From contig CAMDQN010000042.1 of NCBI GenBank assembly GCA_945905925.1, forward strand, positions 1 to 48,328: a stretch of DNA of 48,328 nt, in the 5' to 3' direction. This document shows, piece by piece, positions 1 to 48,328 of this stretch. The DNA comes from Singulisphaera sp. GP187 (GTDB lineage Bacteria; Planctomycetota; Planctomycetia; Gemmatales; Gemmataceae). The position numbers were made by a program, and so were the translations under genes. Within the stretch, counting starts at the first letter, position 1. Each line of letters starts with the position of its first letter. Under the pieces are notes generated by a model. It was not told the DNA's origin and made no database searches. It worked only from the letters and a program-made list of their open reading frames with translations.

Positions 1-53
1 AGCCCCCTGATTGAACCTCAGCGTACGAGGTGCTGAGGTTCAATCAGGGGGCT
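1..53. repeat. Perfect 22-bp inverted repeat (hairpin)
   Basis: Arms at 1-22 and 32-53 are exact reverse complements around a 9-nt loop. The right arm runs into a family B repeat copy (41-70). It lies just beyond the 3' end of the minus-strand esterase, so its transcript could act as a terminator, but there is no T-run. The window edge hides whether it is part of a larger element. Confidence 0.85.
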
Positions 54-70
54 TACGCCCCACGCTCGCC
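41..70. repeat. Family B palindromic repeat, copy 1 (intergenic)
   Basis: The core CAGGGGGCTTACGCCCC followed by CTCGCC recurs at 7721-7755, 27556-27587 (degenerate) and 39461-39496. This copy is outside genes, next to the esterase stop codon. The other three lie inside coding sequence. Confidence 0.7.
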
Positions 71-79
71 TGTGCGCAG

Positions 80-997
80 TCATTTGCCGAGAAGGTGTTT
101 GTCGAACCAGTCGGCCAGCGTCTTCGCGTCGTTGGCGAACGCGGGGCCGCCGTGCCCGGCGCCCTTCCGAACCGCGAGTTCGCACGGCACCTTGTTCTCC
201 TTCATCTTCGCGATGACGAGTTCGGCCTGCTGAATCGGCACGAGGAAGTCCGCGTCGCCGTGGATGATGAGCGCCGGCGCCGAGTCTTTCGAGACGTGGT
301 ACACCGGCGATATCTGCTTGCCGATCGCCTTGCGCCTCTCCTCGTCTTCGATCACCACGAGTTTGTTCGTCCCCTTCTCACGCTCCCAGAAGTCGAACGG
401 CGGGCGGTAGTTCTTCAGCGTTCCGCCACCGAGGGCGATTTCGCCTTCCTTGCCGTAGTTGAGGAAGTCCGTGGGCGGGTAGAAGCACGCGACCGCCGCG
501 ACCTTCGACGACTGTTGATCGACCGGATCGGTCGCTTTCGGGTTCCCTTCTTTGGGCGCGCAGCCTTGCATGAGCGAGAGGTGCCCGCCGGCGGAGCCGC
601 CGGAGATACCGAGTTTGTCGGGGTCCACGTTGTACTTCTTCGCGTTGGCCTTGATGAACCGCACGGCGCGGTGCATGTCTTCGAGCACCTCGGGGATGGT
701 GAACTTCGGCTGGCTCCCGTGGACGACCGCGAACACCGTGTACCCGCGGTTGACGAACTCCAAACCTGCCCCGACTCCGCCGGGCTTGGATGAGTTCCAG
801 CCGCCGCTCACGCACCAGATGATGCCTTTGCCGTTGGCTTTCTCTTTGTCCTTCGGGGCGAACACGTCCATCGTCATCGCGAGGCCGAACTTGCGGCCGT
901 AGATCACGTCTTCGGTGCGCGTGTAGGTGTCCTGCGCGAACGCGGATGGCGCGAGCGCGAGAGCCGCGACCGCAGCGAGCAAAAAGCGGGAGAGCAT
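80..997 (-). CDS. Secreted alpha/beta-hydrolase (esterase/lipase-like)
   Basis: This 305-residue protein has a Sec signal peptide (residues 1-21, ending AFAQ) and a single alpha/beta-hydrolase domain of the BD-FAE / acetyl-esterase kind. The nucleophile elbow GISGGSAGGH puts the catalytic serine at about 135. HGDADFLVP (about 246-254) supplies the acid and GAGHGG (about 279-284) the histidine. The usual HGGG oxyanion stretch is replaced by VSGGWNS (about 63-69). It probably hydrolyses carboxyl esters outside the cytoplasm, for example acyl groups on polysaccharides, but the substrate cannot be read from the sequence. It is the last gene of the minus-strand run, 51 nt after the ankyrin gene, and AGGAGG-like bases precede the ATG. 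Confidence 0.85.
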   Translation of the reverse strand: MLSRFLLAAVAALALAPSAFAQDTYTRTEDVIYGRKFGLAMTMDVFAPKDKEKANGKGIIWCVSGGWNSSKPGGVGAGLEFVNRGYTVFAVVHGSQPKFTIPEVLEDMHRAVRFIKANAKKYNVDPDKLGISGGSAGGHLSLMQGCAPKEGNPKATDPVDQQSSKVAAVACFYPPTDFLNYGKEGEIALGGGTLKNYRPPFDFWEREKGTNKLVVIEDEERRKAIGKQISPVYHVSKDSAPALIIHGDADFLVPIQQAELVIAKMKENKVPCELAVRKGAGHGGPAFANDAKTLADWFDKHLLGK

Positions 998-1048
998 ATC
1001 AACCTCCTAATGAGTCGAGCCGGGAACGTCAGCGACCGGGGCGTTCAC

Positions 1049-1654
1049 TTACTTCTTGTCGTCGGGCTTCTTGAGAAACGGGTTCGGCTTCAGGTCGATC
1101 TTCTTCACCGATTGAAGGTAATCGACCATCTTGTCGGCGTCCTTGCCCGCGAGTTGGGCGTGGAAGTGCAGGCTGAACCCGTGCGGCCCGCGCGCGTCGA
1201 TCAGTTTCGGCTGGAGTGTGAGGAACGCTTTTACTGCTTCGAGTTGCCCCATCATCGTGGCGCAGAAGATGTCAATGCGAGCGCCGCGTTCGAGAAGCAA
1301 CTCCGCCATCGCGCGGTTGCCCATGTGCGCCGCGGCACCGAGTCCGCTTTCCCAGTCTCCGCCGCCCCAGTCCATGAACGAGTTCACGAGTGCCGGCTCG
1401 CGGTCGAGCAGTTTCTTCACCATATCCATGTCGAAGTGCGCGAACATGACGAAGTCTTGCACCATCAACTTGTTGATCTGCGGTCTGGCCCATTGCGGGT
1501 TTCGCGGCGGCTTGGGGTAGTCTCGCTCGAACGGAGCTTCAGTGGGCTTGGTGTGCGGCATCGGCGCGGTTTCGGCGCTGAGTGCTTCGCTTCCGAGAAC
1601 GACGCTCGCTGCGAACGCGGTGGTGAACGTCCGGCGGTCGATGGGGTCGGGCAT
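1049..1654 (-). CDS. Tat-exported ankyrin-repeat protein
   Basis: The start is set at MPDPIDRRTFT (1654). The longer open frame upstream has no leader and overlaps the LRR gene. The 201-residue product begins with a twin-arginine-like leader (DRRTF then a hydrophobic stretch to about residue 30). Ankyrin-like helices follow at about 65-165, including a segment like GLGAAAHMGNRAMAELLLERG and another around QLEAVKAFL. Ankyrin repeats bind proteins and no catalytic motif is visible. The C-terminus is lysine-rich. It is 80 nt downstream of the LRR gene and 51 nt upstream of the esterase, so it is probably cotranscribed with them. Fold assignment is good; the partner is unknown. Confidence 0.75.
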   Translation of the reverse strand: MPDPIDRRTFTTAFAASVVLGSEALSAETAPMPHTKPTEAPFERDYPKPPRNPQWARPQINKLMVQDFVMFAHFDMDMVKKLLDREPALVNSFMDWGGGDWESGLGAAAHMGNRAMAELLLERGARIDIFCATMMGQLEAVKAFLTLQPKLIDARGPHGFSLHFHAQLAGKDADKMVDYLQSVKKIDLKPNPFLKKPDDKK

Positions 1655-1734
1655 GGTGTGGCTCCGCGGGGCGAGAGTCGGTGTGACGAACAGCATACCG
1701 CAACGCGGCAAAAGTAGGAGCGAGAAGGCGCGAA

Positions 1735-2604
1735 TCAGTCCAGTTTCACACGCTCGCCGAACTTGTCGCGAAGGAGTTGCTTGCCGCTCGCCGTGAGCCG
1801 CGGACATTCGCGCAGGTTAAGTTCGCGGAGGTTCGGGAACGCCTTCGAAGTGGCGAGCGACTCCGCGCCTTTGTCGCCGATGTGGTTGTCGCTCAGATCG
1901 AGCACTTCCAGGTTCGTGAGGTGCTTACCGGCTGCGAGCGCGGCCACGGCTTTGTCAACGAGTTTGTTGTGGCTGATCGCGAGTTTGCGCAGACGGGAAA
2001 GCGCCGGGTTCGCGGCGAGCGCCTGCACTCCGACCGCGCCGGGCTGGACGCTGCGGAACGCGATGTGCCGCAACCCGGTAAGATTCGGGGAACCGAAGAA
2101 TGTCGCGGCGGACCCGGTGCCGAGTGGGTTGAACGGGTACACCCCCAACCCCGGGACGTGTCGGAACTCCGGCAGCGAGGCCATCGCTTCCATCCGCGGA
2201 CCGCCGGCGTTGTTCAGTTGCACGAATTGAACGAACGCAAACTCTTCGCTCGCGAACAGCGGTCGGAACGCCGGCTGGAGAAGTGCCGGTCCGTCGATGG
2301 TGATGTGCGGCAGCCCTCGAAAGAATTCGCCGGTTATGGGGAACGCGGCGAGCGGACCGAGGCACCGCTGGAACAGCGCGGCTTGAACGCGCAGTTCCAT
2401 GTTCGCGGCGGGCGGTAAGGTGCCGCGTTCGCGGGCGATGTCCTTGCGAATGTTTTTCGCACGCGCCGCGTCCAACTCGTTGTCCTGCTCGTCGAGCCAG
2501 TCGGCGAGAACGAGTCGCGGCGTGTCGTCGTCCGGGTGATCCTTCACCGCGTCGAGCAGCGCGATCAACTCCGGCCGCGGCGGGCGAACAGTTTCGGCGG
2601 GCAT
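1735..2604 (-). CDS. TIGR02996-domain leucine-rich-repeat protein
   Basis: This 289-residue protein opens with the TIGR02996 repeat-companion motif: ELIALLDAVKDHPDDDTPRL then VLADWLDEQ and an arginine-rich helix, residues 12-55. Such domains precede LRRs in many Gemmata proteins. Ribonuclease-inhibitor-type LRRs follow, clearest from about 185 to the end (LRKLAISHNKL, LEVLDLSDNHIGDKG, LRELNLRECPRL). It has no signal peptide and no catalytic domain, so it is probably a cytoplasmic protein-binding scaffold. It starts 13 nt after the HEPN-like gene stops, which suggests one transcript. The site upstream of its ATG lacks a strong Shine-Dalgarno, so reinitiation from the upstream gene is plausible. 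Confidence 0.85.
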   Translation of the reverse strand: MPAETVRPPRPELIALLDAVKDHPDDDTPRLVLADWLDEQDNELDAARAKNIRKDIARERGTLPPAANMELRVQAALFQRCLGPLAAFPITGEFFRGLPHITIDGPALLQPAFRPLFASEEFAFVQFVQLNNAGGPRMEAMASLPEFRHVPGLGVYPFNPLGTGSAATFFGSPNLTGLRHIAFRSVQPGAVGVQALAANPALSRLRKLAISHNKLVDKAVAALAAGKHLTNLEVLDLSDNHIGDKGAESLATSKAFPNLRELNLRECPRLTASGKQLLRDKFGERVKLD

Positions 2605-2617
2605 GGCGAACGAACCG

Positions 2618-3136
2618 TTAAGGAACGACGATCCCGGCTTGCCGAAGAAACTCGGTGAGTCGCTGGTGCGCGCCAGGCGGCAGAATTACGACGGGCGCGG
2701 CTTCGATCAGCGTTCGCCCGTGCGCGACCCAGTTGCGGTGTTTGATGATCTGTTTCACCTGCCCACGAAGTGCCGGATCGACCGCCGCGAACAGTTCCAC
2801 CACGCGCACCGAGATGTTCCACATCTCCACGTCCTTCAACACCTCGTCGCGAACCACGGTGTGCAACGCGCTCGTTGTGGCGACCAACGGCAGGGCCGCG
2901 AGGTGGTCACGAACGGTGCGCTCGAAGATCGCGACGAGGGCGAGCACCCCGAGTCGGTCCAGTTCGGTCTCTGCAAGGTCCAGCGCCGCGAGGTTCTCGA
3001 CGTCGGTCTGCGTGGAGAAGGTATGTTTGTCGGTGATTGCGCCCAGGATCGCCCGTTCGACGACACGCCGCGTGACCCGAAGGGCGTCGTGGGCGGTGAA
3101 ATACCACGCCAGCACCGGGTCGAGCGGGTTAGCCAT
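2618..3136 (-). CDS. HEPN-like protein with RNxxxH motif
   Basis: The 172-residue, mostly helical protein carries KHRNWVAHGR near its C-terminus. R134, N135 and H139 fit the RNxxxH motif that is the metal-independent RNase signature of HEPN domains and of related RiboL-PSP-HEPN proteins. No other domain is visible. Its ATG overlaps the stop of the upstream gene by 8 nt (ATGGCTAA), so the two are probably translationally coupled. The assignment rests on one motif plus helical content. It could instead be a non-catalytic HEPN relative, and nuclease activity is inference. Confidence 0.55.
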   Translation of the reverse strand: MANPLDPVLAWYFTAHDALRVTRRVVERAILGAITDKHTFSTQTDVENLAALDLAETELDRLGVLALVAIFERTVRDHLAALPLVATTSALHTVVRDEVLKDVEMWNISVRVVELFAAVDPALRGQVKQIIKHRNWVAHGRTLIEAAPVVILPPGAHQRLTEFLRQAGIVVP

Positions 3137-3767
3137 CGAGCGCGTCCCCCGCCAGTTTGCGGAACAGTGCTTCGGTCAGCAGCAGTTCCCGATACGGCAA
3201 GTTGTTCGGCGTGTGGAACCAAGCGTTCTTCGCGCGCGAGTAGTAGAGCATGTACCGGTCGCCCGGCCCGTTCATGCCGATCATGCCGTCCCACCCGACG
3301 ACCCACGCGGCCACCGGCTTGATGTGCAGCGTCCAGCGCCCGCGCATCACGACGAGTTGCGTCGTCTCGTACTCGCCACTCTCGCCCTCGATCATGCAGA
3401 GCGGTTCTTCATGCACTCGCGGGTTGCCAGGCAGCGACTCACACCACGGTCGGATCGTGGCGAACAACTCCGCGACCGCAGCGCGCCAGTCGCGCACGAT
3501 CTGGAATGCGTCGCGCAGGTCGCGGAACTTCGCTTCGAGTTTGTCGGGACTGAGGAACTCGAACGGCAGCAAGTCCGCGCCAGCCCGCGCGCCGGTGGCG
3601 TCACTCAGTCGCAGTTGCGCGACGGGCTTGCCCTCCCAGTTGGTACCCTTCCGCCATTCCGCTGTCGCAGTGCCGTTGAAAATGTTGTCGAGGAGCGGCG
3701 CACGGGCCGCGACCGCCGCGCGGAGGTCGGCATCGGCGTCCAAACTCGGGTCGATGGTGACTTGCAT
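3129..3767 (-). CDS. Protein of unknown function, coupled to HEPN-like gene
   Basis: The start is placed at MQVTIDPS (3767), which has GGAGCAAGAGTC just upstream. The frame extends 19 codons further without a better site. The 212-residue product has no signal peptide or membrane span. Helices with many charged residues occupy the middle, and the C-terminal third is Trp- and Tyr-rich, including WVVGWDGMIGMNGPG and YMLYYSRAKNAWFHTPNN. I do not recognise the family. Its stop codon overlaps the start of the HEPN-like gene by 8 nt, and it heads the minus-strand run. A partner or antidote role for the HEPN-like protein is possible from this arrangement alone. Confidence 0.7.
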   Translation of the reverse strand: MQVTIDPSLDADADLRAAVAARAPLLDNIFNGTATAEWRKGTNWEGKPVAQLRLSDATGARAGADLLPFEFLSPDKLEAKFRDLRDAFQIVRDWRAAVAELFATIRPWCESLPGNPRVHEEPLCMIEGESGEYETTQLVVMRGRWTLHIKPVAAWVVGWDGMIGMNGPGDRYMLYYSRAKNAWFHTPNNLPYRELLLTEALFRKLAGDALDG

Positions 3768-3824
3768 GACTCTTGCTCCGTGAGCAACTGGCCCGGCCTC
3801 ATTGTACCAGAGGCGGCCCGGCAC

Positions 3825-3881
3825 TCACGCCAGCACGTCGCGGAGCACTTGGCCGCCGGGAACGATCGACACCGGCCGATC
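3825..3881 (-). pseudogene. Remnant of a DUF1501 gene 3' end
   Basis: Read on the minus strand, this gives [18 protein letters not shown] and a TGA stop. The intact DUF1501 gene at 6373 ends NRPVSLVPGGQVLRDVLA. By hand I count about 9 differences in 57 nt, mostly synonymous, and an exact 19-nt match (3824-3842 against 6372-6390). The fragment abuts and slightly overlaps the kinase stop codon, so it is only the last 19 codons of a lost or displaced gene. Confidence 0.8.
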
Positions 3882-5745
3882 AGTCGTACTCGTACAGCAC
3901 ATAGTACTTGGTGACCACGCAGAACGCGATCCAGCCGACCTGCGCCGCCGCCCGCGTCCAGCCGGGGCTGTGCCTGGCGGCCAGGTAGATCGCCAGCCCG
4001 CACAGCCCGAGCAGCCCGGCGTAGGCCGCCGGGTACTGCGGACACATGCCGTACCACAGCGCCCGGTTCAACAGGAAGAAGGCATGGACGGCGAACACCA
4101 CCGTCGGCACCGCGACTTCTAAGTAGAGCGGGGCAACGACCGGGCGCAGCCCCCGCGCCCGCAGCAGCCCACCGGCCGCTCCGACCAGCACCACCGCGAT
4201 CGGCACCGTCAGGCCGACTGCCAGGATCATTCCGCTGAACACCGCCCACGGCAGCCGCATGAGCAGGTCGTTGTGCATTTTCGCCGCCAGAGCCGCCCGC
4301 CGCTCAGCCGGCGGTCGGTCGGCCACCGCCGGGTGCCCGGCGAGCGCGTCGGCCGCCGGGTCGGCGAGCGCCGCCATGTCGTCCACCGCCGGGCGGACGG
4401 CGACCGAGTACGTCGCCCACCACGCATAGGCGAAGGTGAAGAAGGCCACGGCGGCAACGATGCCCGTCAGCAACCCGGCGGCGAGGTCGGCTGCTCGGTT
4501 GCGCGGGCGGACCAGCGCGGCGGTGGCGAACAGGATGGCCGGGATGAGCAGGAACATCACCCCCTCGGTCGCCGCCAAGAGCATGTCCGGCACCCGGTCG
4601 GCAGCGGCGTCCGCGGCTCCGGTCAGCCGGTCGAACTTGGCCCGCGCCTCGGGCACCTTCCGCCCGAACATGTCGGTTAGCACCGTGCCAGCGGCGACCA
4701 CCCCGCACGCCAGCCCGCCAACCAGCGTCCACCAGGCCGAACCAAACTGTTGCCGGGCCCAGTGCCGGATCAGCGCCCCCGGCGACGGCGGCCGGACCGA
4801 CACCGGCTCACCGGTGACGAACCGCCGCAGGTCGTCGGCCAGCGCAGCGGCCGTTGGATACCGCGCCCGCGGATCCTTCTCCAGACATTTCATGCAGATC
4901 AGCTCCAGATCCCGGGGCACCCCGGGCACCCGCTGGCGGATCGACTCCGGCACCTCCTCGATCACCCGCAGCACCACCGACAGCGCGGTGTCACCGGTGA
5001 ACGGGACGCCACCGGTCAGGCACTCGTAGAGCACCACACCCAGCGAGTAGATATCTGCGGCCGGGCCGACGAACTTGGTCCGCCCGACGGCCTGCTCTGG
5101 GGACATGTACGCCGGCGTTCCCATTACCGCGTTGGTGTCCGTCAGGTCGGCCCGCGCGCCCTGCTTGGCGAGTCCGAAGTCGGTGACCTTCGGTTCACCG
5201 GCCTCGTCGAAGAGCACGTTCGCCGGCTTGATGTCCCGGTGGATGATGCCGTGGTCGTGGGCCGCCTGGATGCCGCGTGCGATCTTCTCGACCAGCACCG
5301 CCGCCACCGCCGGTTCCAGTCGCCCGGCCGCCCGGATGGCCGCCGACAGGCTGCCCCCGTCGAGGTATTCCATCGCGAGGTACGGGCACTCGTTCGAACC
5401 GCCGAACTCGTACACCTGAACCACGTGCGGGTGGCGCACCGCCGCAACCGCTTCGGCCTCGCCCAGGAAGCGGGCCACCTCCACTGGGCCGGCACCGGCG
5501 GCGAGTAACCTCTTGAGGGCGACGATCCGATTCAGCCCGACCTGCCGGGCCTTCGACACAACGCCCATCCCGCCCCGGCCGAGTTCGCACAGAATTTCAA
5601 AGCCCGCGAGTTGCGTGGTCGGAGCAAGACCGGCTTGGCTCGGATCGACGGGCGGGCCCGTTCGCACCTGCGTCTCGTCGGCTGATCGTGCAGCCGGTGG
5701 TTCCAACCGCACGTTCGTTTGGTCCGGGCTGGTTGGCTCACTCAT
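3880..5745 (-). CDS. Ser/Thr protein kinase with multi-span C-terminus
   Basis: The start is MSEPTSPDQ (5745), with GGAGGT 9 nt upstream. Upstream codons are Arg/Ala-rich and look non-coding. In the 621-residue product a Pro-rich N-terminal tail precedes a complete bacterial (Hanks/PknB-type) kinase domain at about 49-312. It has the glycine loop GRGGMG (56-61), VALK lysine at 78, HRDIKPANV (169-177), DFG (189-191) and [10 protein letters not shown] (209-218). The rest holds several hydrophobic segments between about 337 and 620, probably five to seven spans, so the kinase is tethered in the cytoplasm. No PASTA or WD40 sensor is present; the membrane part may sense. It is divergent from the phospholipase-like gene, with 246 nt between starts. 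Its last codon touches a DUF1501 remnant. Confidence 0.93.
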
Positions 5746-5991
5746 CACGGCACACCTCCGGGCGTCGGCTGCGTGACCGCCCGTTCCGATTCTACTCGCC
5801 GCCGGTCCAGCCGGCACCGGACCGATAACCCGGACCGTGATCGCGACCCGCAGTCCCGGCGCGAAACGCCTGCCCGATCGACCGGGGCGGGCGTTTTCCG
5901 CTCGCCCCCGGCTAGCTCGGCGCGGCGCGCGGGTATTCTTCATTGACCCGGCACCGAGCCCGCAGCCGGCGCACCTTACCAGGAGTCCGTT

Positions 5992-6363
5992 GTGTCCTCA
6001 CCCCTCCGACTCACAGTGTTAACCCTCGCGCTGACGTGCGGGCTGTCCGCGCCCGCGATCGCCGGCGGTCGCGGGCAGACGAGTTGTCCGTGGTGGCGGC
6101 CGTGCGGCCCGGGGGAGACGTACAGCGGGAACCGCTTCATCCCGCAGGGGGCCTTCGGAGCCGACGCTCGCCCGGCGTGCGAGCGGCACGACCAGTGCTA
6201 CCGGGACGTGGTCACCGGCCGCAAGGTTTGCGATCAGACCTTCCGAAACGAACTCCGCTGCGAGTGCGAGCATTCCACCCACCCGTGGCTGTGCAAGCGA
6301 TTCGCCGGTCTGGCCTACTTTGGGGTGCGGGTCGCGGGCCGGTCGGCCTACGGTACGCCATAA
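5992..6363 (+). CDS. Secreted phospholipase A2-like protein
   Basis: The GTG start is supported by AGGAG at 5981-5985. The 123-residue product has a signal peptide (cleavage probably after APAIA, residue 24). The mature part is cysteine-rich with the phospholipase A2 active-site signature [10 protein letters not shown]66 and D67 would be catalytic and calcium-binding, and C63 and C69 would form disulfides. CGPG at 38-41 resembles the start of the calcium-loop region, and CDQTFRNEL (80-88) fits the second helix carrying the supporting Asp. Secretory PLA2s cleave the sn-2 ester of glycerophospholipids. No other secreted PLA2 relative is visible here. It is divergent from the kinase and convergent with DUF1501, 9 nt apart. 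Enzyme activity is inferred from the motif. Confidence 0.75.
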
Positions 6364-6372
6364 GGCGAAGCC

Positions 6373-7884
6373 TCACGCCAGCACGTCGCGAAGAACCTGC
6401 CCGCCGGGGACGAGCGACACCGGGCGGTTCGTCTTGTCGGTGAGCGTCGTTTCGAGGTCGTAGCCCAAGAGGTGGTATGCGGTCGCGAGCAAGTCCTTCG
6501 GCGATACCGGGCGGTCGGTCACGGTGCCGCCGATCTTGTCCGTCTTGCCAATGGTCTTGCCACGCGAGATTCCGCCTCCGGCGAGCAGCACCGAATACGC
6601 CTGCGACCAGTGGTCGCGACCCGCACCCTTCGCGCTGTTCAGCTTCGGTGTGCGTCCGTGTTCGCTCAACACCATCACCAGCGTGTCGTCCAGCATTCCG
6701 CGCTGATCGAGGTCGGAGATGAGACCGGAGAAACCGCGATCAAAACCCGGCATCAGTTCGTTCTTCATTCGCGGATAGTGTTCCCAGTGCGTGTCCCAAC
6801 CCGAACCCGCGAGGCCGAACTCGTCCCAGAACACCGTCACGAACTTCGAGCCGGCTTCCACTAATCGGCGCGCCGCGAGGCAGCTTTGGCCGAACAGGAA
6901 GTGCCCGTAGTTCTCGCGATTCTTCGCAGGTTCGCGGCGAACGTCCAGCGCGTTCCGCACCGCGTTCGAGCCGATCAGCGAGTAGGCCATCTCATGGAAC
7001 GGGTCGCGTGTCTCGGTGCCGTCACGCGAGCGGCGGGCGTCTTCTAACTGGTCGAGCAGTGACTTCCGGGTGTTCATGCGATCGAGTGTGAGGTCCGCCG
7101 CCGGTTCGCCGCCGAGCGCGAAGTACGAGTCCTCCGAAGTGCCCGCGTAAGGCTCATCGAACTCGATGGTGCGGTCGGTGAGCGTCTTCGTGATCTTCTT
7201 CGTGGCTTTCCCATGGAAGCTCGTGAAGTGCGGGCTGAACTGGTTGCCCAAGAACGCAGGATAAGGTCCGGCACGCTGCACTTCGCCGGTGCGCTGACTG
7301 CTGAACGGGAACGGCAGCGCGATGTTGTCCGGTACGGCCTTCCGTGCGGCGGTGGGGTCGTGGCGCTGTTCGAGGTGCGCGACCGTCGAACCAATGAACG
7401 GCCAGTGCTTGCTGTCGTGCGGCGCGAGTTCGATCGGCGCGTCGATCTCGGGAATGGCAGTGGTCGCGTAGGCGACGCCGTGAAGCGGATACTTGTGCGT
7501 GACCGATCGCACGACGGTGACGTTGTGCATCACGCGGCTCGTGTGCGGCAGAAGCTCACACACGTCGCAGCCGGGCAGCGTGGAGCGAATCGACTTCAGT
7601 TCGCCACGAATCTCCACCGGCGCGTCTGGCTTCTGGTCCGCGAGTTCGAGCTGGCTCGGCGAACCGTACAAGAAGAGCAGAATGCACGCCTTCGCGCGGC
7701 CGAAGTGCTTGTCGTCTTTCTTGGCGAGTGGGGGGCGTAAGCCCCCTGATGCGTTCCCTCCACCCTTTGCTTGTGCGCGCAGGAACGCGGGCAGCGTTAA
7801 CCCCAGAGCGGATCCGGCGGTAAGCAGGTCACGGCGGGTGAGTCCGTTACAGAGTCGTTTCGGGTTACCGAGAACGCGGAGCAT
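6373..7884 (-). CDS. DUF1501 protein with Tat-type leader
   Basis: The start is at MLRVLGNPKR (7884); the frame continues upstream without a leader. The 503-residue protein begins with a twin-arginine signal (LTRRDLLTAG, then a hydrophobic stretch to about 40). The DUF1501 domain follows and is of the sulfatase/alkaline-phosphatase-like superfamily: FLYGSPSQLELADQKPDAP, VTVFWDEFG, DTHWEHYPRM, VLSEHGRTPK and GAGRDHWSQAYSVLLAGGG. The substrate is unknown. DUF1501 genes are numerous in planctomycetes and often pair with DUF1549/DUF1553 genes, but no such partner is adjacent. Residues about 43-55 (ASGGLRPPLAKKD) are encoded by a family B repeat sitting exactly between the leader and the mature domain. 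Confidence 0.92.
   Translation of the reverse strand: MLRVLGNPKRLCNGLTRRDLLTAGSALGLTLPAFLRAQAKGGGNASGGLRPPLAKKDDKHFGRAKACILLFLYGSPSQLELADQKPDAPVEIRGELKSIRSTLPGCDVCELLPHTSRVMHNVTVVRSVTHKYPLHGVAYATTAIPEIDAPIELAPHDSKHWPFIGSTVAHLEQRHDPTAARKAVPDNIALPFPFSSQRTGEVQRAGPYPAFLGNQFSPHFTSFHGKATKKITKTLTDRTIEFDEPYAGTSEDSYFALGGEPAADLTLDRMNTRKSLLDQLEDARRSRDGTETRDPFHEMAYSLIGSNAVRNALDVRREPAKNRENYGHFLFGQSCLAARRLVEAGSKFVTVFWDEFGLAGSGWDTHWEHYPRMKNELMPGFDRGFSGLISDLDQRGMLDDTLVMVLSEHGRTPKLNSAKGAGRDHWSQAYSVLLAGGGISRGKTIGKTDKIGGTVTDRPVSPKDLLATAYHLLGYDLETTLTDKTNRPVSLVPGGQVLRDVLA
7721..7755. repeat. Family B repeat, copy 2, inside DUF1501 gene
   Basis: The core GGGGGCGTAAGCCCCC flanked by TTGGCGAGT matches copies at 41-70, 27556-27587 and 39461-39496. 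It is read in frame as GGLRPPLAKK right after the Tat leader. The alpha-2-macroglobulin copy is read in the same frame (ALQPPLAKP). Confidence 0.8.
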
Positions 7885-8099
7885 GGCATTCGTCCTGCTG
7901 AACGGCGCGAAGCGGGACACCTTCGGGAATATATCATGATGCCCCGGCGCGTCGATCGAGGCAAGTGAAATGAGCTTACCAATGAGCCGCCTCAGCCGTA
8001 GCCGGTATCGCCGGGTGTCCGCCCCGCGGTGCCGTTCGTACACCGACCGAACAACATCCGCCCACACCTCCGCTTCACCGCGATCCGAGCCACGACACC

Positions 8100-10574
8100 A
8101 TGCGCGAACGCCCAGCCTTCGACCTGTTCCTCGTTAGCTGGCTCGTGCTGTTCCTCGAACTCGCCTGCATCCGCTGGTTCCCGTCACACGTCCTGTTCCT
8201 CACGTTCTTCGTCAACCTCGTGCTGCTCGCGTGCTTCGTCGGCATGTCCGTCGGATGCCTCGTCGCGCGCCGGCCCACGAACTTCATTCGCCACACACCA
8301 TACTGGTTGCTCGCCGGCGTGCTGATCGGGCTTATCACCGACGCCAACTCCGGGTTCCTGCAAGCGGTGATCGCGGTTGGCGACCAAGAGCAGCCGGACG
8401 TCGTGTACTTCGGCACCGAGACTTCGGTGACGAAGAAGAACCCGCTCCCGTTCAGGCTGCCGATTGAACTCGTCGGTGGGCTGTACTTCGTGCTCATCGC
8501 GGGCATCATGGTCGGCCCCGGGCAAGAGATGGGGCGGGCGTTCAACCGCGTTACGAACCGCACCACCGCATACTCCGCGAACCTGTTCGGCAGTCTCGTG
8601 GGGATTGGCGCGCTGGCCGCGTGTTCGCTACTCCGGTTGCCGCCACTCGTGTGGTTTGGCCTCGCGGGCGGCGTACTCGCGTACTGGGTGGTGCGCAGCG
8701 CGCCGAACCCCTCCCCAACCTCTCCCCTAAAAAGGGAGGGTCTTCAGACTCCGGCTCCCCCTCTCTTGGGGGAGGGGGTTGGGGGGAGAGGTTCTTCCAC
8801 GCTGCCGCTCGCGTGCCTATTGACCGCTGTGATACTCACCGCCGTCACGTCTGGGTTCGTCCCGTACCGCGGGCTTCAGACCACGTGGAGCGAATACTAC
8901 CGCGTCGATTACGAACCGAAGAGCAAGTTCATCCTGACAAACCTCATCAGCCAGCAGTTGATGGAACCGCAGCAGAACCCGCCCGCGGCGGGCGTAGCGT
9001 ACGCACTGCCGTACCTGTTCCAGCGCGACCTCGTCGAGCGCGACGCGAACGGCAACCCAGTCCTCGGACCGAACGGTAAGCCGCACCACCTCTGGAAACC
9101 GTTCAAGCGAGTCCTCATCATTGGCGCCGGGAACGGCAACGACGTGGCCCGCGCGCTGCTCTGGGCCGACCCGGACACACGCATCGACGCCGTCGAGATC
9201 GACCCCGTCATTCAGAAGCTCGGCGCCAAGCCGCAGCCCGACGGTCACCCGGACCAGCCGTTCGCCGACCCACGCGTCACGGTCCACATCAACGATGGGC
9301 GGAACTTCCTCCGCAAAGTCGAGGCCGGCACCTACGACCTCGTCGTCTTCGCGCTCATCGACTCACTCGTGCTCCAGTCCGGGTACTCGAACCTCCGATT
9401 AGAGAGCTATCTCTTCACAATCGAATCGTTCAAAGATGTGCGCCGCGTGCTGAAGCCGACGGGCGTGTACGCGGTGTACAACTTCTTCCGCCAGCCGTGG
9501 ATCGCGGCCCGTATCCGGGACCAACTGCGCACCGCGTTCGGCGAAGACCCAGTGGTCGTCACCACGCCACCGCGGACCGCGATCCGGTTCGACGACCGGT
9601 TCGACTCTGGTGTGTGTACCGGGTTCTTCGCCGGCGGGCCAAATCTGTTGGACCCACTGCGCAAAGCGTTCGAGCCGCGCAACGGCCGACCGGTGAAATA
9701 CTGGTATCCGTGGTCCACTGGCGTGCCGAAAGACACGGAGGCCCAGTTCCACACCGACCAGCCCGTGAACCTGCCGCCGCAAACCAGACGGGCCGCGGAC
9801 GTGAAACCGACCGACCCCGCGCCGGAATGGCTCGGCCTGGTCACCGCTGAGATCGAGCAGAGCGGCCCGACCCTCCGCCCGGCGGACGACAACTGGCCGT
9901 TCCTCTACACCCGCGAGGCACGCGTCCCGAAGCAGACGTGGGTGAGCGTTGTGCTCACGCTGGTGCTCTCGGTCGGGCTGTGGTGGGCGTTCGGCGGGAA
10001 GCGGGCGCTCGTCGCGGAGGGGACGGTGCGGCCCGATTACCAGGCGATGCTCCGGGCGTTCTTTCTCGGTGCCGGGTTCATGCTCGTCGAGACGAAAGCT
10101 GTCGTGGAAATGGCGCTGTTGTTCGGCGGGACGTGGATGGTTAACACGGCGGTGTTCGCGGCCATCCTCGTGATGAGCCTCGTGGGGAACCTGTTCGCGG
10201 GAAAGGTGAATCCGAAGCGCCTCGAACCGTACTACATTGGGTTGATCGCCGCGCTCGCGGTGGGGCTGGTCGTTTCCCCGAACGTGTTCCTCGGGGCACA
10301 CCCGGTGGTGCAGGTATTGGGCGCGTGTGCGTTGGTGTTCACGCCGATCGCGTTCGCGGGCGTGATCTTCGCGACTAGTTTCAAGCGCACGACTCAACCG
10401 GATCGCGTGTTCGGGGCGAACGTCGCGGGAGCGCTCGTTGGCGGATTGGCTGAAAACAGTTCCGTGGTCCTCGGTTTCCAGTTACTCTTGTGTGTTGCGG
10501 TCGGATTTTATCTGCTGTCGGCCGCATTCGGGAACCGTAATCTGCCCGACCGCCTGGCAAATACGGAGGTATAA
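8100..10574 (+). CDS. Membrane spermidine-synthase-like protein
   Basis: This 824-residue protein has an N-terminal membrane part of about six or seven spans (8-260). A Rossmann methyltransferase-like domain of the spermidine synthase family follows at about 336-480, with VLIIGAGNGNDVARALL as nucleotide loop, DAVEIDP as acidic strand and HINDGRNFL. The C-terminal membrane part (about 620-815) has five or six spans. The usual catalytic YD..D region reads FALIDSLVLQ, so aminopropyl transfer is uncertain. Such fused proteins are common in planctomycetes and their reaction is unsettled. Residues about 203-233 are encoded by a family A repeat in a loop between two spans. The gene is divergent from DUF1501. 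Its last codons precede a long gene-free stretch. Confidence 0.85.
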   Translation: MRERPAFDLFLVSWLVLFLELACIRWFPSHVLFLTFFVNLVLLACFVGMSVGCLVARRPTNFIRHTPYWLLAGVLIGLITDANSGFLQAVIAVGDQEQPDVVYFGTETSVTKKNPLPFRLPIELVGGLYFVLIAGIMVGPGQEMGRAFNRVTNRTTAYSANLFGSLVGIGALAACSLLRLPPLVWFGLAGGVLAYWVVRSAPNPSPTSPLKREGLQTPAPPLLGEGVGGRGSSTLPLACLLTAVILTAVTSGFVPYRGLQTTWSEYYRVDYEPKSKFILTNLISQQLMEPQQNPPAAGVAYALPYLFQRDLVERDANGNPVLGPNGKPHHLWKPFKRVLIIGAGNGNDVARALLWADPDTRIDAVEIDPVIQKLGAKPQPDGHPDQPFADPRVTVHINDGRNFLRKVEAGTYDLVVFALIDSLVLQSGYSNLRLESYLFTIESFKDVRRVLKPTGVYAVYNFFRQPWIAARIRDQLRTAFGEDPVVVTTPPRTAIRFDDRFDSGVCTGFFAGGPNLLDPLRKAFEPRNGRPVKYWYPWSTGVPKDTEAQFHTDQPVNLPPQTRRAADVKPTDPAPEWLGLVTAEIEQSGPTLRPADDNWPFLYTREARVPKQTWVSVVLTLVLSVGLWWAFGGKRALVAEGTVRPDYQAMLRAFFLGAGFMLVETKAVVEMALLFGGTWMVNTAVFAAILVMSLVGNLFAGKVNPKRLEPYYIGLIAALAVGLVVSPNVFLGAHPVVQVLGACALVFTPIAFAGVIFATSFKRTTQPDRVFGANVAGALVGGLAENSSVVLGFQLLLCVAVGFYLLSAAFGNRNLPDRLANTEV
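8705..8797. repeat. Family A hairpin-pair repeat inside coding sequence
   Basis: GAACCCCTCCCCAACC at the left matches, as an inverted repeat, GGTTGGGGGGAGAGGTTC at the right. Each side also holds its own CCCTC...GAGGG hairpin. The length is about 93 nt, a multiple of three, and it is translated as a Pro/Gly-rich segment (NPSPTSPLKREG, then PPLLGEGVGGRG). The host protein continues as membrane spans on both sides. Confidence 0.85.
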
Positions 10575-10839
10575 TGCCGATAGACACCTGGAAGAACACG
10601 TTGGGTTCGCGAAACAGCGCGGCAGCGCCCGCACATTCCGTACAGTTTGCCGAATCTCGTAACGCACGCGTGACGTAGAGTTCGTGAAGAGTTGTGTTTG
10701 GTGTTTGGTGTTGAGTATTTTGTGAGTGGTCCGATTCCTGCCCAGGAGTCTTTTTCAACTACGACCAAAACACCATACACAACCAAAACCCGGTCGGTCC
10801 CTCCTCTCCAAAACCGACCCTCGCCGGGAGTACCTCACT
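10575..10839. other. Gene-free stretch with GT-rich tract
   Basis: I see no gene here. The stretch holds a GT-rich run of TGTTTGG units (about 10693-10717) and, after 60 nt, a partly complementary AC-rich run (about 10765-10795), giving a weak imperfect inverted repeat. It lies upstream of the dehydrogenase operon and should contain its promoter, but no convincing -35/-10 pair was found. Confidence 0.4.
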
Positions 10840-11973
10840 GTGCCAGACGCGAACGAGGATCCGCCTGATATCGAAGACGCGCTGCTGCGGCGCGGCACTC
10901 GCACCGCAGCACCGTCCGCGATCAGGAATGGGCGCGACACCTTGTCAGTCGAGGTCGCTCTTACCATCTTCCGCCAGATGCTCCGCACACGCGCGCTCGA
11001 AGAGCGCAGCATCAAGATGTCCAAGTCCGGTGAAGCTTACTTCTGGATAGGCGGCCCCGGCGAGGAAGCATTCAACGTCTGCCTCGGGTTGCAAATCAAC
11101 AAAGGCCGCGGCCCCGCTCACGACTATCTGCACCTCCACTACCGCAACGCCGGAATCGTGCTCGCGATGGGCATGCCGATGATCGACCACACGCGACAAC
11201 TCGCGATGCGGTGGACCGACAAACACTCCCGCGGGCGCAACTTCGTCGGCCACTACAGCATCCCCGACTGGAACGTGGTCCCGGTCACGAGCGTGATCGA
11301 GGTGCAGTTCGCGATGGCGCCCGGCACGGCCCTCGTTCAAAAGCGTCACGGCCTGAAGAACCCCACCGAGGCGCAGGGCATCAGCGTCGTGGTCGGCGGC
11401 GAGGCCGGCACCGCGGAAGGCGACTTCGAGAGCTGCCTGAACTGGAGCACGCGCCCCGGGATGGAACTGCCGGTCCTGATGCTCGTGACCAACAACCGGT
11501 ACGGCATCTCGACGGACCTCGACGCGGTTCACGCGCACCGGCCGGTCGCGGACCGTGCGATTCCTTATGGCGTGCGCCACGAAACGATCGACGGCAACGA
11601 CCCGGTCGCGACGTGGCACGGCATCGATCGCGCGATGCGGTACTGTCGCCGCGAGCGCAAACCCTTCTTGCTCGAAGCGACGGTGAGCCGGCTGCACGGG
11701 CACTCGTCGTCGAGCGGCGCGCAGCGCAACTGGAACGAGACCGACCCGCTGGCCGCGTTCGAGCAGAAACTCATCGACTCCGGTGCGATCGACACGAACG
11801 CCGTTCGCGCGCTGAAAGACGAAGCAAAACTCGAAGCCGATGAAGCCGTCGTGGAAACGATGAAGGAAGCGGAACCGACCCGCGACGACGTGTACGCGTT
11901 CACCTACGCCGAGAGCGAGGTCGATGCGGTTTACCCGAAGGACTACACTGGCTTACCGGGCGGCTGTTCTTAG
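10840..11973 (+). CDS. 2-Oxoacid dehydrogenase E1 component, alpha subunit
   Basis: The GTG start at 10840 (VPDANEDPPD) has CGGGAG 9 nt upstream; codons before it look non-coding. The 377-residue product is the thiamine-diphosphate-binding alpha chain of a pyruvate or branched-chain 2-oxoacid dehydrogenase. Family features include an N-terminal RALEER helix, GGPGEEAFNVCLGL, HYRNAGIVLAMG and the cofactor segment. That segment reads GEAGTAEGDFESCLN (187-201) and ends in TNN (217-219). The canonical GDG is here GEA, with Glu replacing the magnesium-binding Asp and Ala the second Gly. HGHSSSSGAQRNW (about 286) is the phosphorylation-loop region. The alpha/beta split and the E2 downstream show the complex type. 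The substrate is not decided by sequence. Confidence 0.93.
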   Translation: MPDANEDPPDIEDALLRRGTRTAAPSAIRNGRDTLSVEVALTIFRQMLRTRALEERSIKMSKSGEAYFWIGGPGEEAFNVCLGLQINKGRGPAHDYLHLHYRNAGIVLAMGMPMIDHTRQLAMRWTDKHSRGRNFVGHYSIPDWNVVPVTSVIEVQFAMAPGTALVQKRHGLKNPTEAQGISVVVGGEAGTAEGDFESCLNWSTRPGMELPVLMLVTNNRYGISTDLDAVHAHRPVADRAIPYGVRHETIDGNDPVATWHGIDRAMRYCRRERKPFLLEATVSRLHGHSSSSGAQRNWNETDPLAAFEQKLIDSGAIDTNAVRALKDEAKLEADEAVVETMKEAEPTRDDVYAFTYAESEVDAVYPKDYTGLPGGCS

Positions 11974-12018
11974 CATGTGGGCGTGAGCCCCAGGTGCTTT
12001 TGTCGCCACGGAGCAACA

Positions 12019-13077
12019 ATGGCGAACATGGCGCAAGCGGTGCGAATGGCACTGCATTTCGGCGAGAAGCACCTCGGTGTGACGGACGTGTTCGGCGAGG
12101 ATGTCGGCCCGCCGCTTGGCGGAGTGTTCACCGCGACCCAAGGCTTGCGCACCGCGTGGAACACGCCGCTCGACGAGCGCGGCATCATCGGCACCGCGAT
12201 GGGCATCGCCTACGCCGGCGGCCGACCCGTCTGCGAAATCCAGTTCTGCGACTACGCGTTCAACGTGCTGGATATGTTCAAGATTGCGGGCAACCAACGG
12301 TGGGCCAGCGGCGGCGGGTACGACATGCCGCTCGTCGTAATGACGCCGAACGGAGCCGGCATTCGTGGGAGCCTGTACCACTCTCATAGCTTTGAGAGCT
12401 GGGCGAGCAGGCTACCGGGCTGGAAGGTCGTGATGCCGTCGAACGCGCTCGACGCTTACGGTCTGATGCTCGCGGCGATCAAAGACCCGAACCCGGTGCT
12501 GGTGCTGTTACCGAAGGCGCTGCTCCGCGCGAAGGACACGCGACTCATTCCGGGCGAACCGGCCGACGCGGACGAACTGAGCCGCATGATCGACGCGCCG
12601 GTGAACGACCGCGCAGGGTGGGAACCAAACTGGCCGGAGTTGGAAGAACACATCGTGAAGATCGGTTCTGCGGAACTGGTGCGCGAAGGCACGTTCGGCA
12701 CCGTGATCAGCTACGGGCGCCCGCTCCCGCTATGCGCACAAGCCGCGGACGAACTCGCGGCACACCACCACCACACGTTCGACGTGATCGACCTGCGGAG
12801 CATCTTCCCTTACGACTGGAATATGATCTCCAAGAGTGTGCTGAAGACCGGGCGAGTGCTGATCGTGAACGAGGACACCGAAGTGACGAATTTCGGCGAA
12901 CACCTGCTTCGCCGGGTGATCGACGAACACTTCTACGACTTGGTGGTGCGGCCCCGCACGCTGATGGGCAAGCACGTTCCCGGCATCGGCATGAACCAGA
13001 ACTACGAACTGAACAGCGTCCCGCAGTTGGGCGACATCCGCACCGCACTGTGGGACTTGGCGACCGAAGCGGCTTGA
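12019..13077 (+). CDS. 2-Oxoacid dehydrogenase E1 component, beta subunit
   Basis: The start is MANMAQAVRMALH (12019), with GGAG 5 nt upstream. The 14 codons before it are not conserved in kind. The 352-residue beta chain has the pyrimidine-binding domain first (FGEDVGPPLGGVFTATQGL, then GTAMGIAYAGGRP and EIQFCDYAFN). The transketolase C-terminal domain follows (TFGTVISYGR, VIDLRSIFPYDW, VLIVNEDTEVTNFGEH). Together with the alpha chain it decarboxylates a 2-oxoacid and transfers the acyl group to the E2 lipoyl arm. It lies 45 nt after the alpha gene and 100 nt before E2, in one cytoplasmic operon. Confidence 0.94.
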   Translation: MANMAQAVRMALHFGEKHLGVTDVFGEDVGPPLGGVFTATQGLRTAWNTPLDERGIIGTAMGIAYAGGRPVCEIQFCDYAFNVLDMFKIAGNQRWASGGGYDMPLVVMTPNGAGIRGSLYHSHSFESWASRLPGWKVVMPSNALDAYGLMLAAIKDPNPVLVLLPKALLRAKDTRLIPGEPADADELSRMIDAPVNDRAGWEPNWPELEEHIVKIGSAELVREGTFGTVISYGRPLPLCAQAADELAAHHHHTFDVIDLRSIFPYDWNMISKSVLKTGRVLIVNEDTEVTNFGEHLLRRVIDEHFYDLVVRPRTLMGKHVPGIGMNQNYELNSVPQLGDIRTALWDLATEAA

Positions 13078-13088
13078 AATAGCGGGCA

Positions 13089-13152
13089 GTGGAAAGTGGG
13101 CAGTGTGCAGAAAGACAAAGCCTGCTATTTTGCTTTTCTGCCCACTTTCCAC
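13089..13152. repeat. Inverted repeat between E1 beta and E2 genes
   Basis: Exact 15-nt arms GTGGAAAGTGGGCAG (13089-13103) and its complement (13138-13152) surround a 34-nt loop. Partial copies of the arm (GCAGTGG, CCACTGC) extend it outward. It lies inside the operon, 26 nt before the E2 start codon. It could be a dispersed repeat or an intra-operon attenuating or mRNA-stabilising hairpin; no T-run follows. Confidence 0.75.
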
Positions 13153-13177
13153 AGCCCACTGCGAGCGGAGCGAACAC

Positions 13178-14485
13178 ATGGACTTTCCTCTCCCGCCAGT
13201 TGGCGAAGGCTTGCTCGAAGTAGAGTTGGTGCGATGGCTCGTGCGGCCGGGCGATGCGATCACGCGCGGACAGGCGATGGCCGAGGTGATGTCGGATAAG
13301 GCCAGCATGGAGGTGCCGTCGCCGTTCGTGGGGACGATCACGGAGTTGGCCGCAACACCGGGCACGAAGGTCAAGGTTGGGCAGGTGATTCTGAGCTACA
13401 ACGCGGTCGGCGATGGAGCGAAGGCAGAACCTCTCCCCCCAACCCCCTCCCCTAAGAAGGGAGGGGGAGCCGAACCAAAACCAGAAGGCACCGCGTCTTC
13501 GGTTTTTAGCCCCTCCCTTCTTAGGGGAGGGGTTGGGGAGGGGTTGTCTTCGCGCACTAACGGCGTCACAACCCTTCCGCCTGCCGCGCCGTCCGTTCGC
13601 CTGCTCGCGCGCAAGCTCGGCGTCGATCTCGCGCACGTTCGCGGCAGCGGGCCACACGGGCGCATTCTGCTCGACGACCTCACGCCATATCTCGCCCCCA
13701 GGCCGAACCTCGATGCACGCCCCGCGTCCGCGCCGAACAAAACCGACACCTCGAAACTCGACTTCGGCATCGCGGGCACGCGGCAGAAACTCATCGGCCT
13801 GCGCCGGCGCATCGCCGAGCACATGGTTGAGTCGAAGAAGCACATTCCGCACTACTCGTACATCGACGAATGCGACCTGAGCGATGCGGTGAAACTGCGG
13901 AACCAGCTCCGCGAACCGCTCGCGAAGACCGGCGTCAAGCTCACCTACCTCGCGTTCTTCGTGAAGGCCGTCGCGCGGGCGCTCAAGGAAGTGCCCATCG
14001 TGAACAGCACCTACGACGAGGCTGCGGGCGAAGTGATTCTGCATAGCAAGTACCACATCGGTTTCGCGGTCGCGGCCCCGAGCGGCTTGATGGTGCCGGT
14101 GGTCAAGGACGCGGACAAGAAAGACCTCGCGACCATCGCCACCGATATCGAGCGCATGGGTAACGATGCGAAGTCGGGGAAGATCAAGATCGACGACCTG
14201 CGCGGCAGCACGTTCACGGTCACGTCGGTTGGCGGCATCGGCGGACTGATCTCGACCCCGATCATCAATCACCCGGAAGTCGGGATCATGGGCGTGGGCA
14301 AGGTGGTGAAGCGCCCGCTGTACGACGCGAACGGCGACCTGAAGCCGACGGACATCGTGTACCTGTCGTTCTCGTTCGACCACCGGGTTGTGGACGGCGC
14401 GATCGGGGCCGCGTTCGGCAACATCGTGGTGCACCACCTCCAGACCCCGGCCGTGCTGCTCCTGCCGGAGACGTTCGGTGGCTGA
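13178..14485 (+). CDS. 2-Oxoacid dehydrogenase E2 (dihydrolipoamide acyltransferase)
   Basis: The start is MDFPLPPVGEGL (13178), with GGAG 7 nt upstream. The 435-residue product has a lipoyl domain at about 1-78 (lipoylated Lys41 in EVMSDKASMEV). A linker at about 80-130 follows. The peripheral subunit-binding domain is at about 131-168 (SVRLLARKLGVDL, GSGPHGRI). The catalytic acyltransferase domain is at about 195-435 (active-site DHRVVDG with H402 and D406). The linker is largely a family A repeat, in frame (PTPSPKKGG and SPSLLRGGVGEG). No E3 gene is adjacent, so dihydrolipoamide dehydrogenase must be encoded elsewhere. Its stop codon overlaps the first GT87 gene by 8 nt. Confidence 0.95.
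   Translation: MDFPLPPVGEGLLEVELVRWLVRPGDAITRGQAMAEVMSDKASMEVPSPFVGTITELAATPGTKVKVGQVILSYNAVGDGAKAEPLPPTPSPKKGGGAEPKPEGTASSVFSPSLLRGGVGEGLSSRTNGVTTLPPAAPSVRLLARKLGVDLAHVRGSGPHGRILLDDLTPYLAPRPNLDARPASAPNKTDTSKLDFGIAGTRQKLIGLRRRIAEHMVESKKHIPHYSYIDECDLSDAVKLRNQLREPLAKTGVKLTYLAFFVKAVARALKEVPIVNSTYDEAAGEVILHSKYHIGFAVAAPSGLMVPVVKDADKKDLATIATDIERMGNDAKSGKIKIDDLRGSTFTVTSVGGIGGLISTPIINHPEVGIMGVGKVVKRPLYDANGDLKPTDIVYLSFSFDHRVVDGAIGAAFGNIVVHHLQTPAVLLLPETFGG
13427..13548. repeat. Family A repeat forming the E2 linker
   Basis: The left half has GAACCTCTCCCCCC then CCCTCCCCTAAGAAGGGAGG. The right half is CCCCTCCCTTCTTAGGGGAG then GGGTTGGGGAGGGG. The halves are complementary overall and each forms its own hairpin. 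The core between them is unrelated to other copies. It is read through in frame as a Pro/Lys/Gly-rich linker between the lipoyl and subunit-binding domains. Confidence 0.88.
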
Positions 14486-15683
14486 CGCGAATGCCACCAA
14501 GTGGCTTCGCTTCGCGCCGGCAGTGCTGCTCGGCGTCTTGGGCGTCTATCAGGCGCTCGCCACGAACAATTTCCCCGACTTCTTTATCTACCAGGCCGGT
14601 TCCGAAATCGGGCTGCGCGGCGAGTCACCTTACGACATCGCGCGCATCCGCCGGCTCGCGTCGGCACAGTTCCCGGACCCGAACCTGGAGCCGAAGGAAG
14701 ACGCCTTCGTCCTCAACTGCGGGTACTTCCTCCCGCCGATGGCGATTCTGGTGTTCGCGCCGTTCGCGGTGCTCACGTGGCCGGTGGCGAAGATCGCGTG
14801 GGGCGTCACGCTCGGCCTCGCCGCTGTCGGTAGCGCGAAATTGCCCGAGTTGCTCCGCGAACCCGACGATCCCCCGCGCAGCGCATTGTGCCTCGTCGTG
14901 CCATTCCTGCTCGTGCTGAACCCGCTCGTGCTGGCGATCGTCGTCGTCGGACAGGTAACGATTGTTACCGTCGGGTGCGTGACCGTGGGACTGTGGTGCT
15001 TCTCGCGCAACCGGCCGACGCTCGGCGTACTGCTGTGGTCGGTGGCGTTCGTGAAACCGCATCTGGCGCTGCCGCTGATTCCGCTCGCGTGGTACCTCGG
15101 CGGCTGGAAGCGCGCCGCGGCGATCGTCGCCGTGGTCGCTGTGCTCAACCTGTTGGGCGCAACCATCGCGGGCGGCTCGCCGCTGTTTCTGCGCGACTAC
15201 TTCGAATACCTTTCGACCGGGCACAAGGCGGTGCTGTACAACCTGGTCGAACGCAACCCACAGATCACGAGTTGGAACCGGCTCCTCGTGTCGTGCGGTG
15301 GGCCGCTCATCGAACTGACCGCAGTCACGACGCTCGCGGGCTACCTGGTGTGGGGCGGGTTGGTACTCGGCCGGTGTGCGAGCACGGGTACGAAGCCGTC
15401 CGCGGCGTGGGCGTGTGCCGCCGCGGTCGCCGGTGCCGTAGTGTGCAGTCAGGTGCTGGCTTACGAACTGTTGGTGCTCGCGGTCGCGGTGCCGTGGGTG
15501 CGTGGCCTGTTCGCGTCGAAACGGCGCCCGTGGGGTTGGGCCGCGGTCTTGGTGCTAGTAATTCAGTTGGTGCCGGTTCCCAGCACGAACCCGGTGTTCG
15601 ACTTCTACCGGCCGGTTGGTGCGATGGCGTTCGCGCTGTTGGTGCTGTTGGGGCCGACCGGTAACACGTCCGCAATGCGCTGA
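14478..15683 (+). CDS. GT87 (DUF2029) membrane glycosyltransferase, copy 1
   Basis: The GTG start overlaps the E2 stop by 8 nt, and GGAG at 14466-14469 supports it. The 401-residue protein has about nine or ten membrane spans. Near the N-terminus is NFPDFFIYQAGSEIGLRGES, the acidic, Tyr-containing external loop of the GT87 family. GT87 enzymes transfer mannose or other sugars from polyprenyl-phosphate donors outside the membrane; the acceptor here is unknown. Residues about 184-238 are identical to the neighbouring paralogue while the flanks diverge. Why two such genes follow a dehydrogenase operon is unclear; the tight spacing suggests cotranscription. Confidence 0.85.
   Translation: MADANATKWLRFAPAVLLGVLGVYQALATNNFPDFFIYQAGSEIGLRGESPYDIARIRRLASAQFPDPNLEPKEDAFVLNCGYFLPPMAILVFAPFAVLTWPVAKIAWGVTLGLAAVGSAKLPELLREPDDPPRSALCLVVPFLLVLNPLVLAIVVVGQVTIVTVGCVTVGLWCFSRNRPTLGVLLWSVAFVKPHLALPLIPLAWYLGGWKRAAAIVAVVAVLNLLGATIAGGSPLFLRDYFEYLSTGHKAVLYNLVERNPQITSWNRLLVSCGGPLIELTAVTTLAGYLVWGGLVLGRCASTGTKPSAAWACAAAVAGAVVCSQVLAYELLVLAVAVPWVRGLFASKRRPWGWAAVLVLVIQLVPVPSTNPVFDFYRPVGAMAFALLVLLGPTGNTSAMR
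15021..15187 (+). repeat. Near-identical tract shared by the two GT87 genes
   Basis: The 167 nt here and at 16257-16423 differ at four positions by my count, all synonymous, giving 55 identical residues (LGVLLWSVAF to AGGSPLF). Immediately outside, the genes fall to ordinary paralogue similarity. The pattern suggests recent gene conversion. Confidence 0.85.
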
Positions 15684-15698
15684 CCGCACGAGGCGTTG

Positions 15699-16964
15699 GT
15701 GGGCGATCCCGAACCGAATACGCCATCTGTCGCGCGCCGGCTCTGGGCGCACGGCATCCTGATCGCGGCCGTCGGGCTGTTGTATGGTTACGCGATGCAC
15801 GAAGCGGTCGCGGTGAACGAAACGCCGGACTTCTTCATCTACCGGGCGGGCGCGCGACTCGGGCTGCGCGGTGAAACGCCATACGACTCGGAGAAGATGC
15901 GGGTACTCGTCGCGGAACAGTTCCCCGGTCAACACACCCTGATCGACAACTGTGGATACTTTCTCCCGCCGCAAGCGGTGCTGGTATACGTCCCGTTCGC
16001 CGCGCTGCCGTACCCGACAGCGAAACTCGCGTGGGCAGGCGTGAACGGATTAGCCGGCGCGGCAGTGCTGCTGGTGCTTCGCGTACTTGGTTCGCGCCCG
16101 CCGGTCACGTGGTTCGGACAACTGCTCCCACTCGCACTCGTTGCCAACTGCGTGGTGTTCGTGGGCGTTGAACTCGGGCAAACCAGCCTGCCGATCGTCG
16201 GTTGCGTGGCGGTGGGTCTGTGGTGCTTCGAGCGTCGCGGGAAGTGGGGTTTCTGGCTCGGCGTGCTGCTGTGGTCGGTGGCGTTCGTGAAACCGCATCT
16301 GGCGCTGCCGCTGATTCCGCTCGCGTGGTATCTCGGCGGCTGGAAGCGCGCCGCGGCGATCGTCGCCGTGGTCGCTGTGCTCAACCTGTTGGGCGCAACG
16401 ATCGCGGGCGGGTCGCCGCTGTTCGTGTTGGATTATGTGCGATACCTCAAGTCGTCGCACAAAGGGGTGATGTTCAATCAGGTCGCGTCGAACCCAGAGA
16501 TCACGAGCTGGAACGCGCTGCTCTACTCGATGACCTCGCCGGTCGCGGGCAAGCGGTTCCTGATCGAATTGACTGCTGTCACGACGCTCGCGGGCTACTC
16601 CATGTGGTTCACGCTGATCGCGGCGAGGTGTGCGCTCGCGAAAACGAAGCCGTCGGCCGCGTGGGTGGTCGCCGCAACCGTGGTCGGTGCTCTGTTGTGC
16701 GCACAACTACTGCCATACGACTTGATGATTCTGGCGGTCGCGGTGCCGTGGGTGCGGGAACTGTTTGCCCGCGGGTGTCCGGTTCGTGGGTGTGTCGCGA
16801 CGGCACTCCTCGTGGTGCAAATCCTGCCGTTCGACTGGGCGCTCGCGGGACACATCGGGGCGCAGCGCCCGCTCGGCGTCGCGCTGCTCGCGGTCGCGGT
16901 GCTGGTGGGGCCGGTTCATCCGACCTCGCGCGCGAACTCTGCTCTTACGAGACCGTCCCCTTGA
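15699..16964 (+). CDS. GT87 (DUF2029) membrane glycosyltransferase, copy 2
   Basis: The start is GTG at 15699 (VGDPEPNTPS) or TTG one codon earlier; neither has a strong Shine-Dalgarno. It begins about 15 nt after copy 1 ends. The roughly 421-residue protein has nine or ten membrane spans and the family loop ETPDFFIYRAGARLGLRGET near residue 38. Overall it is parallel to copy 1: the GLRGE-PYD box, the NCGYFLPP motif and the identical central tract are shared. It probably arose by tandem duplication and may form a heteromer with, or use a related acceptor to, copy 1. Its last 20 nt overlap the panD remnant on the other strand. Confidence 0.85.
   Translation: MGDPEPNTPSVARRLWAHGILIAAVGLLYGYAMHEAVAVNETPDFFIYRAGARLGLRGETPYDSEKMRVLVAEQFPGQHTLIDNCGYFLPPQAVLVYVPFAALPYPTAKLAWAGVNGLAGAAVLLVLRVLGSRPPVTWFGQLLPLALVANCVVFVGVELGQTSLPIVGCVAVGLWCFERRGKWGFWLGVLLWSVAFVKPHLALPLIPLAWYLGGWKRAAAIVAVVAVLNLLGATIAGGSPLFVLDYVRYLKSSHKGVMFNQVASNPEITSWNALLYSMTSPVAGKRFLIELTAVTTLAGYSMWFTLIAARCALAKTKPSAAWVVAATVVGALLCAQLLPYDLMILAVAVPWVRELFARGCPVRGCVATALLVVQILPFDWALAGHIGAQRPLGVALLAVAVLVGPVHPTSRANSALTRPSP
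16257..16423 (+). repeat. Near-identical tract, second copy (see 15021-15187)
   Basis: This is the second member of the 167-nt pair. The four differences found are all in third codon positions. Confidence 0.85.
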
Positions 16965-17073
16965 TTAGGTTCCCGCGATCGATGAACACCACACGCGGTT
17001 GGTGCCAGCGGGCCTCTGTGTCTTCGAGTTCGGTGTAGGTCGCGATGATGACGAATTGCATTTCACTGACCAT
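16945..17073 (-). pseudogene. panD: 3' remnant of aspartate 1-decarboxylase gene
   Basis: On the minus strand, the codons from 17061 read MQFVIIATYTELEDTEARW, then HQPRVVFIDRGNLIKGTVS and TAA. This matches the C-terminal third of PanD, which in typical proteins reads like DLVI-I-YA-M-D-EAR-Y-P-VVFVD--N. The N-terminal two thirds, including the Gly-Ser self-cleavage site that forms the pyruvoyl group, are absent. The upstream DNA is the promoter of the DUF1080 gene. A 42-residue product could not be an active decarboxylase. Confidence 0.7.
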
Positions 17074-17128
17074 TCTACGCGAGGCGGGTAAGATGTCGTG
17101 CGTCCACTCAACCTCTCTGGAGTCTCTC

Positions 17129-17800
17129 ATGCGAACGGCGTTGCGATTCGGTGTGCTGGCGGTCGCGGTGTGCGCCGCGGGCCTGCGCGCGGACGAGAAA
17201 CCCAAACCGGCCGACAAGCCGGCCGATCCACCCGCGGGTTTCACGAACTTGTTCGACGGGAAGACTCTGACCGGGTGGAAGCCAACCGGTAAGGCGGACG
17301 CGTGGGCCGTCGATGGCGGCGTGATTGTGTGCAAGAGCGGTGGCGGCGGTTACCTGTTGACCGAAAAGGAATACGCCAACTTCGAGTTCCGGTGCGAATA
17401 CCGGTGGGAGAAGAAGGGTGGCAACAGCGGCGTCGCGCTCCGCACGCCTGAGAAAGGCGACCCGGCCTACGCGGGCATGGAGATTCAACTGATCGACGAC
17501 GAGGGTTGGCCCGGTAAGCTCGCGGACTATCAGCACACCGGTTCCATCTACGACGTGCTGCCCGCGAAGGAGGCGAAGAACAAGAAGATCGGCGAGTGGA
17601 ACGCGGTGAAGATCGTGTGCGACGGCCGCAAGGTGACCATCGTTCAGAACGACGTGGAATTGGTGAACGCCAACCTGGACGACTACAAGGCGAAAGTAGA
17701 GAAGCACCCCGGTCTGAAACGCGAGAAGGGATTCATCGGGTTCCAGAGCTACAACATCCGCGTCGATTTCCGCAACGTATGGATCAAAGAGCTGAAGTGA
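17129..17800 (+). CDS. Secreted DUF1080 (3-keto-disaccharide hydrolase-like) protein
   Basis: The start is MRTALRFGVLA (17129), with GGAG 6 nt upstream; the upstream extension is the panD remnant region. The 223-residue product has a signal peptide (residues 1-20, ending GLRA) and a Lys/Pro-rich spacer. One DUF1080 concanavalin-like beta-sandwich domain follows: GFTNLFDGKTLTGWK, FRCEYRWEKKGGNSGVALR, EIQLIDDEGWP and QHTGSIYDVLPAKE. The family includes 3-keto-glucoside hydrolases and is greatly expanded in planctomycetes. Activity on sugars is likely but not shown by any residue I can assign. It is convergent with the PPC-domain gene, with a strong hairpin between. Confidence 0.92.
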   Translation: MRTALRFGVLAVAVCAAGLRADEKPKPADKPADPPAGFTNLFDGKTLTGWKPTGKADAWAVDGGVIVCKSGGGGYLLTEKEYANFEFRCEYRWEKKGGNSGVALRTPEKGDPAYAGMEIQLIDDEGWPGKLADYQHTGSIYDVLPAKEAKNKKIGEWNAVKIVCDGRKVTIVQNDVELVNANLDDYKAKVEKHPGLKREKGFIGFQSYNIRVDFRNVWIKELK

Positions 17801-17814
17801 TGAGGAAGAAGACC

Positions 17815-17848
17815 TACCCCCAATCCCCTCCCTGAAGGGAGGGGGGAG
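17815..17848. repeat. Single family A hairpin (half element)
   Basis: CCTACCCCCAATCCCCTCCC is followed by TGAAGGGAGGGGGGAG. It resembles the left half of the complete family A copies. No matching right half is found before the PPC gene begins; instead a different palindrome follows at 17871. Confidence 0.7.
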
Positions 17849-17870
17849 CAATGCAGTAATGTGTCTGGGT

Positions 17871-17924
17871 CCGCTTGCGGCTTCGCGAGTCGCGGTGCCG
17901 GAATGCTCGCGAAGCCGCAAGCGG
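17871..17924. terminator. Perfect 19-bp hairpin between convergent genes
   Basis: The arms at 17871-17889 and 17906-17924 are exact complements (CCGCTTGCGGCTTCGCGAG and its complement) with a 16-nt loop. It sits between two convergent genes and could end both transcripts. A diverged copy of the same palindrome occurs at about 32960-33015, so it is also a dispersed repeat (family C). No T-run is present. Confidence 0.7.
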
Positions 17925-17935
17925 CCCGACTGTGG

Positions 17936-20011
17936 TCACTTCTTCACCGTCACCCAGATCACTTCGCTCGCATAACCGATCTTCACCACGAAGTTGATCG
18001 CCACGAACCCCTGCACACACACCGGCACGTCGGTGCATTCGGCCGCGTTCGCGTCGGCCTTCAGTGTGATGTGGCCCGTGCTGCCCGCGCCCAACAGTGT
18101 CTTGCTCTTGCCGTCCACCATTGTTACGCCCGGCGGGAGCGGGTTGCCGAACACGCTACCGAGGTGTCGCAAGGGCACGTCGAGCGTCACCGCCTTGTCG
18201 TACTGCGGTCCGCGAAGCACCTCCACGTCGATCTTCACTTCTTCGCCCGGCTTCAGCGTGATGCGGGTTTGCTTCACCTTGATCTCGGCGAGGTCCGACG
18301 CAGATGTGACCGCGACCGCCATCAAGCCCGCGTCGAACCGGCCGCGCCCGCCACCAGGCAGGTAAATCTCTTCCACCGCGACCGCCGTTCGCACGAGCGT
18401 GGTGGTCGCGTTCGCTTCGGTCAACTCCGCGGTGCCGATTACCTTCACGATCGAGGCGCCGAGGTTCGCGTCTTTCGCGGCGCTCACGACGAGCAACCCC
18501 TGCGTCATGTTCGCGGGGATCGTGAGCGCGTTCACGGTTACGCCCGCGGGAAGCCCTTCGACGGTTACCGTCACGGGGCCGGTGAAGCCGTTCGTGCGCG
18601 CCACTTGCACGTACCACGCGGTCCGCGAACCCGGGCCGATCATCGCCTTTGCAGGGTCGCACTTGATCGTGAAATCCGGGCGTGCAAAGTCGCATTCTAA
18701 ATAATAAACGAAGCCCGCGCCGCCCTTGTTGTTCAGGTCGCGCACGCGGACCACGTACTCGCCGTCGGCCAGCGGCGTGAAGATCAGGCCCGAGTCTTTG
18801 CCGACGAGGTCGTCGTTCGATGCAACGATTTTGCTGTCGGGTGTCATCACGTCGATTTGCGAATCGAGCTGGCTCGTGAGCGGTGTGCCGAATCGCCGCG
18901 CGAAGATTTCGATGCGGAGCGCTTTGCCCTTCGTTGCGGTGAAGATGAAGTGGTCGAGGTCGCGCTTCGTCCCAATGCGACCGTTCGCGCCGCCCGGTAG
19001 CGTGATGCGCGTGGCCTGCTTCGGCGTGTCGTTTGGTTCCTGCTCTTCGACCAGCGGAAGCGGTGTGACGACCACCGGCACCGGGTTCGTTTCGGTTCCG
19101 TTGAGTTTCAACGACGCGGTGTGAACGCCCACTGCGTTCGGTGCGGTAACGGTCCAGTCTTTGTCCGCGAGCGCGGCGCTACCGACGGGGGAAGCCTTCG
19201 CGGTCTTGCCTGGGTTCACCGCGAGCGGGAACGAGTACACCGCGCGCGGTGTATCGGTGATCGCCAGCGCGTAGACCCAACGGGGATCGCCATCGTACTT
19301 CGCGTCGCGGACCGCGATGCGGTACTCGGCGTCCTTCGGCACGGTGAACGTCAAAACGGGATCGGCGAAGTAGCCGTCGTCGGCGGCGGCGAGTTCGCGC
19401 CCATCGGTGTCGAAGATCGCGAGGAGCGGGTCCGCGTGCTTCTGGAGGTCGTGAATCTTGTCCTGAATGCGGGCGCAGATCACTTCGAGCGTGAGCGTTT
19501 GTCCGGCCTTCGCGGTGAACGTGTAGTAATCGACCGCTTCGGCCAGCCTGATGCGCCCGCACACAACAGAAGGTATCGCGATCGGGAGCGGCTTTGCCAT
19601 CGTGGATGGAGTTGGCTTCTCCGCGATAACGGGTGCATCGACGACGAGGAGTTGCCCGAGTGACGAGATGCCGAGCGCCGACGCGATGCGAAACTCGCGC
19701 ACGCCGGTGGCCGCGTCGGGCGCGACCGTGACCTTGAGCTTGCACGACAACACGAGCGCCGCAGGCGTCTTGGGGTCCGCGGCCTTCGGCGGTTCCTTAC
19801 CCGGAATCACTTCCGCCGTGACGCCGGTGCCTTCGAGGAGCACCTTATATGCGCCCGCGAGCGAGCTGGTGCGGCACTCAACGGTCACTTCCGCCGTGGT
19901 GCCGCGCTGCACCGCGACCGGCGACACGTGCGTGACCATCGGGAACGACGTTTGCGCCGCGACCGCGGGAGCGAACAGGGAGATGCACAGGAGGGCAGTG
20001 ACGGTGCGCAT
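17936..20011 (-). CDS. Secreted protein with two PPC domains
   Basis: The start is MRTVTALLCIS (20011), with GAGGAG 8 nt upstream. The frame continues upstream only through a repeat. The 691-residue product has a signal peptide (1-20). It has two bacterial pre-peptidase C-terminal (PPC) beta-sandwich domains. The first is at about 155-260 (DYYTFTAKAGQTLTLEV, LAIFDTDGRELAAADDG). The second is at about 320-440 (EEQEPNDTPKQATRI, DLDHFIFTATKGKALRIEIF, YVVRVRDLNNKGG). Ig-like beta domains make up the C-terminal part. No protease domain is present. PPC domains usually help secretion, surface attachment or carbohydrate/protein binding. It is probably an extracytoplasmic binding protein of unknown partner. 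Confidence 0.85.
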   Translation of the reverse strand: MRTVTALLCISLFAPAVAAQTSFPMVTHVSPVAVQRGTTAEVTVECRTSSLAGAYKVLLEGTGVTAEVIPGKEPPKAADPKTPAALVLSCKLKVTVAPDAATGVREFRIASALGISSLGQLLVVDAPVIAEKPTPSTMAKPLPIAIPSVVCGRIRLAEAVDYYTFTAKAGQTLTLEVICARIQDKIHDLQKHADPLLAIFDTDGRELAAADDGYFADPVLTFTVPKDAEYRIAVRDAKYDGDPRWVYALAITDTPRAVYSFPLAVNPGKTAKASPVGSAALADKDWTVTAPNAVGVHTASLKLNGTETNPVPVVVTPLPLVEEQEPNDTPKQATRITLPGGANGRIGTKRDLDHFIFTATKGKALRIEIFARRFGTPLTSQLDSQIDVMTPDSKIVASNDDLVGKDSGLIFTPLADGEYVVRVRDLNNKGGAGFVYYLECDFARPDFTIKCDPAKAMIGPGSRTAWYVQVARTNGFTGPVTVTVEGLPAGVTVNALTIPANMTQGLLVVSAAKDANLGASIVKVIGTAELTEANATTTLVRTAVAVEEIYLPGGGRGRFDAGLMAVAVTSASDLAEIKVKQTRITLKPGEEVKIDVEVLRGPQYDKAVTLDVPLRHLGSVFGNPLPPGVTMVDGKSKTLLGAGSTGHITLKADANAAECTDVPVCVQGFVAINFVVKIGYASEVIWVTVKK

Positions 20012-20029
20012 GGGAAGGCTCCTCGGAGA

Positions 20030-20127
20030 CCTAACCCCCCAACCCCCTTCCCTAAGAAGGAAGGGGGAGAAAAGCATCTTGGCTCTGCTCCCACTTCCTT
20101 CTTAGGGAAGGGGGTTGGGGGGTTAGG
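20030..20127. repeat. Complete family A element, perfect 31-bp terminal inverted repeats
   Basis: The arms at 20030-20060 and 20097-20127 are exact reverse complements with a 36-nt spacer. Each arm begins CCTAACCCCCCAACCCCC and contains a nested CCCTTCCCTAAGAAGGAAGG hairpin. It lies between the 5' end of the PPC gene and the 3' end of the next minus-strand gene. This is the best-preserved copy and defines the family ends. Confidence 0.92.
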
Positions 20128-20137
20128 TTGCCTTTGT

Positions 20138-20743
20138 TTACTTCGCTTCGGTGTACTGCGTGAGTTCCAGTTTCACGACCTCGTTGGTCTGGAGGACGAA
20201 CTCCGCCTTGACGATGCCCTTATCCTTGGCGAACCACAGACGCACCGTGGTCTTGGCCCCGGCGATGTCCATGTCCTTGCCCTCGACCATCACCGTCTCG
20301 TAGTCCATGTCCTTGATCTTGACCTTCTCCTTGTCGGCCAGAATCTTCATGGTCCCCTTGATGGTCTGCGCGCCGACCTTGCTGTTGACCTCCCAGGTCG
20401 CGTCCTTCTTGATGGGCAGTGGCAGCACCTTCACGGCCGGGTCGAGTTTGTCGTCTTTCACCTTCGTGCGGTACACGCCGTCGGCTCGGATGGCGTACCA
20501 CTCGGTCGTCTTCGCCTCCTTGCCCACGCTGGTATCGACCTGGAATTGCTCCTCACCCCCGACCTTCTCCGACTTCTTGACCTCGACCTCCACGACGTTG
20601 TCGCCGACCTTGTAGGTCCACTTCGTTCCCTTCTTGAGCGGGAAATAGCCTTCGGCCTGCGGCGTGTCCTTCGGTTGCGCGAGCAACGCGCCGCCGAAGA
20701 TTATCGCCGCCGCACCCAAAATCGGACGGATCGCGCGCAACAT
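20138..20743 (-). CDS. Secreted beta-rich protein of unknown function
   Basis: The start is MLRAIRPILG (20743), with AGGAG 9 nt upstream. The 201-residue product has a signal peptide (1-22). The mature part alternates short charged strands: YFPLKKGTKWTYKVGDNVVE, EEQFQVDTSV, GVYRTKVKDD, ATWEVNSKVG and GIVKAEFVLQT. This is the look of the DUF3108/TapB-like lipid-handling or periplasmic folds, in which KGTKWTY-type openings are common, but I cannot place it with certainty. There is no lipobox and no catalytic motif. It probably forms a monocistronic unit or is cotranscribed with the PPC gene beyond the family A repeat. Confidence 0.8.
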   Translation of the reverse strand: MLRAIRPILGAAAIIFGGALLAQPKDTPQAEGYFPLKKGTKWTYKVGDNVVEVEVKKSEKVGGEEQFQVDTSVGKEAKTTEWYAIRADGVYRTKVKDDKLDPAVKVLPLPIKKDATWEVNSKVGAQTIKGTMKILADKEKVKIKDMDYETVMVEGKDMDIAGAKTTVRLWFAKDKGIVKAEFVLQTNEVVKLELTQYTEAK

Positions 20744-20832
20744 CCGCAGGACTCCTGAGTTATTACCGTTTGAGAACGAGCATTCGGGTAGTATAGCGGC
20801 TCCCACTCTAACCGGTTAGCCGGCGCCAACAC

Positions 20833-22434
20833 CTACTTCCACACGGGTTCTGTTAGCTTTTGTCCCTGGGCCGCCTTCCCAACCTGACCCGCGTCCTTGA
20901 GCGGGGCGAGCAGTTTCGCGTCCGTGACCGGTTTCCCGGTTACCTTCCACTCGCCTTTCGTGAGCAGCGCGTCCGCTCCGGTGAAGTAACCTTCGGGTGC
21001 GAGTGACAGCCAGTTGTCATCGGTGCCACTCCACAGCGTTACCAGAAGGCGCGCGTCGGGCGCGTCCCACACCTTCACCACGCCGTCGGCGCCCCCGCTA
21101 GCGATGCGTTTCGCGTCGGTGTCCACCGCGACCGCGAACACCACCGATCCGCTTTGCATCGCCTTGAGTTGTGTCGCGGTCTTCGGGTCCAGCGTGCGAA
21201 TACTGCCGTCGCCACCCGCGGTAACGACCAGCGAGCCTTTCGGGTCGATGGCGATTTCGTGGTTCGCGGTGCCGGGACCGCCGGCACGCCTGGCGCGTTC
21301 GCCGGTCTTGGGATCGTACCAGCTCACGAGCGGATCGAGACCCGCGGCCATCACCTGACCGCTCGTCGGGTGAACCGCGACCGCGAGCACTTCCTGATCG
21401 GTGCCACTCAGGGTGAAGAGTCCCTTGCCGGTCGCGGTGTCGATGATGCGCCCGGTGCGGTCCTTGCTCGCGGTGACGTACCACGACCCGTCCGGTCCGA
21501 ACGCGACCGCGTACACGAAGTCCGAGTGCCCGGTGTAAGCGTGAATCAGTTTCGCGTTCTTCACATCCCACAAGCGCGCCGTCTTGTCGAAACTCGCACT
21601 GACGAGTTTGGAGCCGTCCTTGTTAAACGACACGCCGGACACGGTATCGAGGTGCCCGCCGAGCGAGTGAAGGAGCTTCCACTCACTCGTGTCGAAGAGG
21701 CGCAAGTCGCCGCGCGCCGATGGTTGACCGCCCGCGACCGCGAGCAGCTTTCCGTTGGGCGAGAACTTCAAGTCGTTCACCGCGCCGAGGACGTTGGTGA
21801 GCACCTTGACCGGCTTCGCGGTCGCCAAGTCCCAGATCGTAACGCGCCCATAAACGCCGCTCGCGAGCAACTTCCCGTCCGGGCTGAACGCGACCGCCGC
21901 GACCGGTGGCAGCGGGCCGACTGGGAGTGTCATTTCGAGCGGACCGGGGAGCGCCGCGGTTTTGGGAAGCGTGGCCTTCGTGCTGAAGATGACATCGAGT
22001 TTGCGCACCGGGCGCACTGGGCCGACGACGGTCGTTCCGGTGTCTATGTCCGTCGGCTTGGTGCCGTCAGGCGCGCCGACCGCGACCCACTTCCGAATGA
22101 TGGCGATTTCGTCAGGTGAAAGCGGGTCCGCGTCGAGCGGCATCGCGCGTTTCTTGTCCTTCGAGGTGAGCAGCGTCACGAGCAGGGACTCGTCCGGCTT
22201 GTTCGCGACGAGGACCGTGACCTTACCGTTCTTCCCGCCCTTTTTGATGTTCTCCGGTTTGTCGAGCGCGAGGCTCGCGCTCAGATCCGGTTCGTCGAGG
22301 CGCTTTTCGCTGTGGCACACGACACAGTGCTTGCGGAGGATGGGCCGCACGTCCTGCCAGTACGTCGGGTCCGCGGCGGAGGATTTACCGCAAAGAACGC
22401 AGAGTACGCAGAGGGAAAATGTGAGTCGTGTCAT
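20833..22434 (-). CDS. Exported cytochrome-c-like / WD40 fusion protein
   Basis: The start is MTRLTFSLCVLCVLCG (22434); the longer frame runs through intergenic repeats. After a short signal peptide (to about 20), the 533-residue product has a planctomycete cytochrome-c (PSCyt1-type) domain. That domain includes YWQDVRPILRKHCVVCHSEK with haem-binding CVVCH near residue 37, then DLSASL and MPLDADPLSPDEIAIIRKWV. A WD40 propeller of about seven blades (about 130-470) follows, for example VAAVAFSPDGKLLASGVYGR, VSGVSFNKDGSKLVSASFDK and TARLWDV. It is probably a periplasmic haem protein with a protein-binding propeller; its redox partner is unknown. The signal-peptide codons come from a dispersed repeat (22389-22416). 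Confidence 0.9.
   Translation of the reverse strand: MTRLTFSLCVLCVLCGKSSAADPTYWQDVRPILRKHCVVCHSEKRLDEPDLSASLALDKPENIKKGGKNGKVTVLVANKPDESLLVTLLTSKDKKRAMPLDADPLSPDEIAIIRKWVAVGAPDGTKPTDIDTGTTVVGPVRPVRKLDVIFSTKATLPKTAALPGPLEMTLPVGPLPPVAAVAFSPDGKLLASGVYGRVTIWDLATAKPVKVLTNVLGAVNDLKFSPNGKLLAVAGGQPSARGDLRLFDTSEWKLLHSLGGHLDTVSGVSFNKDGSKLVSASFDKTARLWDVKNAKLIHAYTGHSDFVYAVAFGPDGSWYVTASKDRTGRIIDTATGKGLFTLSGTDQEVLAVAVHPTSGQVMAAGLDPLVSWYDPKTGERARRAGGPGTANHEIAIDPKGSLVVTAGGDGSIRTLDPKTATQLKAMQSGSVVFAVAVDTDAKRIASGGADGVVKVWDAPDARLLVTLWSGTDDNWLSLAPEGYFTGADALLTKGEWKVTGKPVTDAKLLAPLKDAGQVGKAAQGQKLTEPVWK
22389..22416. repeat. Dispersed CGCAGAG repeat supplying signal-peptide codons
   Basis: The sequence CCGCAAAGAACGCAGAGTAC then GCAGAGGG belongs to a CTCTGCGT...CTTTGCGG repeat type that is widespread between genes in many bacteria. 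Here it is translated, on the minus strand, as SLCVLCVLCGK within the leader of the cytochrome/WD40 protein. Confidence 0.7.
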
Positions 22435-22476
22435 GCAAAGAAGTGTACCAGATGGGAAGAGCAGAGAAAGCAGAAC

Positions 22477-22605
22477 CAACCACAGAGTCACAGAGAACAC
22501 AGAGGAAGACAAATACTGAGAAAGGCAGAAGAGTGAGCCCAAAACACTGCGTTCTATCTTCCTCGGTCTTTTGTCTTCCTCTGTGCCCTCTGTGACTCTG
22601 TGGTT
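22477..22605. repeat. CACAGAG inverted repeat upstream of cytochrome/WD40 gene
   Basis: The arm at 22477-22513 (AACCACAGAGTCACAGAG, then ACACAGAGGAAGACAAA) pairs with 22569-22605 with a few mismatches around a 55-nt spacer. It fills most of the interval between the start of the cytochrome gene and the end of the alpha-2-macroglobulin gene. It belongs to the same broad repeat type as 22389-22416. Confidence 0.8.
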
Positions 22606-22622
22606 AGCACTGCCTTTTCTTC

Positions 22623-25600
22623 TCACTTTTTCGGCGTGACCTTCAGCACGAACGAATCGCTATGACCGCCGTTGGTGGGCTGGTACATCAGTTCCCCGCG
22701 GGCCGGCGGCAGCACGAACTCGCCCGCGAACTCGGCCAACACCACGAACTCCGCGGTCGCCGCCCCAACCGCTTCGTAGTGGAAGCACGACATCGCTTCG
22801 CGGTCCTCGCGCAGAACGTGACTCGCGTTTGCATCCTGCGGGAAGCGCCGATCACCGGCCGCGACCGTTTCGCACCCGGACGGTTTCGGGCTTTCGATCA
22901 GGAAGAACCGCAAGTCGCCGGTCGCGTGCGTCGCGTCCACATTGACCTTCACGTAACTGCCGACCGGCACCGTCGCACCGCTCTTCAGTTCGGTCCACTT
23001 GTTGTCGACACCGCGCACACTGATTGTGCGAGTGACCTTCACGCCGTGATCGCGGGCGGGCGTTAACTTGCCGTCGTTGCGCGTGAACGACACCGACACG
23101 CGAACCAGTGCTCCGCCGGCTGTATCCGCGCCTTCCACGGTGAACGCGTTCTCGCCCGGCTTCAGATCCTTGCCCGCGAACTTCACGACCTTCGACGCGG
23201 GCGAATCGAGCTTCGTGTTGCCGACTTCGGTGCCGTTGAGCGACACCTTCACGATGCCCGCCGCGGCGGGTCCGGCACGCACGGCCGCGAGGTAATCGCA
23301 CATCGCGTAGAGCACGCACGCGGTGTCCTTCGTGGAGTCCCACCGGTCGCCGCGCTTCGTGCTGTGGAAGTACGCGAGCACGCCCGGAATGAGCGGGTCG
23401 CGGGGGTCGTGCGCCACGAGTGCCTTCATCACGGTCGCGGTGACTTCGGTGGTGTTATCGCCCCACCGCGAGAACCCGGCCTTCGTCCAGAACACGCGGT
23501 CGCCAGACTTCTGCGCCCGCTTGCGAAGCTCCTTCGCGAGCTTCTCGGCCAGTGGTTTGTGCCCGTGCTTCACGGCCAGTTCCAGCGCAAGCGCGTGCCC
23601 GGTGTCCGACAGTTCGGCGCGCTCGGCGGTCTTCTCGATCCGGCCGAACCACGGGTTCAGGTCGATCCCGGCTTGCTTCGCGCGGTCCATCGCGGCGACC
23701 CAGAGGCAGAACATCGTGTCGTTGATCTCGGTTCGGCGCCGGCCGTTCGTTTTCGCAAACGCCACCTCCCACCCCTGCTTGATCGCCAGATCCCATTGCG
23801 TGGCCGTGTAATCGAGGTACTGCTTGAGGCGCGCCATGCCGTTCGGGATCGTGTTCGGGTTCGGGCACGGGTAGCCGGCTTCTTCCGCCGCGAGCAACCC
23901 GAACATCGCGTAAGGCGTCATCATCTCGTGCGTCTCGCTGCTGCCTTGCCAGCCCCAACCACCGTCGGGCTGTTGCAGCGCGATCAGCCGCTTCTGCCCG
24001 GCTTCGATCACCTTGGGCAACTTCTCTTCGAGTTGCTTGATCGTGCTGAGACCGGACTGCCGCAGGATCAGACTCACACGCAGCGCCGGGAGGAACCGGC
24101 TCATCGTTTGTTCGACACAGCCGTAAGGGTACTCGACGAGATACGGCAGCGTGTCCGCGAGGTCGGCCGCGAGCGTCGGCGCGACGGTCACCGATACCTG
24201 CGCCGTCTTCGGGTCGAAGCCGTTCGGCATGACCAACTTCAGCGCGTCCTTCCCGACAAGGCCGCTCGCGGTCACACGCTCCGTCACGCTCGCGGCCACG
24301 ACCGGGAGTTTCTTGAGCGAAGCATCACTCCCCGCGTCGCACTTCGCGGACATGAGCAGATCGGTCATGCCCGGCTTGCCGGCGCGGTACGTCCAGTACA
24401 CCGGCACGTTGCCGTTTGCGGGGACTTTCACCGTTTGCTCGCCCTGCGAAAGCACCTGCCCGTTCTCCGCGCTCAGGTGAACGCGAATGTTCTGCTCTTT
24501 GTCGCTGAGGTTGTGAACGGTGCCGAACACGCTGACGAGGTCGCCTTCGGTGAAGGCTCGCGGGAGCATCGGCCAGATCATCACCGGGCGCGAGGTCTTG
24601 AACCGGCTCGTTGTGGTGCCGACGTGCAACTTCGGCGAAACCGCGGTCACCTGCACGCGCCAGTTCGTGAGCGAATCCGGCACCTTGAACGTCGCCGTCG
24701 CCTTGCCTGACTTGTCGGTGCGAAGAGTTGCACTCCAGTACGCGCTGTCCGCGAAGTCGCGGCGCACCATTTCGTCGCTCAGTCCGAGCGCGGACAAAGG
24801 CGCGCCGACCGAACCGGGTCCGCTGGGCATCGGGCCGAAGTCGCGGTTGTGGCCGAACGACATGCCCATCTGCCCGCCGACGAACGGTTGCGAGAACGCT
24901 GCCTGCCCGCTGGGGTGCGAGAATGTGCCGTTGCCGGACCCGGCGATGCCGCCTCCGAAGCCGAAGTTGCGACCGTTGCCGAAACTCCCGCCGAAGTTGC
25001 CGAAACTTCCGAACTGCCCGTTGAAGCCCATCACCGAGAAGCCGGTGAACAGGCAACCGAACTGGAACCCGCTGCCGAAGCCGTAGCCCAGTCCATTCGG
25101 GTACAGGTTGCCGCGATGTCCCGCCCACGGGTCGAAGCCGTTGCGGTCCGCGAGGCCGAGCAGCACCACATTGTCGATGACCGTGGCCGAAAGGTAGTAC
25201 CGGCTCTTCTCGTCGTCGATGCCGTCGCGCCGGAGCAGGTCCGCGAGCCGCGCCGACTTTGGCACATTCCACATTTTCCCTTGGTCGTTAAACACCGGTT
25301 GTGGGAGATACACCTCGAACCCGGCGAGGCGCACGAGCGTGATCACATCGTTCAGCGCGAGCTTGCCGGTTTTCCACTGTTCGCTCAGTTGCATGAGCCG
25401 CGATTCGAGTCCCGCTTCCTTCGCGAGCGAGTTCTCGTCCTTCAACATCTTCTCGGCCTTCGCCACCAACTCCGCGATGCCGACACCGCCGAGGCGCGTG
25501 GCGGCGAGATCGCGTGCGGCGCGGCCCTGCCCGCGCGTGTCCGCGAGGAAGTGGTCGCGGATGCTGTTCGACAGGTCGCCCGACACGCCGAGCAGCGATT

Positions 25601-27674
25601 CGTCGAACACCGACACGACGAGATCAACCTCCTCTTCGCGGTTCACCGAGAGGCCCAACTTCACTTCGGCGCCCGGCCCAACGGTGTCAGGCGTCGTGGT
25701 CGTGACGGTCAGCGTGCGGTCGGTGGGAATCACGAACACCTCGCGCAGATCCGCGTGAGTGTTGGTCGCGGATTCGGGGTACTGCACGCACACGGAGCAA
25801 CCGTAGCGGAGATTCGGCGGAAGCACTTCATCGAAGCGCACGGTTCCGTTCGCGCCGGCCGTGAGCGGCTTCACGAGCTTCACGCCGGCGGAGTCGCGCA
25901 GTGTCAGCAGCATCTTCGCGCCGGCGAACCGCGTGTGAACGGTGCCACTGAGCTTCCCGCCTGCGGGCAGTTCGCGCGAATGGAGGTGCAGCACCACGCC
26001 GGGCAGTTTCGCGGGGGCTTTCACGACCACGCCGGTTTCCGCTTGAAGCGTGGTGCCGTCCGCGAGTCGCGTGATTGCGAGGAGCTTGTACGCGCCCGGT
26101 TGCTTGAGGTCGATTGCCGCTTTGCCGTCCACGACGGGAACCGCAGTCAGCACCTTGCGCTTCACTGGGTCGAACACGGGCTGCGCCTGCCAATCGTCCG
26201 GCACCTTCTTGTCGGACTTCGCACCGAGCGGCGGAATACGCGTGTTGTCCGCGAACTCGCCGCCCTCGCCGCTGAACTGCGGCGTGAACCACGGTGACGA
26301 CGGACTTGCTTCGAGCTTCACCACGATGATGGTCGTGGCGTGGGTGTCTTTTTCGCCAAGGCCGGTTGGCGTCACGGTCACGGGTACTTTCTCACCGACC
26401 GCGAACAGCTCCTTCGGCGTGCGAACCGCGACCGATTTCGCGTCCTTCGGCGTGAGCGAGAACGTGCCGACCGCGTGGTTCTCGCGCCCGGTTTCGTCGA
26501 TGAATGTCGCGGTGACCGCGACCGAGTGTTGGCCCTTCAACCAGTCCGGCCAGAGGTCGATGTCGACTGTCGGCTTACCGGTGGTGAAGTTTGCCGTGCC
26601 TTCGCGAATTGCGATGGTGCGCGCGCCGAACCCCGCGAACGACATCGCAGAGACGCCATTCGCGAGCGTGAGCAACCGTTCGTCGTCGGGAAGCGCGTCG
26701 AAATCATCGATAGACGGCGGCCCGCCTTCTTGCACGATGAACTTGTTGGCGTCGAGTGCGAGTTTGCCGACGTCCGCGGCCTTCGTGACCACGGCCGACC
26801 AAGTGGCGGAACTGCCTTTCACTTCGCGGTCGAGGTAGTCGCGTGCCTGGAACGTGACGAGCAACTTCCCGTCCTTCACTTCGCCTTTGAGCTTTAACCC
26901 GACCTTCGTCTTGCGGTACTCGCCGAGCAGCACGCGCGCGCCACCTTCCATCGGTTGTGACGCATCCTTTTCGGCCACGGTCAGCAGGTAGTGGTCGAGG
27001 CTGTCCGCGTCGCTGAACGTGTACTGCCCGGTGATGCGCCCGGCCGCGTCGGAGCGAAGTTTGAGGCGAGTGGCACGCGTCTGGCGCGTTTCGCTTGTCA
27101 GGTCAACGACGACTTCCTGATTCGCGAGCGGATTGAAGTCGATGCCGTCTTTCGGGTCGTGGAGGTACGCGACGAACTTGAGCGTGTGCCCGGGCCGGTA
27201 CGCGGACCGGTCCGTGATGACGAACGCGGACCGGCGCGCACCGTCGACTTTCGCCGGGAGCGTGCTTCGGGCCGCGAGTGCCTTGTTCGCGCCAACCGCG
27301 GGCAGCGTGACCGTGAGCGCGAGCGGCTTCGCGCTCGTGTGTGCCCACTCGAAGGTGTTGTCCGCGCCGACGGTAGTTTCGTGATCCTTGTTGCCGGCTT
27401 TGATGTTCACCTTCGAGCCGGTGTAACTCTGCGTGCCCGCGACCCACCCGCGGAGGCCACGCTCGTCCGGCATCACGACCAGCTCAGACTTGTTCGCGGC
27501 CGGTTCGGTTTTCGCGAACAGCGGCACGATTTCGCGCGGCTTTGCGTTTGCTGGTTTGGCGAGTGGGGGCTGTAAAGCCTCTGTTCCGGTGACGAGCGCC
27601 GTCACCAGGGAAATGGAAAGCAGGCCGGCTGCCGTTGTGGCCAGCCAGCGCGGGAGAGAGTACGCCCACCGCAT
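22623..27674 (-). CDS. Alpha-2-macroglobulin family protein with thioester motif
   Basis: This 1683-residue secreted protein has an N-terminal hydrophobic leader (about 8-28). Macroglobulin (MG) beta domains follow: APAYRPGHTLKFVAYLHD-type MG2 at about 160, ending in MG6/bait region at about 650-750. The A2M activation segment is SDEMVRRDFADSAYWSATLR at about 965. The thioester loop YGCVEQ has Cys1186 and Gln1189, followed by the alpha-alpha barrel (about 1180-1480) and a receptor-type C-terminus. The thioester traps proteases covalently after bait cleavage. Residues about 860-925 form an unusual Gly/Phe/Asn-rich insert. Residues 29-40 come from a family B repeat. No penicillin-binding pbpC gene is adjacent, unlike the enterobacterial arrangement. 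Confidence 0.93.
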   Translation of the reverse strand: MRWAYSLPRWLATTAAGLLSISLVTALVTGTEALQPPLAKPANAKPREIVPLFAKTEPAANKSELVVMPDERGLRGWVAGTQSYTGSKVNIKAGNKDHETTVGADNTFEWAHTSAKPLALTVTLPAVGANKALAARSTLPAKVDGARRSAFVITDRSAYRPGHTLKFVAYLHDPKDGIDFNPLANQEVVVDLTSETRQTRATRLKLRSDAAGRITGQYTFSDADSLDHYLLTVAEKDASQPMEGGARVLLGEYRKTKVGLKLKGEVKDGKLLVTFQARDYLDREVKGSSATWSAVVTKAADVGKLALDANKFIVQEGGPPSIDDFDALPDDERLLTLANGVSAMSFAGFGARTIAIREGTANFTTGKPTVDIDLWPDWLKGQHSVAVTATFIDETGRENHAVGTFSLTPKDAKSVAVRTPKELFAVGEKVPVTVTPTGLGEKDTHATTIIVVKLEASPSSPWFTPQFSGEGGEFADNTRIPPLGAKSDKKVPDDWQAQPVFDPVKRKVLTAVPVVDGKAAIDLKQPGAYKLLAITRLADGTTLQAETGVVVKAPAKLPGVVLHLHSRELPAGGKLSGTVHTRFAGAKMLLTLRDSAGVKLVKPLTAGANGTVRFDEVLPPNLRYGCSVCVQYPESATNTHADLREVFVIPTDRTLTVTTTTPDTVGPGAEVKLGLSVNREEEVDLVVSVFDESLLGVSGDLSNSIRDHFLADTRGQGRAARDLAATRLGGVGIAELVAKAEKMLKDENSLAKEAGLESRLMQLSEQWKTGKLALNDVITLVRLAGFEVYLPQPVFNDQGKMWNVPKSARLADLLRRDGIDDEKSRYYLSATVIDNVVLLGLADRNGFDPWAGHRGNLYPNGLGYGFGSGFQFGCLFTGFSVMGFNGQFGSFGNFGGSFGNGRNFGFGGGIAGSGNGTFSHPSGQAAFSQPFVGGQMGMSFGHNRDFGPMPSGPGSVGAPLSALGLSDEMVRRDFADSAYWSATLRTDKSGKATATFKVPDSLTNWRVQVTAVSPKLHVGTTTSRFKTSRPVMIWPMLPRAFTEGDLVSVFGTVHNLSDKEQNIRVHLSAENGQVLSQGEQTVKVPANGNVPVYWTYRAGKPGMTDLLMSAKCDAGSDASLKKLPVVAASVTERVTASGLVGKDALKLVMPNGFDPKTAQVSVTVAPTLAADLADTLPYLVEYPYGCVEQTMSRFLPALRVSLILRQSGLSTIKQLEEKLPKVIEAGQKRLIALQQPDGGWGWQGSSETHEMMTPYAMFGLLAAEEAGYPCPNPNTIPNGMARLKQYLDYTATQWDLAIKQGWEVAFAKTNGRRRTEINDTMFCLWVAAMDRAKQAGIDLNPWFGRIEKTAERAELSDTGHALALELAVKHGHKPLAEKLAKELRKRAQKSGDRVFWTKAGFSRWGDNTTEVTATVMKALVAHDPRDPLIPGVLAYFHSTKRGDRWDSTKDTACVLYAMCDYLAAVRAGPAAAGIVKVSLNGTEVGNTKLDSPASKVVKFAGKDLKPGENAFTVEGADTAGGALVRVSVSFTRNDGKLTPARDHGVKVTRTISVRGVDNKWTELKSGATVPVGSYVKVNVDATHATGDLRFFLIESPKPSGCETVAAGDRRFPQDANASHVLREDREAMSCFHYEAVGAATAEFVVLAEFAGEFVLPPARGELMYQPTNGGHSDSFVLKVTPKK
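27556..27587. repeat. Family B repeat, copy 3 (degenerate), inside A2M leader region
   Basis: TTGGCGAGTGGGGGCTGTAA then AGCCTCTGTTCC keeps the TTGGCGAGTGGGGG end but has lost half of the palindrome. It is translated as GTEALQPPLAKP immediately after the signal peptide, in the same frame as in the DUF1501 protein. Confidence 0.65.
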
Positions 27675-27813
27675 CGGTACACCCCTTATCCGGGACGCTC
27701 ACAAGCACCGGTATAACAACCGAAGTGCGCGGGTGTTGGCAAGGGAAACCAAATGGCTACTTCTCGAACAGCGGAGCGAGAACCCAGCACCCGCGAACGT
27801 GTCGCGGTTTGGA

Positions 27814-27936
27814 GGGTCAGTAGTTCCGATTAGAGTCTGAGTCGTCGTCGAGTCGCAAATTGTTGATTGGGCGTATGATATACGAACAGCCACGCGTCAC
27901 TTACAAGCCACGACTCCTAATCGGAACGACTGACCT
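27814..27936. mobile_element. Small MITE-like element with 20-bp terminal inverted repeats
   Basis: The ends at 27814-27833 (GGGTCAGTAGTTCCGATTAG) and 27917-27936 match as inverted repeats at 18 of 20 positions. The 83-nt interior is less GC-rich than the surroundings and encodes nothing convincing. It lies between the 5' end of the A2M gene and the 3' end of the next gene. No clear target duplication was seen, so it could be just a large hairpin. Confidence 0.55.
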
Positions 27937-27946
27937 ACAAAACGCC

Positions 27947-29575
27947 CTACTTCCCCTTAATCAAATCCAGCCCGGCGCCGGCGCGGATCGCCTTGCCTTT
28001 CACCTTGAACCTCACTGTCAGTTGGTCGCCACCAGTGACACTGAACACCACCGTGTCCTTGCCGGTCGTCGGGCCGTTTCCGAACGCGTCTTTCAACAGT
28101 GCCTTCAGTTCATCGGGCTTCAGATCGGGTTGCACCAGCGGCAGCAACTTCGCGACCGCGACCTCGGTGGACACAACTGCTACCGGCACCGCCTTCGCCT
28201 TTAGCCCGGCACGGATCGCTTTGCCATCGGGTTCGATGCTGAACGCGACGTGTGCGGCGGACACCGCGAGCCACACCGAGTTCTTCGCGCCGAAAATCTT
28301 CTCGAACTTCCCGTCCGTCTGCTTCAGCACGATTTGGTGGAGGTTGAAGTCGCCGATCTTCTCCACGTCGAACTTGAACTCAACGAAGTCCGCGACAAAC
28401 GTGCCGTAGTCCTCCACGGCCTTCTTCACGAACTTCTCGATGCCTTTTCCATCCTTCACCGCGAGCGCCGCGAGCAAGTGATAGTGCCCCTTCGCGTTCG
28501 GACCGTGCAGCGCCGCAGCGGCGTCGAGTTCGCCGGACTTGAGCGTCGGGCCGATCGCATCGACGAGCGATTTCAGCACGTCCTGCTGGTCGTTCGGGGC
28601 GTTCTTCACCGCGTCCGCGAGCAGCGCGTCGATGGCCGCGGCGTAGTCCTTCTTGGTGCCGTCGGTGACGCCGAGTTTCACGTTCGCGCGGGCGGCGGCG
28701 TCGGGCGACGCGACGATCCCTGCGGGCAGGCTCGTCTTGCTCCCGAGCGCCGTGAAGTTTTTCGCGGTGGCGGAACCGCTCTTCGCGATGAGTGCGACTT
28801 CAGCTGTGATCTCGTCGGTTTTCGGGTCCGCGAACAACTTCACGGACAGTTGTTTGCCGTCGTCGGTAAGGCCCTTCACGCCGGACAGGAGCGTGTCGAA
28901 GATGAGATTCTTGAGTTTCTTCTCCGCGGCGCTCTCGTTGTCCGCGTTCTTCTTGCGTTCCTCGTTGACGCCGAGTTCAAACTGTCCGAACAGGAACGTG
29001 CGCAAATCCGCGGGGACGCGGTCGATGTGCATGAGCACCGAGGCGACCGAGCCGTCGTCCTTCGCGAAGTACACTTTGGGCTGAACGAGCGTCTTCGGGT
29101 CGAGGTCTTTGGCCTTCTGCGAAACGAACACGTAGCCGTTCAGGAATCGCAGGTGAACCTCGGTGAGAACCGGCACGGCGGCCTTGAGCGTGCCGTCCTC
29201 GCCCTTCTCGGTCGTCACGTCGAGCCGGGTCTTCAGTGCCTTCAGGAACTGATCCTCGTTGGCGATGGGGATCATGACGATGAACGGGCTGGTCGCGACA
29301 TCTTTTTCGAGCGTCACGTAGACGCCGATGGGCTTCTTGGGGTCGATGCCTTCGATGCCCTTTCCATCGGTGCTGAGGGTCTTGATGAGTTCGCGAACCT
29401 GCGCGACCGTGTCTTCTTTCCCGGCCAGCCCCGCGACGTACTCGAACTTGTCCACCAGATCGTTAATGGAGCGTAACCGCACTTCGACCGTCGGCTCGGG
29501 CGCCTTCGGTTGTGCGTGTGCGAGGCCGGTCGAGAACATCGCGACCGCGAGCGCGGCCAACCATCGGAATCGCAT
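27947..29575 (-). CDS. Secreted DUF3352-like protein of unknown function
   Basis: AGGAG precedes the ATG by 8 nt. The 542-residue product has a signal peptide (1-21, ending AHAQ). Alternating strands and helices with many Lys, Asp and Val residues follow: VEVRLRSINDLVDKFEYVAGL, PKKPIGVYVTL, FIVMIPIANEDQFLKALKTR and VHLRFLNGYVFVSQKAKDL. The layout suggests two related halves (about 25-260 and 270-520). It resembles planctomycete proteins of the DUF3352 kind, whose role is unknown. No metal or catalytic motif is evident and there is no lipobox, so it is probably periplasmic. It stands alone between two intergenic stretches. Confidence 0.8.
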   Translation of the reverse strand: MRFRWLAALAVAMFSTGLAHAQPKAPEPTVEVRLRSINDLVDKFEYVAGLAGKEDTVAQVRELIKTLSTDGKGIEGIDPKKPIGVYVTLEKDVATSPFIVMIPIANEDQFLKALKTRLDVTTEKGEDGTLKAAVPVLTEVHLRFLNGYVFVSQKAKDLDPKTLVQPKVYFAKDDGSVASVLMHIDRVPADLRTFLFGQFELGVNEERKKNADNESAAEKKLKNLIFDTLLSGVKGLTDDGKQLSVKLFADPKTDEITAEVALIAKSGSATAKNFTALGSKTSLPAGIVASPDAAARANVKLGVTDGTKKDYAAAIDALLADAVKNAPNDQQDVLKSLVDAIGPTLKSGELDAAAALHGPNAKGHYHLLAALAVKDGKGIEKFVKKAVEDYGTFVADFVEFKFDVEKIGDFNLHQIVLKQTDGKFEKIFGAKNSVWLAVSAAHVAFSIEPDGKAIRAGLKAKAVPVAVVSTEVAVAKLLPLVQPDLKPDELKALLKDAFGNGPTTGKDTVVFSVTGGDQLTVRFKVKGKAIRAGAGLDLIKGK

Positions 29576-29718
29576 GTGCCATCTCCTGAGTAGAGGACGT
29601 CGCCCAGTCTACCCCTAGGTGCGAGTGAAAGTGTCAGTGATGGGAAGAAATCCTAAAACCACACAATTCCCTGCTGCGCTGTTTAGCGTCGTCGCCGCAG
29701 GCGACAGTTGGAGATGTG

Positions 29719-31077
29719 ATGAGCCAGAAAACGTGGGGCGGGCGGTTCAGCGGCGGCACGGATTCGCGCGTGGAGGCGTTCACGGAGTCGATCAGTTTCG
29801 ACCGGCGGCTATACCGGCACGACATCATCGGCAGCCAGGCGCACGCGAAAATGTTGGCCGAGGTGGGCCTGCTCACCGCGGGCGAAGCGGAGCAGATCGT
29901 GACCGCGCTGGACGAAATCGGCACGCAAATCGAAGCGGGCGAGATGGAATTCACCATCTCGCTCGAAGACATCCACACACACATCGAGAAGGCGCTGATC
30001 GCGAAGCTCGGCGACACCGGGCGCAAGCTCCATACCGGCCGGAGTCGCAACGATCAGGTGGTAACGGACCTGAAACTCTGGACCCGCGACGCGATCGACG
30101 AACTCGACAGTTTGCTTCTCGATTTGCAACGGGCGTTCGTGGAATCCGCCGAGCGCGAGTCGGGCGTGGTGATTCCGGGTTACACCCACTTGCAGCGCGC
30201 GCAACCGGTGCTCGCGGCGCACTACTTCCTCGCGTACACCGAGAAATTCCAGCGCGACCGCGACCGACTCCGCGACTGCCGCGCACGTCTGAACGTGCTG
30301 CCGCTGGGCGCTGCGGCGCTCGCGGGCACGTCGCTGCCGATCGACCGCGAATCCGTTCGCGCGAAACTCGGCTTCGATTCGGTCGCGCGCAACAGTCTCG
30401 ACGTGTCCAGCGACCGCGACTTCGCGTTGGAGTTCGTCTTCACGCTCTCGTTGATCGCGACGCACCTGAGCGGTTGGGCGGAAGAATGGGTGATCTGGAG
30501 CACGACGGAGTTCAACTTCCTCGACCTACCAGACGCGTTCTGCACTGGGTCGAGCATCATGCCGCACAAGAAGAACCCGGACGTGCTGGAACTGACGCGC
30601 GGCAAGAGTGGTCGCGTGATCGGCGCGTTGCAACAACTGTTCGTGCTGGTGAAGGGTTTGCCTCTGGCGTACAACCGCGACCTTCAGGAAGACAAGACCG
30701 CGATCTTCGACGCGTTCGACACGGTGGCGGGGTGCGTCGCGGTTGCGGTGCCACTCGTGCGCCAAACGAAGCTCCGACGTGAGGTGATCGCATCGCGCCT
30801 GGACGCGGGCTTCCTCGACGCGACAACCCTGATGGAATCGCTGATTAGTCGCGGCGTGCCAATGCGTTCGGCTCATGAGGTGGTCGGGAATCTGGTGCGT
30901 GAGTGCGAGCAACGGAAGTGCCGGCTCGCGGACCTACCCGACGCGATGTTCCCGGCACCGGAAGTGAAGGCATCACTGGGCGTGGCGAATGCGCTGCGCG
31001 CGTTCAAGAGTTACGGCTCGACGGCCCCGGCGGAAGTCGAGCGCCAGTTGCGAGAGTGGAAACTGCGACTCGCGTAG
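29719..31077 (+). CDS. argH: Argininosuccinate lyase
   Basis: The start is the second of two adjacent candidates, ATG at 29719 ([15 protein letters not shown]), with GGAG 5 nt upstream; a GTG directly before it is less likely. The 452-residue enzyme splits argininosuccinate into arginine and fumarate, the last step of arginine synthesis, in the cytoplasm. It shows the superfamily's three conserved regions: [17 protein letters not shown] (about 101-117), [16 protein letters not shown] (about 155-170) and the signature [16 protein letters not shown] (about 277-292, carrying the catalytic serine loop). Length and order are standard. It heads a plus-strand group with DUF3817 and lysA, but other arg genes are not nearby. 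Confidence 0.97.
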
Positions 31078-31170
31078 CGAAGTCGCGAGGAATCGAGCCG
31101 CGACCGGAAGGGAGCCGCTCGTTTTTCTATGTTGAGAGTTGTCGTTTTGCTCCAAGTTCCGAGGTAACTC

Positions 31171-31521
31171 GTGCTGTCTACTCCCGTTGGCCGCGTGCGC
31201 GCGGCGGGCCTCGTTGAAGGCGTTTCGGCGCTGCTGTTGTTCTTCGTCGCGATGCCGCTGAAGTACGCCTCGCCACTGGAGTCCGCGACCGCGGTTCTCG
31301 GCAAACAGGTGGTGTTCTACGTTGGCGCGATTCACGGCGGTTTGTTCATCCTCTACGCGATCATCACGTTCGTCGCGTGGGGCAAAGGTGCGATCACGTT
31401 CAAGTTGGTCGCCTGCGCCGCGATCGCGTCAATCGTGCCGTTCGGCCCGTTCGTGATCGACCGCGTCTTGAAGCGGCACGAAGAGCAGGGCAAACCGGCC
31501 GAGCCGGAGAAGGCTTGGTAA
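31171..31521 (+). CDS. DUF3817 small membrane protein
   Basis: The GTG start has GAGGT 5 nt upstream. The 116-residue protein has three membrane spans (about 10-30, 45-70 and 78-98). Family landmarks are GLVEGVSALLLFFVAMPLKY, GAIHGGLFILYA and IVPFGPFVIDRVLKRH, which define DUF3817 proteins (YdzA-like), whose function is unknown. The C-terminus is charged and probably cytoplasmic. It lies 93 nt after argH and 35 nt before lysA, and may be cotranscribed. Confidence 0.88.
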   Translation: MLSTPVGRVRAAGLVEGVSALLLFFVAMPLKYASPLESATAVLGKQVVFYVGAIHGGLFILYAIITFVAWGKGAITFKLVACAAIASIVPFGPFVIDRVLKRHEEQGKPAEPEKAW

Positions 31522-31556
31522 GATAACGCTTTCGCAATCCCACCACGAGCACCGCA

Positions 31557-32870
31557 ATGGATCATTTTGATTACCGTGACCGCACGCTGTTCTGCGAAGA
31601 TGTACCCGTCCCCGAACTCGCGGCGAAGTACGGCACGCCGCTCTACGTGTACTCGGAAAACGCACTCGTCAGTCGCCTGAAGGAAGTGCAGACCGCGTTC
31701 GCGGAAGCCAAACCGGTCATCTGCTACAGCGTGAAAGCCAACGGCAATCTCTCACTGTGCCGGCTCATGGGTCAGCACGGGTCCGGGTTCGACGTCACCT
31801 CGCAGGGCGAGTTTCAGCGCGCTCTCAAAGCCGGGCCGTCGGGGTCGAAGATCGTGTTCGCGGGCGTCGGCAAGTCGGACGCGGAAATCGAGTTCGCCCT
31901 CAAGAACGATGTCTTCCTCTTCGACGTGGAGAGTGAGCAGGAGTTGCACGCGATCGGGGCCGTCGCGCAGAAACTTGGCGTGAAGGCCAACGTCGCACTT
32001 CGCGTGAACCCGGACCTGCCGCCGAAGACGCACGTGAAGACCGACACCAGCGTGAAGGGCGTGAAGTTCGGCCTCGACATCGAGACCATTGTCGATGTCG
32101 CGAAGACCGTGGTCGGGCACCCGGGGCTCGCGGTCGTCGGGCTTCACATGCATCTCGGTTCGCCCATTCTCAAAGCCGAACCGTATCGGCAAGGCGCGGA
32201 AAAAGGCGTCGCGCTGATCAAGCAGTTCCGCGCGCAGGGACACGACATCAAGTTCCTGAACATGGGCGGCGGGTTCGGCATCAACTACCGCAAGGACGAG
32301 GCGAAGCCCGCCAGCGCGTTCGCCGAAGCAATCATGCCCGCGCTGCGCGAATCGGGCTGTCAGCTTATTCTCGAACCGGGCCGGTTCATCGTCGGGAACA
32401 GCGCGATCCTGCTGAGTCGCGTCGTGTTCACGAAGTCCACCGGCGGAAAGCACTACATCATTCAAGACGCGGCGATGAACGACCTCATCCGCCCCACGCT
32501 ATATGGTTCGTTCCACCGCGTCTGGCCGGTTGCGCCCGGTGCGGATGTGCCGGTTAAGCCCGACGTGAACGGCGACCCGGACGACCCGCAACCGTTCCGC
32601 ACAATGCCCAACTGTTTCAATCAGGACGTGGTCGGGCCGGTGTGCGAGAGCGGCGATTACCTCGCCAAAGACCGCCCGCTGCCAACCATGAAGCGCGGCG
32701 AGTTGCTCGCGGTGTTCTCGGCCGGTGCCTACGGCATGGCGATGGCGTCCAACTACAATTCGCGCGTGAGGGCGGCCGAAGTTCTCGTTACAGGCCGTAC
32801 ACATCGACTGATCCGCCGCCGCGAGACGTTCGCGGACCTCGTCGCGTGTGAAGAGGATTGCTTAACCTGA
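31557..32870 (+). CDS. lysA: Diaminopimelate decarboxylase
   Basis: This 437-residue PLP enzyme converts meso-diaminopimelate to lysine, the last step of lysine synthesis. The fold-III barrel carries the cofactor lysine K60 in YSVKANGN, HMHLGSPI (about 198) and the phosphate-binding GGGFGINY (about 238). EPGRFIVGNSA is at about 277. The second domain has the CESGDYLAKDRPLP motif (about 362), whose Cys and Glu bind substrate from the neighbouring subunit. YGMAMASNYNSR is at about 393. Length is normal. The Shine-Dalgarno is weak (GAGC), but the start matches the family N-terminus. Specificity for DAP rather than arginine or ornithine follows from the CESGD motif. Confidence 0.96.
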   Translation: MDHFDYRDRTLFCEDVPVPELAAKYGTPLYVYSENALVSRLKEVQTAFAEAKPVICYSVKANGNLSLCRLMGQHGSGFDVTSQGEFQRALKAGPSGSKIVFAGVGKSDAEIEFALKNDVFLFDVESEQELHAIGAVAQKLGVKANVALRVNPDLPPKTHVKTDTSVKGVKFGLDIETIVDVAKTVVGHPGLAVVGLHMHLGSPILKAEPYRQGAEKGVALIKQFRAQGHDIKFLNMGGGFGINYRKDEAKPASAFAEAIMPALRESGCQLILEPGRFIVGNSAILLSRVVFTKSTGGKHYIIQDAAMNDLIRPTLYGSFHRVWPVAPGADVPVKPDVNGDPDDPQPFRTMPNCFNQDVVGPVCESGDYLAKDRPLPTMKRGELLAVFSAGAYGMAMASNYNSRVRAAEVLVTGRTHRLIRRRETFADLVACEEDCLT

Positions 32871-32911
32871 CCGGCGCTTACAGAATGATGCGTGGAATAG
32901 TTTGCAAAAGC

Positions 32912-33062
32912 AACCTGTCCCCCAACCCCTCCCCTAAGAAGGGGAGGGGAGCCGTTTCGTCGCTTGCGGTTTTCGCGAGATTCGCGCGACGAAACACTCG
33001 CGAAGCCGCGAGCGGCTTCAAAATCCCCCTCCCTGCTTAGGGAGAGGGGTTGGGGAGAGGTT
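32912..33062. repeat. Family A element with family C palindrome nested in its core
   Basis: The left half (32912-32949: AACCTGTCCCCCAACCCC, then CCTAAGAAGGGGAGGGG) and right half (33025-33062, ending GGGGTTGGGGAGAGGTT) form the family A ends. Between them lies a diverged copy (about 32958-33015) of the CGCTTGCGG...CTCGCGAAGCCGC palindrome seen at 17871-17924. It occupies most of the gap between lysA and the next gene and ends 48 nt before that gene's start. Confidence 0.82.
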
Positions 33063-33109
33063 CTTCCGCCATTCAGATCTCGCGCCCGACTGCTTTGAGG
33101 AGACACCCG

Positions 33110-36055
33110 GTGAGAACCGTTTCGTTCCTCGCCCTCACCTTGGTACTCGCGCTCGCGCTCGCCACCGGGCGTACGTCCGCACAACCCAAAGGCCAGCCCC
33201 CCAAGCCAACCGAAATCTACGCGAAGTTCCGCGCGACGATGAACGAAGGGAAATTCGACATCGCGGGGATCTTCCTCGACGAGTTCCTGAAGAGCATCCC
33301 GGACGAGAAGGAATTGAGCAAGGATGAAGAGAAAGCGGGTACGGCCGTCATCCTCGAACTCGAATCGAAGTACGGCACGACCGTCTTCCAGCAACTCCGC
33401 ACCGTGTCGCGGTACTCCGACGACCCGGAAACCGAGAAGAAGATCCGCGCCAACGTCAAGGATCTGAACCAGCGCGCCGCGGCGGTTTCCAAGAAGTTGC
33501 TCCACTCGGAAACTCGGGTCAAGAAATTCATCGAGAACCTGGGCAAGACTTACGAAGAGAAGGTATTCGCGCAACAGGAACTGAAGCGCACCGGCGAGTA
33601 CGCTATTCCATTTCTCATTGAGACACTGAGCGTTGAAAAGGGGGCCATCTACGACGGCATCCTCGACACGATCCCGGTACTCGAAGGGCCAACGATGGCC
33701 GGGTGGGTGGCGGCACTCGATGCGTTTCCGCCGGACCGACAATACGGCATCCTGACCCAACTCGCGAAGCGCCGCGACGTGCTGACTCTGCTCGGGGACG
33801 CGCAAACCGACTTCATCCCGTACCTGTGGCACATCCTCTCCAAACCCCGCGCGGACAACCCCACCCTCTACGACCTCGCGCAACGGCTGCACAACGAACT
33901 GATCCCCGGCCCGAGGGCCGACGCGAAGCGCCCGGAGGTCGAACTCACCGCGATCGCCCGCAAGTTCTACGACCACAAGGCCCGCTACCTCGGGGCGAAG
34001 GTGGACCCCGTCGGCCCGATACAGGTGCCGTTGTGGGTCGTGAGCGCGACCAACGGAACCATCCTGCGCAAAGGCCAAGAGTACCTGGAAGACGTGCCCG
34101 TTGGTCAGGCGGAGGAATACTACGGTCTGCGGTACGCCCGGTGGGCGCTGGAAGTGAAGCCGGATTACGAACCGGCGCAATCGCTGGTGCTGTCGCTCGC
34201 GTCCGAGCGGGCTGTGGAACGGTCGCGGGCCGGGAACCTCGCGATCACGGAACCCGCCGTGTACAAGCTCCTGGCTGACGCACCCTCGCAAACGCTCATC
34301 GAACTGCTCTCACGCGGCCTGGCGGACAAACGGACCACGCTCGTACTCGCGATGGTGCAAGTGCTTGGCGACCGGGCCGACCGCGAGGCCGCGACCCCGC
34401 CCGCCGGGGTCGGCGGCAAGCCGTCTCTTCTCGTTCGCGCGCTGACCTACCCCGACCACGCGGTGCAGTTCGCGGCGGCCACCGCCCTGCTCCGATCGTC
34501 GGTGCCCGTGCCCGTTTCTGCTAAGCCGCACATCGTCGAGATCCTCCGCCGCGCGACCGGGACCAACCCGGGGAAACCGGGCGAATCGAAAGGCACCGTG
34601 CTCCTCGCCGACCCCGGTAAGTTCCGCGCGGACGCGAACGCAACGCTGTTGCGCGGGTTCGGCTTCGAAGTGGAACTGTTCACCAATGGGCGAGATCTGC
34701 TCAAACGGATCTCGCGTGCGTCCGACTTCGACATGATCTTCATCGATCACCACACCACGACGCCCGAGTTAATCGACCTCGTTTCGCAGGTTACCTCCGA
34801 CGTGCGGACCGCGGCGCGCCCGGTGTTCGTGATCGCGTCCGCGGACAAGCCGCGGGTGCCGACCTTCGACCAGTTGTTACTGCGCACGTCGGCCCTGATC
34901 GCCGCGACCGAGAACGACGTGATCGGGGTGCCCACACCCTACGTCGCTGACCCGAAGCGGACCCCCGAAGAACAGAACGACGACCGGAAAAACACGCAGA
35001 AGAGACGCGACGCGGCGTTCCGCAGCGCCGCCGCCGTGCGCACCGAACGGCTCCAGCGGGTGACGGACACACTCCCGCTGACGCTTAATGAGAACCAGAA
35101 GCGGCTGATAGACTTCCGTATCCAGCTCATCACCTACGCGATCCTCGCGGCCGAGTACCCGCTCACGCCCGAGTCGTCGCCCGAAACCGTCGCGGAAATC
35201 GACCGGGTCCGCAAGCAGATCGCGCTGCAACCGCCGTCCGCGGCCTACGGCACGAACCTCGCCTCGAACGACCTGATGAAACTCATCGAGCGGTTCGAGA
35301 TCGACGTGAAGAAGGTGAAGGGCGCGCAGGACAAGTACGACTTACTCCGCTCGGGGGTGGACGCGCTGGATCTGGGCATCTCGGTCGAGACGTTCCGCGA
35401 CCCGGTGATCGAGGCGCGTGTGTCGCGCACGCTCAAGAACTACCCCGCCGTGAAGGTCATCCCGGAGCCGTATTCGCGGCTCCAACTTGAGGCGGAGTTC
35501 AAGGTGTTGTTCGCCGACCCGATGATGATCCCGCGCGATGCGAGCGCGAAGAAAGCCGACGCGAAAACGGCGGTCGATTTCCTCCGACAAATGGCGATCG
35601 GCGATCTGCCGGGTTACGAGTACAAGTTGGCGGAAGCCGAACTGCGGGCCGCGGTGAACCACCCGGACCCGGACCTCGCTTCGGCCGCAGTCGATGCAGT
35701 GGAGCGTCTCAAGACCGGCGACGCGCAAATCGCGCTGTTGCAACTGGCGACGAAGAAAATCGGCAACGCCCCAATTGCTCTCCGCCGCCGCGCGGCCGAC
35801 GCGGTGATCCGTCACATCCGCACCAACCGGAGTGCGGTCCCGCCTGAACTCGTCGCGGAGGTGATCGATCAAGCGAAACAGGATATCACGCCCGACGCCG
35901 AACTGCGGGCCAAGTTCTTGACGCTTAAAGGAATGCTCGCGTTCAAGGCCAGCGATTTCACGAACGACCTGAAGGACTACAAGCCACAGATCAAACCCGT
36001 GGTGCTGAAAAAAGACCCGGAGCCGGACCCGAAGAAAGACCCGCCCCCGCCGTGA
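33110..36055 (+). CDS. Large secreted helical-repeat protein with receiver-like domain
   Basis: The GTG start (VRTVSFLALTL) has GAGGAG 8 nt upstream. The 981-residue product has a signal peptide (1-25). Long helical stretches with HEAT/TPR character follow (YAKFRATMNEGKFDIAGIFL, and RRAADAVIRHI near 905). At about 500-605 is a segment with the pattern of a response-regulator receiver domain: VLLADPGKFRADANATLLRG, FGFEVELFTNGRDLLKRI, DFDMIFIDHHTT (with a candidate acceptor Asp) and ARPVFVIASADKP. A receiver fold exported from the cytoplasm would not meet a histidine kinase, so it is probably a structural relic. A similar helical region follows to the end, which is Pro/Lys/Asp-rich. I do not recognise the family as a whole. 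Confidence 0.8.
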   Translation: MRTVSFLALTLVLALALATGRTSAQPKGQPPKPTEIYAKFRATMNEGKFDIAGIFLDEFLKSIPDEKELSKDEEKAGTAVILELESKYGTTVFQQLRTVSRYSDDPETEKKIRANVKDLNQRAAAVSKKLLHSETRVKKFIENLGKTYEEKVFAQQELKRTGEYAIPFLIETLSVEKGAIYDGILDTIPVLEGPTMAGWVAALDAFPPDRQYGILTQLAKRRDVLTLLGDAQTDFIPYLWHILSKPRADNPTLYDLAQRLHNELIPGPRADAKRPEVELTAIARKFYDHKARYLGAKVDPVGPIQVPLWVVSATNGTILRKGQEYLEDVPVGQAEEYYGLRYARWALEVKPDYEPAQSLVLSLASERAVERSRAGNLAITEPAVYKLLADAPSQTLIELLSRGLADKRTTLVLAMVQVLGDRADREAATPPAGVGGKPSLLVRALTYPDHAVQFAAATALLRSSVPVPVSAKPHIVEILRRATGTNPGKPGESKGTVLLADPGKFRADANATLLRGFGFEVELFTNGRDLLKRISRASDFDMIFIDHHTTTPELIDLVSQVTSDVRTAARPVFVIASADKPRVPTFDQLLLRTSALIAATENDVIGVPTPYVADPKRTPEEQNDDRKNTQKRRDAAFRSAAAVRTERLQRVTDTLPLTLNENQKRLIDFRIQLITYAILAAEYPLTPESSPETVAEIDRVRKQIALQPPSAAYGTNLASNDLMKLIERFEIDVKKVKGAQDKYDLLRSGVDALDLGISVETFRDPVIEARVSRTLKNYPAVKVIPEPYSRLQLEAEFKVLFADPMMIPRDASAKKADAKTAVDFLRQMAIGDLPGYEYKLAEAELRAAVNHPDPDLASAAVDAVERLKTGDAQIALLQLATKKIGNAPIALRRRAADAVIRHIRTNRSAVPPELVAEVIDQAKQDITPDAELRAKFLTLKGMLAFKASDFTNDLKDYKPQIKPVVLKKDPEPDPKKDPPPP

Positions 36056-36279
36056 GATGAGTTGAAAGACAGAATGCAGATTGGCCACAAAAACGCACAA
36101 AAAGAAAACAAGAGCAGAGTTGTTGGAAAAACACTTTGTGGTCTTGGTTTTCTGTTGTGTGTTTTGGAAACTTCTCGCTGGACGCGACAGTTTCCGGGGG
36201 GCCGGTTTTTTGGTCAACGGCCTCTCGGCTTGTGATTCGGTGTGGCGGCGTTGTCTTGGTTTGCCCCGCGTTGATTCCG
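36056..36279. other. Gene-free stretch with AC-rich repeat
   Basis: No gene is seen. Around 36080-36105 is GGCCACAAAAACGCACAAAA, which resembles the AC-rich dispersed repeats common between genes in planctomycetes and other bacteria. The rest continues the decayed transposase end that follows. Confidence 0.4.
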
Positions 36280-36471
36280 TCAGCGATCCAGAGCCAGCAC
36301 CACGAAGCGAACAAGGGTCCGACGACGACGCCATTTGTACCGCACCTTTTCAAAATAGCGTAAACGGCGATTGGTTCGCTCGACGTGATTGTTGGTCCGC
36401 ACCTGTTCGGCTTTGGAGCGGTGGAGGAATGCCATCAGTTTCGCGAATTTCTCGGGACTGAGCATCCCCAC
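36280..36471 (-). pseudogene. C-terminal remnant of an IS transposase (minus strand)
   Basis: The 63 codons end with RTNNHVERTNRRLRYFEKVR then YKWRRRRTLVRFVVLALDR, the basic C-terminal pattern of a DDE transposase. The N-terminal catalytic region is absent. The IS family cannot be fixed from this piece. Confidence 0.65.
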
Positions 36472-36473
36472 AC

Positions 36474-36820
36474 CCTAGCCAGATCCAGATCGGCCAGGTA
36501 CTGAGGGTCTTTGACCAGAGCCGCCCGATGCGGACTCTTCTCGGGGTCGAACAGCGGATGGACTACCCGCGTTATCGTCGGGAGGGTTTGCCGACGACGA
36601 GCAGTTTGGTGGAATCGTCGGTGGGGAATTCAACACGCGGGTGAAGGACAAGCGGAATCCTTGGCCCCGTACGTACGGGACCGAATCGATTCTCCAACCG
36701 CGCGAGGCGGTGTTGAGTGAAGACGACCGCCTGACTCGCTTCTTCGCCGACCGACCCGGCGATCCCTTTCGCAAGAAACGACGCGTGAGGGACGAATCAG
36801 CCGCGCAAACCGCGGCGTGA
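36474..36820 (+). pseudogene. C-terminal remnant of a second transposase, frameshifted
   Basis: Frame 1 reads MDYPRYRREGLPTTSSLVES from 36558. After the GTGGGG at about 36620 the reading must shift by one base to continue EFNTRVKDKRNPW, ILQPREAVLSEDDRLTRFFA, DRPGDPFRKKRR and a TGA near 36820. The pattern RYRREGLPTTSSLVES with a SEDDRL...RPG ending is familiar from IS transposases of planctomycetes and cyanobacteria. One missing base and loss of the N-terminus make it a pseudogene. It is on the opposite strand from, and unrelated to, the fragment at 36280. Confidence 0.7.
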
Positions 36821-36824
36821 CCTC

Positions 36825-36850
36825 GCCGCTCGGCAAGCGGCACCTACCTA
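36825..36850. repeat. GCCGCTCGGCAAGCGG repeat upstream of vWA gene
   Basis: The string GCCGCTCGGCAAGCGG followed by ACCTACC, with one base between, recurs at 45925-45949. There it forms one arm of a palindrome between convergent genes. Here only one arm is present, 20-45 nt before the vWA start. Confidence 0.65.
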
Positions 36851-36869
36851 ACACCGAGGAGTTTTTGTC

Positions 36870-37766
36870 ATGCCCTACGAAATGCAAATCGACCGCTCGA
36901 ACCCCGGCTGCATTGTGTTCCTGGTGGATCTGTCCAACTCCATGTTGGACGGCATCGCGGGCACGCAGCGCGCGAAGATGGACACTGTGTCCACTGCCAT
37001 CAACCGGTTCTTTCAGGAACTCATTACGAGTTGCGAGAAGGGCGAAGAAAAGCCGCGTAACTACTTCGACGTGGGCTTGATCGGGTACACCACCGACGCC
37101 AACGGTGTCGCGATCGTGCGCCCGCTGTTCCAACTTGCCCTCGCTGGCCGCGACCTCGTTTCGATAAGCGAACTGTACGACAACCCGCTGGAGATCGAGC
37201 AACGGCGGAAGAAGGAGTTCGTGGACGACGGCGCCGGTGGCCTCTCGGAAGTGGAACGGCAGATCGCGTTTCCCGTGTGGTTCCGCTCGCCGCCGCCGAC
37301 TGAGATGTTCGGCACGCCGATGTGTACCGCGCTGGGCTACTGCAAACAAATTCTCGAAGCGTGGATTGCCAGCCACGGGAACAGCTTCCCGCCGATGGTC
37401 ATCAACCTGACCGACGGCGAGTCCACCGACGGGATGCCGGTTCCGTTCGCGGAAGAACTCAAGGGTCTCGCGACCGCCGACGGCAACGTGCTGCTGTTCA
37501 ACTGCCACCTGTCGGGCCGCGACGCGCAACCGGTGTTCCTGCCGCCGACGGAAGGTTTGCTCCCGGACGAGTACGCCCGCGATCTGTTCGGCATGTCGAG
37601 TCCGCTGCCGGACAAACTACGGCACATGGCTGAGGTGAAAGGCATTTCGGCACCACTCGGGTGCAAGGCGATGGCGTTCAACGCGGACGCGGTGAGCCTG
37701 TTGAAGTTGTTGAACGTCGGCACGCAGGTGGTCGCCGCGGCCACGCTGCCGCCTCACTTGCGGTAA
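36870..37766 (+). CDS. Von Willebrand factor A (vWA) domain protein
   Basis: GAGGAG stands 9 nt before the ATG. The 298-residue cytoplasmic protein is essentially one vWA domain (about 14-215). The metal-binding MIDAS motif is DLSNSM (D20, S22, S24). Its later Thr/Asp contributions are probably in the GYTTDANG and INLTDGEST (about 180-190) segments. It resembles TerY-type stand-alone vWA proteins, which act in phosphorylation-linked surface or stress systems with PP2C phosphatases and kinases. It lies 92 nt before the PP2C fusion gene, with a hairpin terminator between, so expression of the second gene may be partial. No signal peptide is seen. Confidence 0.9.
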   Translation: MPYEMQIDRSNPGCIVFLVDLSNSMLDGIAGTQRAKMDTVSTAINRFFQELITSCEKGEEKPRNYFDVGLIGYTTDANGVAIVRPLFQLALAGRDLVSISELYDNPLEIEQRRKKEFVDDGAGGLSEVERQIAFPVWFRSPPPTEMFGTPMCTALGYCKQILEAWIASHGNSFPPMVINLTDGESTDGMPVPFAEELKGLATADGNVLLFNCHLSGRDAQPVFLPPTEGLLPDEYARDLFGMSSPLPDKLRHMAEVKGISAPLGCKAMAFNADAVSLLKLLNVGTQVVAAATLPPHLR

Positions 37767-37803
37767 TCTGGGGTCGTTCGCGACAATCGTCGTGTGCCCA
37801 CGA

Positions 37804-37830
37804 ACCAGGGTCGTGAGACCCTGGTCTTTT
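37804..37830 (+). terminator. Rho-independent terminator between vWA and PP2C genes
   Basis: The stem ACCAGGGTC (37804-37812) pairs exactly with GACCCTGGT (37817-37825) around the loop GTGA, and CTTTT follows. It stands 38 nt after the vWA stop and 29 nt before the next start. It may attenuate read-through into the PP2C gene. Confidence 0.82.
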
Positions 37831-37858
37831 CGCACGAGCGCGACCGTGTAGGAGACCG

Positions 37859-39625
37859 ATGGACCCGACCCCCGCCGAGCCGCCGCCCGGTTGTCTCGTA
37901 CTGCTACTCCGCCTGTCGGTCGACATGACCGCGGACGTGGTCACGTCGCGCGGCGAGGTGCCGGCGTTCGCGGCGGCGCGCCAACTCGCGGACGAACTGC
38001 TTGACGGATTGGTGAACACCGTCGCGGCCGGGTACGCGGTCGGAGCCCTCGATGTCGCGGTGTTGGGTTACCGAACTTGGCTCGGCGACACCCCGCAATT
38101 GCTCTCGCTGCTCCCCGACGGCGACCCAAAGGCGCGGTTCGTGCCGCTCGCGCGCGTCGCGGAGATGCCCGCTGTCGCGCGCGGGGGCGAAGGACTTCCG
38201 CGCAAGTGGGCCGTCGTCCTAGCGTGCGAAGGCGAGCCATGCGAGACCGCCGCACTCGCGAGCGTTTACCAGATGGTGTCGGTGTGGCTCACCGGCCGCT
38301 ACGCGAGCCGCCCGCCGGTCGTGATTCACTGCACTGGTGCGGACGCGCTCGACGACGCGTACCTTCGCGTGGCCCGCTCGCTGACGCTCCTCGCGACCGC
38401 ACACGGCCCGGCGCGGCTGATGCATTACGTGTTTGGGGAACCTACCCCCCCGGCCCCCCTCCCTGAAGGGAAGGTGGAAAGAGAAGAACCCACCCCCCAA
38501 CCCCCTCCCTGCAGGGAGGGGGAGAAAGAGTTGGGCGCGACATTGAACGTGAGCGAGTTGCGAAGCTCTTGCTCCCCCTCCCTGGGGGGAGGGGGTTGGG
38601 GGGTGGGTTCTTCTTTCCCCGGCCGCGTGTTTGTTAACGACTGGGACATCACCGACCCGTGGGACGCGCTCTTCACCTACGCCATGCAGGAAGACGGAAT
38701 CGCGTGGGCGGAATCGGGCGCGGGGTTCGCGCCGGCGCGCTCGATGTGGGCGCAGAAGATGGGCAACACGCCGGAGCAGTGGGAAGACGCGTTCGCGCTG
38801 AACGAGGCCGCGGGCGCGGCGGCAATCGCGGACGGGGCGAGTAGCGGCATCTATTGCAGCATCTGGGCGCAGCAGTTGAGTCAGCGGTTCCTGTCCGACC
38901 GACCCGATACGCGCGACCCGATCGCGCTGAATAAGTGGGTAAATGGTCTGCGAACGGAGTGGCGCACCGCGATCAGTTATAGTACGCTGAACTGGTCGAA
39001 ACAGGCGAAGGTCGATCAGGTGGGCGCGGCGGCAACGCTTTTAGGACTGGAACTCGGTCCCGCGGACGACAAGGGCAATCGACCCTGGCGCGCGTGTGCG
39101 GTCGGCGACGCGAGCCTCTTCTGGGTGCGCGCGGGCAAGTTGCTCGCGACGTTCCCGGTGGTCGCGGCCGATCAGTTCGGGTCCGCGCCGCTGTTGGTCC
39201 GGTCGAACCCCGGCTTCCGCACGGTCGCGGTGGCCGCCGCCGGAACGTGCGAACTAGGCGACCGGTTCATCCTTGCGACGGACGCCGTTGCCGCGAGGCT
39301 GTTCAAGAGCGCCGCGACCGGACCCGGCCCGGAGTGGACCCGGTTCGAGGTGATCGCAGAAGAAGTGTGGCGCGCCGAGTTGGACGTACTCCGGCGCGCG
39401 AACGACATGGTGAACGACGACTGCACGCTCGTCGTTCTTCGCGTCAGTGGCGGAAGCGAAGATCAGGGGGCTGACGCCCCTCGCTCGCCACAGAACGAAG
39501 GCGATATCATCGCGGCCGATGCCGGCGACCTGATGATCGACTTGCCCCACGACCCGCCGGCTCCGAACAATAACCCCCAGGCAACCAGGGACGGTTTCCC
39601 GGAATCGACGGACCCGGGCGTCTGA
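37859..39625 (+). CDS. Degenerate vWA plus PP2C-type phosphatase fusion
   Basis: The 588-residue protein starts with a vWA-like region (about 10-190: GCLVLLLRLSVDMTADVV, VGALDVAVLGYRTW). It lacks a MIDAS DxSxS, so it should not bind metal there. A PP2C_2-type phosphatase domain follows at about 265-535. It has NEAAGAAAIADGASSG (metal-binding Asp), GDASLFWVRAGKL, GDRFILATDAVAARLF and VNDDCTLVVLRV (last metal-binding Asp). It would remove phosphate from Ser/Thr proteins, but no kinase is adjacent; the nearest is at 3880-5745. The linker (about 194-252) is made of family A repeats and residues 535-546 come from a family B repeat. The vWA gene upstream suggests a TerY-like vWA/PP2C pair. Confidence 0.88.
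   Translation: MDPTPAEPPPGCLVLLLRLSVDMTADVVTSRGEVPAFAAARQLADELLDGLVNTVAAGYAVGALDVAVLGYRTWLGDTPQLLSLLPDGDPKARFVPLARVAEMPAVARGGEGLPRKWAVVLACEGEPCETAALASVYQMVSVWLTGRYASRPPVVIHCTGADALDDAYLRVARSLTLLATAHGPARLMHYVFGEPTPPAPLPEGKVEREEPTPQPPPCREGEKELGATLNVSELRSSCSPSLGGGGWGVGSSFPGRVFVNDWDITDPWDALFTYAMQEDGIAWAESGAGFAPARSMWAQKMGNTPEQWEDAFALNEAAGAAAIADGASSGIYCSIWAQQLSQRFLSDRPDTRDPIALNKWVNGLRTEWRTAISYSTLNWSKQAKVDQVGAAATLLGLELGPADDKGNRPWRACAVGDASLFWVRAGKLLATFPVVAADQFGSAPLLVRSNPGFRTVAVAAAGTCELGDRFILATDAVAARLFKSAATGPGPEWTRFEVIAEEVWRAELDVLRRANDMVNDDCTLVVLRVSGGSEDQGADAPRSPQNEGDIIAADAGDLMIDLPHDPPAPNNNPQATRDGFPESTDPGV
38438..38613. repeat. Two family A repeats in the vWA/PP2C linker
   Basis: A single hairpin unit at about 38438-38480 precedes a complete element at 38486-38610. 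The complete element has exact 23-nt terminal arms (GAACCCACCCCCCAACCCCC followed by TCC) and inner CCCTCCCTGCAGGGAGGG hairpins. Both are in frame and give Pro/Glu/Gly-rich sequence (EPTPPAPLPEGK, EPTPQPPPCREGEK, SPSLGGGGWGVG). This adds roughly 58 residues between the two domains. Confidence 0.9.
39461..39496. repeat. Family B repeat, copy 4, near the PP2C C-terminus
   Basis: ATCAGGGGGCTGACGCCCCT and then CGCTCGCCA agree with copies at 41-70 and 7721-7755. It is translated as DQGADAPRSPQN, in a different frame from copies 2 and 3, just after the last phosphatase strand. Confidence 0.8.
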
Positions 39626-39641
39626 CATCCGCGAGGAACTC

Positions 39642-41918
39642 ATGGCCCTGCTTCAACCATCGCTCCGCGCACTCGCGCTGTTCGCTCTTCTTGCGCTCGC
39701 CGCGCGCGGCGCGTCCGCGCAGGACGATCCGACCAAATCCGCTGCCGAGGCGCAAAAGCAACTCGGCGAAATCCAGAAGAGACTCGCGACCGGCACCGAG
39801 TTCCAGAATCGCCTCCGCATCGACAAGTTCGAGGCCGGCGACGGGCAGGTGAAAGTCACCGGTGTGTTCCTCGACGGACCCGCGGCGAAAGACGGCGACC
39901 CGCTCCCGTTCGACGCCATGCAAGACGAGGCGGGCAAACTCGTTCGCGAGCGCCTCAAGGACGACAAACTCAAATTCGACTGGAGTGGCGTGAAGAAGAT
40001 CGAGCCGAAAGACCACCCGCACATCGTTCTCCAACTCGCGGCGAACGCGGCCGGTGCGAAGGGCGATGCCGCCGCCGACCGGTGCCTGTTCGCGGGCAGT
40101 CACTTCGGAGCCGATGGCGGAATCATTCTTTCCGGGAAGCGCGCCAAGGACGAGGAGACCGCGAAGTGGCTCGCTAGCGCGATCGGCAAGCACCTCGCGA
40201 AGCACGCGGCCGTGAAGGGCGGCGAGAAGACGCTCGTCACCGACGAGGTGAAACCCGTTGACTGGAAGCTCGCGCCTCTCGACATGCAGAAGCTCTTTAT
40301 CACGGCCGCCGACGTGCCGACGCGACGGCTCCGCGTGGACCGCGTGTACATGGCCTACGACCCGGAGAAACCGGACCCCGCGTCGCGGTGGAGTACGCTT
40401 CACATGACGCTCGAAGGCGTGCGCCTCGGCGAAGACGCGGTCGCCGCCGACGCCATCCCGGAGATGTGCCGCAAACAGTGGCCCGAACTGTTCGCCGGCA
40501 CGCCGAAGGTACTGGTTAATCCGAAGCCGCTGTTGGGCCCAGGCATCCCCGAACCGGCCACGAAGTTCCAGGCCGCAGTCGCCGCGAAACCCGCTCTTGA
40601 TGGCGTTCGCATCGATCCAGGTGCCGAGTTCGGTCCTACGGGCGAACTCATGCTCGCGGGGCTTCAGCCGGGCTTGACCGCGGCAGCGGAGAAGGAGTTG
40701 GTCGCGACGTATCAGGCGGTGGTGAAGGAGTTCATCGACAAGGCCGACGCGGCGAGCGAGCGCTACAAGCGGCTCGCGGCCGGTGGCGTGTCCACGAAGC
40801 AGATGAAGGTTGTGCCCACAGGCAAGTTGCTCACCGAACTCCGCGAATGGGCCGCGAACACGATGGACGACGCCCGCCTGTCGCGACTGTTCTTTACCGA
40901 CACCGGCGTGCTGAGTTTGGAGTACCGGACCGTGACGAAAGTGGCTGGCGACCGGGTGCAGGCGAAGTTCAAGGAATTGGCGCCGAAATACCTTCCCGAC
41001 GCCGCCCAGCCGGGCGGGACGACGCTGACCACGGGGCCGACGCTATTCCCCGACAGCCTGACCGATCGCTTGCGAAAAGAGATGGCGAGTGATCAGAAGA
41101 AATGGAACGGCGTCCTGATCGAGCGCGGCTACTTCGATGCCGACCGGCACTACACCCTTCGCGGTGTGGTGGAATCGGCGGCACAGAACGAGGCGCTGGC
41201 CTTGCTCCTCGCTCAAATTCAGTTCGAGCAGTTGCAACGATACCCCGAGTTTTTCGCCCCGCCCCGCCCGGCCAAGCCGGCTCTCGATGTGGTGCCGCTG
41301 CGCGACCTGCTCGATCGCGTGAAGCGCGTCACGCCCGCGTACCCGGAGTTCGACGGGATCCGCATCGAGTCCGCGCGCTACGACGCGAACGTGAACCTGA
41401 TCTTCGACGCGCACATCGCGGGCAAACTGGAGAGTGACCCGTCGCCGCTGCTGGCGAAGTTGCTCCGCGACCACCCGACGTACAAGCGACGCGCGCCTGC
41501 CGACAAGCAAGTGAGGATTGCTCGCGTCTCCGGGCCAGCCGACACCGACGTGCAGGAAGGTCGGTTTAGCGTGGCGTACGGGGCGAAGCTCCTGGCGGGC
41601 ACGGACGCGAAGAAGGCGAAGGCGTGGCTGGACAGCGCCGTGCTGCACTATCCGAACGAGGCTGGCGTGTGGTTCCTGAGCGCGTACTACAACCACACGA
41701 ACGGCGACTCCGAACTGGCGCGCCGCGACCTGTACCGGATGATCGACCTGGAAGGGGCGATCGCGTTCAACGGCGCCGCGCAGCGGAAGCGCCGTTACGA
41801 GGCCGCGCGCGACCTTCAGGGCAAGGCGCGGAACGAACTCGAAGCGTTGTGGCTGGACGCTTTCCGCGAGGTGAAGGACGGCGCCACGCCCATCACGATG
41901 ACGAAGAAGGAGAAGTGA
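39642..41918 (+). CDS. Secreted protein with about seven repeated beta modules
   Basis: The ATG has GAGGAAC 4-9 nt upstream. The 758-residue product has a signal peptide (1-26, ending ASAQ). At intervals it repeats a strand-turn-strand pattern: LRIDKFEAGDGQVKVTGVFL, CLFAGSHFGADGGIILSGKR, GVRIDPGAEFGPTGELMLAG, RLFFTDTGVLSLEYRTVT, GVLIERGYFDADRHYTLRGV and GIRIESARYDANVNLIFDAH. Helical segments lie between. These look like BON- or secretin-N-like modules. The last 130 residues are helical and TPR-like (AVLHYPNEAGVWFLSAYYNH). I do not recognise the family, but the design is that of a periplasmic scaffold. It starts 17 nt after the PP2C gene and may be cotranscribed. Confidence 0.78.
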   Translation: MALLQPSLRALALFALLALAARGASAQDDPTKSAAEAQKQLGEIQKRLATGTEFQNRLRIDKFEAGDGQVKVTGVFLDGPAAKDGDPLPFDAMQDEAGKLVRERLKDDKLKFDWSGVKKIEPKDHPHIVLQLAANAAGAKGDAAADRCLFAGSHFGADGGIILSGKRAKDEETAKWLASAIGKHLAKHAAVKGGEKTLVTDEVKPVDWKLAPLDMQKLFITAADVPTRRLRVDRVYMAYDPEKPDPASRWSTLHMTLEGVRLGEDAVAADAIPEMCRKQWPELFAGTPKVLVNPKPLLGPGIPEPATKFQAAVAAKPALDGVRIDPGAEFGPTGELMLAGLQPGLTAAAEKELVATYQAVVKEFIDKADAASERYKRLAAGGVSTKQMKVVPTGKLLTELREWAANTMDDARLSRLFFTDTGVLSLEYRTVTKVAGDRVQAKFKELAPKYLPDAAQPGGTTLTTGPTLFPDSLTDRLRKEMASDQKKWNGVLIERGYFDADRHYTLRGVVESAAQNEALALLLAQIQFEQLQRYPEFFAPPRPAKPALDVVPLRDLLDRVKRVTPAYPEFDGIRIESARYDANVNLIFDAHIAGKLESDPSPLLAKLLRDHPTYKRRAPADKQVRIARVSGPADTDVQEGRFSVAYGAKLLAGTDAKKAKAWLDSAVLHYPNEAGVWFLSAYYNHTNGDSELARRDLYRMIDLEGAIAFNGAAQRKRRYEAARDLQGKARNELEALWLDAFREVKDGATPITMTKKEK

Positions 41919-42097
41919 GCGCCGCTGACCAGCCGGCAGCGCAAGCAACGGCCTTGCTTTGGTCGTGTGGGCGATTACAACGGGTGCGTTGGTTACGTCG
42001 GTGAGTTTAGCTCGTCGCTTTGCGACAGGACGATGTTGCGTCGTCCGAGCGTTACGTCCAACACCCACCGAGGGGAAGGCTGTTCCAGCACCGCTAT

Positions 42098-42182
42098 CCC
42101 GATCGGGGTGCCATGACCATCACCGGTCTGGAACAACCCCGCGGGTCGTGGTTCCGGTGACGGTCATGGCACCCCGATCGGG
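42098..42182. repeat. Long inverted repeat (29-nt arms, one mismatch)
   Basis: Arms at 42098-42126 and 42154-42182 begin and end CCCGATCGGGGTGCCATGAC and pair at 28 of 29 positions around a 27-nt loop. Each arm also begins with the self-complementary CCCGATCGGG. It lies in the 458-nt gap between two convergent genes and encodes nothing. Confidence 0.85.
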
Positions 42183-42244
42183 GCGGTGCCGTGAGCCTTC
42201 CGCGCCACAGGTCAGGAAGTAGACGCCGACGCGACCGACCATCG

Positions 42245-42272
42245 AAGCCCGCCGAGTCACCACGGCGGGCTT
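42245..42272. terminator. Hairpin between convergent genes
   Basis: AAGCCCGCCG (42245-42254) pairs exactly with CGGCGGGCTT (42263-42272), followed by CTTCGC on the plus side. It is probably a terminator for the plus-strand secreted-protein gene and perhaps for the minus-strand epimerase gene. Confidence 0.7.
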
Positions 42273-42376
42273 CTTCGCATCACTCCTTTGCTACCGCCTT
42301 GAACACCACCACATGCGACGGAGGAGACGGGGAACGCGCACGTCCATGCGAGAGGCTCCTCAAGTGACGGACCACA

Positions 42377-43384
42377 TTAGCTCGGCGCCGCTTCTTGTTT
42401 CAGTAACCAGGAGATCGTTTCGCGTAGCCCCGCTTCGGCGCTGATCTCCGGGCGCCAGCCGAAGTGCTCGAACGCTTTGTCCGCGCGGAACCGTGGCGGG
42501 CGGCCGAACACCGAGACGGCGTGCCGTGTCAGGTGCGGAGGACGGCGCAACCGGATCGCGAACCCCACCAACTCCGAGAACAACCCGGCCGCGTATGCGA
42601 ACCGGTACGGCACACCGCGGCGCACGGGCGGTAGCCCGAGCGCATCGGTGAGCACGTCGAACATCTGCTTCTGGGTGATCTCGCCGGTGCTGCACAGGTT
42701 GTACGCTTCGCCGCGCGCCCGTTCGCTGTTGGCCGCGAGGATTGCGCCGCGTGCCACGTCGGACGCGTGCAGCATATTCAAGAGTTGCTGCCCGTTCCCG
42801 ATGAGGAACACGCGACCCCGGGCACGAAGCGCTTTGACCAGACGCGGAATGGCCCGCTGATCGCGCGGTCCGATCAGCCACGTCGGGCGGACAATCGTCG
42901 CGCCGGAGCCGAATTGCGTGACCAGTTTCTCGGCTTCGATCTTCGCGGCGGCGTAGTAGTCCCAGAACCGGAGGTGCTGCCCAAGCGGTTCGGTTTCGTC
43001 CAGTTGGCCCGTACCGTGCGGGTGTCCATAGGCGTACACCGAACTGGCGTGAATCACGCGACTCACGCCCGCGGCGCGGCACGCGTCGAGAACGTTTTTG
43101 GTCGCGTCGATGGTGTCACGCTGGTGGGCGTTCCAGGCGCTCCAGTCGCTCACGAGCGCGGCGCAATGGTACACGCACGCAGCCCCTTCGAACGCGGTCC
43201 GCAACCCGGCGGGGTCGTGCAGTCCGACCGGCGCGAGTTCGGCGCCCATCTTCGTGAGTTCGGCGGTGTCGCTGGTGGGTCGGGTGATCGCGCGGACGCG
43301 GTGACCCTGAGCCAGTAACTGTTCGGCGATGTGTCCGCCGAGCAACCCGGTCGCGCCCGTCACCACGTTGAGTTGGCCCGACAT
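42377..43384 (-). CDS. NAD(P)-dependent epimerase/dehydratase (extended SDR)
   Basis: The 335-residue protein begins with a Rossmann loop GATGLLG (residues 10-16). The extended-SDR catalytic residues follow: Ser near 114 (IHASSVYAYG), Tyr144 and Lys148 (YYAAAKIEAEK). VTQFGSGATIVRPTWLIGPR follows. It resembles the 3-beta-hydroxysteroid dehydrogenase / dihydroflavonol reductase branch more than UDP-sugar epimerases, and the substrate is not predictable. It is cytoplasmic and has no signal. It stands alone on the minus strand, convergent with the repeat-protein gene. Confidence 0.88.
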   Translation of the reverse strand: MSGQLNVVTGATGLLGGHIAEQLLAQGHRVRAITRPTSDTAELTKMGAELAPVGLHDPAGLRTAFEGAACVYHCAALVSDWSAWNAHQRDTIDATKNVLDACRAAGVSRVIHASSVYAYGHPHGTGQLDETEPLGQHLRFWDYYAAAKIEAEKLVTQFGSGATIVRPTWLIGPRDQRAIPRLVKALRARGRVFLIGNGQQLLNMLHASDVARGAILAANSERARGEAYNLCSTGEITQKQMFDVLTDALGLPPVRRGVPYRFAYAAGLFSELVGFAIRLRRPPHLTRHAVSVFGRPPRFRADKAFEHFGWRPEISAEAGLRETISWLLKQEAAPS

Positions 43385-43505
43385 GCGATCCCTGTGAGAG
43401 ACGCGTAGACCTCGAAACTCGGCATCAGGATGCTGTCGGGTTTCGAATGGATGATCTTACACCGCGCGCAAGTAAAGGCGACCGCTGCGCCATCAACCAG
43501 ATTCT

Positions 43506-43577
43506 CTGCGGAGCGCGGGCCGGAGACTCGCGCTCCGCAGAAAACCCCGGGCCGCCACTCGCGTGAGTGACGGCCCG
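43506..43577. terminator. Two hairpins between BBP7 and epimerase genes
   Basis: CTGCGGAGCGCG (43506-43517) pairs exactly with CGCGCTCCGCAG (43529-43540). A second, imperfect stem GGGCCGCCACTC / GAGTGACGGCCC spans about 43549-43577, only 24 nt past the BBP7 stop. Either could end the minus-strand BBP7 transcript. The rest of the 217-nt gap shows nothing else. Confidence 0.6.
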
Positions 43578-43601
43578 GCGCGTTCACAGTTTCACACCGA
43601 C

Positions 43602-45167
43602 TCACCAGCGGTAGGTGAGGCCGAACGTGATGCCTGTGATGGTGTATCCGTTCGTGTTGAACTGCGGTTGTGGACGAACCACACCCACCAGCGGCGTACC
43701 GGCACCCGCCGGAAGCAGGTTCGGAACACGGGCCGCGTCGAGACGCGGGTCGATCGACTCGCCCGCCCGCACCGCGCTGCTCAGGTACAGGAAGTTGTAC
43801 CCGACGGACAGCTTCAGGCGCTCCGTGGCCTGCCAGCCGAGATTCACGCCCACTTCCGGTACCACCGCGAACTTGTCCTGACTGAACGACCCGATGTTCG
43901 CGCCCGGGACCGTGAGCAACCCGCCGGCCGTGGTCGTGGTCATCCCGTTCGCGAACGTCAGCACCTGGGCACCGTTGATCTCCAGTTCCTGGCGGACCGA
44001 TCCGAACGCGATCGTCGCCCGCGGGTCGAGCGACCACCGCCCGCGCTGGAACGTACCCGTCACCCCGATCTGACCGCCGTGGAACGTGTTACTGATACCG
44101 AACGAGTCCGTTATGACGCCGGACATCGCGGGCACGCCGATGGTCGGGTCGGAACCCGGGATGCGAGCGAACTGCTCGCTGATGGTGAGTTCTTCGCGCA
44201 GGTTCAGGAACCGGTAACCGACCAGACCGTCGAGCCGCGCGTTCGCGTTGCCCAGCAGGTATCGCCGGTAGTTCGCCTCCGCACCCCACACGGTACTCTT
44301 CATCTGAGCCGTGACCGAACCGACCGCCACGCCCGGACCCGCGACGATTTCCGCCGACTGCCCGAAACCGACGTTTGGCGTTGTCACACCGCCGTTGATG
44401 TTGAAGAACGGCCGCGCGAGCAGCGGAAACGCCGCGGTGTTCGCCGTGAACGTCGCGGTGGTAGGCGAAACCCAGAACAACCGCGCGTCCACGCCGCGGC
44501 ATTCTCCGCCACCGAACCAGTATCCGGCCCCGATCCGGCCGCCGGTGCGGTACGTGTCGCCGAACGAACCGCCAAGTAACACCCGCGTATCGCCCTGCCC
44601 GAGGATGCCGTTGAACTGCGGCGAACTCGTCGTGACCAGCGGCGGAACTGGCGAACTGGGGTTCCACCACATGAGGAGTTCTGCGGACACCCACCCATTG
44701 CGGGTGCCAGCGACGCGACCGAGCGCGGCAGTTCCCGGGTCACACCCATAGAGCGGGTCTTCCATTCCGATCGGGTAGTCGTAACCGCCCGGCGCGACCG
44801 ACGGAACGTAGGTGCCGGGAATGCGACCGGTCGGGTCGCCACGCGACTCAATCACGCTTGGCGGTCCACCCGGCACCAGCCGCGGGGGCGACGTGGGCGG
44901 AATCATCGGCATCCCGCCGGTCGGTGGCTGGCTGATGACCGGCGTGGGCGCGCCGAAACTGCCTGGTGTGTAGGTCGTCGTGGGGCCGTTTCGGAACAAC
45001 CCGGTCTGTGTGATGTCTGGTTCGGGGTATGAGTCGGGGACGGCACTCGGCCGCCCCAAAGTTGCGGCACGTACCGGCGGTTGCGTCCCGTGTGGTTGTT
45101 GTGCGAACGCGGGGTTAGCGAACACGCCCAGCGCGATCCCCAACCCGCCGAGCAGAATGCGGCGCAT
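43602..45167 (-). CDS. BBP7-family outer-membrane beta-barrel protein
   Basis: The start is MRRILLGGLGIAL (45167), with AGGAGG 9-14 nt upstream. The 521-residue product has a signal peptide (1-22, ending AFAQ) and a Pro/Gly/Thr-rich stretch (about 25-165). The barrel domain follows: GWVSAELLMWWNPSSPVPPL at about 180, then about ten or twelve amphipathic strands (GRIGAGYWFGGGECRGVDAR, AEANYRRYLLGNANARLDGL, VGYRFLNLREELTI). It ends in an aromatic residue (LTYRW), as outer-membrane strands do. These planctomycete barrels are abundant in the outer membrane, and transport or surface roles are presumed. It is divergent from a PEP-CTERM gene. Confidence 0.92.
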   Translation of the reverse strand: MRRILLGGLGIALGVFANPAFAQQPHGTQPPVRAATLGRPSAVPDSYPEPDITQTGLFRNGPTTTYTPGSFGAPTPVISQPPTGGMPMIPPTSPPRLVPGGPPSVIESRGDPTGRIPGTYVPSVAPGGYDYPIGMEDPLYGCDPGTAALGRVAGTRNGWVSAELLMWWNPSSPVPPLVTTSSPQFNGILGQGDTRVLLGGSFGDTYRTGGRIGAGYWFGGGECRGVDARLFWVSPTTATFTANTAAFPLLARPFFNINGGVTTPNVGFGQSAEIVAGPGVAVGSVTAQMKSTVWGAEANYRRYLLGNANARLDGLVGYRFLNLREELTISEQFARIPGSDPTIGVPAMSGVITDSFGISNTFHGGQIGVTGTFQRGRWSLDPRATIAFGSVRQELEINGAQVLTFANGMTTTTAGGLLTVPGANIGSFSQDKFAVVPEVGVNLGWQATERLKLSVGYNFLYLSSAVRAGESIDPRLDAARVPNLLPAGAGTPLVGVVRPQPQFNTNGYTITGITFGLTYRW

Positions 45168-45482
45168 GTGAAGTGATCCTCCTGACACGCTCGCCGGGTC
45201 AGTCTCCTGCCGCCCGGAATACGTCACAACACATATTCGGTCTGATTACGCTCCCCGCCCGACCAATGCAGGCTTCCGCGGTGAGAGTTCTTCCTGGGAT
45301 GCCCGTTCCGTCGGAGTTTCGTGCGCTTCCGCGCGACCCGATACCAGACGCACAACTATGGGAACCGCGCCCAGGTGGAAATGCTGAAGTAGGGCGAACG
45401 TGCGGGCCGAAGAAGTAAACGCAGACCGCACAAGTTGAAGTTGTTCGGGCAAGATGCCCGGCGTCCGCCAAGGAGGGCGATC
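45168..45482. other. Gene-free divergent promoter region
   Basis: The 315 nt lie between the starts of the BBP7 gene (minus) and the small PEP-CTERM gene (plus) and must hold both promoters. I find no convincing sigma-70 pair, no sigma-54 box and no conserved small gene. Confidence 0.4.
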
Positions 45483-45854
45483 GTGGCAACTCGGCACTCA
45501 CGCCTGAAGAAACTGCTCCCCGCTATGACCGTGACGCTCACCGCGGCGCCGTTCGCGGTGTGGTCGTCGCCGGCGCAAGCGTTCTTCCCGCCGGTGTGGT
45601 CGGTGCCGCAGTCCGTCACGGTGGTTCCGCCAGTCAACCCGCCCCCGCTGATCGTGGTTCCGCCGGTCAGCCCGCCGCCGTTTGTGTCGCCTCCCTCGCC
45701 GCCGGTGATCGTGGTCCCGCCGGTCAACCCACCCCCGATCGTGGTTCCGCCAGTCAGCCCGCCGCCGAACGGTGTGCCGGAACCCGCGACCATCGTGACC
45801 GGTCTGATCGGACTGGCCGCAGTCGCGGGTTACCGCTTCCGCCGCAAGAAGTAG
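45483..45854 (+). CDS. Small Pro-rich PEP-CTERM protein
   Basis: The GTG start at 45483 (VATRHSRLKK) has AGGAGG 6 nt upstream; upstream codons lack a leader. The 123-residue product has a signal peptide (about 10-33, ending AQA). A middle of tandem Pro-rich units follows (PPVNPPP, VVPPVSPPP repeated about four times). At the C-terminus is a PEP-CTERM sorting signal: VPEPATIVTGLIGLAAVAG with RFRRKK. Exosortase would cleave at the PEP motif and anchor or release the protein at the surface. The Pro-rich body looks like a spacer or wall-associated structural element. The XrtA-type deacetylase gene next to it fits this pathway. Confidence 0.9.
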   Translation: MATRHSRLKKLLPAMTVTLTAAPFAVWSSPAQAFFPPVWSVPQSVTVVPPVNPPPLIVVPPVSPPPFVSPPSPPVIVVPPVNPPPIVVPPVSPPPNGVPEPATIVTGLIGLAAVAGYRFRRKK

Positions 45855-45855
45855 T

Positions 45856-45940
45856 GTCGCTTGCCGATCGGCACTGCGGCCCAACTCGGCTCGCTTGGAA
45901 AATGTTCGTGTCGCTTGACCGCGGGCCGCTCGGCAAGCGG
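45856..45940. terminator. Palindrome between convergent PEP-CTERM and deacetylase genes
   Basis: TCGCTTGCCGATCGGC (45856-45871) pairs with GCCGCTCGGCAAGCGG (45925-45940) at 14 of 16 positions around a 53-nt loop. It starts 2 nt past the stop of one gene and ends 4 nt before the stop of the other. The right arm with ACCTACC also occurs at 36825. Confidence 0.65.
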
Positions 45941-45943
45941 AAC

Positions 45944-46825
45944 CTACCCAATCTTGAATCGCGGCAACTCCGCGCCGCTCGCCTTCAGGTCGCGAACCGC
46001 GTCAATCGCGCGGCGGAACGGGAACTCCCCCAACAACCGCGCGAGCCGCGCCGTCGTTTTCCGAACCCCGATGTAGGTGCGCCACCGCGCGAGTCTTTTC
46101 AGTGGTAACTTCGGCTGGTCGGGGTCGAACTCCCACGGGTGGAAGTACAGCATCCCCACTTGCGGCACCGCCGACCGTGCGGCCCGTCGCAGCCCGGCAC
46201 GCATTACAAACAGCGGGAAAAGACGAAAGTACCCACCGCCCGCGACGGGCAGATTCATTCCCGCGATCCGGTATGTCAGCGGCGGGAGTTCGAGAATCTC
46301 GCGCTCGCGACCCAACGCGATGAACGGCACTCTGGGCGCGTCCGGGATGCCGTAGCGGTCGTGGCGCACCGGGAAGATGGAACTGTCGTACTCGAAGCCG
46401 CATTCCGCGAGCACGTCGATCGCCCAGCCCGTCTCGCGCATCACGCTAAACGTCGGCGCCCGGAATCCGAACACCGCGGACCCAGTTACCTGTTCCAGCG
46501 CGTCCTTGCTCGTGCGTAGGTCGTCGCGAAAGCTCCCAGGCGAAAACCGATGAACACGTCGGTGATCCCAACTGTGCGACCCGACCTCGTGCCCGGCTTC
46601 GTGGATGTCGCGCACGAGCTTTGGGTGCGAGCGCGCAATTTCACCGACCACGTAGAACGTCGCGGTGACCTGCGCGGCGGCGAGTTGGTCGAGCAGATGC
46701 CGTGTCGCGGCTTCCATGCGGGCCGCGTAGTCGGTTCGGAGTTCGGCCGAAACGGGCAGCCCCACGGCCGCCTCGATGCGGTGGTGTTCCTCGACATCGA
46801 AGCTCGCGACGTTCGCCACGATCAC
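45944..46825 (-). CDS. XrtA/PEP-CTERM-type polysaccharide deacetylase
   Basis: The GTG start at 46825 (VIVANVASFD) has AAGAAGG 7 nt upstream. The 293-residue NodB-type enzyme has the metal ligands Asp10 (SFDVEE) and His84/His88 (HSWDHRRVH). FGFRAPTFSV follows at about 118, and YFRLFP and YFHPWEFDPDQP in the C-terminal DUF3473-like part. This architecture defines the deacetylases that accompany exosortase XrtA and PEP-CTERM loci (TIGR03006-like), where they modify the exopolysaccharide made with the sorted proteins. There is no signal peptide. It stands between two PEP-CTERM genes, but no exosortase gene is in the window. Confidence 0.9.
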   Translation of the reverse strand: MIVANVASFDVEEHHRIEAAVGLPVSAELRTDYAARMEAATRHLLDQLAAAQVTATFYVVGEIARSHPKLVRDIHEAGHEVGSHSWDHRRVHRFSPGSFRDDLRTSKDALEQVTGSAVFGFRAPTFSVMRETGWAIDVLAECGFEYDSSIFPVRHDRYGIPDAPRVPFIALGREREILELPPLTYRIAGMNLPVAGGGYFRLFPLFVMRAGLRRAARSAVPQVGMLYFHPWEFDPDQPKLPLKRLARWRTYIGVRKTTARLARLLGEFPFRRAIDAVRDLKASGAELPRFKIG

Positions 46826-47320
46826 GGTTCAACCTTCTTTGAGTGTGGACCACGTTCCAGACCGGAGTCCGACTCCCTAAAGGTAGCACCGCCCTTGAGG
46901 GCGACTCAAGCCGGAGCCGTGAGCCGATTTGTAAACTTTCGGAAGCGCGGTGTACGTTGTTCGCTAATCGGACGCATAACACCGACCAGAAAGATTTGAG
47001 CGGGCAGGAATGTTCTTCCGGTGGAAACTCGCCAAATGCCGCGACAAGCACGGTTTTCTGTCCGCGGATAGTATTCGGCGCTACTCGCACGGGTTTGGCA
47101 TTGGCCTTGCGGGCTAAAAAGCCGACTCGAAGTGGAATCGGGTTGACCGCGCGGGTGTATTCTCGCTTTCTTCGTGAGAGTCCTGCGGATTCACCGCGCG
47201 GCACCGATGCGGGTGTTCCCCTTTGAACTCCCAAACACCACCCCAAATGTGGTGGTCGAATCGTCGCGCGGAGAGTACCACTCGTTCCGCCGGCCCGTCT
47301 CCAATCAGGAGTTACCCGTC
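46826..47320. other. Gene-free 495-nt region before PEP-CTERM gene
   Basis: The region separates the deacetylase (minus) from the larger PEP-CTERM gene (plus). It is unusually less GC-rich in its middle and holds the sigma-54-like site at 47096. Upstream frames contain no supported gene. Confidence 0.5.
47096..47110 (+). promoter_or_regulatory. Sigma-54-like -24/-12 promoter element
   Basis: TGGCATTGGCCTTGC has TGGCA and TTGC at the correct distance (GG and GC 12 nt apart). The consensus is TGGCAC-N5-TTGCA. It is 211 nt upstream of the PEP-CTERM start. Exosortase loci often carry the sigma-54 activator pair PrsK/PrsR, which makes the site plausible, but a chance match in 48 kb cannot be excluded. 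Confidence 0.35.
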
Positions 47321-48118
47321 ATGTTTCTGCGTCAGTTACGATGGCTCGTCGCGGGCTTGGCGGTCGTCGCCGCGGTCTGCGCTTTCCCGACCCAATCGAA
47401 GGCCGATGTCCAGATTCTCGTTGAGGAACTCAACACGGGCGGCACAGTCGTCGCCTCCCAGTTCACGAGCGGAGCACCGAACCTTTTCGGCAACGTTGAC
47501 TACACCTTCCAGGGAAGTCACTTCGCGCTGTCTGGGAGCGTGGCGACGACAAGCGGCGTGGCCAGTAGCCCCATCGCTTCGCTGACGCCGAGTTTTAGCG
47601 GGATCACGACGTCTGCGTTCAACGGGACGAACACCCTGCGGATTACGGTGACCGACAACGCCTACACCCAGAACGTGCTGTCGGGGACGCTGACGAACTC
47701 CGCCGGCGCGTCCAACGGTCTCACGGCCGGGAGTGTTCAGGTTGACACACTCAGTCGCATCTACGCCGGTCCGGGGAGCCCCTCGACGAACCAGACGCTC
47801 CTTCTGGCCGATGGCCCGACCCTGTTCGGCCCAACCGACATGGCGAGCACCTCCGCACCCAGTAACCCCACCCTCGACAACCAGACGGAACTGGCCATCG
47901 GCTCGCTGCCGAGTCCGTTCGCGATTCAGCAGGTACTGATCGTGACCTTCAACGACGCCCCCACTGGCCAGCAAGCGACGTTCGGCGGGAGCGGCGGTGC
48001 CAGCGTCCTGCCGTTGACGACCGCTGTGGTTCCGGCTCCGGGCGGGTTGGTTCTCGCCTTGATCGCGTTGCCGCTCATCGGGCTGCGCCGCACGCTTCGC
48101 AAGCGGGCCGTGGTCTAA
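47321..48118 (+). CDS. Larger PEP-CTERM-type surface protein
   Basis: The start is MFLRQLRWLVAGL (47321), with AGGAG 9 nt upstream. The 265-residue product has a signal peptide (1-28, ending SKA). A Ser/Thr/Gly/Asn-rich beta domain follows (IDR-free look; TNTLRITVTDNAYTQNVL, PTLDNQTELAIGSL). The C-terminal sorting region is VVPAPGGLVLALIALPLIG, then RRTLRKR. The Pro-Glu-Pro box is replaced by PAPGG, a variant seen in planctomycete exosortase substrates. The domain is unrecognised. It is probably exported, cut by an exosortase and surface-displayed. The short gene-free tail (to 48328) carries only a weak 7-bp hairpin (48165-48182) and no further gene. Confidence 0.85.
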   Translation: MFLRQLRWLVAGLAVVAAVCAFPTQSKADVQILVEELNTGGTVVASQFTSGAPNLFGNVDYTFQGSHFALSGSVATTSGVASSPIASLTPSFSGITTSAFNGTNTLRITVTDNAYTQNVLSGTLTNSAGASNGLTAGSVQVDTLSRIYAGPGSPSTNQTLLLADGPTLFGPTDMASTSAPSNPTLDNQTELAIGSLPSPFAIQQVLIVTFNDAPTGQQATFGGSGGASVLPLTTAVVPAPGGLVLALIALPLIGLRRTLRKRAVV

Positions 48119-48328
48119 TGCGACTTCGGTTTTCGTTCCCGATAATCTGTGCTACGTTCGACGGGGGTAACAACGGTTACCCTAGGCTGATCGGAAGTTG
48201 GGCTTTCGATGGAATTATTGGTTCGAGTTCGATCCCGTTTTTGGTTCACACGGCTCGTGAATTCCGCTGCTTTTCCAGCGAAAAGTTCCGTTCCCCCGGC
48301 GAACTGATTCCAGAACGGGGATGAACCA

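Follow-up and report, generated by a model that had tools for sequence, protein, structure and literature searches.

The gene at positions 37859 to 39625 (+ strand) of the window, i.e., of the whole 48,328-nucleotide stretch of DNA analyzed here, raises the question of how two palindromic repeats, one a single hairpin and the other a complete element, came to make up the linker between the two halves of one protein. The gene (P0001) encodes a 588-residue vWA-like/PP2C-like fusion protein, and its frame is open across the repeats, with zero stop codons. Upstream lies a gene for another vWA protein (36870 to 37766, + strand), whose matches to Pfam VWA_2 (E = 0.001) and VWA (E = 0.0013) both fall under the curated cutoff; the fusion protein itself gave zero matches to Pfam or NCBIfam families. 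The window's own genome is denoted G000 and, together with 18 congeners, makes up the 19 genomes of the genus compared below.

The two halves of the protein were distinguished by separate searches with each of them. The N-terminal half alone matched a stand-alone vWA-like protein of genome G041 (30.6% over 183 residues, E = 3e-9), and the C-terminal half alone matched separate genes in G019, G021, G034, G040, and G041. A Foldseek search of the PDB with the whole model returned PP2C phosphatases at the top (tPphA, E = 1e-8, probability 1.00) and also vWA domains (MIC2, 6e-5; Rpn10, 2e-4; TFIIH, 4e-4), in a listing that gave no aligned ranges, so that we infer which match belongs to which half. 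On these grounds the vWA-like domain was placed at residues about 11 to 192 (37889 to 38434, + strand) and the PP2C-like phosphatase domain at residues about 256 to 530 (38624 to 39448, + strand). Read by eye, the vWA-like part apparently lacks the DxSxS metal motif. The AlphaFold2 model, built on 16 aligned sequences, had a pLDDT of 75.7 and a pTM of 0.78, with pLDDT below 50 at residues 196 to 251, which correspond to the insert and sit between the two confident domains, and at residues 533 to 588, the C-terminal tail. The insert is therefore predicted to be disordered. The disordered tail carries, at 39465 to 39489 (+ strand), an in-frame hairpin of a second family, unrelated to the linker hairpins and encoding QGADAPRS; this family occupies 62 places on the + strand and 55 on the − strand of the same genome (reversed control, 0), and similar peptides, QGADAPRSP or QGADATRSP, occur at that position in the tails of G010 and G018.

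The insert, at 38438 to 38614, consists of a C-rich single hairpin followed by a complete two-hairpin element, both in frame between the domains. This arrangement had been claimed by a first-pass annotation made from the letters alone, and it was borne out by the repeat search, the open reading frame, and the shuffled controls: searched for with at most 3 mismatches, the hairpin pattern gave 10 matches at 5 places on both strands of the window, against 0.00 expected from 100 shuffles. The outer single hairpin (38438 to 38481, + strand), of the CCGG subtype, was found by the repeat search as a hairpin unit at 38447 to 38474, and positions 3 to 41 of the stretch 38438 to 38620 are 97% matched to a CCGG-type element at C64 of the same genome; it probably represents an older element's left half. 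The complete inner element (38482 to 38614, + strand) is made of a left hairpin arm (38482 to 38530, core 38501 to 38522), a spacer of the kind that varies from element to element (38531 to 38565), and a right hairpin arm (38566 to 38614, core 38574 to 38595), all on the + strand, the two 49-nt arms being inverted, 94% complementary, and 35 nt apart. The exact terminal arms had been given as 23 nt, which is an underestimate, as they measure 28 nt (38482 to 38509 and 38587 to 38614). The estimate of about 58 added residues holds as the coding content of 176 nt only; the net gain amounts to about 20 to 40 residues, because the linker has 67 residues in G000 and 27 to 47 in repeat-free orthologues. 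Of the features of MITEs, terminal inverted repeats are present as the exact 28-nt arms; as regards a target site duplication, the flanks are remodeled at the linker locus, the first element having replaced them. By eye, the G-rich strand of the arms (38584 to 38608 and similar; GGGGGGAGGGGGTTGGGGGGTGGG) fits a G-quadruplex motif.

The hairpin belongs to a dispersed family. It occupies 149 to 151 places in its own 6.5-Mb genome (reversed control, 0), and its count ranges from 0 to 238 (the latter in G016) across the 19 genomes of the genus, 14 of which have at least one, with G004 having a single hairpin versus two in its reversed control. Complete copies consist of two hairpins with cores mostly 70 to 75 nt apart, in some cases 36 to 48 or 80 to 87, around a variable spacer, and in the 22 copies measured the conserved ends lie 81 to 131 nt apart. 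Arms differ less within an element than between elements (mean, 7.8 versus 11.5 edits per 45 nt; permutation P = 1e-4 for 18 elements), and the hairpin pair is therefore the unit. Several subtypes (CCAACC, CCGGCC, different loops) coexist. Stacking is not confined to the fusion gene: three hairpins are stacked at G000:C190 (L140), and a broken hairpin adjoins a complete element at C58.

We then determined how often the elements reside in genes. Sixty-five loci served as input, 17 of which gave no row (4 overlaps and 13 without a core within 3 substitutions or at an end); of the 49 cluster rows obtained, 5 were excluded for their closeness to a sequence end, leaving 44 clusters, a nonrandom sample drawn from the best-matching places. 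Fifteen of these 44 showed open-frame read-through with coding-like codon scores on both sides, as judged by a codon-score heuristic whose threshold of 0.10 was chosen after the calibration had been seen; a sixteenth, L121, was borderline. Most of the sampled clusters comprised one or two hairpins. By reading, 13 of the 16 in-frame clusters use the frame starting with PTP, as PTPPAPLPEGKG...SPFPSGRGAGGVG. Among the 22 elements with recognizable ends, 7 of the 8 in-frame copies had a length of 2 mod 3 versus 3 of the 14 others, two of which (L002 and L140) were unclassed edge cases (one-sided Fisher test by hand calculation, P about 0.005). Since in-frame read-through demands a fixed total length, this contrast speaks for constant insertion ends and not for selection. 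Besides the fusion gene there were 15 in-frame hosts, L121 included, and in 9 of them the insert falls outside the best Pfam matches listed, e.g., in one protein between its two UPF0261 domains and in another between cytochrome c and ThuA; in 3 (penicillin amidase, aldehyde dehydrogenase, and the HAD part of a P-type ATPase) it lies inside or splits a domain match, in 2 the placement was unclear, and 1 host was a protein without a family. The hairpin-coded peptides recur in unrelated enzymes.

Three further elements were seen in the window. The open reading frame 8100 to 10574, whose product has a spermidine-synthase-like part, carries an in-frame, degenerate element of similar two-hairpin build at 8690 to 8797. 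A complete one, at about 13428 to 13546, is a third in-frame insertion within the 48-kb window; its host, the open reading frame 13103 to 14485, is by eye a dihydrolipoamide acyltransferase (E2), with the insert in the linker behind the lipoyl domain. Another complete element, at 20029 to 20128, lies at the 5' end of the minus-strand open reading frame 17936 to 20077; it is of the CCTAACC/TTCCCTAAGAAGG subtype and closely resembles the linker element of G010.

DNA of this kind is intragenic and REP- or REPIN-like, or similar to Rickettsia palindromic elements (RPEs). PMC3733652 describes intragenic REPs in several species, reports REPs from Planctomycetes too, and names two O. terrae uvrA genes carrying REPs. 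It places a single REP and a REP dimer inside one O. terrae uvrA gene, so that this combination within one gene is already published, and our elements resemble those REPs in being in-frame palindromic repeats within genes, as singles and dimers; a possible difference is that the REP families treated there are tagged with GTAG or CGTC at one of their ends (PMC3733652). The outer ends of the hairpin elements described here read GGTAGG or GGTGGG. This would be the side of the hairpin opposite to that of the tag in canonical REPs. RPEs, as reviewed in PMC10969869, are palindromic selfish DNA of about 100 to 150 bp that adds peptides in frame to unrelated genes, and nearly half of the first 44 were located in genes. 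The elements studied here are alike in nature, size, and in-frame residence in unrelated protein genes (15 of the 44 sampled clusters, with presence or absence among relatives seen in two genes), whereas the bacteria, the genic share, and apparently the sequence differ from those of RPEs (PMC10969869). Among the open-access papers listed for the subject we found no description of this palindrome family in Gemmata, which is weak evidence of absence.

To establish how the insert arose, we compared the orthologues. A search of 59 relatives found the fusion gene in all 18 congeners, and the linker turned out to be 67 residues long in G000, 45 in G010, 28 in G003, and 8 in G018, while in the remaining 15 genomes it had 27 to 47 residues and was repeat-free by eye. 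The linker of G003 holds a decayed hairpin whose flanks are those of the outer hairpin in G000 and whose CCGG trace marks it as belonging to that subtype, that of G010 a complete element of another subtype with slightly different borders, and that of G018 only the apparent right end of an element (all by eye); G003 lacks the complete inner element found in G000. A three-row DNA alignment paired the G003 hairpin with the inner and not the outer element of G000, because the hairpins are so alike; read by eye against that alignment, the G003 hairpin would be the orthologue of the outer one.

A protein tree with 19 rows left the close clade unresolved, and therefore a DNA tree of the gene itself without the linker was made for 12 of the 19 genomes (G002, G004, G008, G011, G013, G014, and G017 were left out, and the row for G015 is partial, 315 of 454 residues). 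It joined G000 with G003 and G010 with G018, each with support of 100/99. Grouping the four inserted genomes in one clade was rejected (p-AU = 0.0023; fewest changes, 2), and with it a single ancestral insertion for all four. Since the inner element is absent from G003 and G010/G018 were hit on a separate branch, the sequences point to at least three insertions into the linker, although gene conversion could mimic independent insertions. The proposal of serial insertion at one spot thus stands, with the outer hairpin common to G000 and G003, the inner element restricted to G000, and G010/G018 on another branch.

The history that we consider very probable is that dispersed, nonautonomous palindromes serially entered a preexisting vWA-PP2C linker and persist where frame and tolerance allow. 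The element would be a nonautonomous dispersed palindrome of this Gemmata-like genus, built of two inverted C-rich hairpins around a variable spacer and presumably spread by transposition as a copying process. An element of the CCGG subtype would have entered the linker in an ancestor shared by G000 and G003, displaced the older linker, and decayed; one of the CCAACC subtype would then have landed beside or inside the first in the G000 lineage only. On the separate branch, a further subtype would have entered the same linker (G010/G018) and been largely deleted in G018. Copies would persist where the frame is kept and a flexible peptide rich in P, G, S, and E is tolerated, so that the same permissive sites would be hit repeatedly. 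The insert would be neutral, and the vWA-PP2C protein most likely keeps working with a longer, disordered tether.

That one protein site can be hit again and again was seen in two other genes. The aldehyde dehydrogenase loop that carries an insert in G000 is short in five congeners (G004, G006, G008, G011, and G017), with little or nothing between the flanking matches. The other 13 match across or overlap the insert, and of their loops (L168 to L180), all of which were read, 11 contain a hairpin core or inverted arms at least 14 nt long, that of G007 has a repeat by eye, and that of G001 has none. The inserts are diverse: C-rich elements of several subtypes in G005, G010, G012, and G016, a CTAAGAAGG type in G015, a GCGGGAGAGG type in G003 and G013, and long palindromes of other sequence in G002 (arms, 30), G014 (30), and G018 (33). 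In the loop of G012 a single hairpin is followed by a complete element, the same arrangement as in the fusion gene linker; that of G014 holds a near-perfect palindrome and that of G002 a repeated unit plus a palindrome. At the UPF0261 site, only 12 to 15 nt separate the matches flanking the G000 insert in G003, G004, and G005, while G010 has a complete element with arms of 40 nt or more and G016 a different palindrome with arms of 30; no inverted repeat was present at this site in G006. Since inserts of differing sequence occupy one protein site, a tolerant protein position is favored over one DNA target as the explanation of the repeated hits. Of the two options offered by the first-pass annotation, the relaxed linker acting as a sink is thus upheld, the permissive loop of the aldehyde dehydrogenase and the linker between the UPF0261 domains likewise holding different palindromes across relatives, and copies found in unrelated genes and unlike inserts at one protein site require no single preferred DNA target.

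It is nevertheless conceivable, if rather doubtful, that the DNA itself is a hot spot, either because new elements favor old ones or because several palindrome families have a target in common. Stacks do recur (at C190, at C58, and in the G012 aldehyde dehydrogenase), and several of the unlike aldehyde dehydrogenase inserts share, by eye, the ends GAACC...GGTTC, so that one mobilizer is possible. However, most of the sampled clusters have only one or two hairpins, and survival in a tolerant loop suffices to bring unlike inserts to the same protein site without any target.

We asked next whether a REP-associated tyrosine transposase (RAYT; Y1, PF01797) might move the insert, which would make it a true REPIN. 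In PMC3116915, a REPIN is two REPs inverted around a spacer, singlets are treated as remnants, and REPINs are defined in extragenic space, adjoining their RAYT gene. Inverted hairpin doublets at high copy number, with singles and doublets, match this anatomy, and the outer hairpin fits the remnant view; the differences are the in-gene copies and a RAYT link that was not found at 32 Y1 loci and in 19 genomes (PMC3116915). Y1 transposases are present in 16 of the 19 genomes, but zero hairpin cores were found in the 100,811 bases that surround 32 Y1 loci (of about 80 matches), a null that is weak alone because about one core is expected at mean density. Moreover, the presence of Y1 and that of hairpins do not track each other across the 19 genomes: G007, a one-contig genome, has 116 hairpins and no Y1 match, and G008, G013, and G014 have 4 to 7 Y1 matches and zero hairpins. 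In the own genome, two Y1 genes (L057 and L058) are flanked, by eye, by other repeats, GCCGCAAGCC...GCGAGCGCGCCAC and GGGTCGAACGCTAAACG, which counts against RAYT mobilization of the hairpins and means that other REP-like families in this genome may be RAYT-driven. A search for Y1 transposases thus tied none of them to the hairpin family. With these differing distributions and no core around the 32 loci, RAYT mobilization was rejected as the default, and that the insert is a true REPIN appears unlikely. The element works like a REPIN yet does not qualify as one as regards the defining partner gene, since no hairpin core flanked a RAYT (Y1) gene at the 32 loci.

A function of the hairpins, e.g., as a translational pause between the domains or as a regulatory linker, would be in keeping with the very strong coding-region RNA hairpin between two folding units: the RNA fold of the insert reaches −140 kcal/mol (z = −11.7; DNA, z = −11.4), and none of 200 shuffles was as good. 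However, retention for function is very improbable, as the insert is missing from 15 of the 19 orthologues, the same peptides occur in unrelated enzymes, and the sister copy in G003 was allowed to decay.

There remained the suggestion that the repeat had helped to fuse two once-separate genes. Both domains lie in a single open reading frame in every one of the 19 genomes compared, five of them (G008, G011, G013, G014, and G017) without any match to the hairpin pattern, and the loci L166 and L167 of more distant Gemmataceae are likewise fused, so the fusion is older than the repeat. Many of the repeat-free linkers are mutually related, reading by eye RL..VSAELP....RR.VFV, a motif absent where the repeat sits; the linker of repeat-free orthologues, offered as a check on whether it pre-dates the repeat, is thus shared among them and speaks against the fusion idea. 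Unfused neighbors do exist in other genera: in G019, G021, G040, and G041, separate adjacent vWA-like and PP2C-like genes are followed by a kinase-like gene (partly by eye; Pfam supports the kinase in G041 only and VWA in G019). This resembles the TerY-P triad, which PMC4978471 describes as TerY vWA, a kinase, and PP2C, and of which the vWA and PP2C parts of the host protein are reminiscent; unlike in that triad (PMC4978471), PP2C in the genus studied here is joined to a second vWA, a degenerate one, and in the window, which holds the vWA and vWA-PP2C genes, no kinase family was found among the neighboring genes tested. The orthologue comparison that had been proposed did yield none, decayed single, and single-plus-complete states of the linker as well as unfused neighbors, but it went against the fusion idea. 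Although the repeat sits exactly at the junction of the two domains and unfused vWA-like/PP2C-like neighbors are known, joining of the genes by the repeat was rejected and is extremely improbable, the gene being fused in all 19 genomes and the linker repeat-free in 15 of them.

The lesson of this locus is that a repeat placed exactly at a domain junction did not create the fusion, and it shows where the wrong inference originates. Living relatives display untouched, first-hit, second-hit, and separately hit states of the same linker, which makes the serial entry of palindromes into it a clear, ordered case of selfish palindromes replacing a protein linker. The aldehyde dehydrogenase loop would allow measuring how protein sites become permanent landing places, and a genus whose genomes carry 0 to 238 hairpins, distributed unlike Y1, is a good place to seek the mobilizer. 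Beyond the single locus, we put forward tentatively, as something that may be so though the chances are below even, that several coding palindrome families, perhaps sharing the ends GAACC...GGTTC, spread Gemmata-wide without Y1/RAYT, via an unrecognized enzyme or hairpin-templated replication, and repeatedly rewrite surface loops and the linkers between domains at recurring positions of the proteins; linkers in this genus would then evolve by turnover of elements and not by point mutation.
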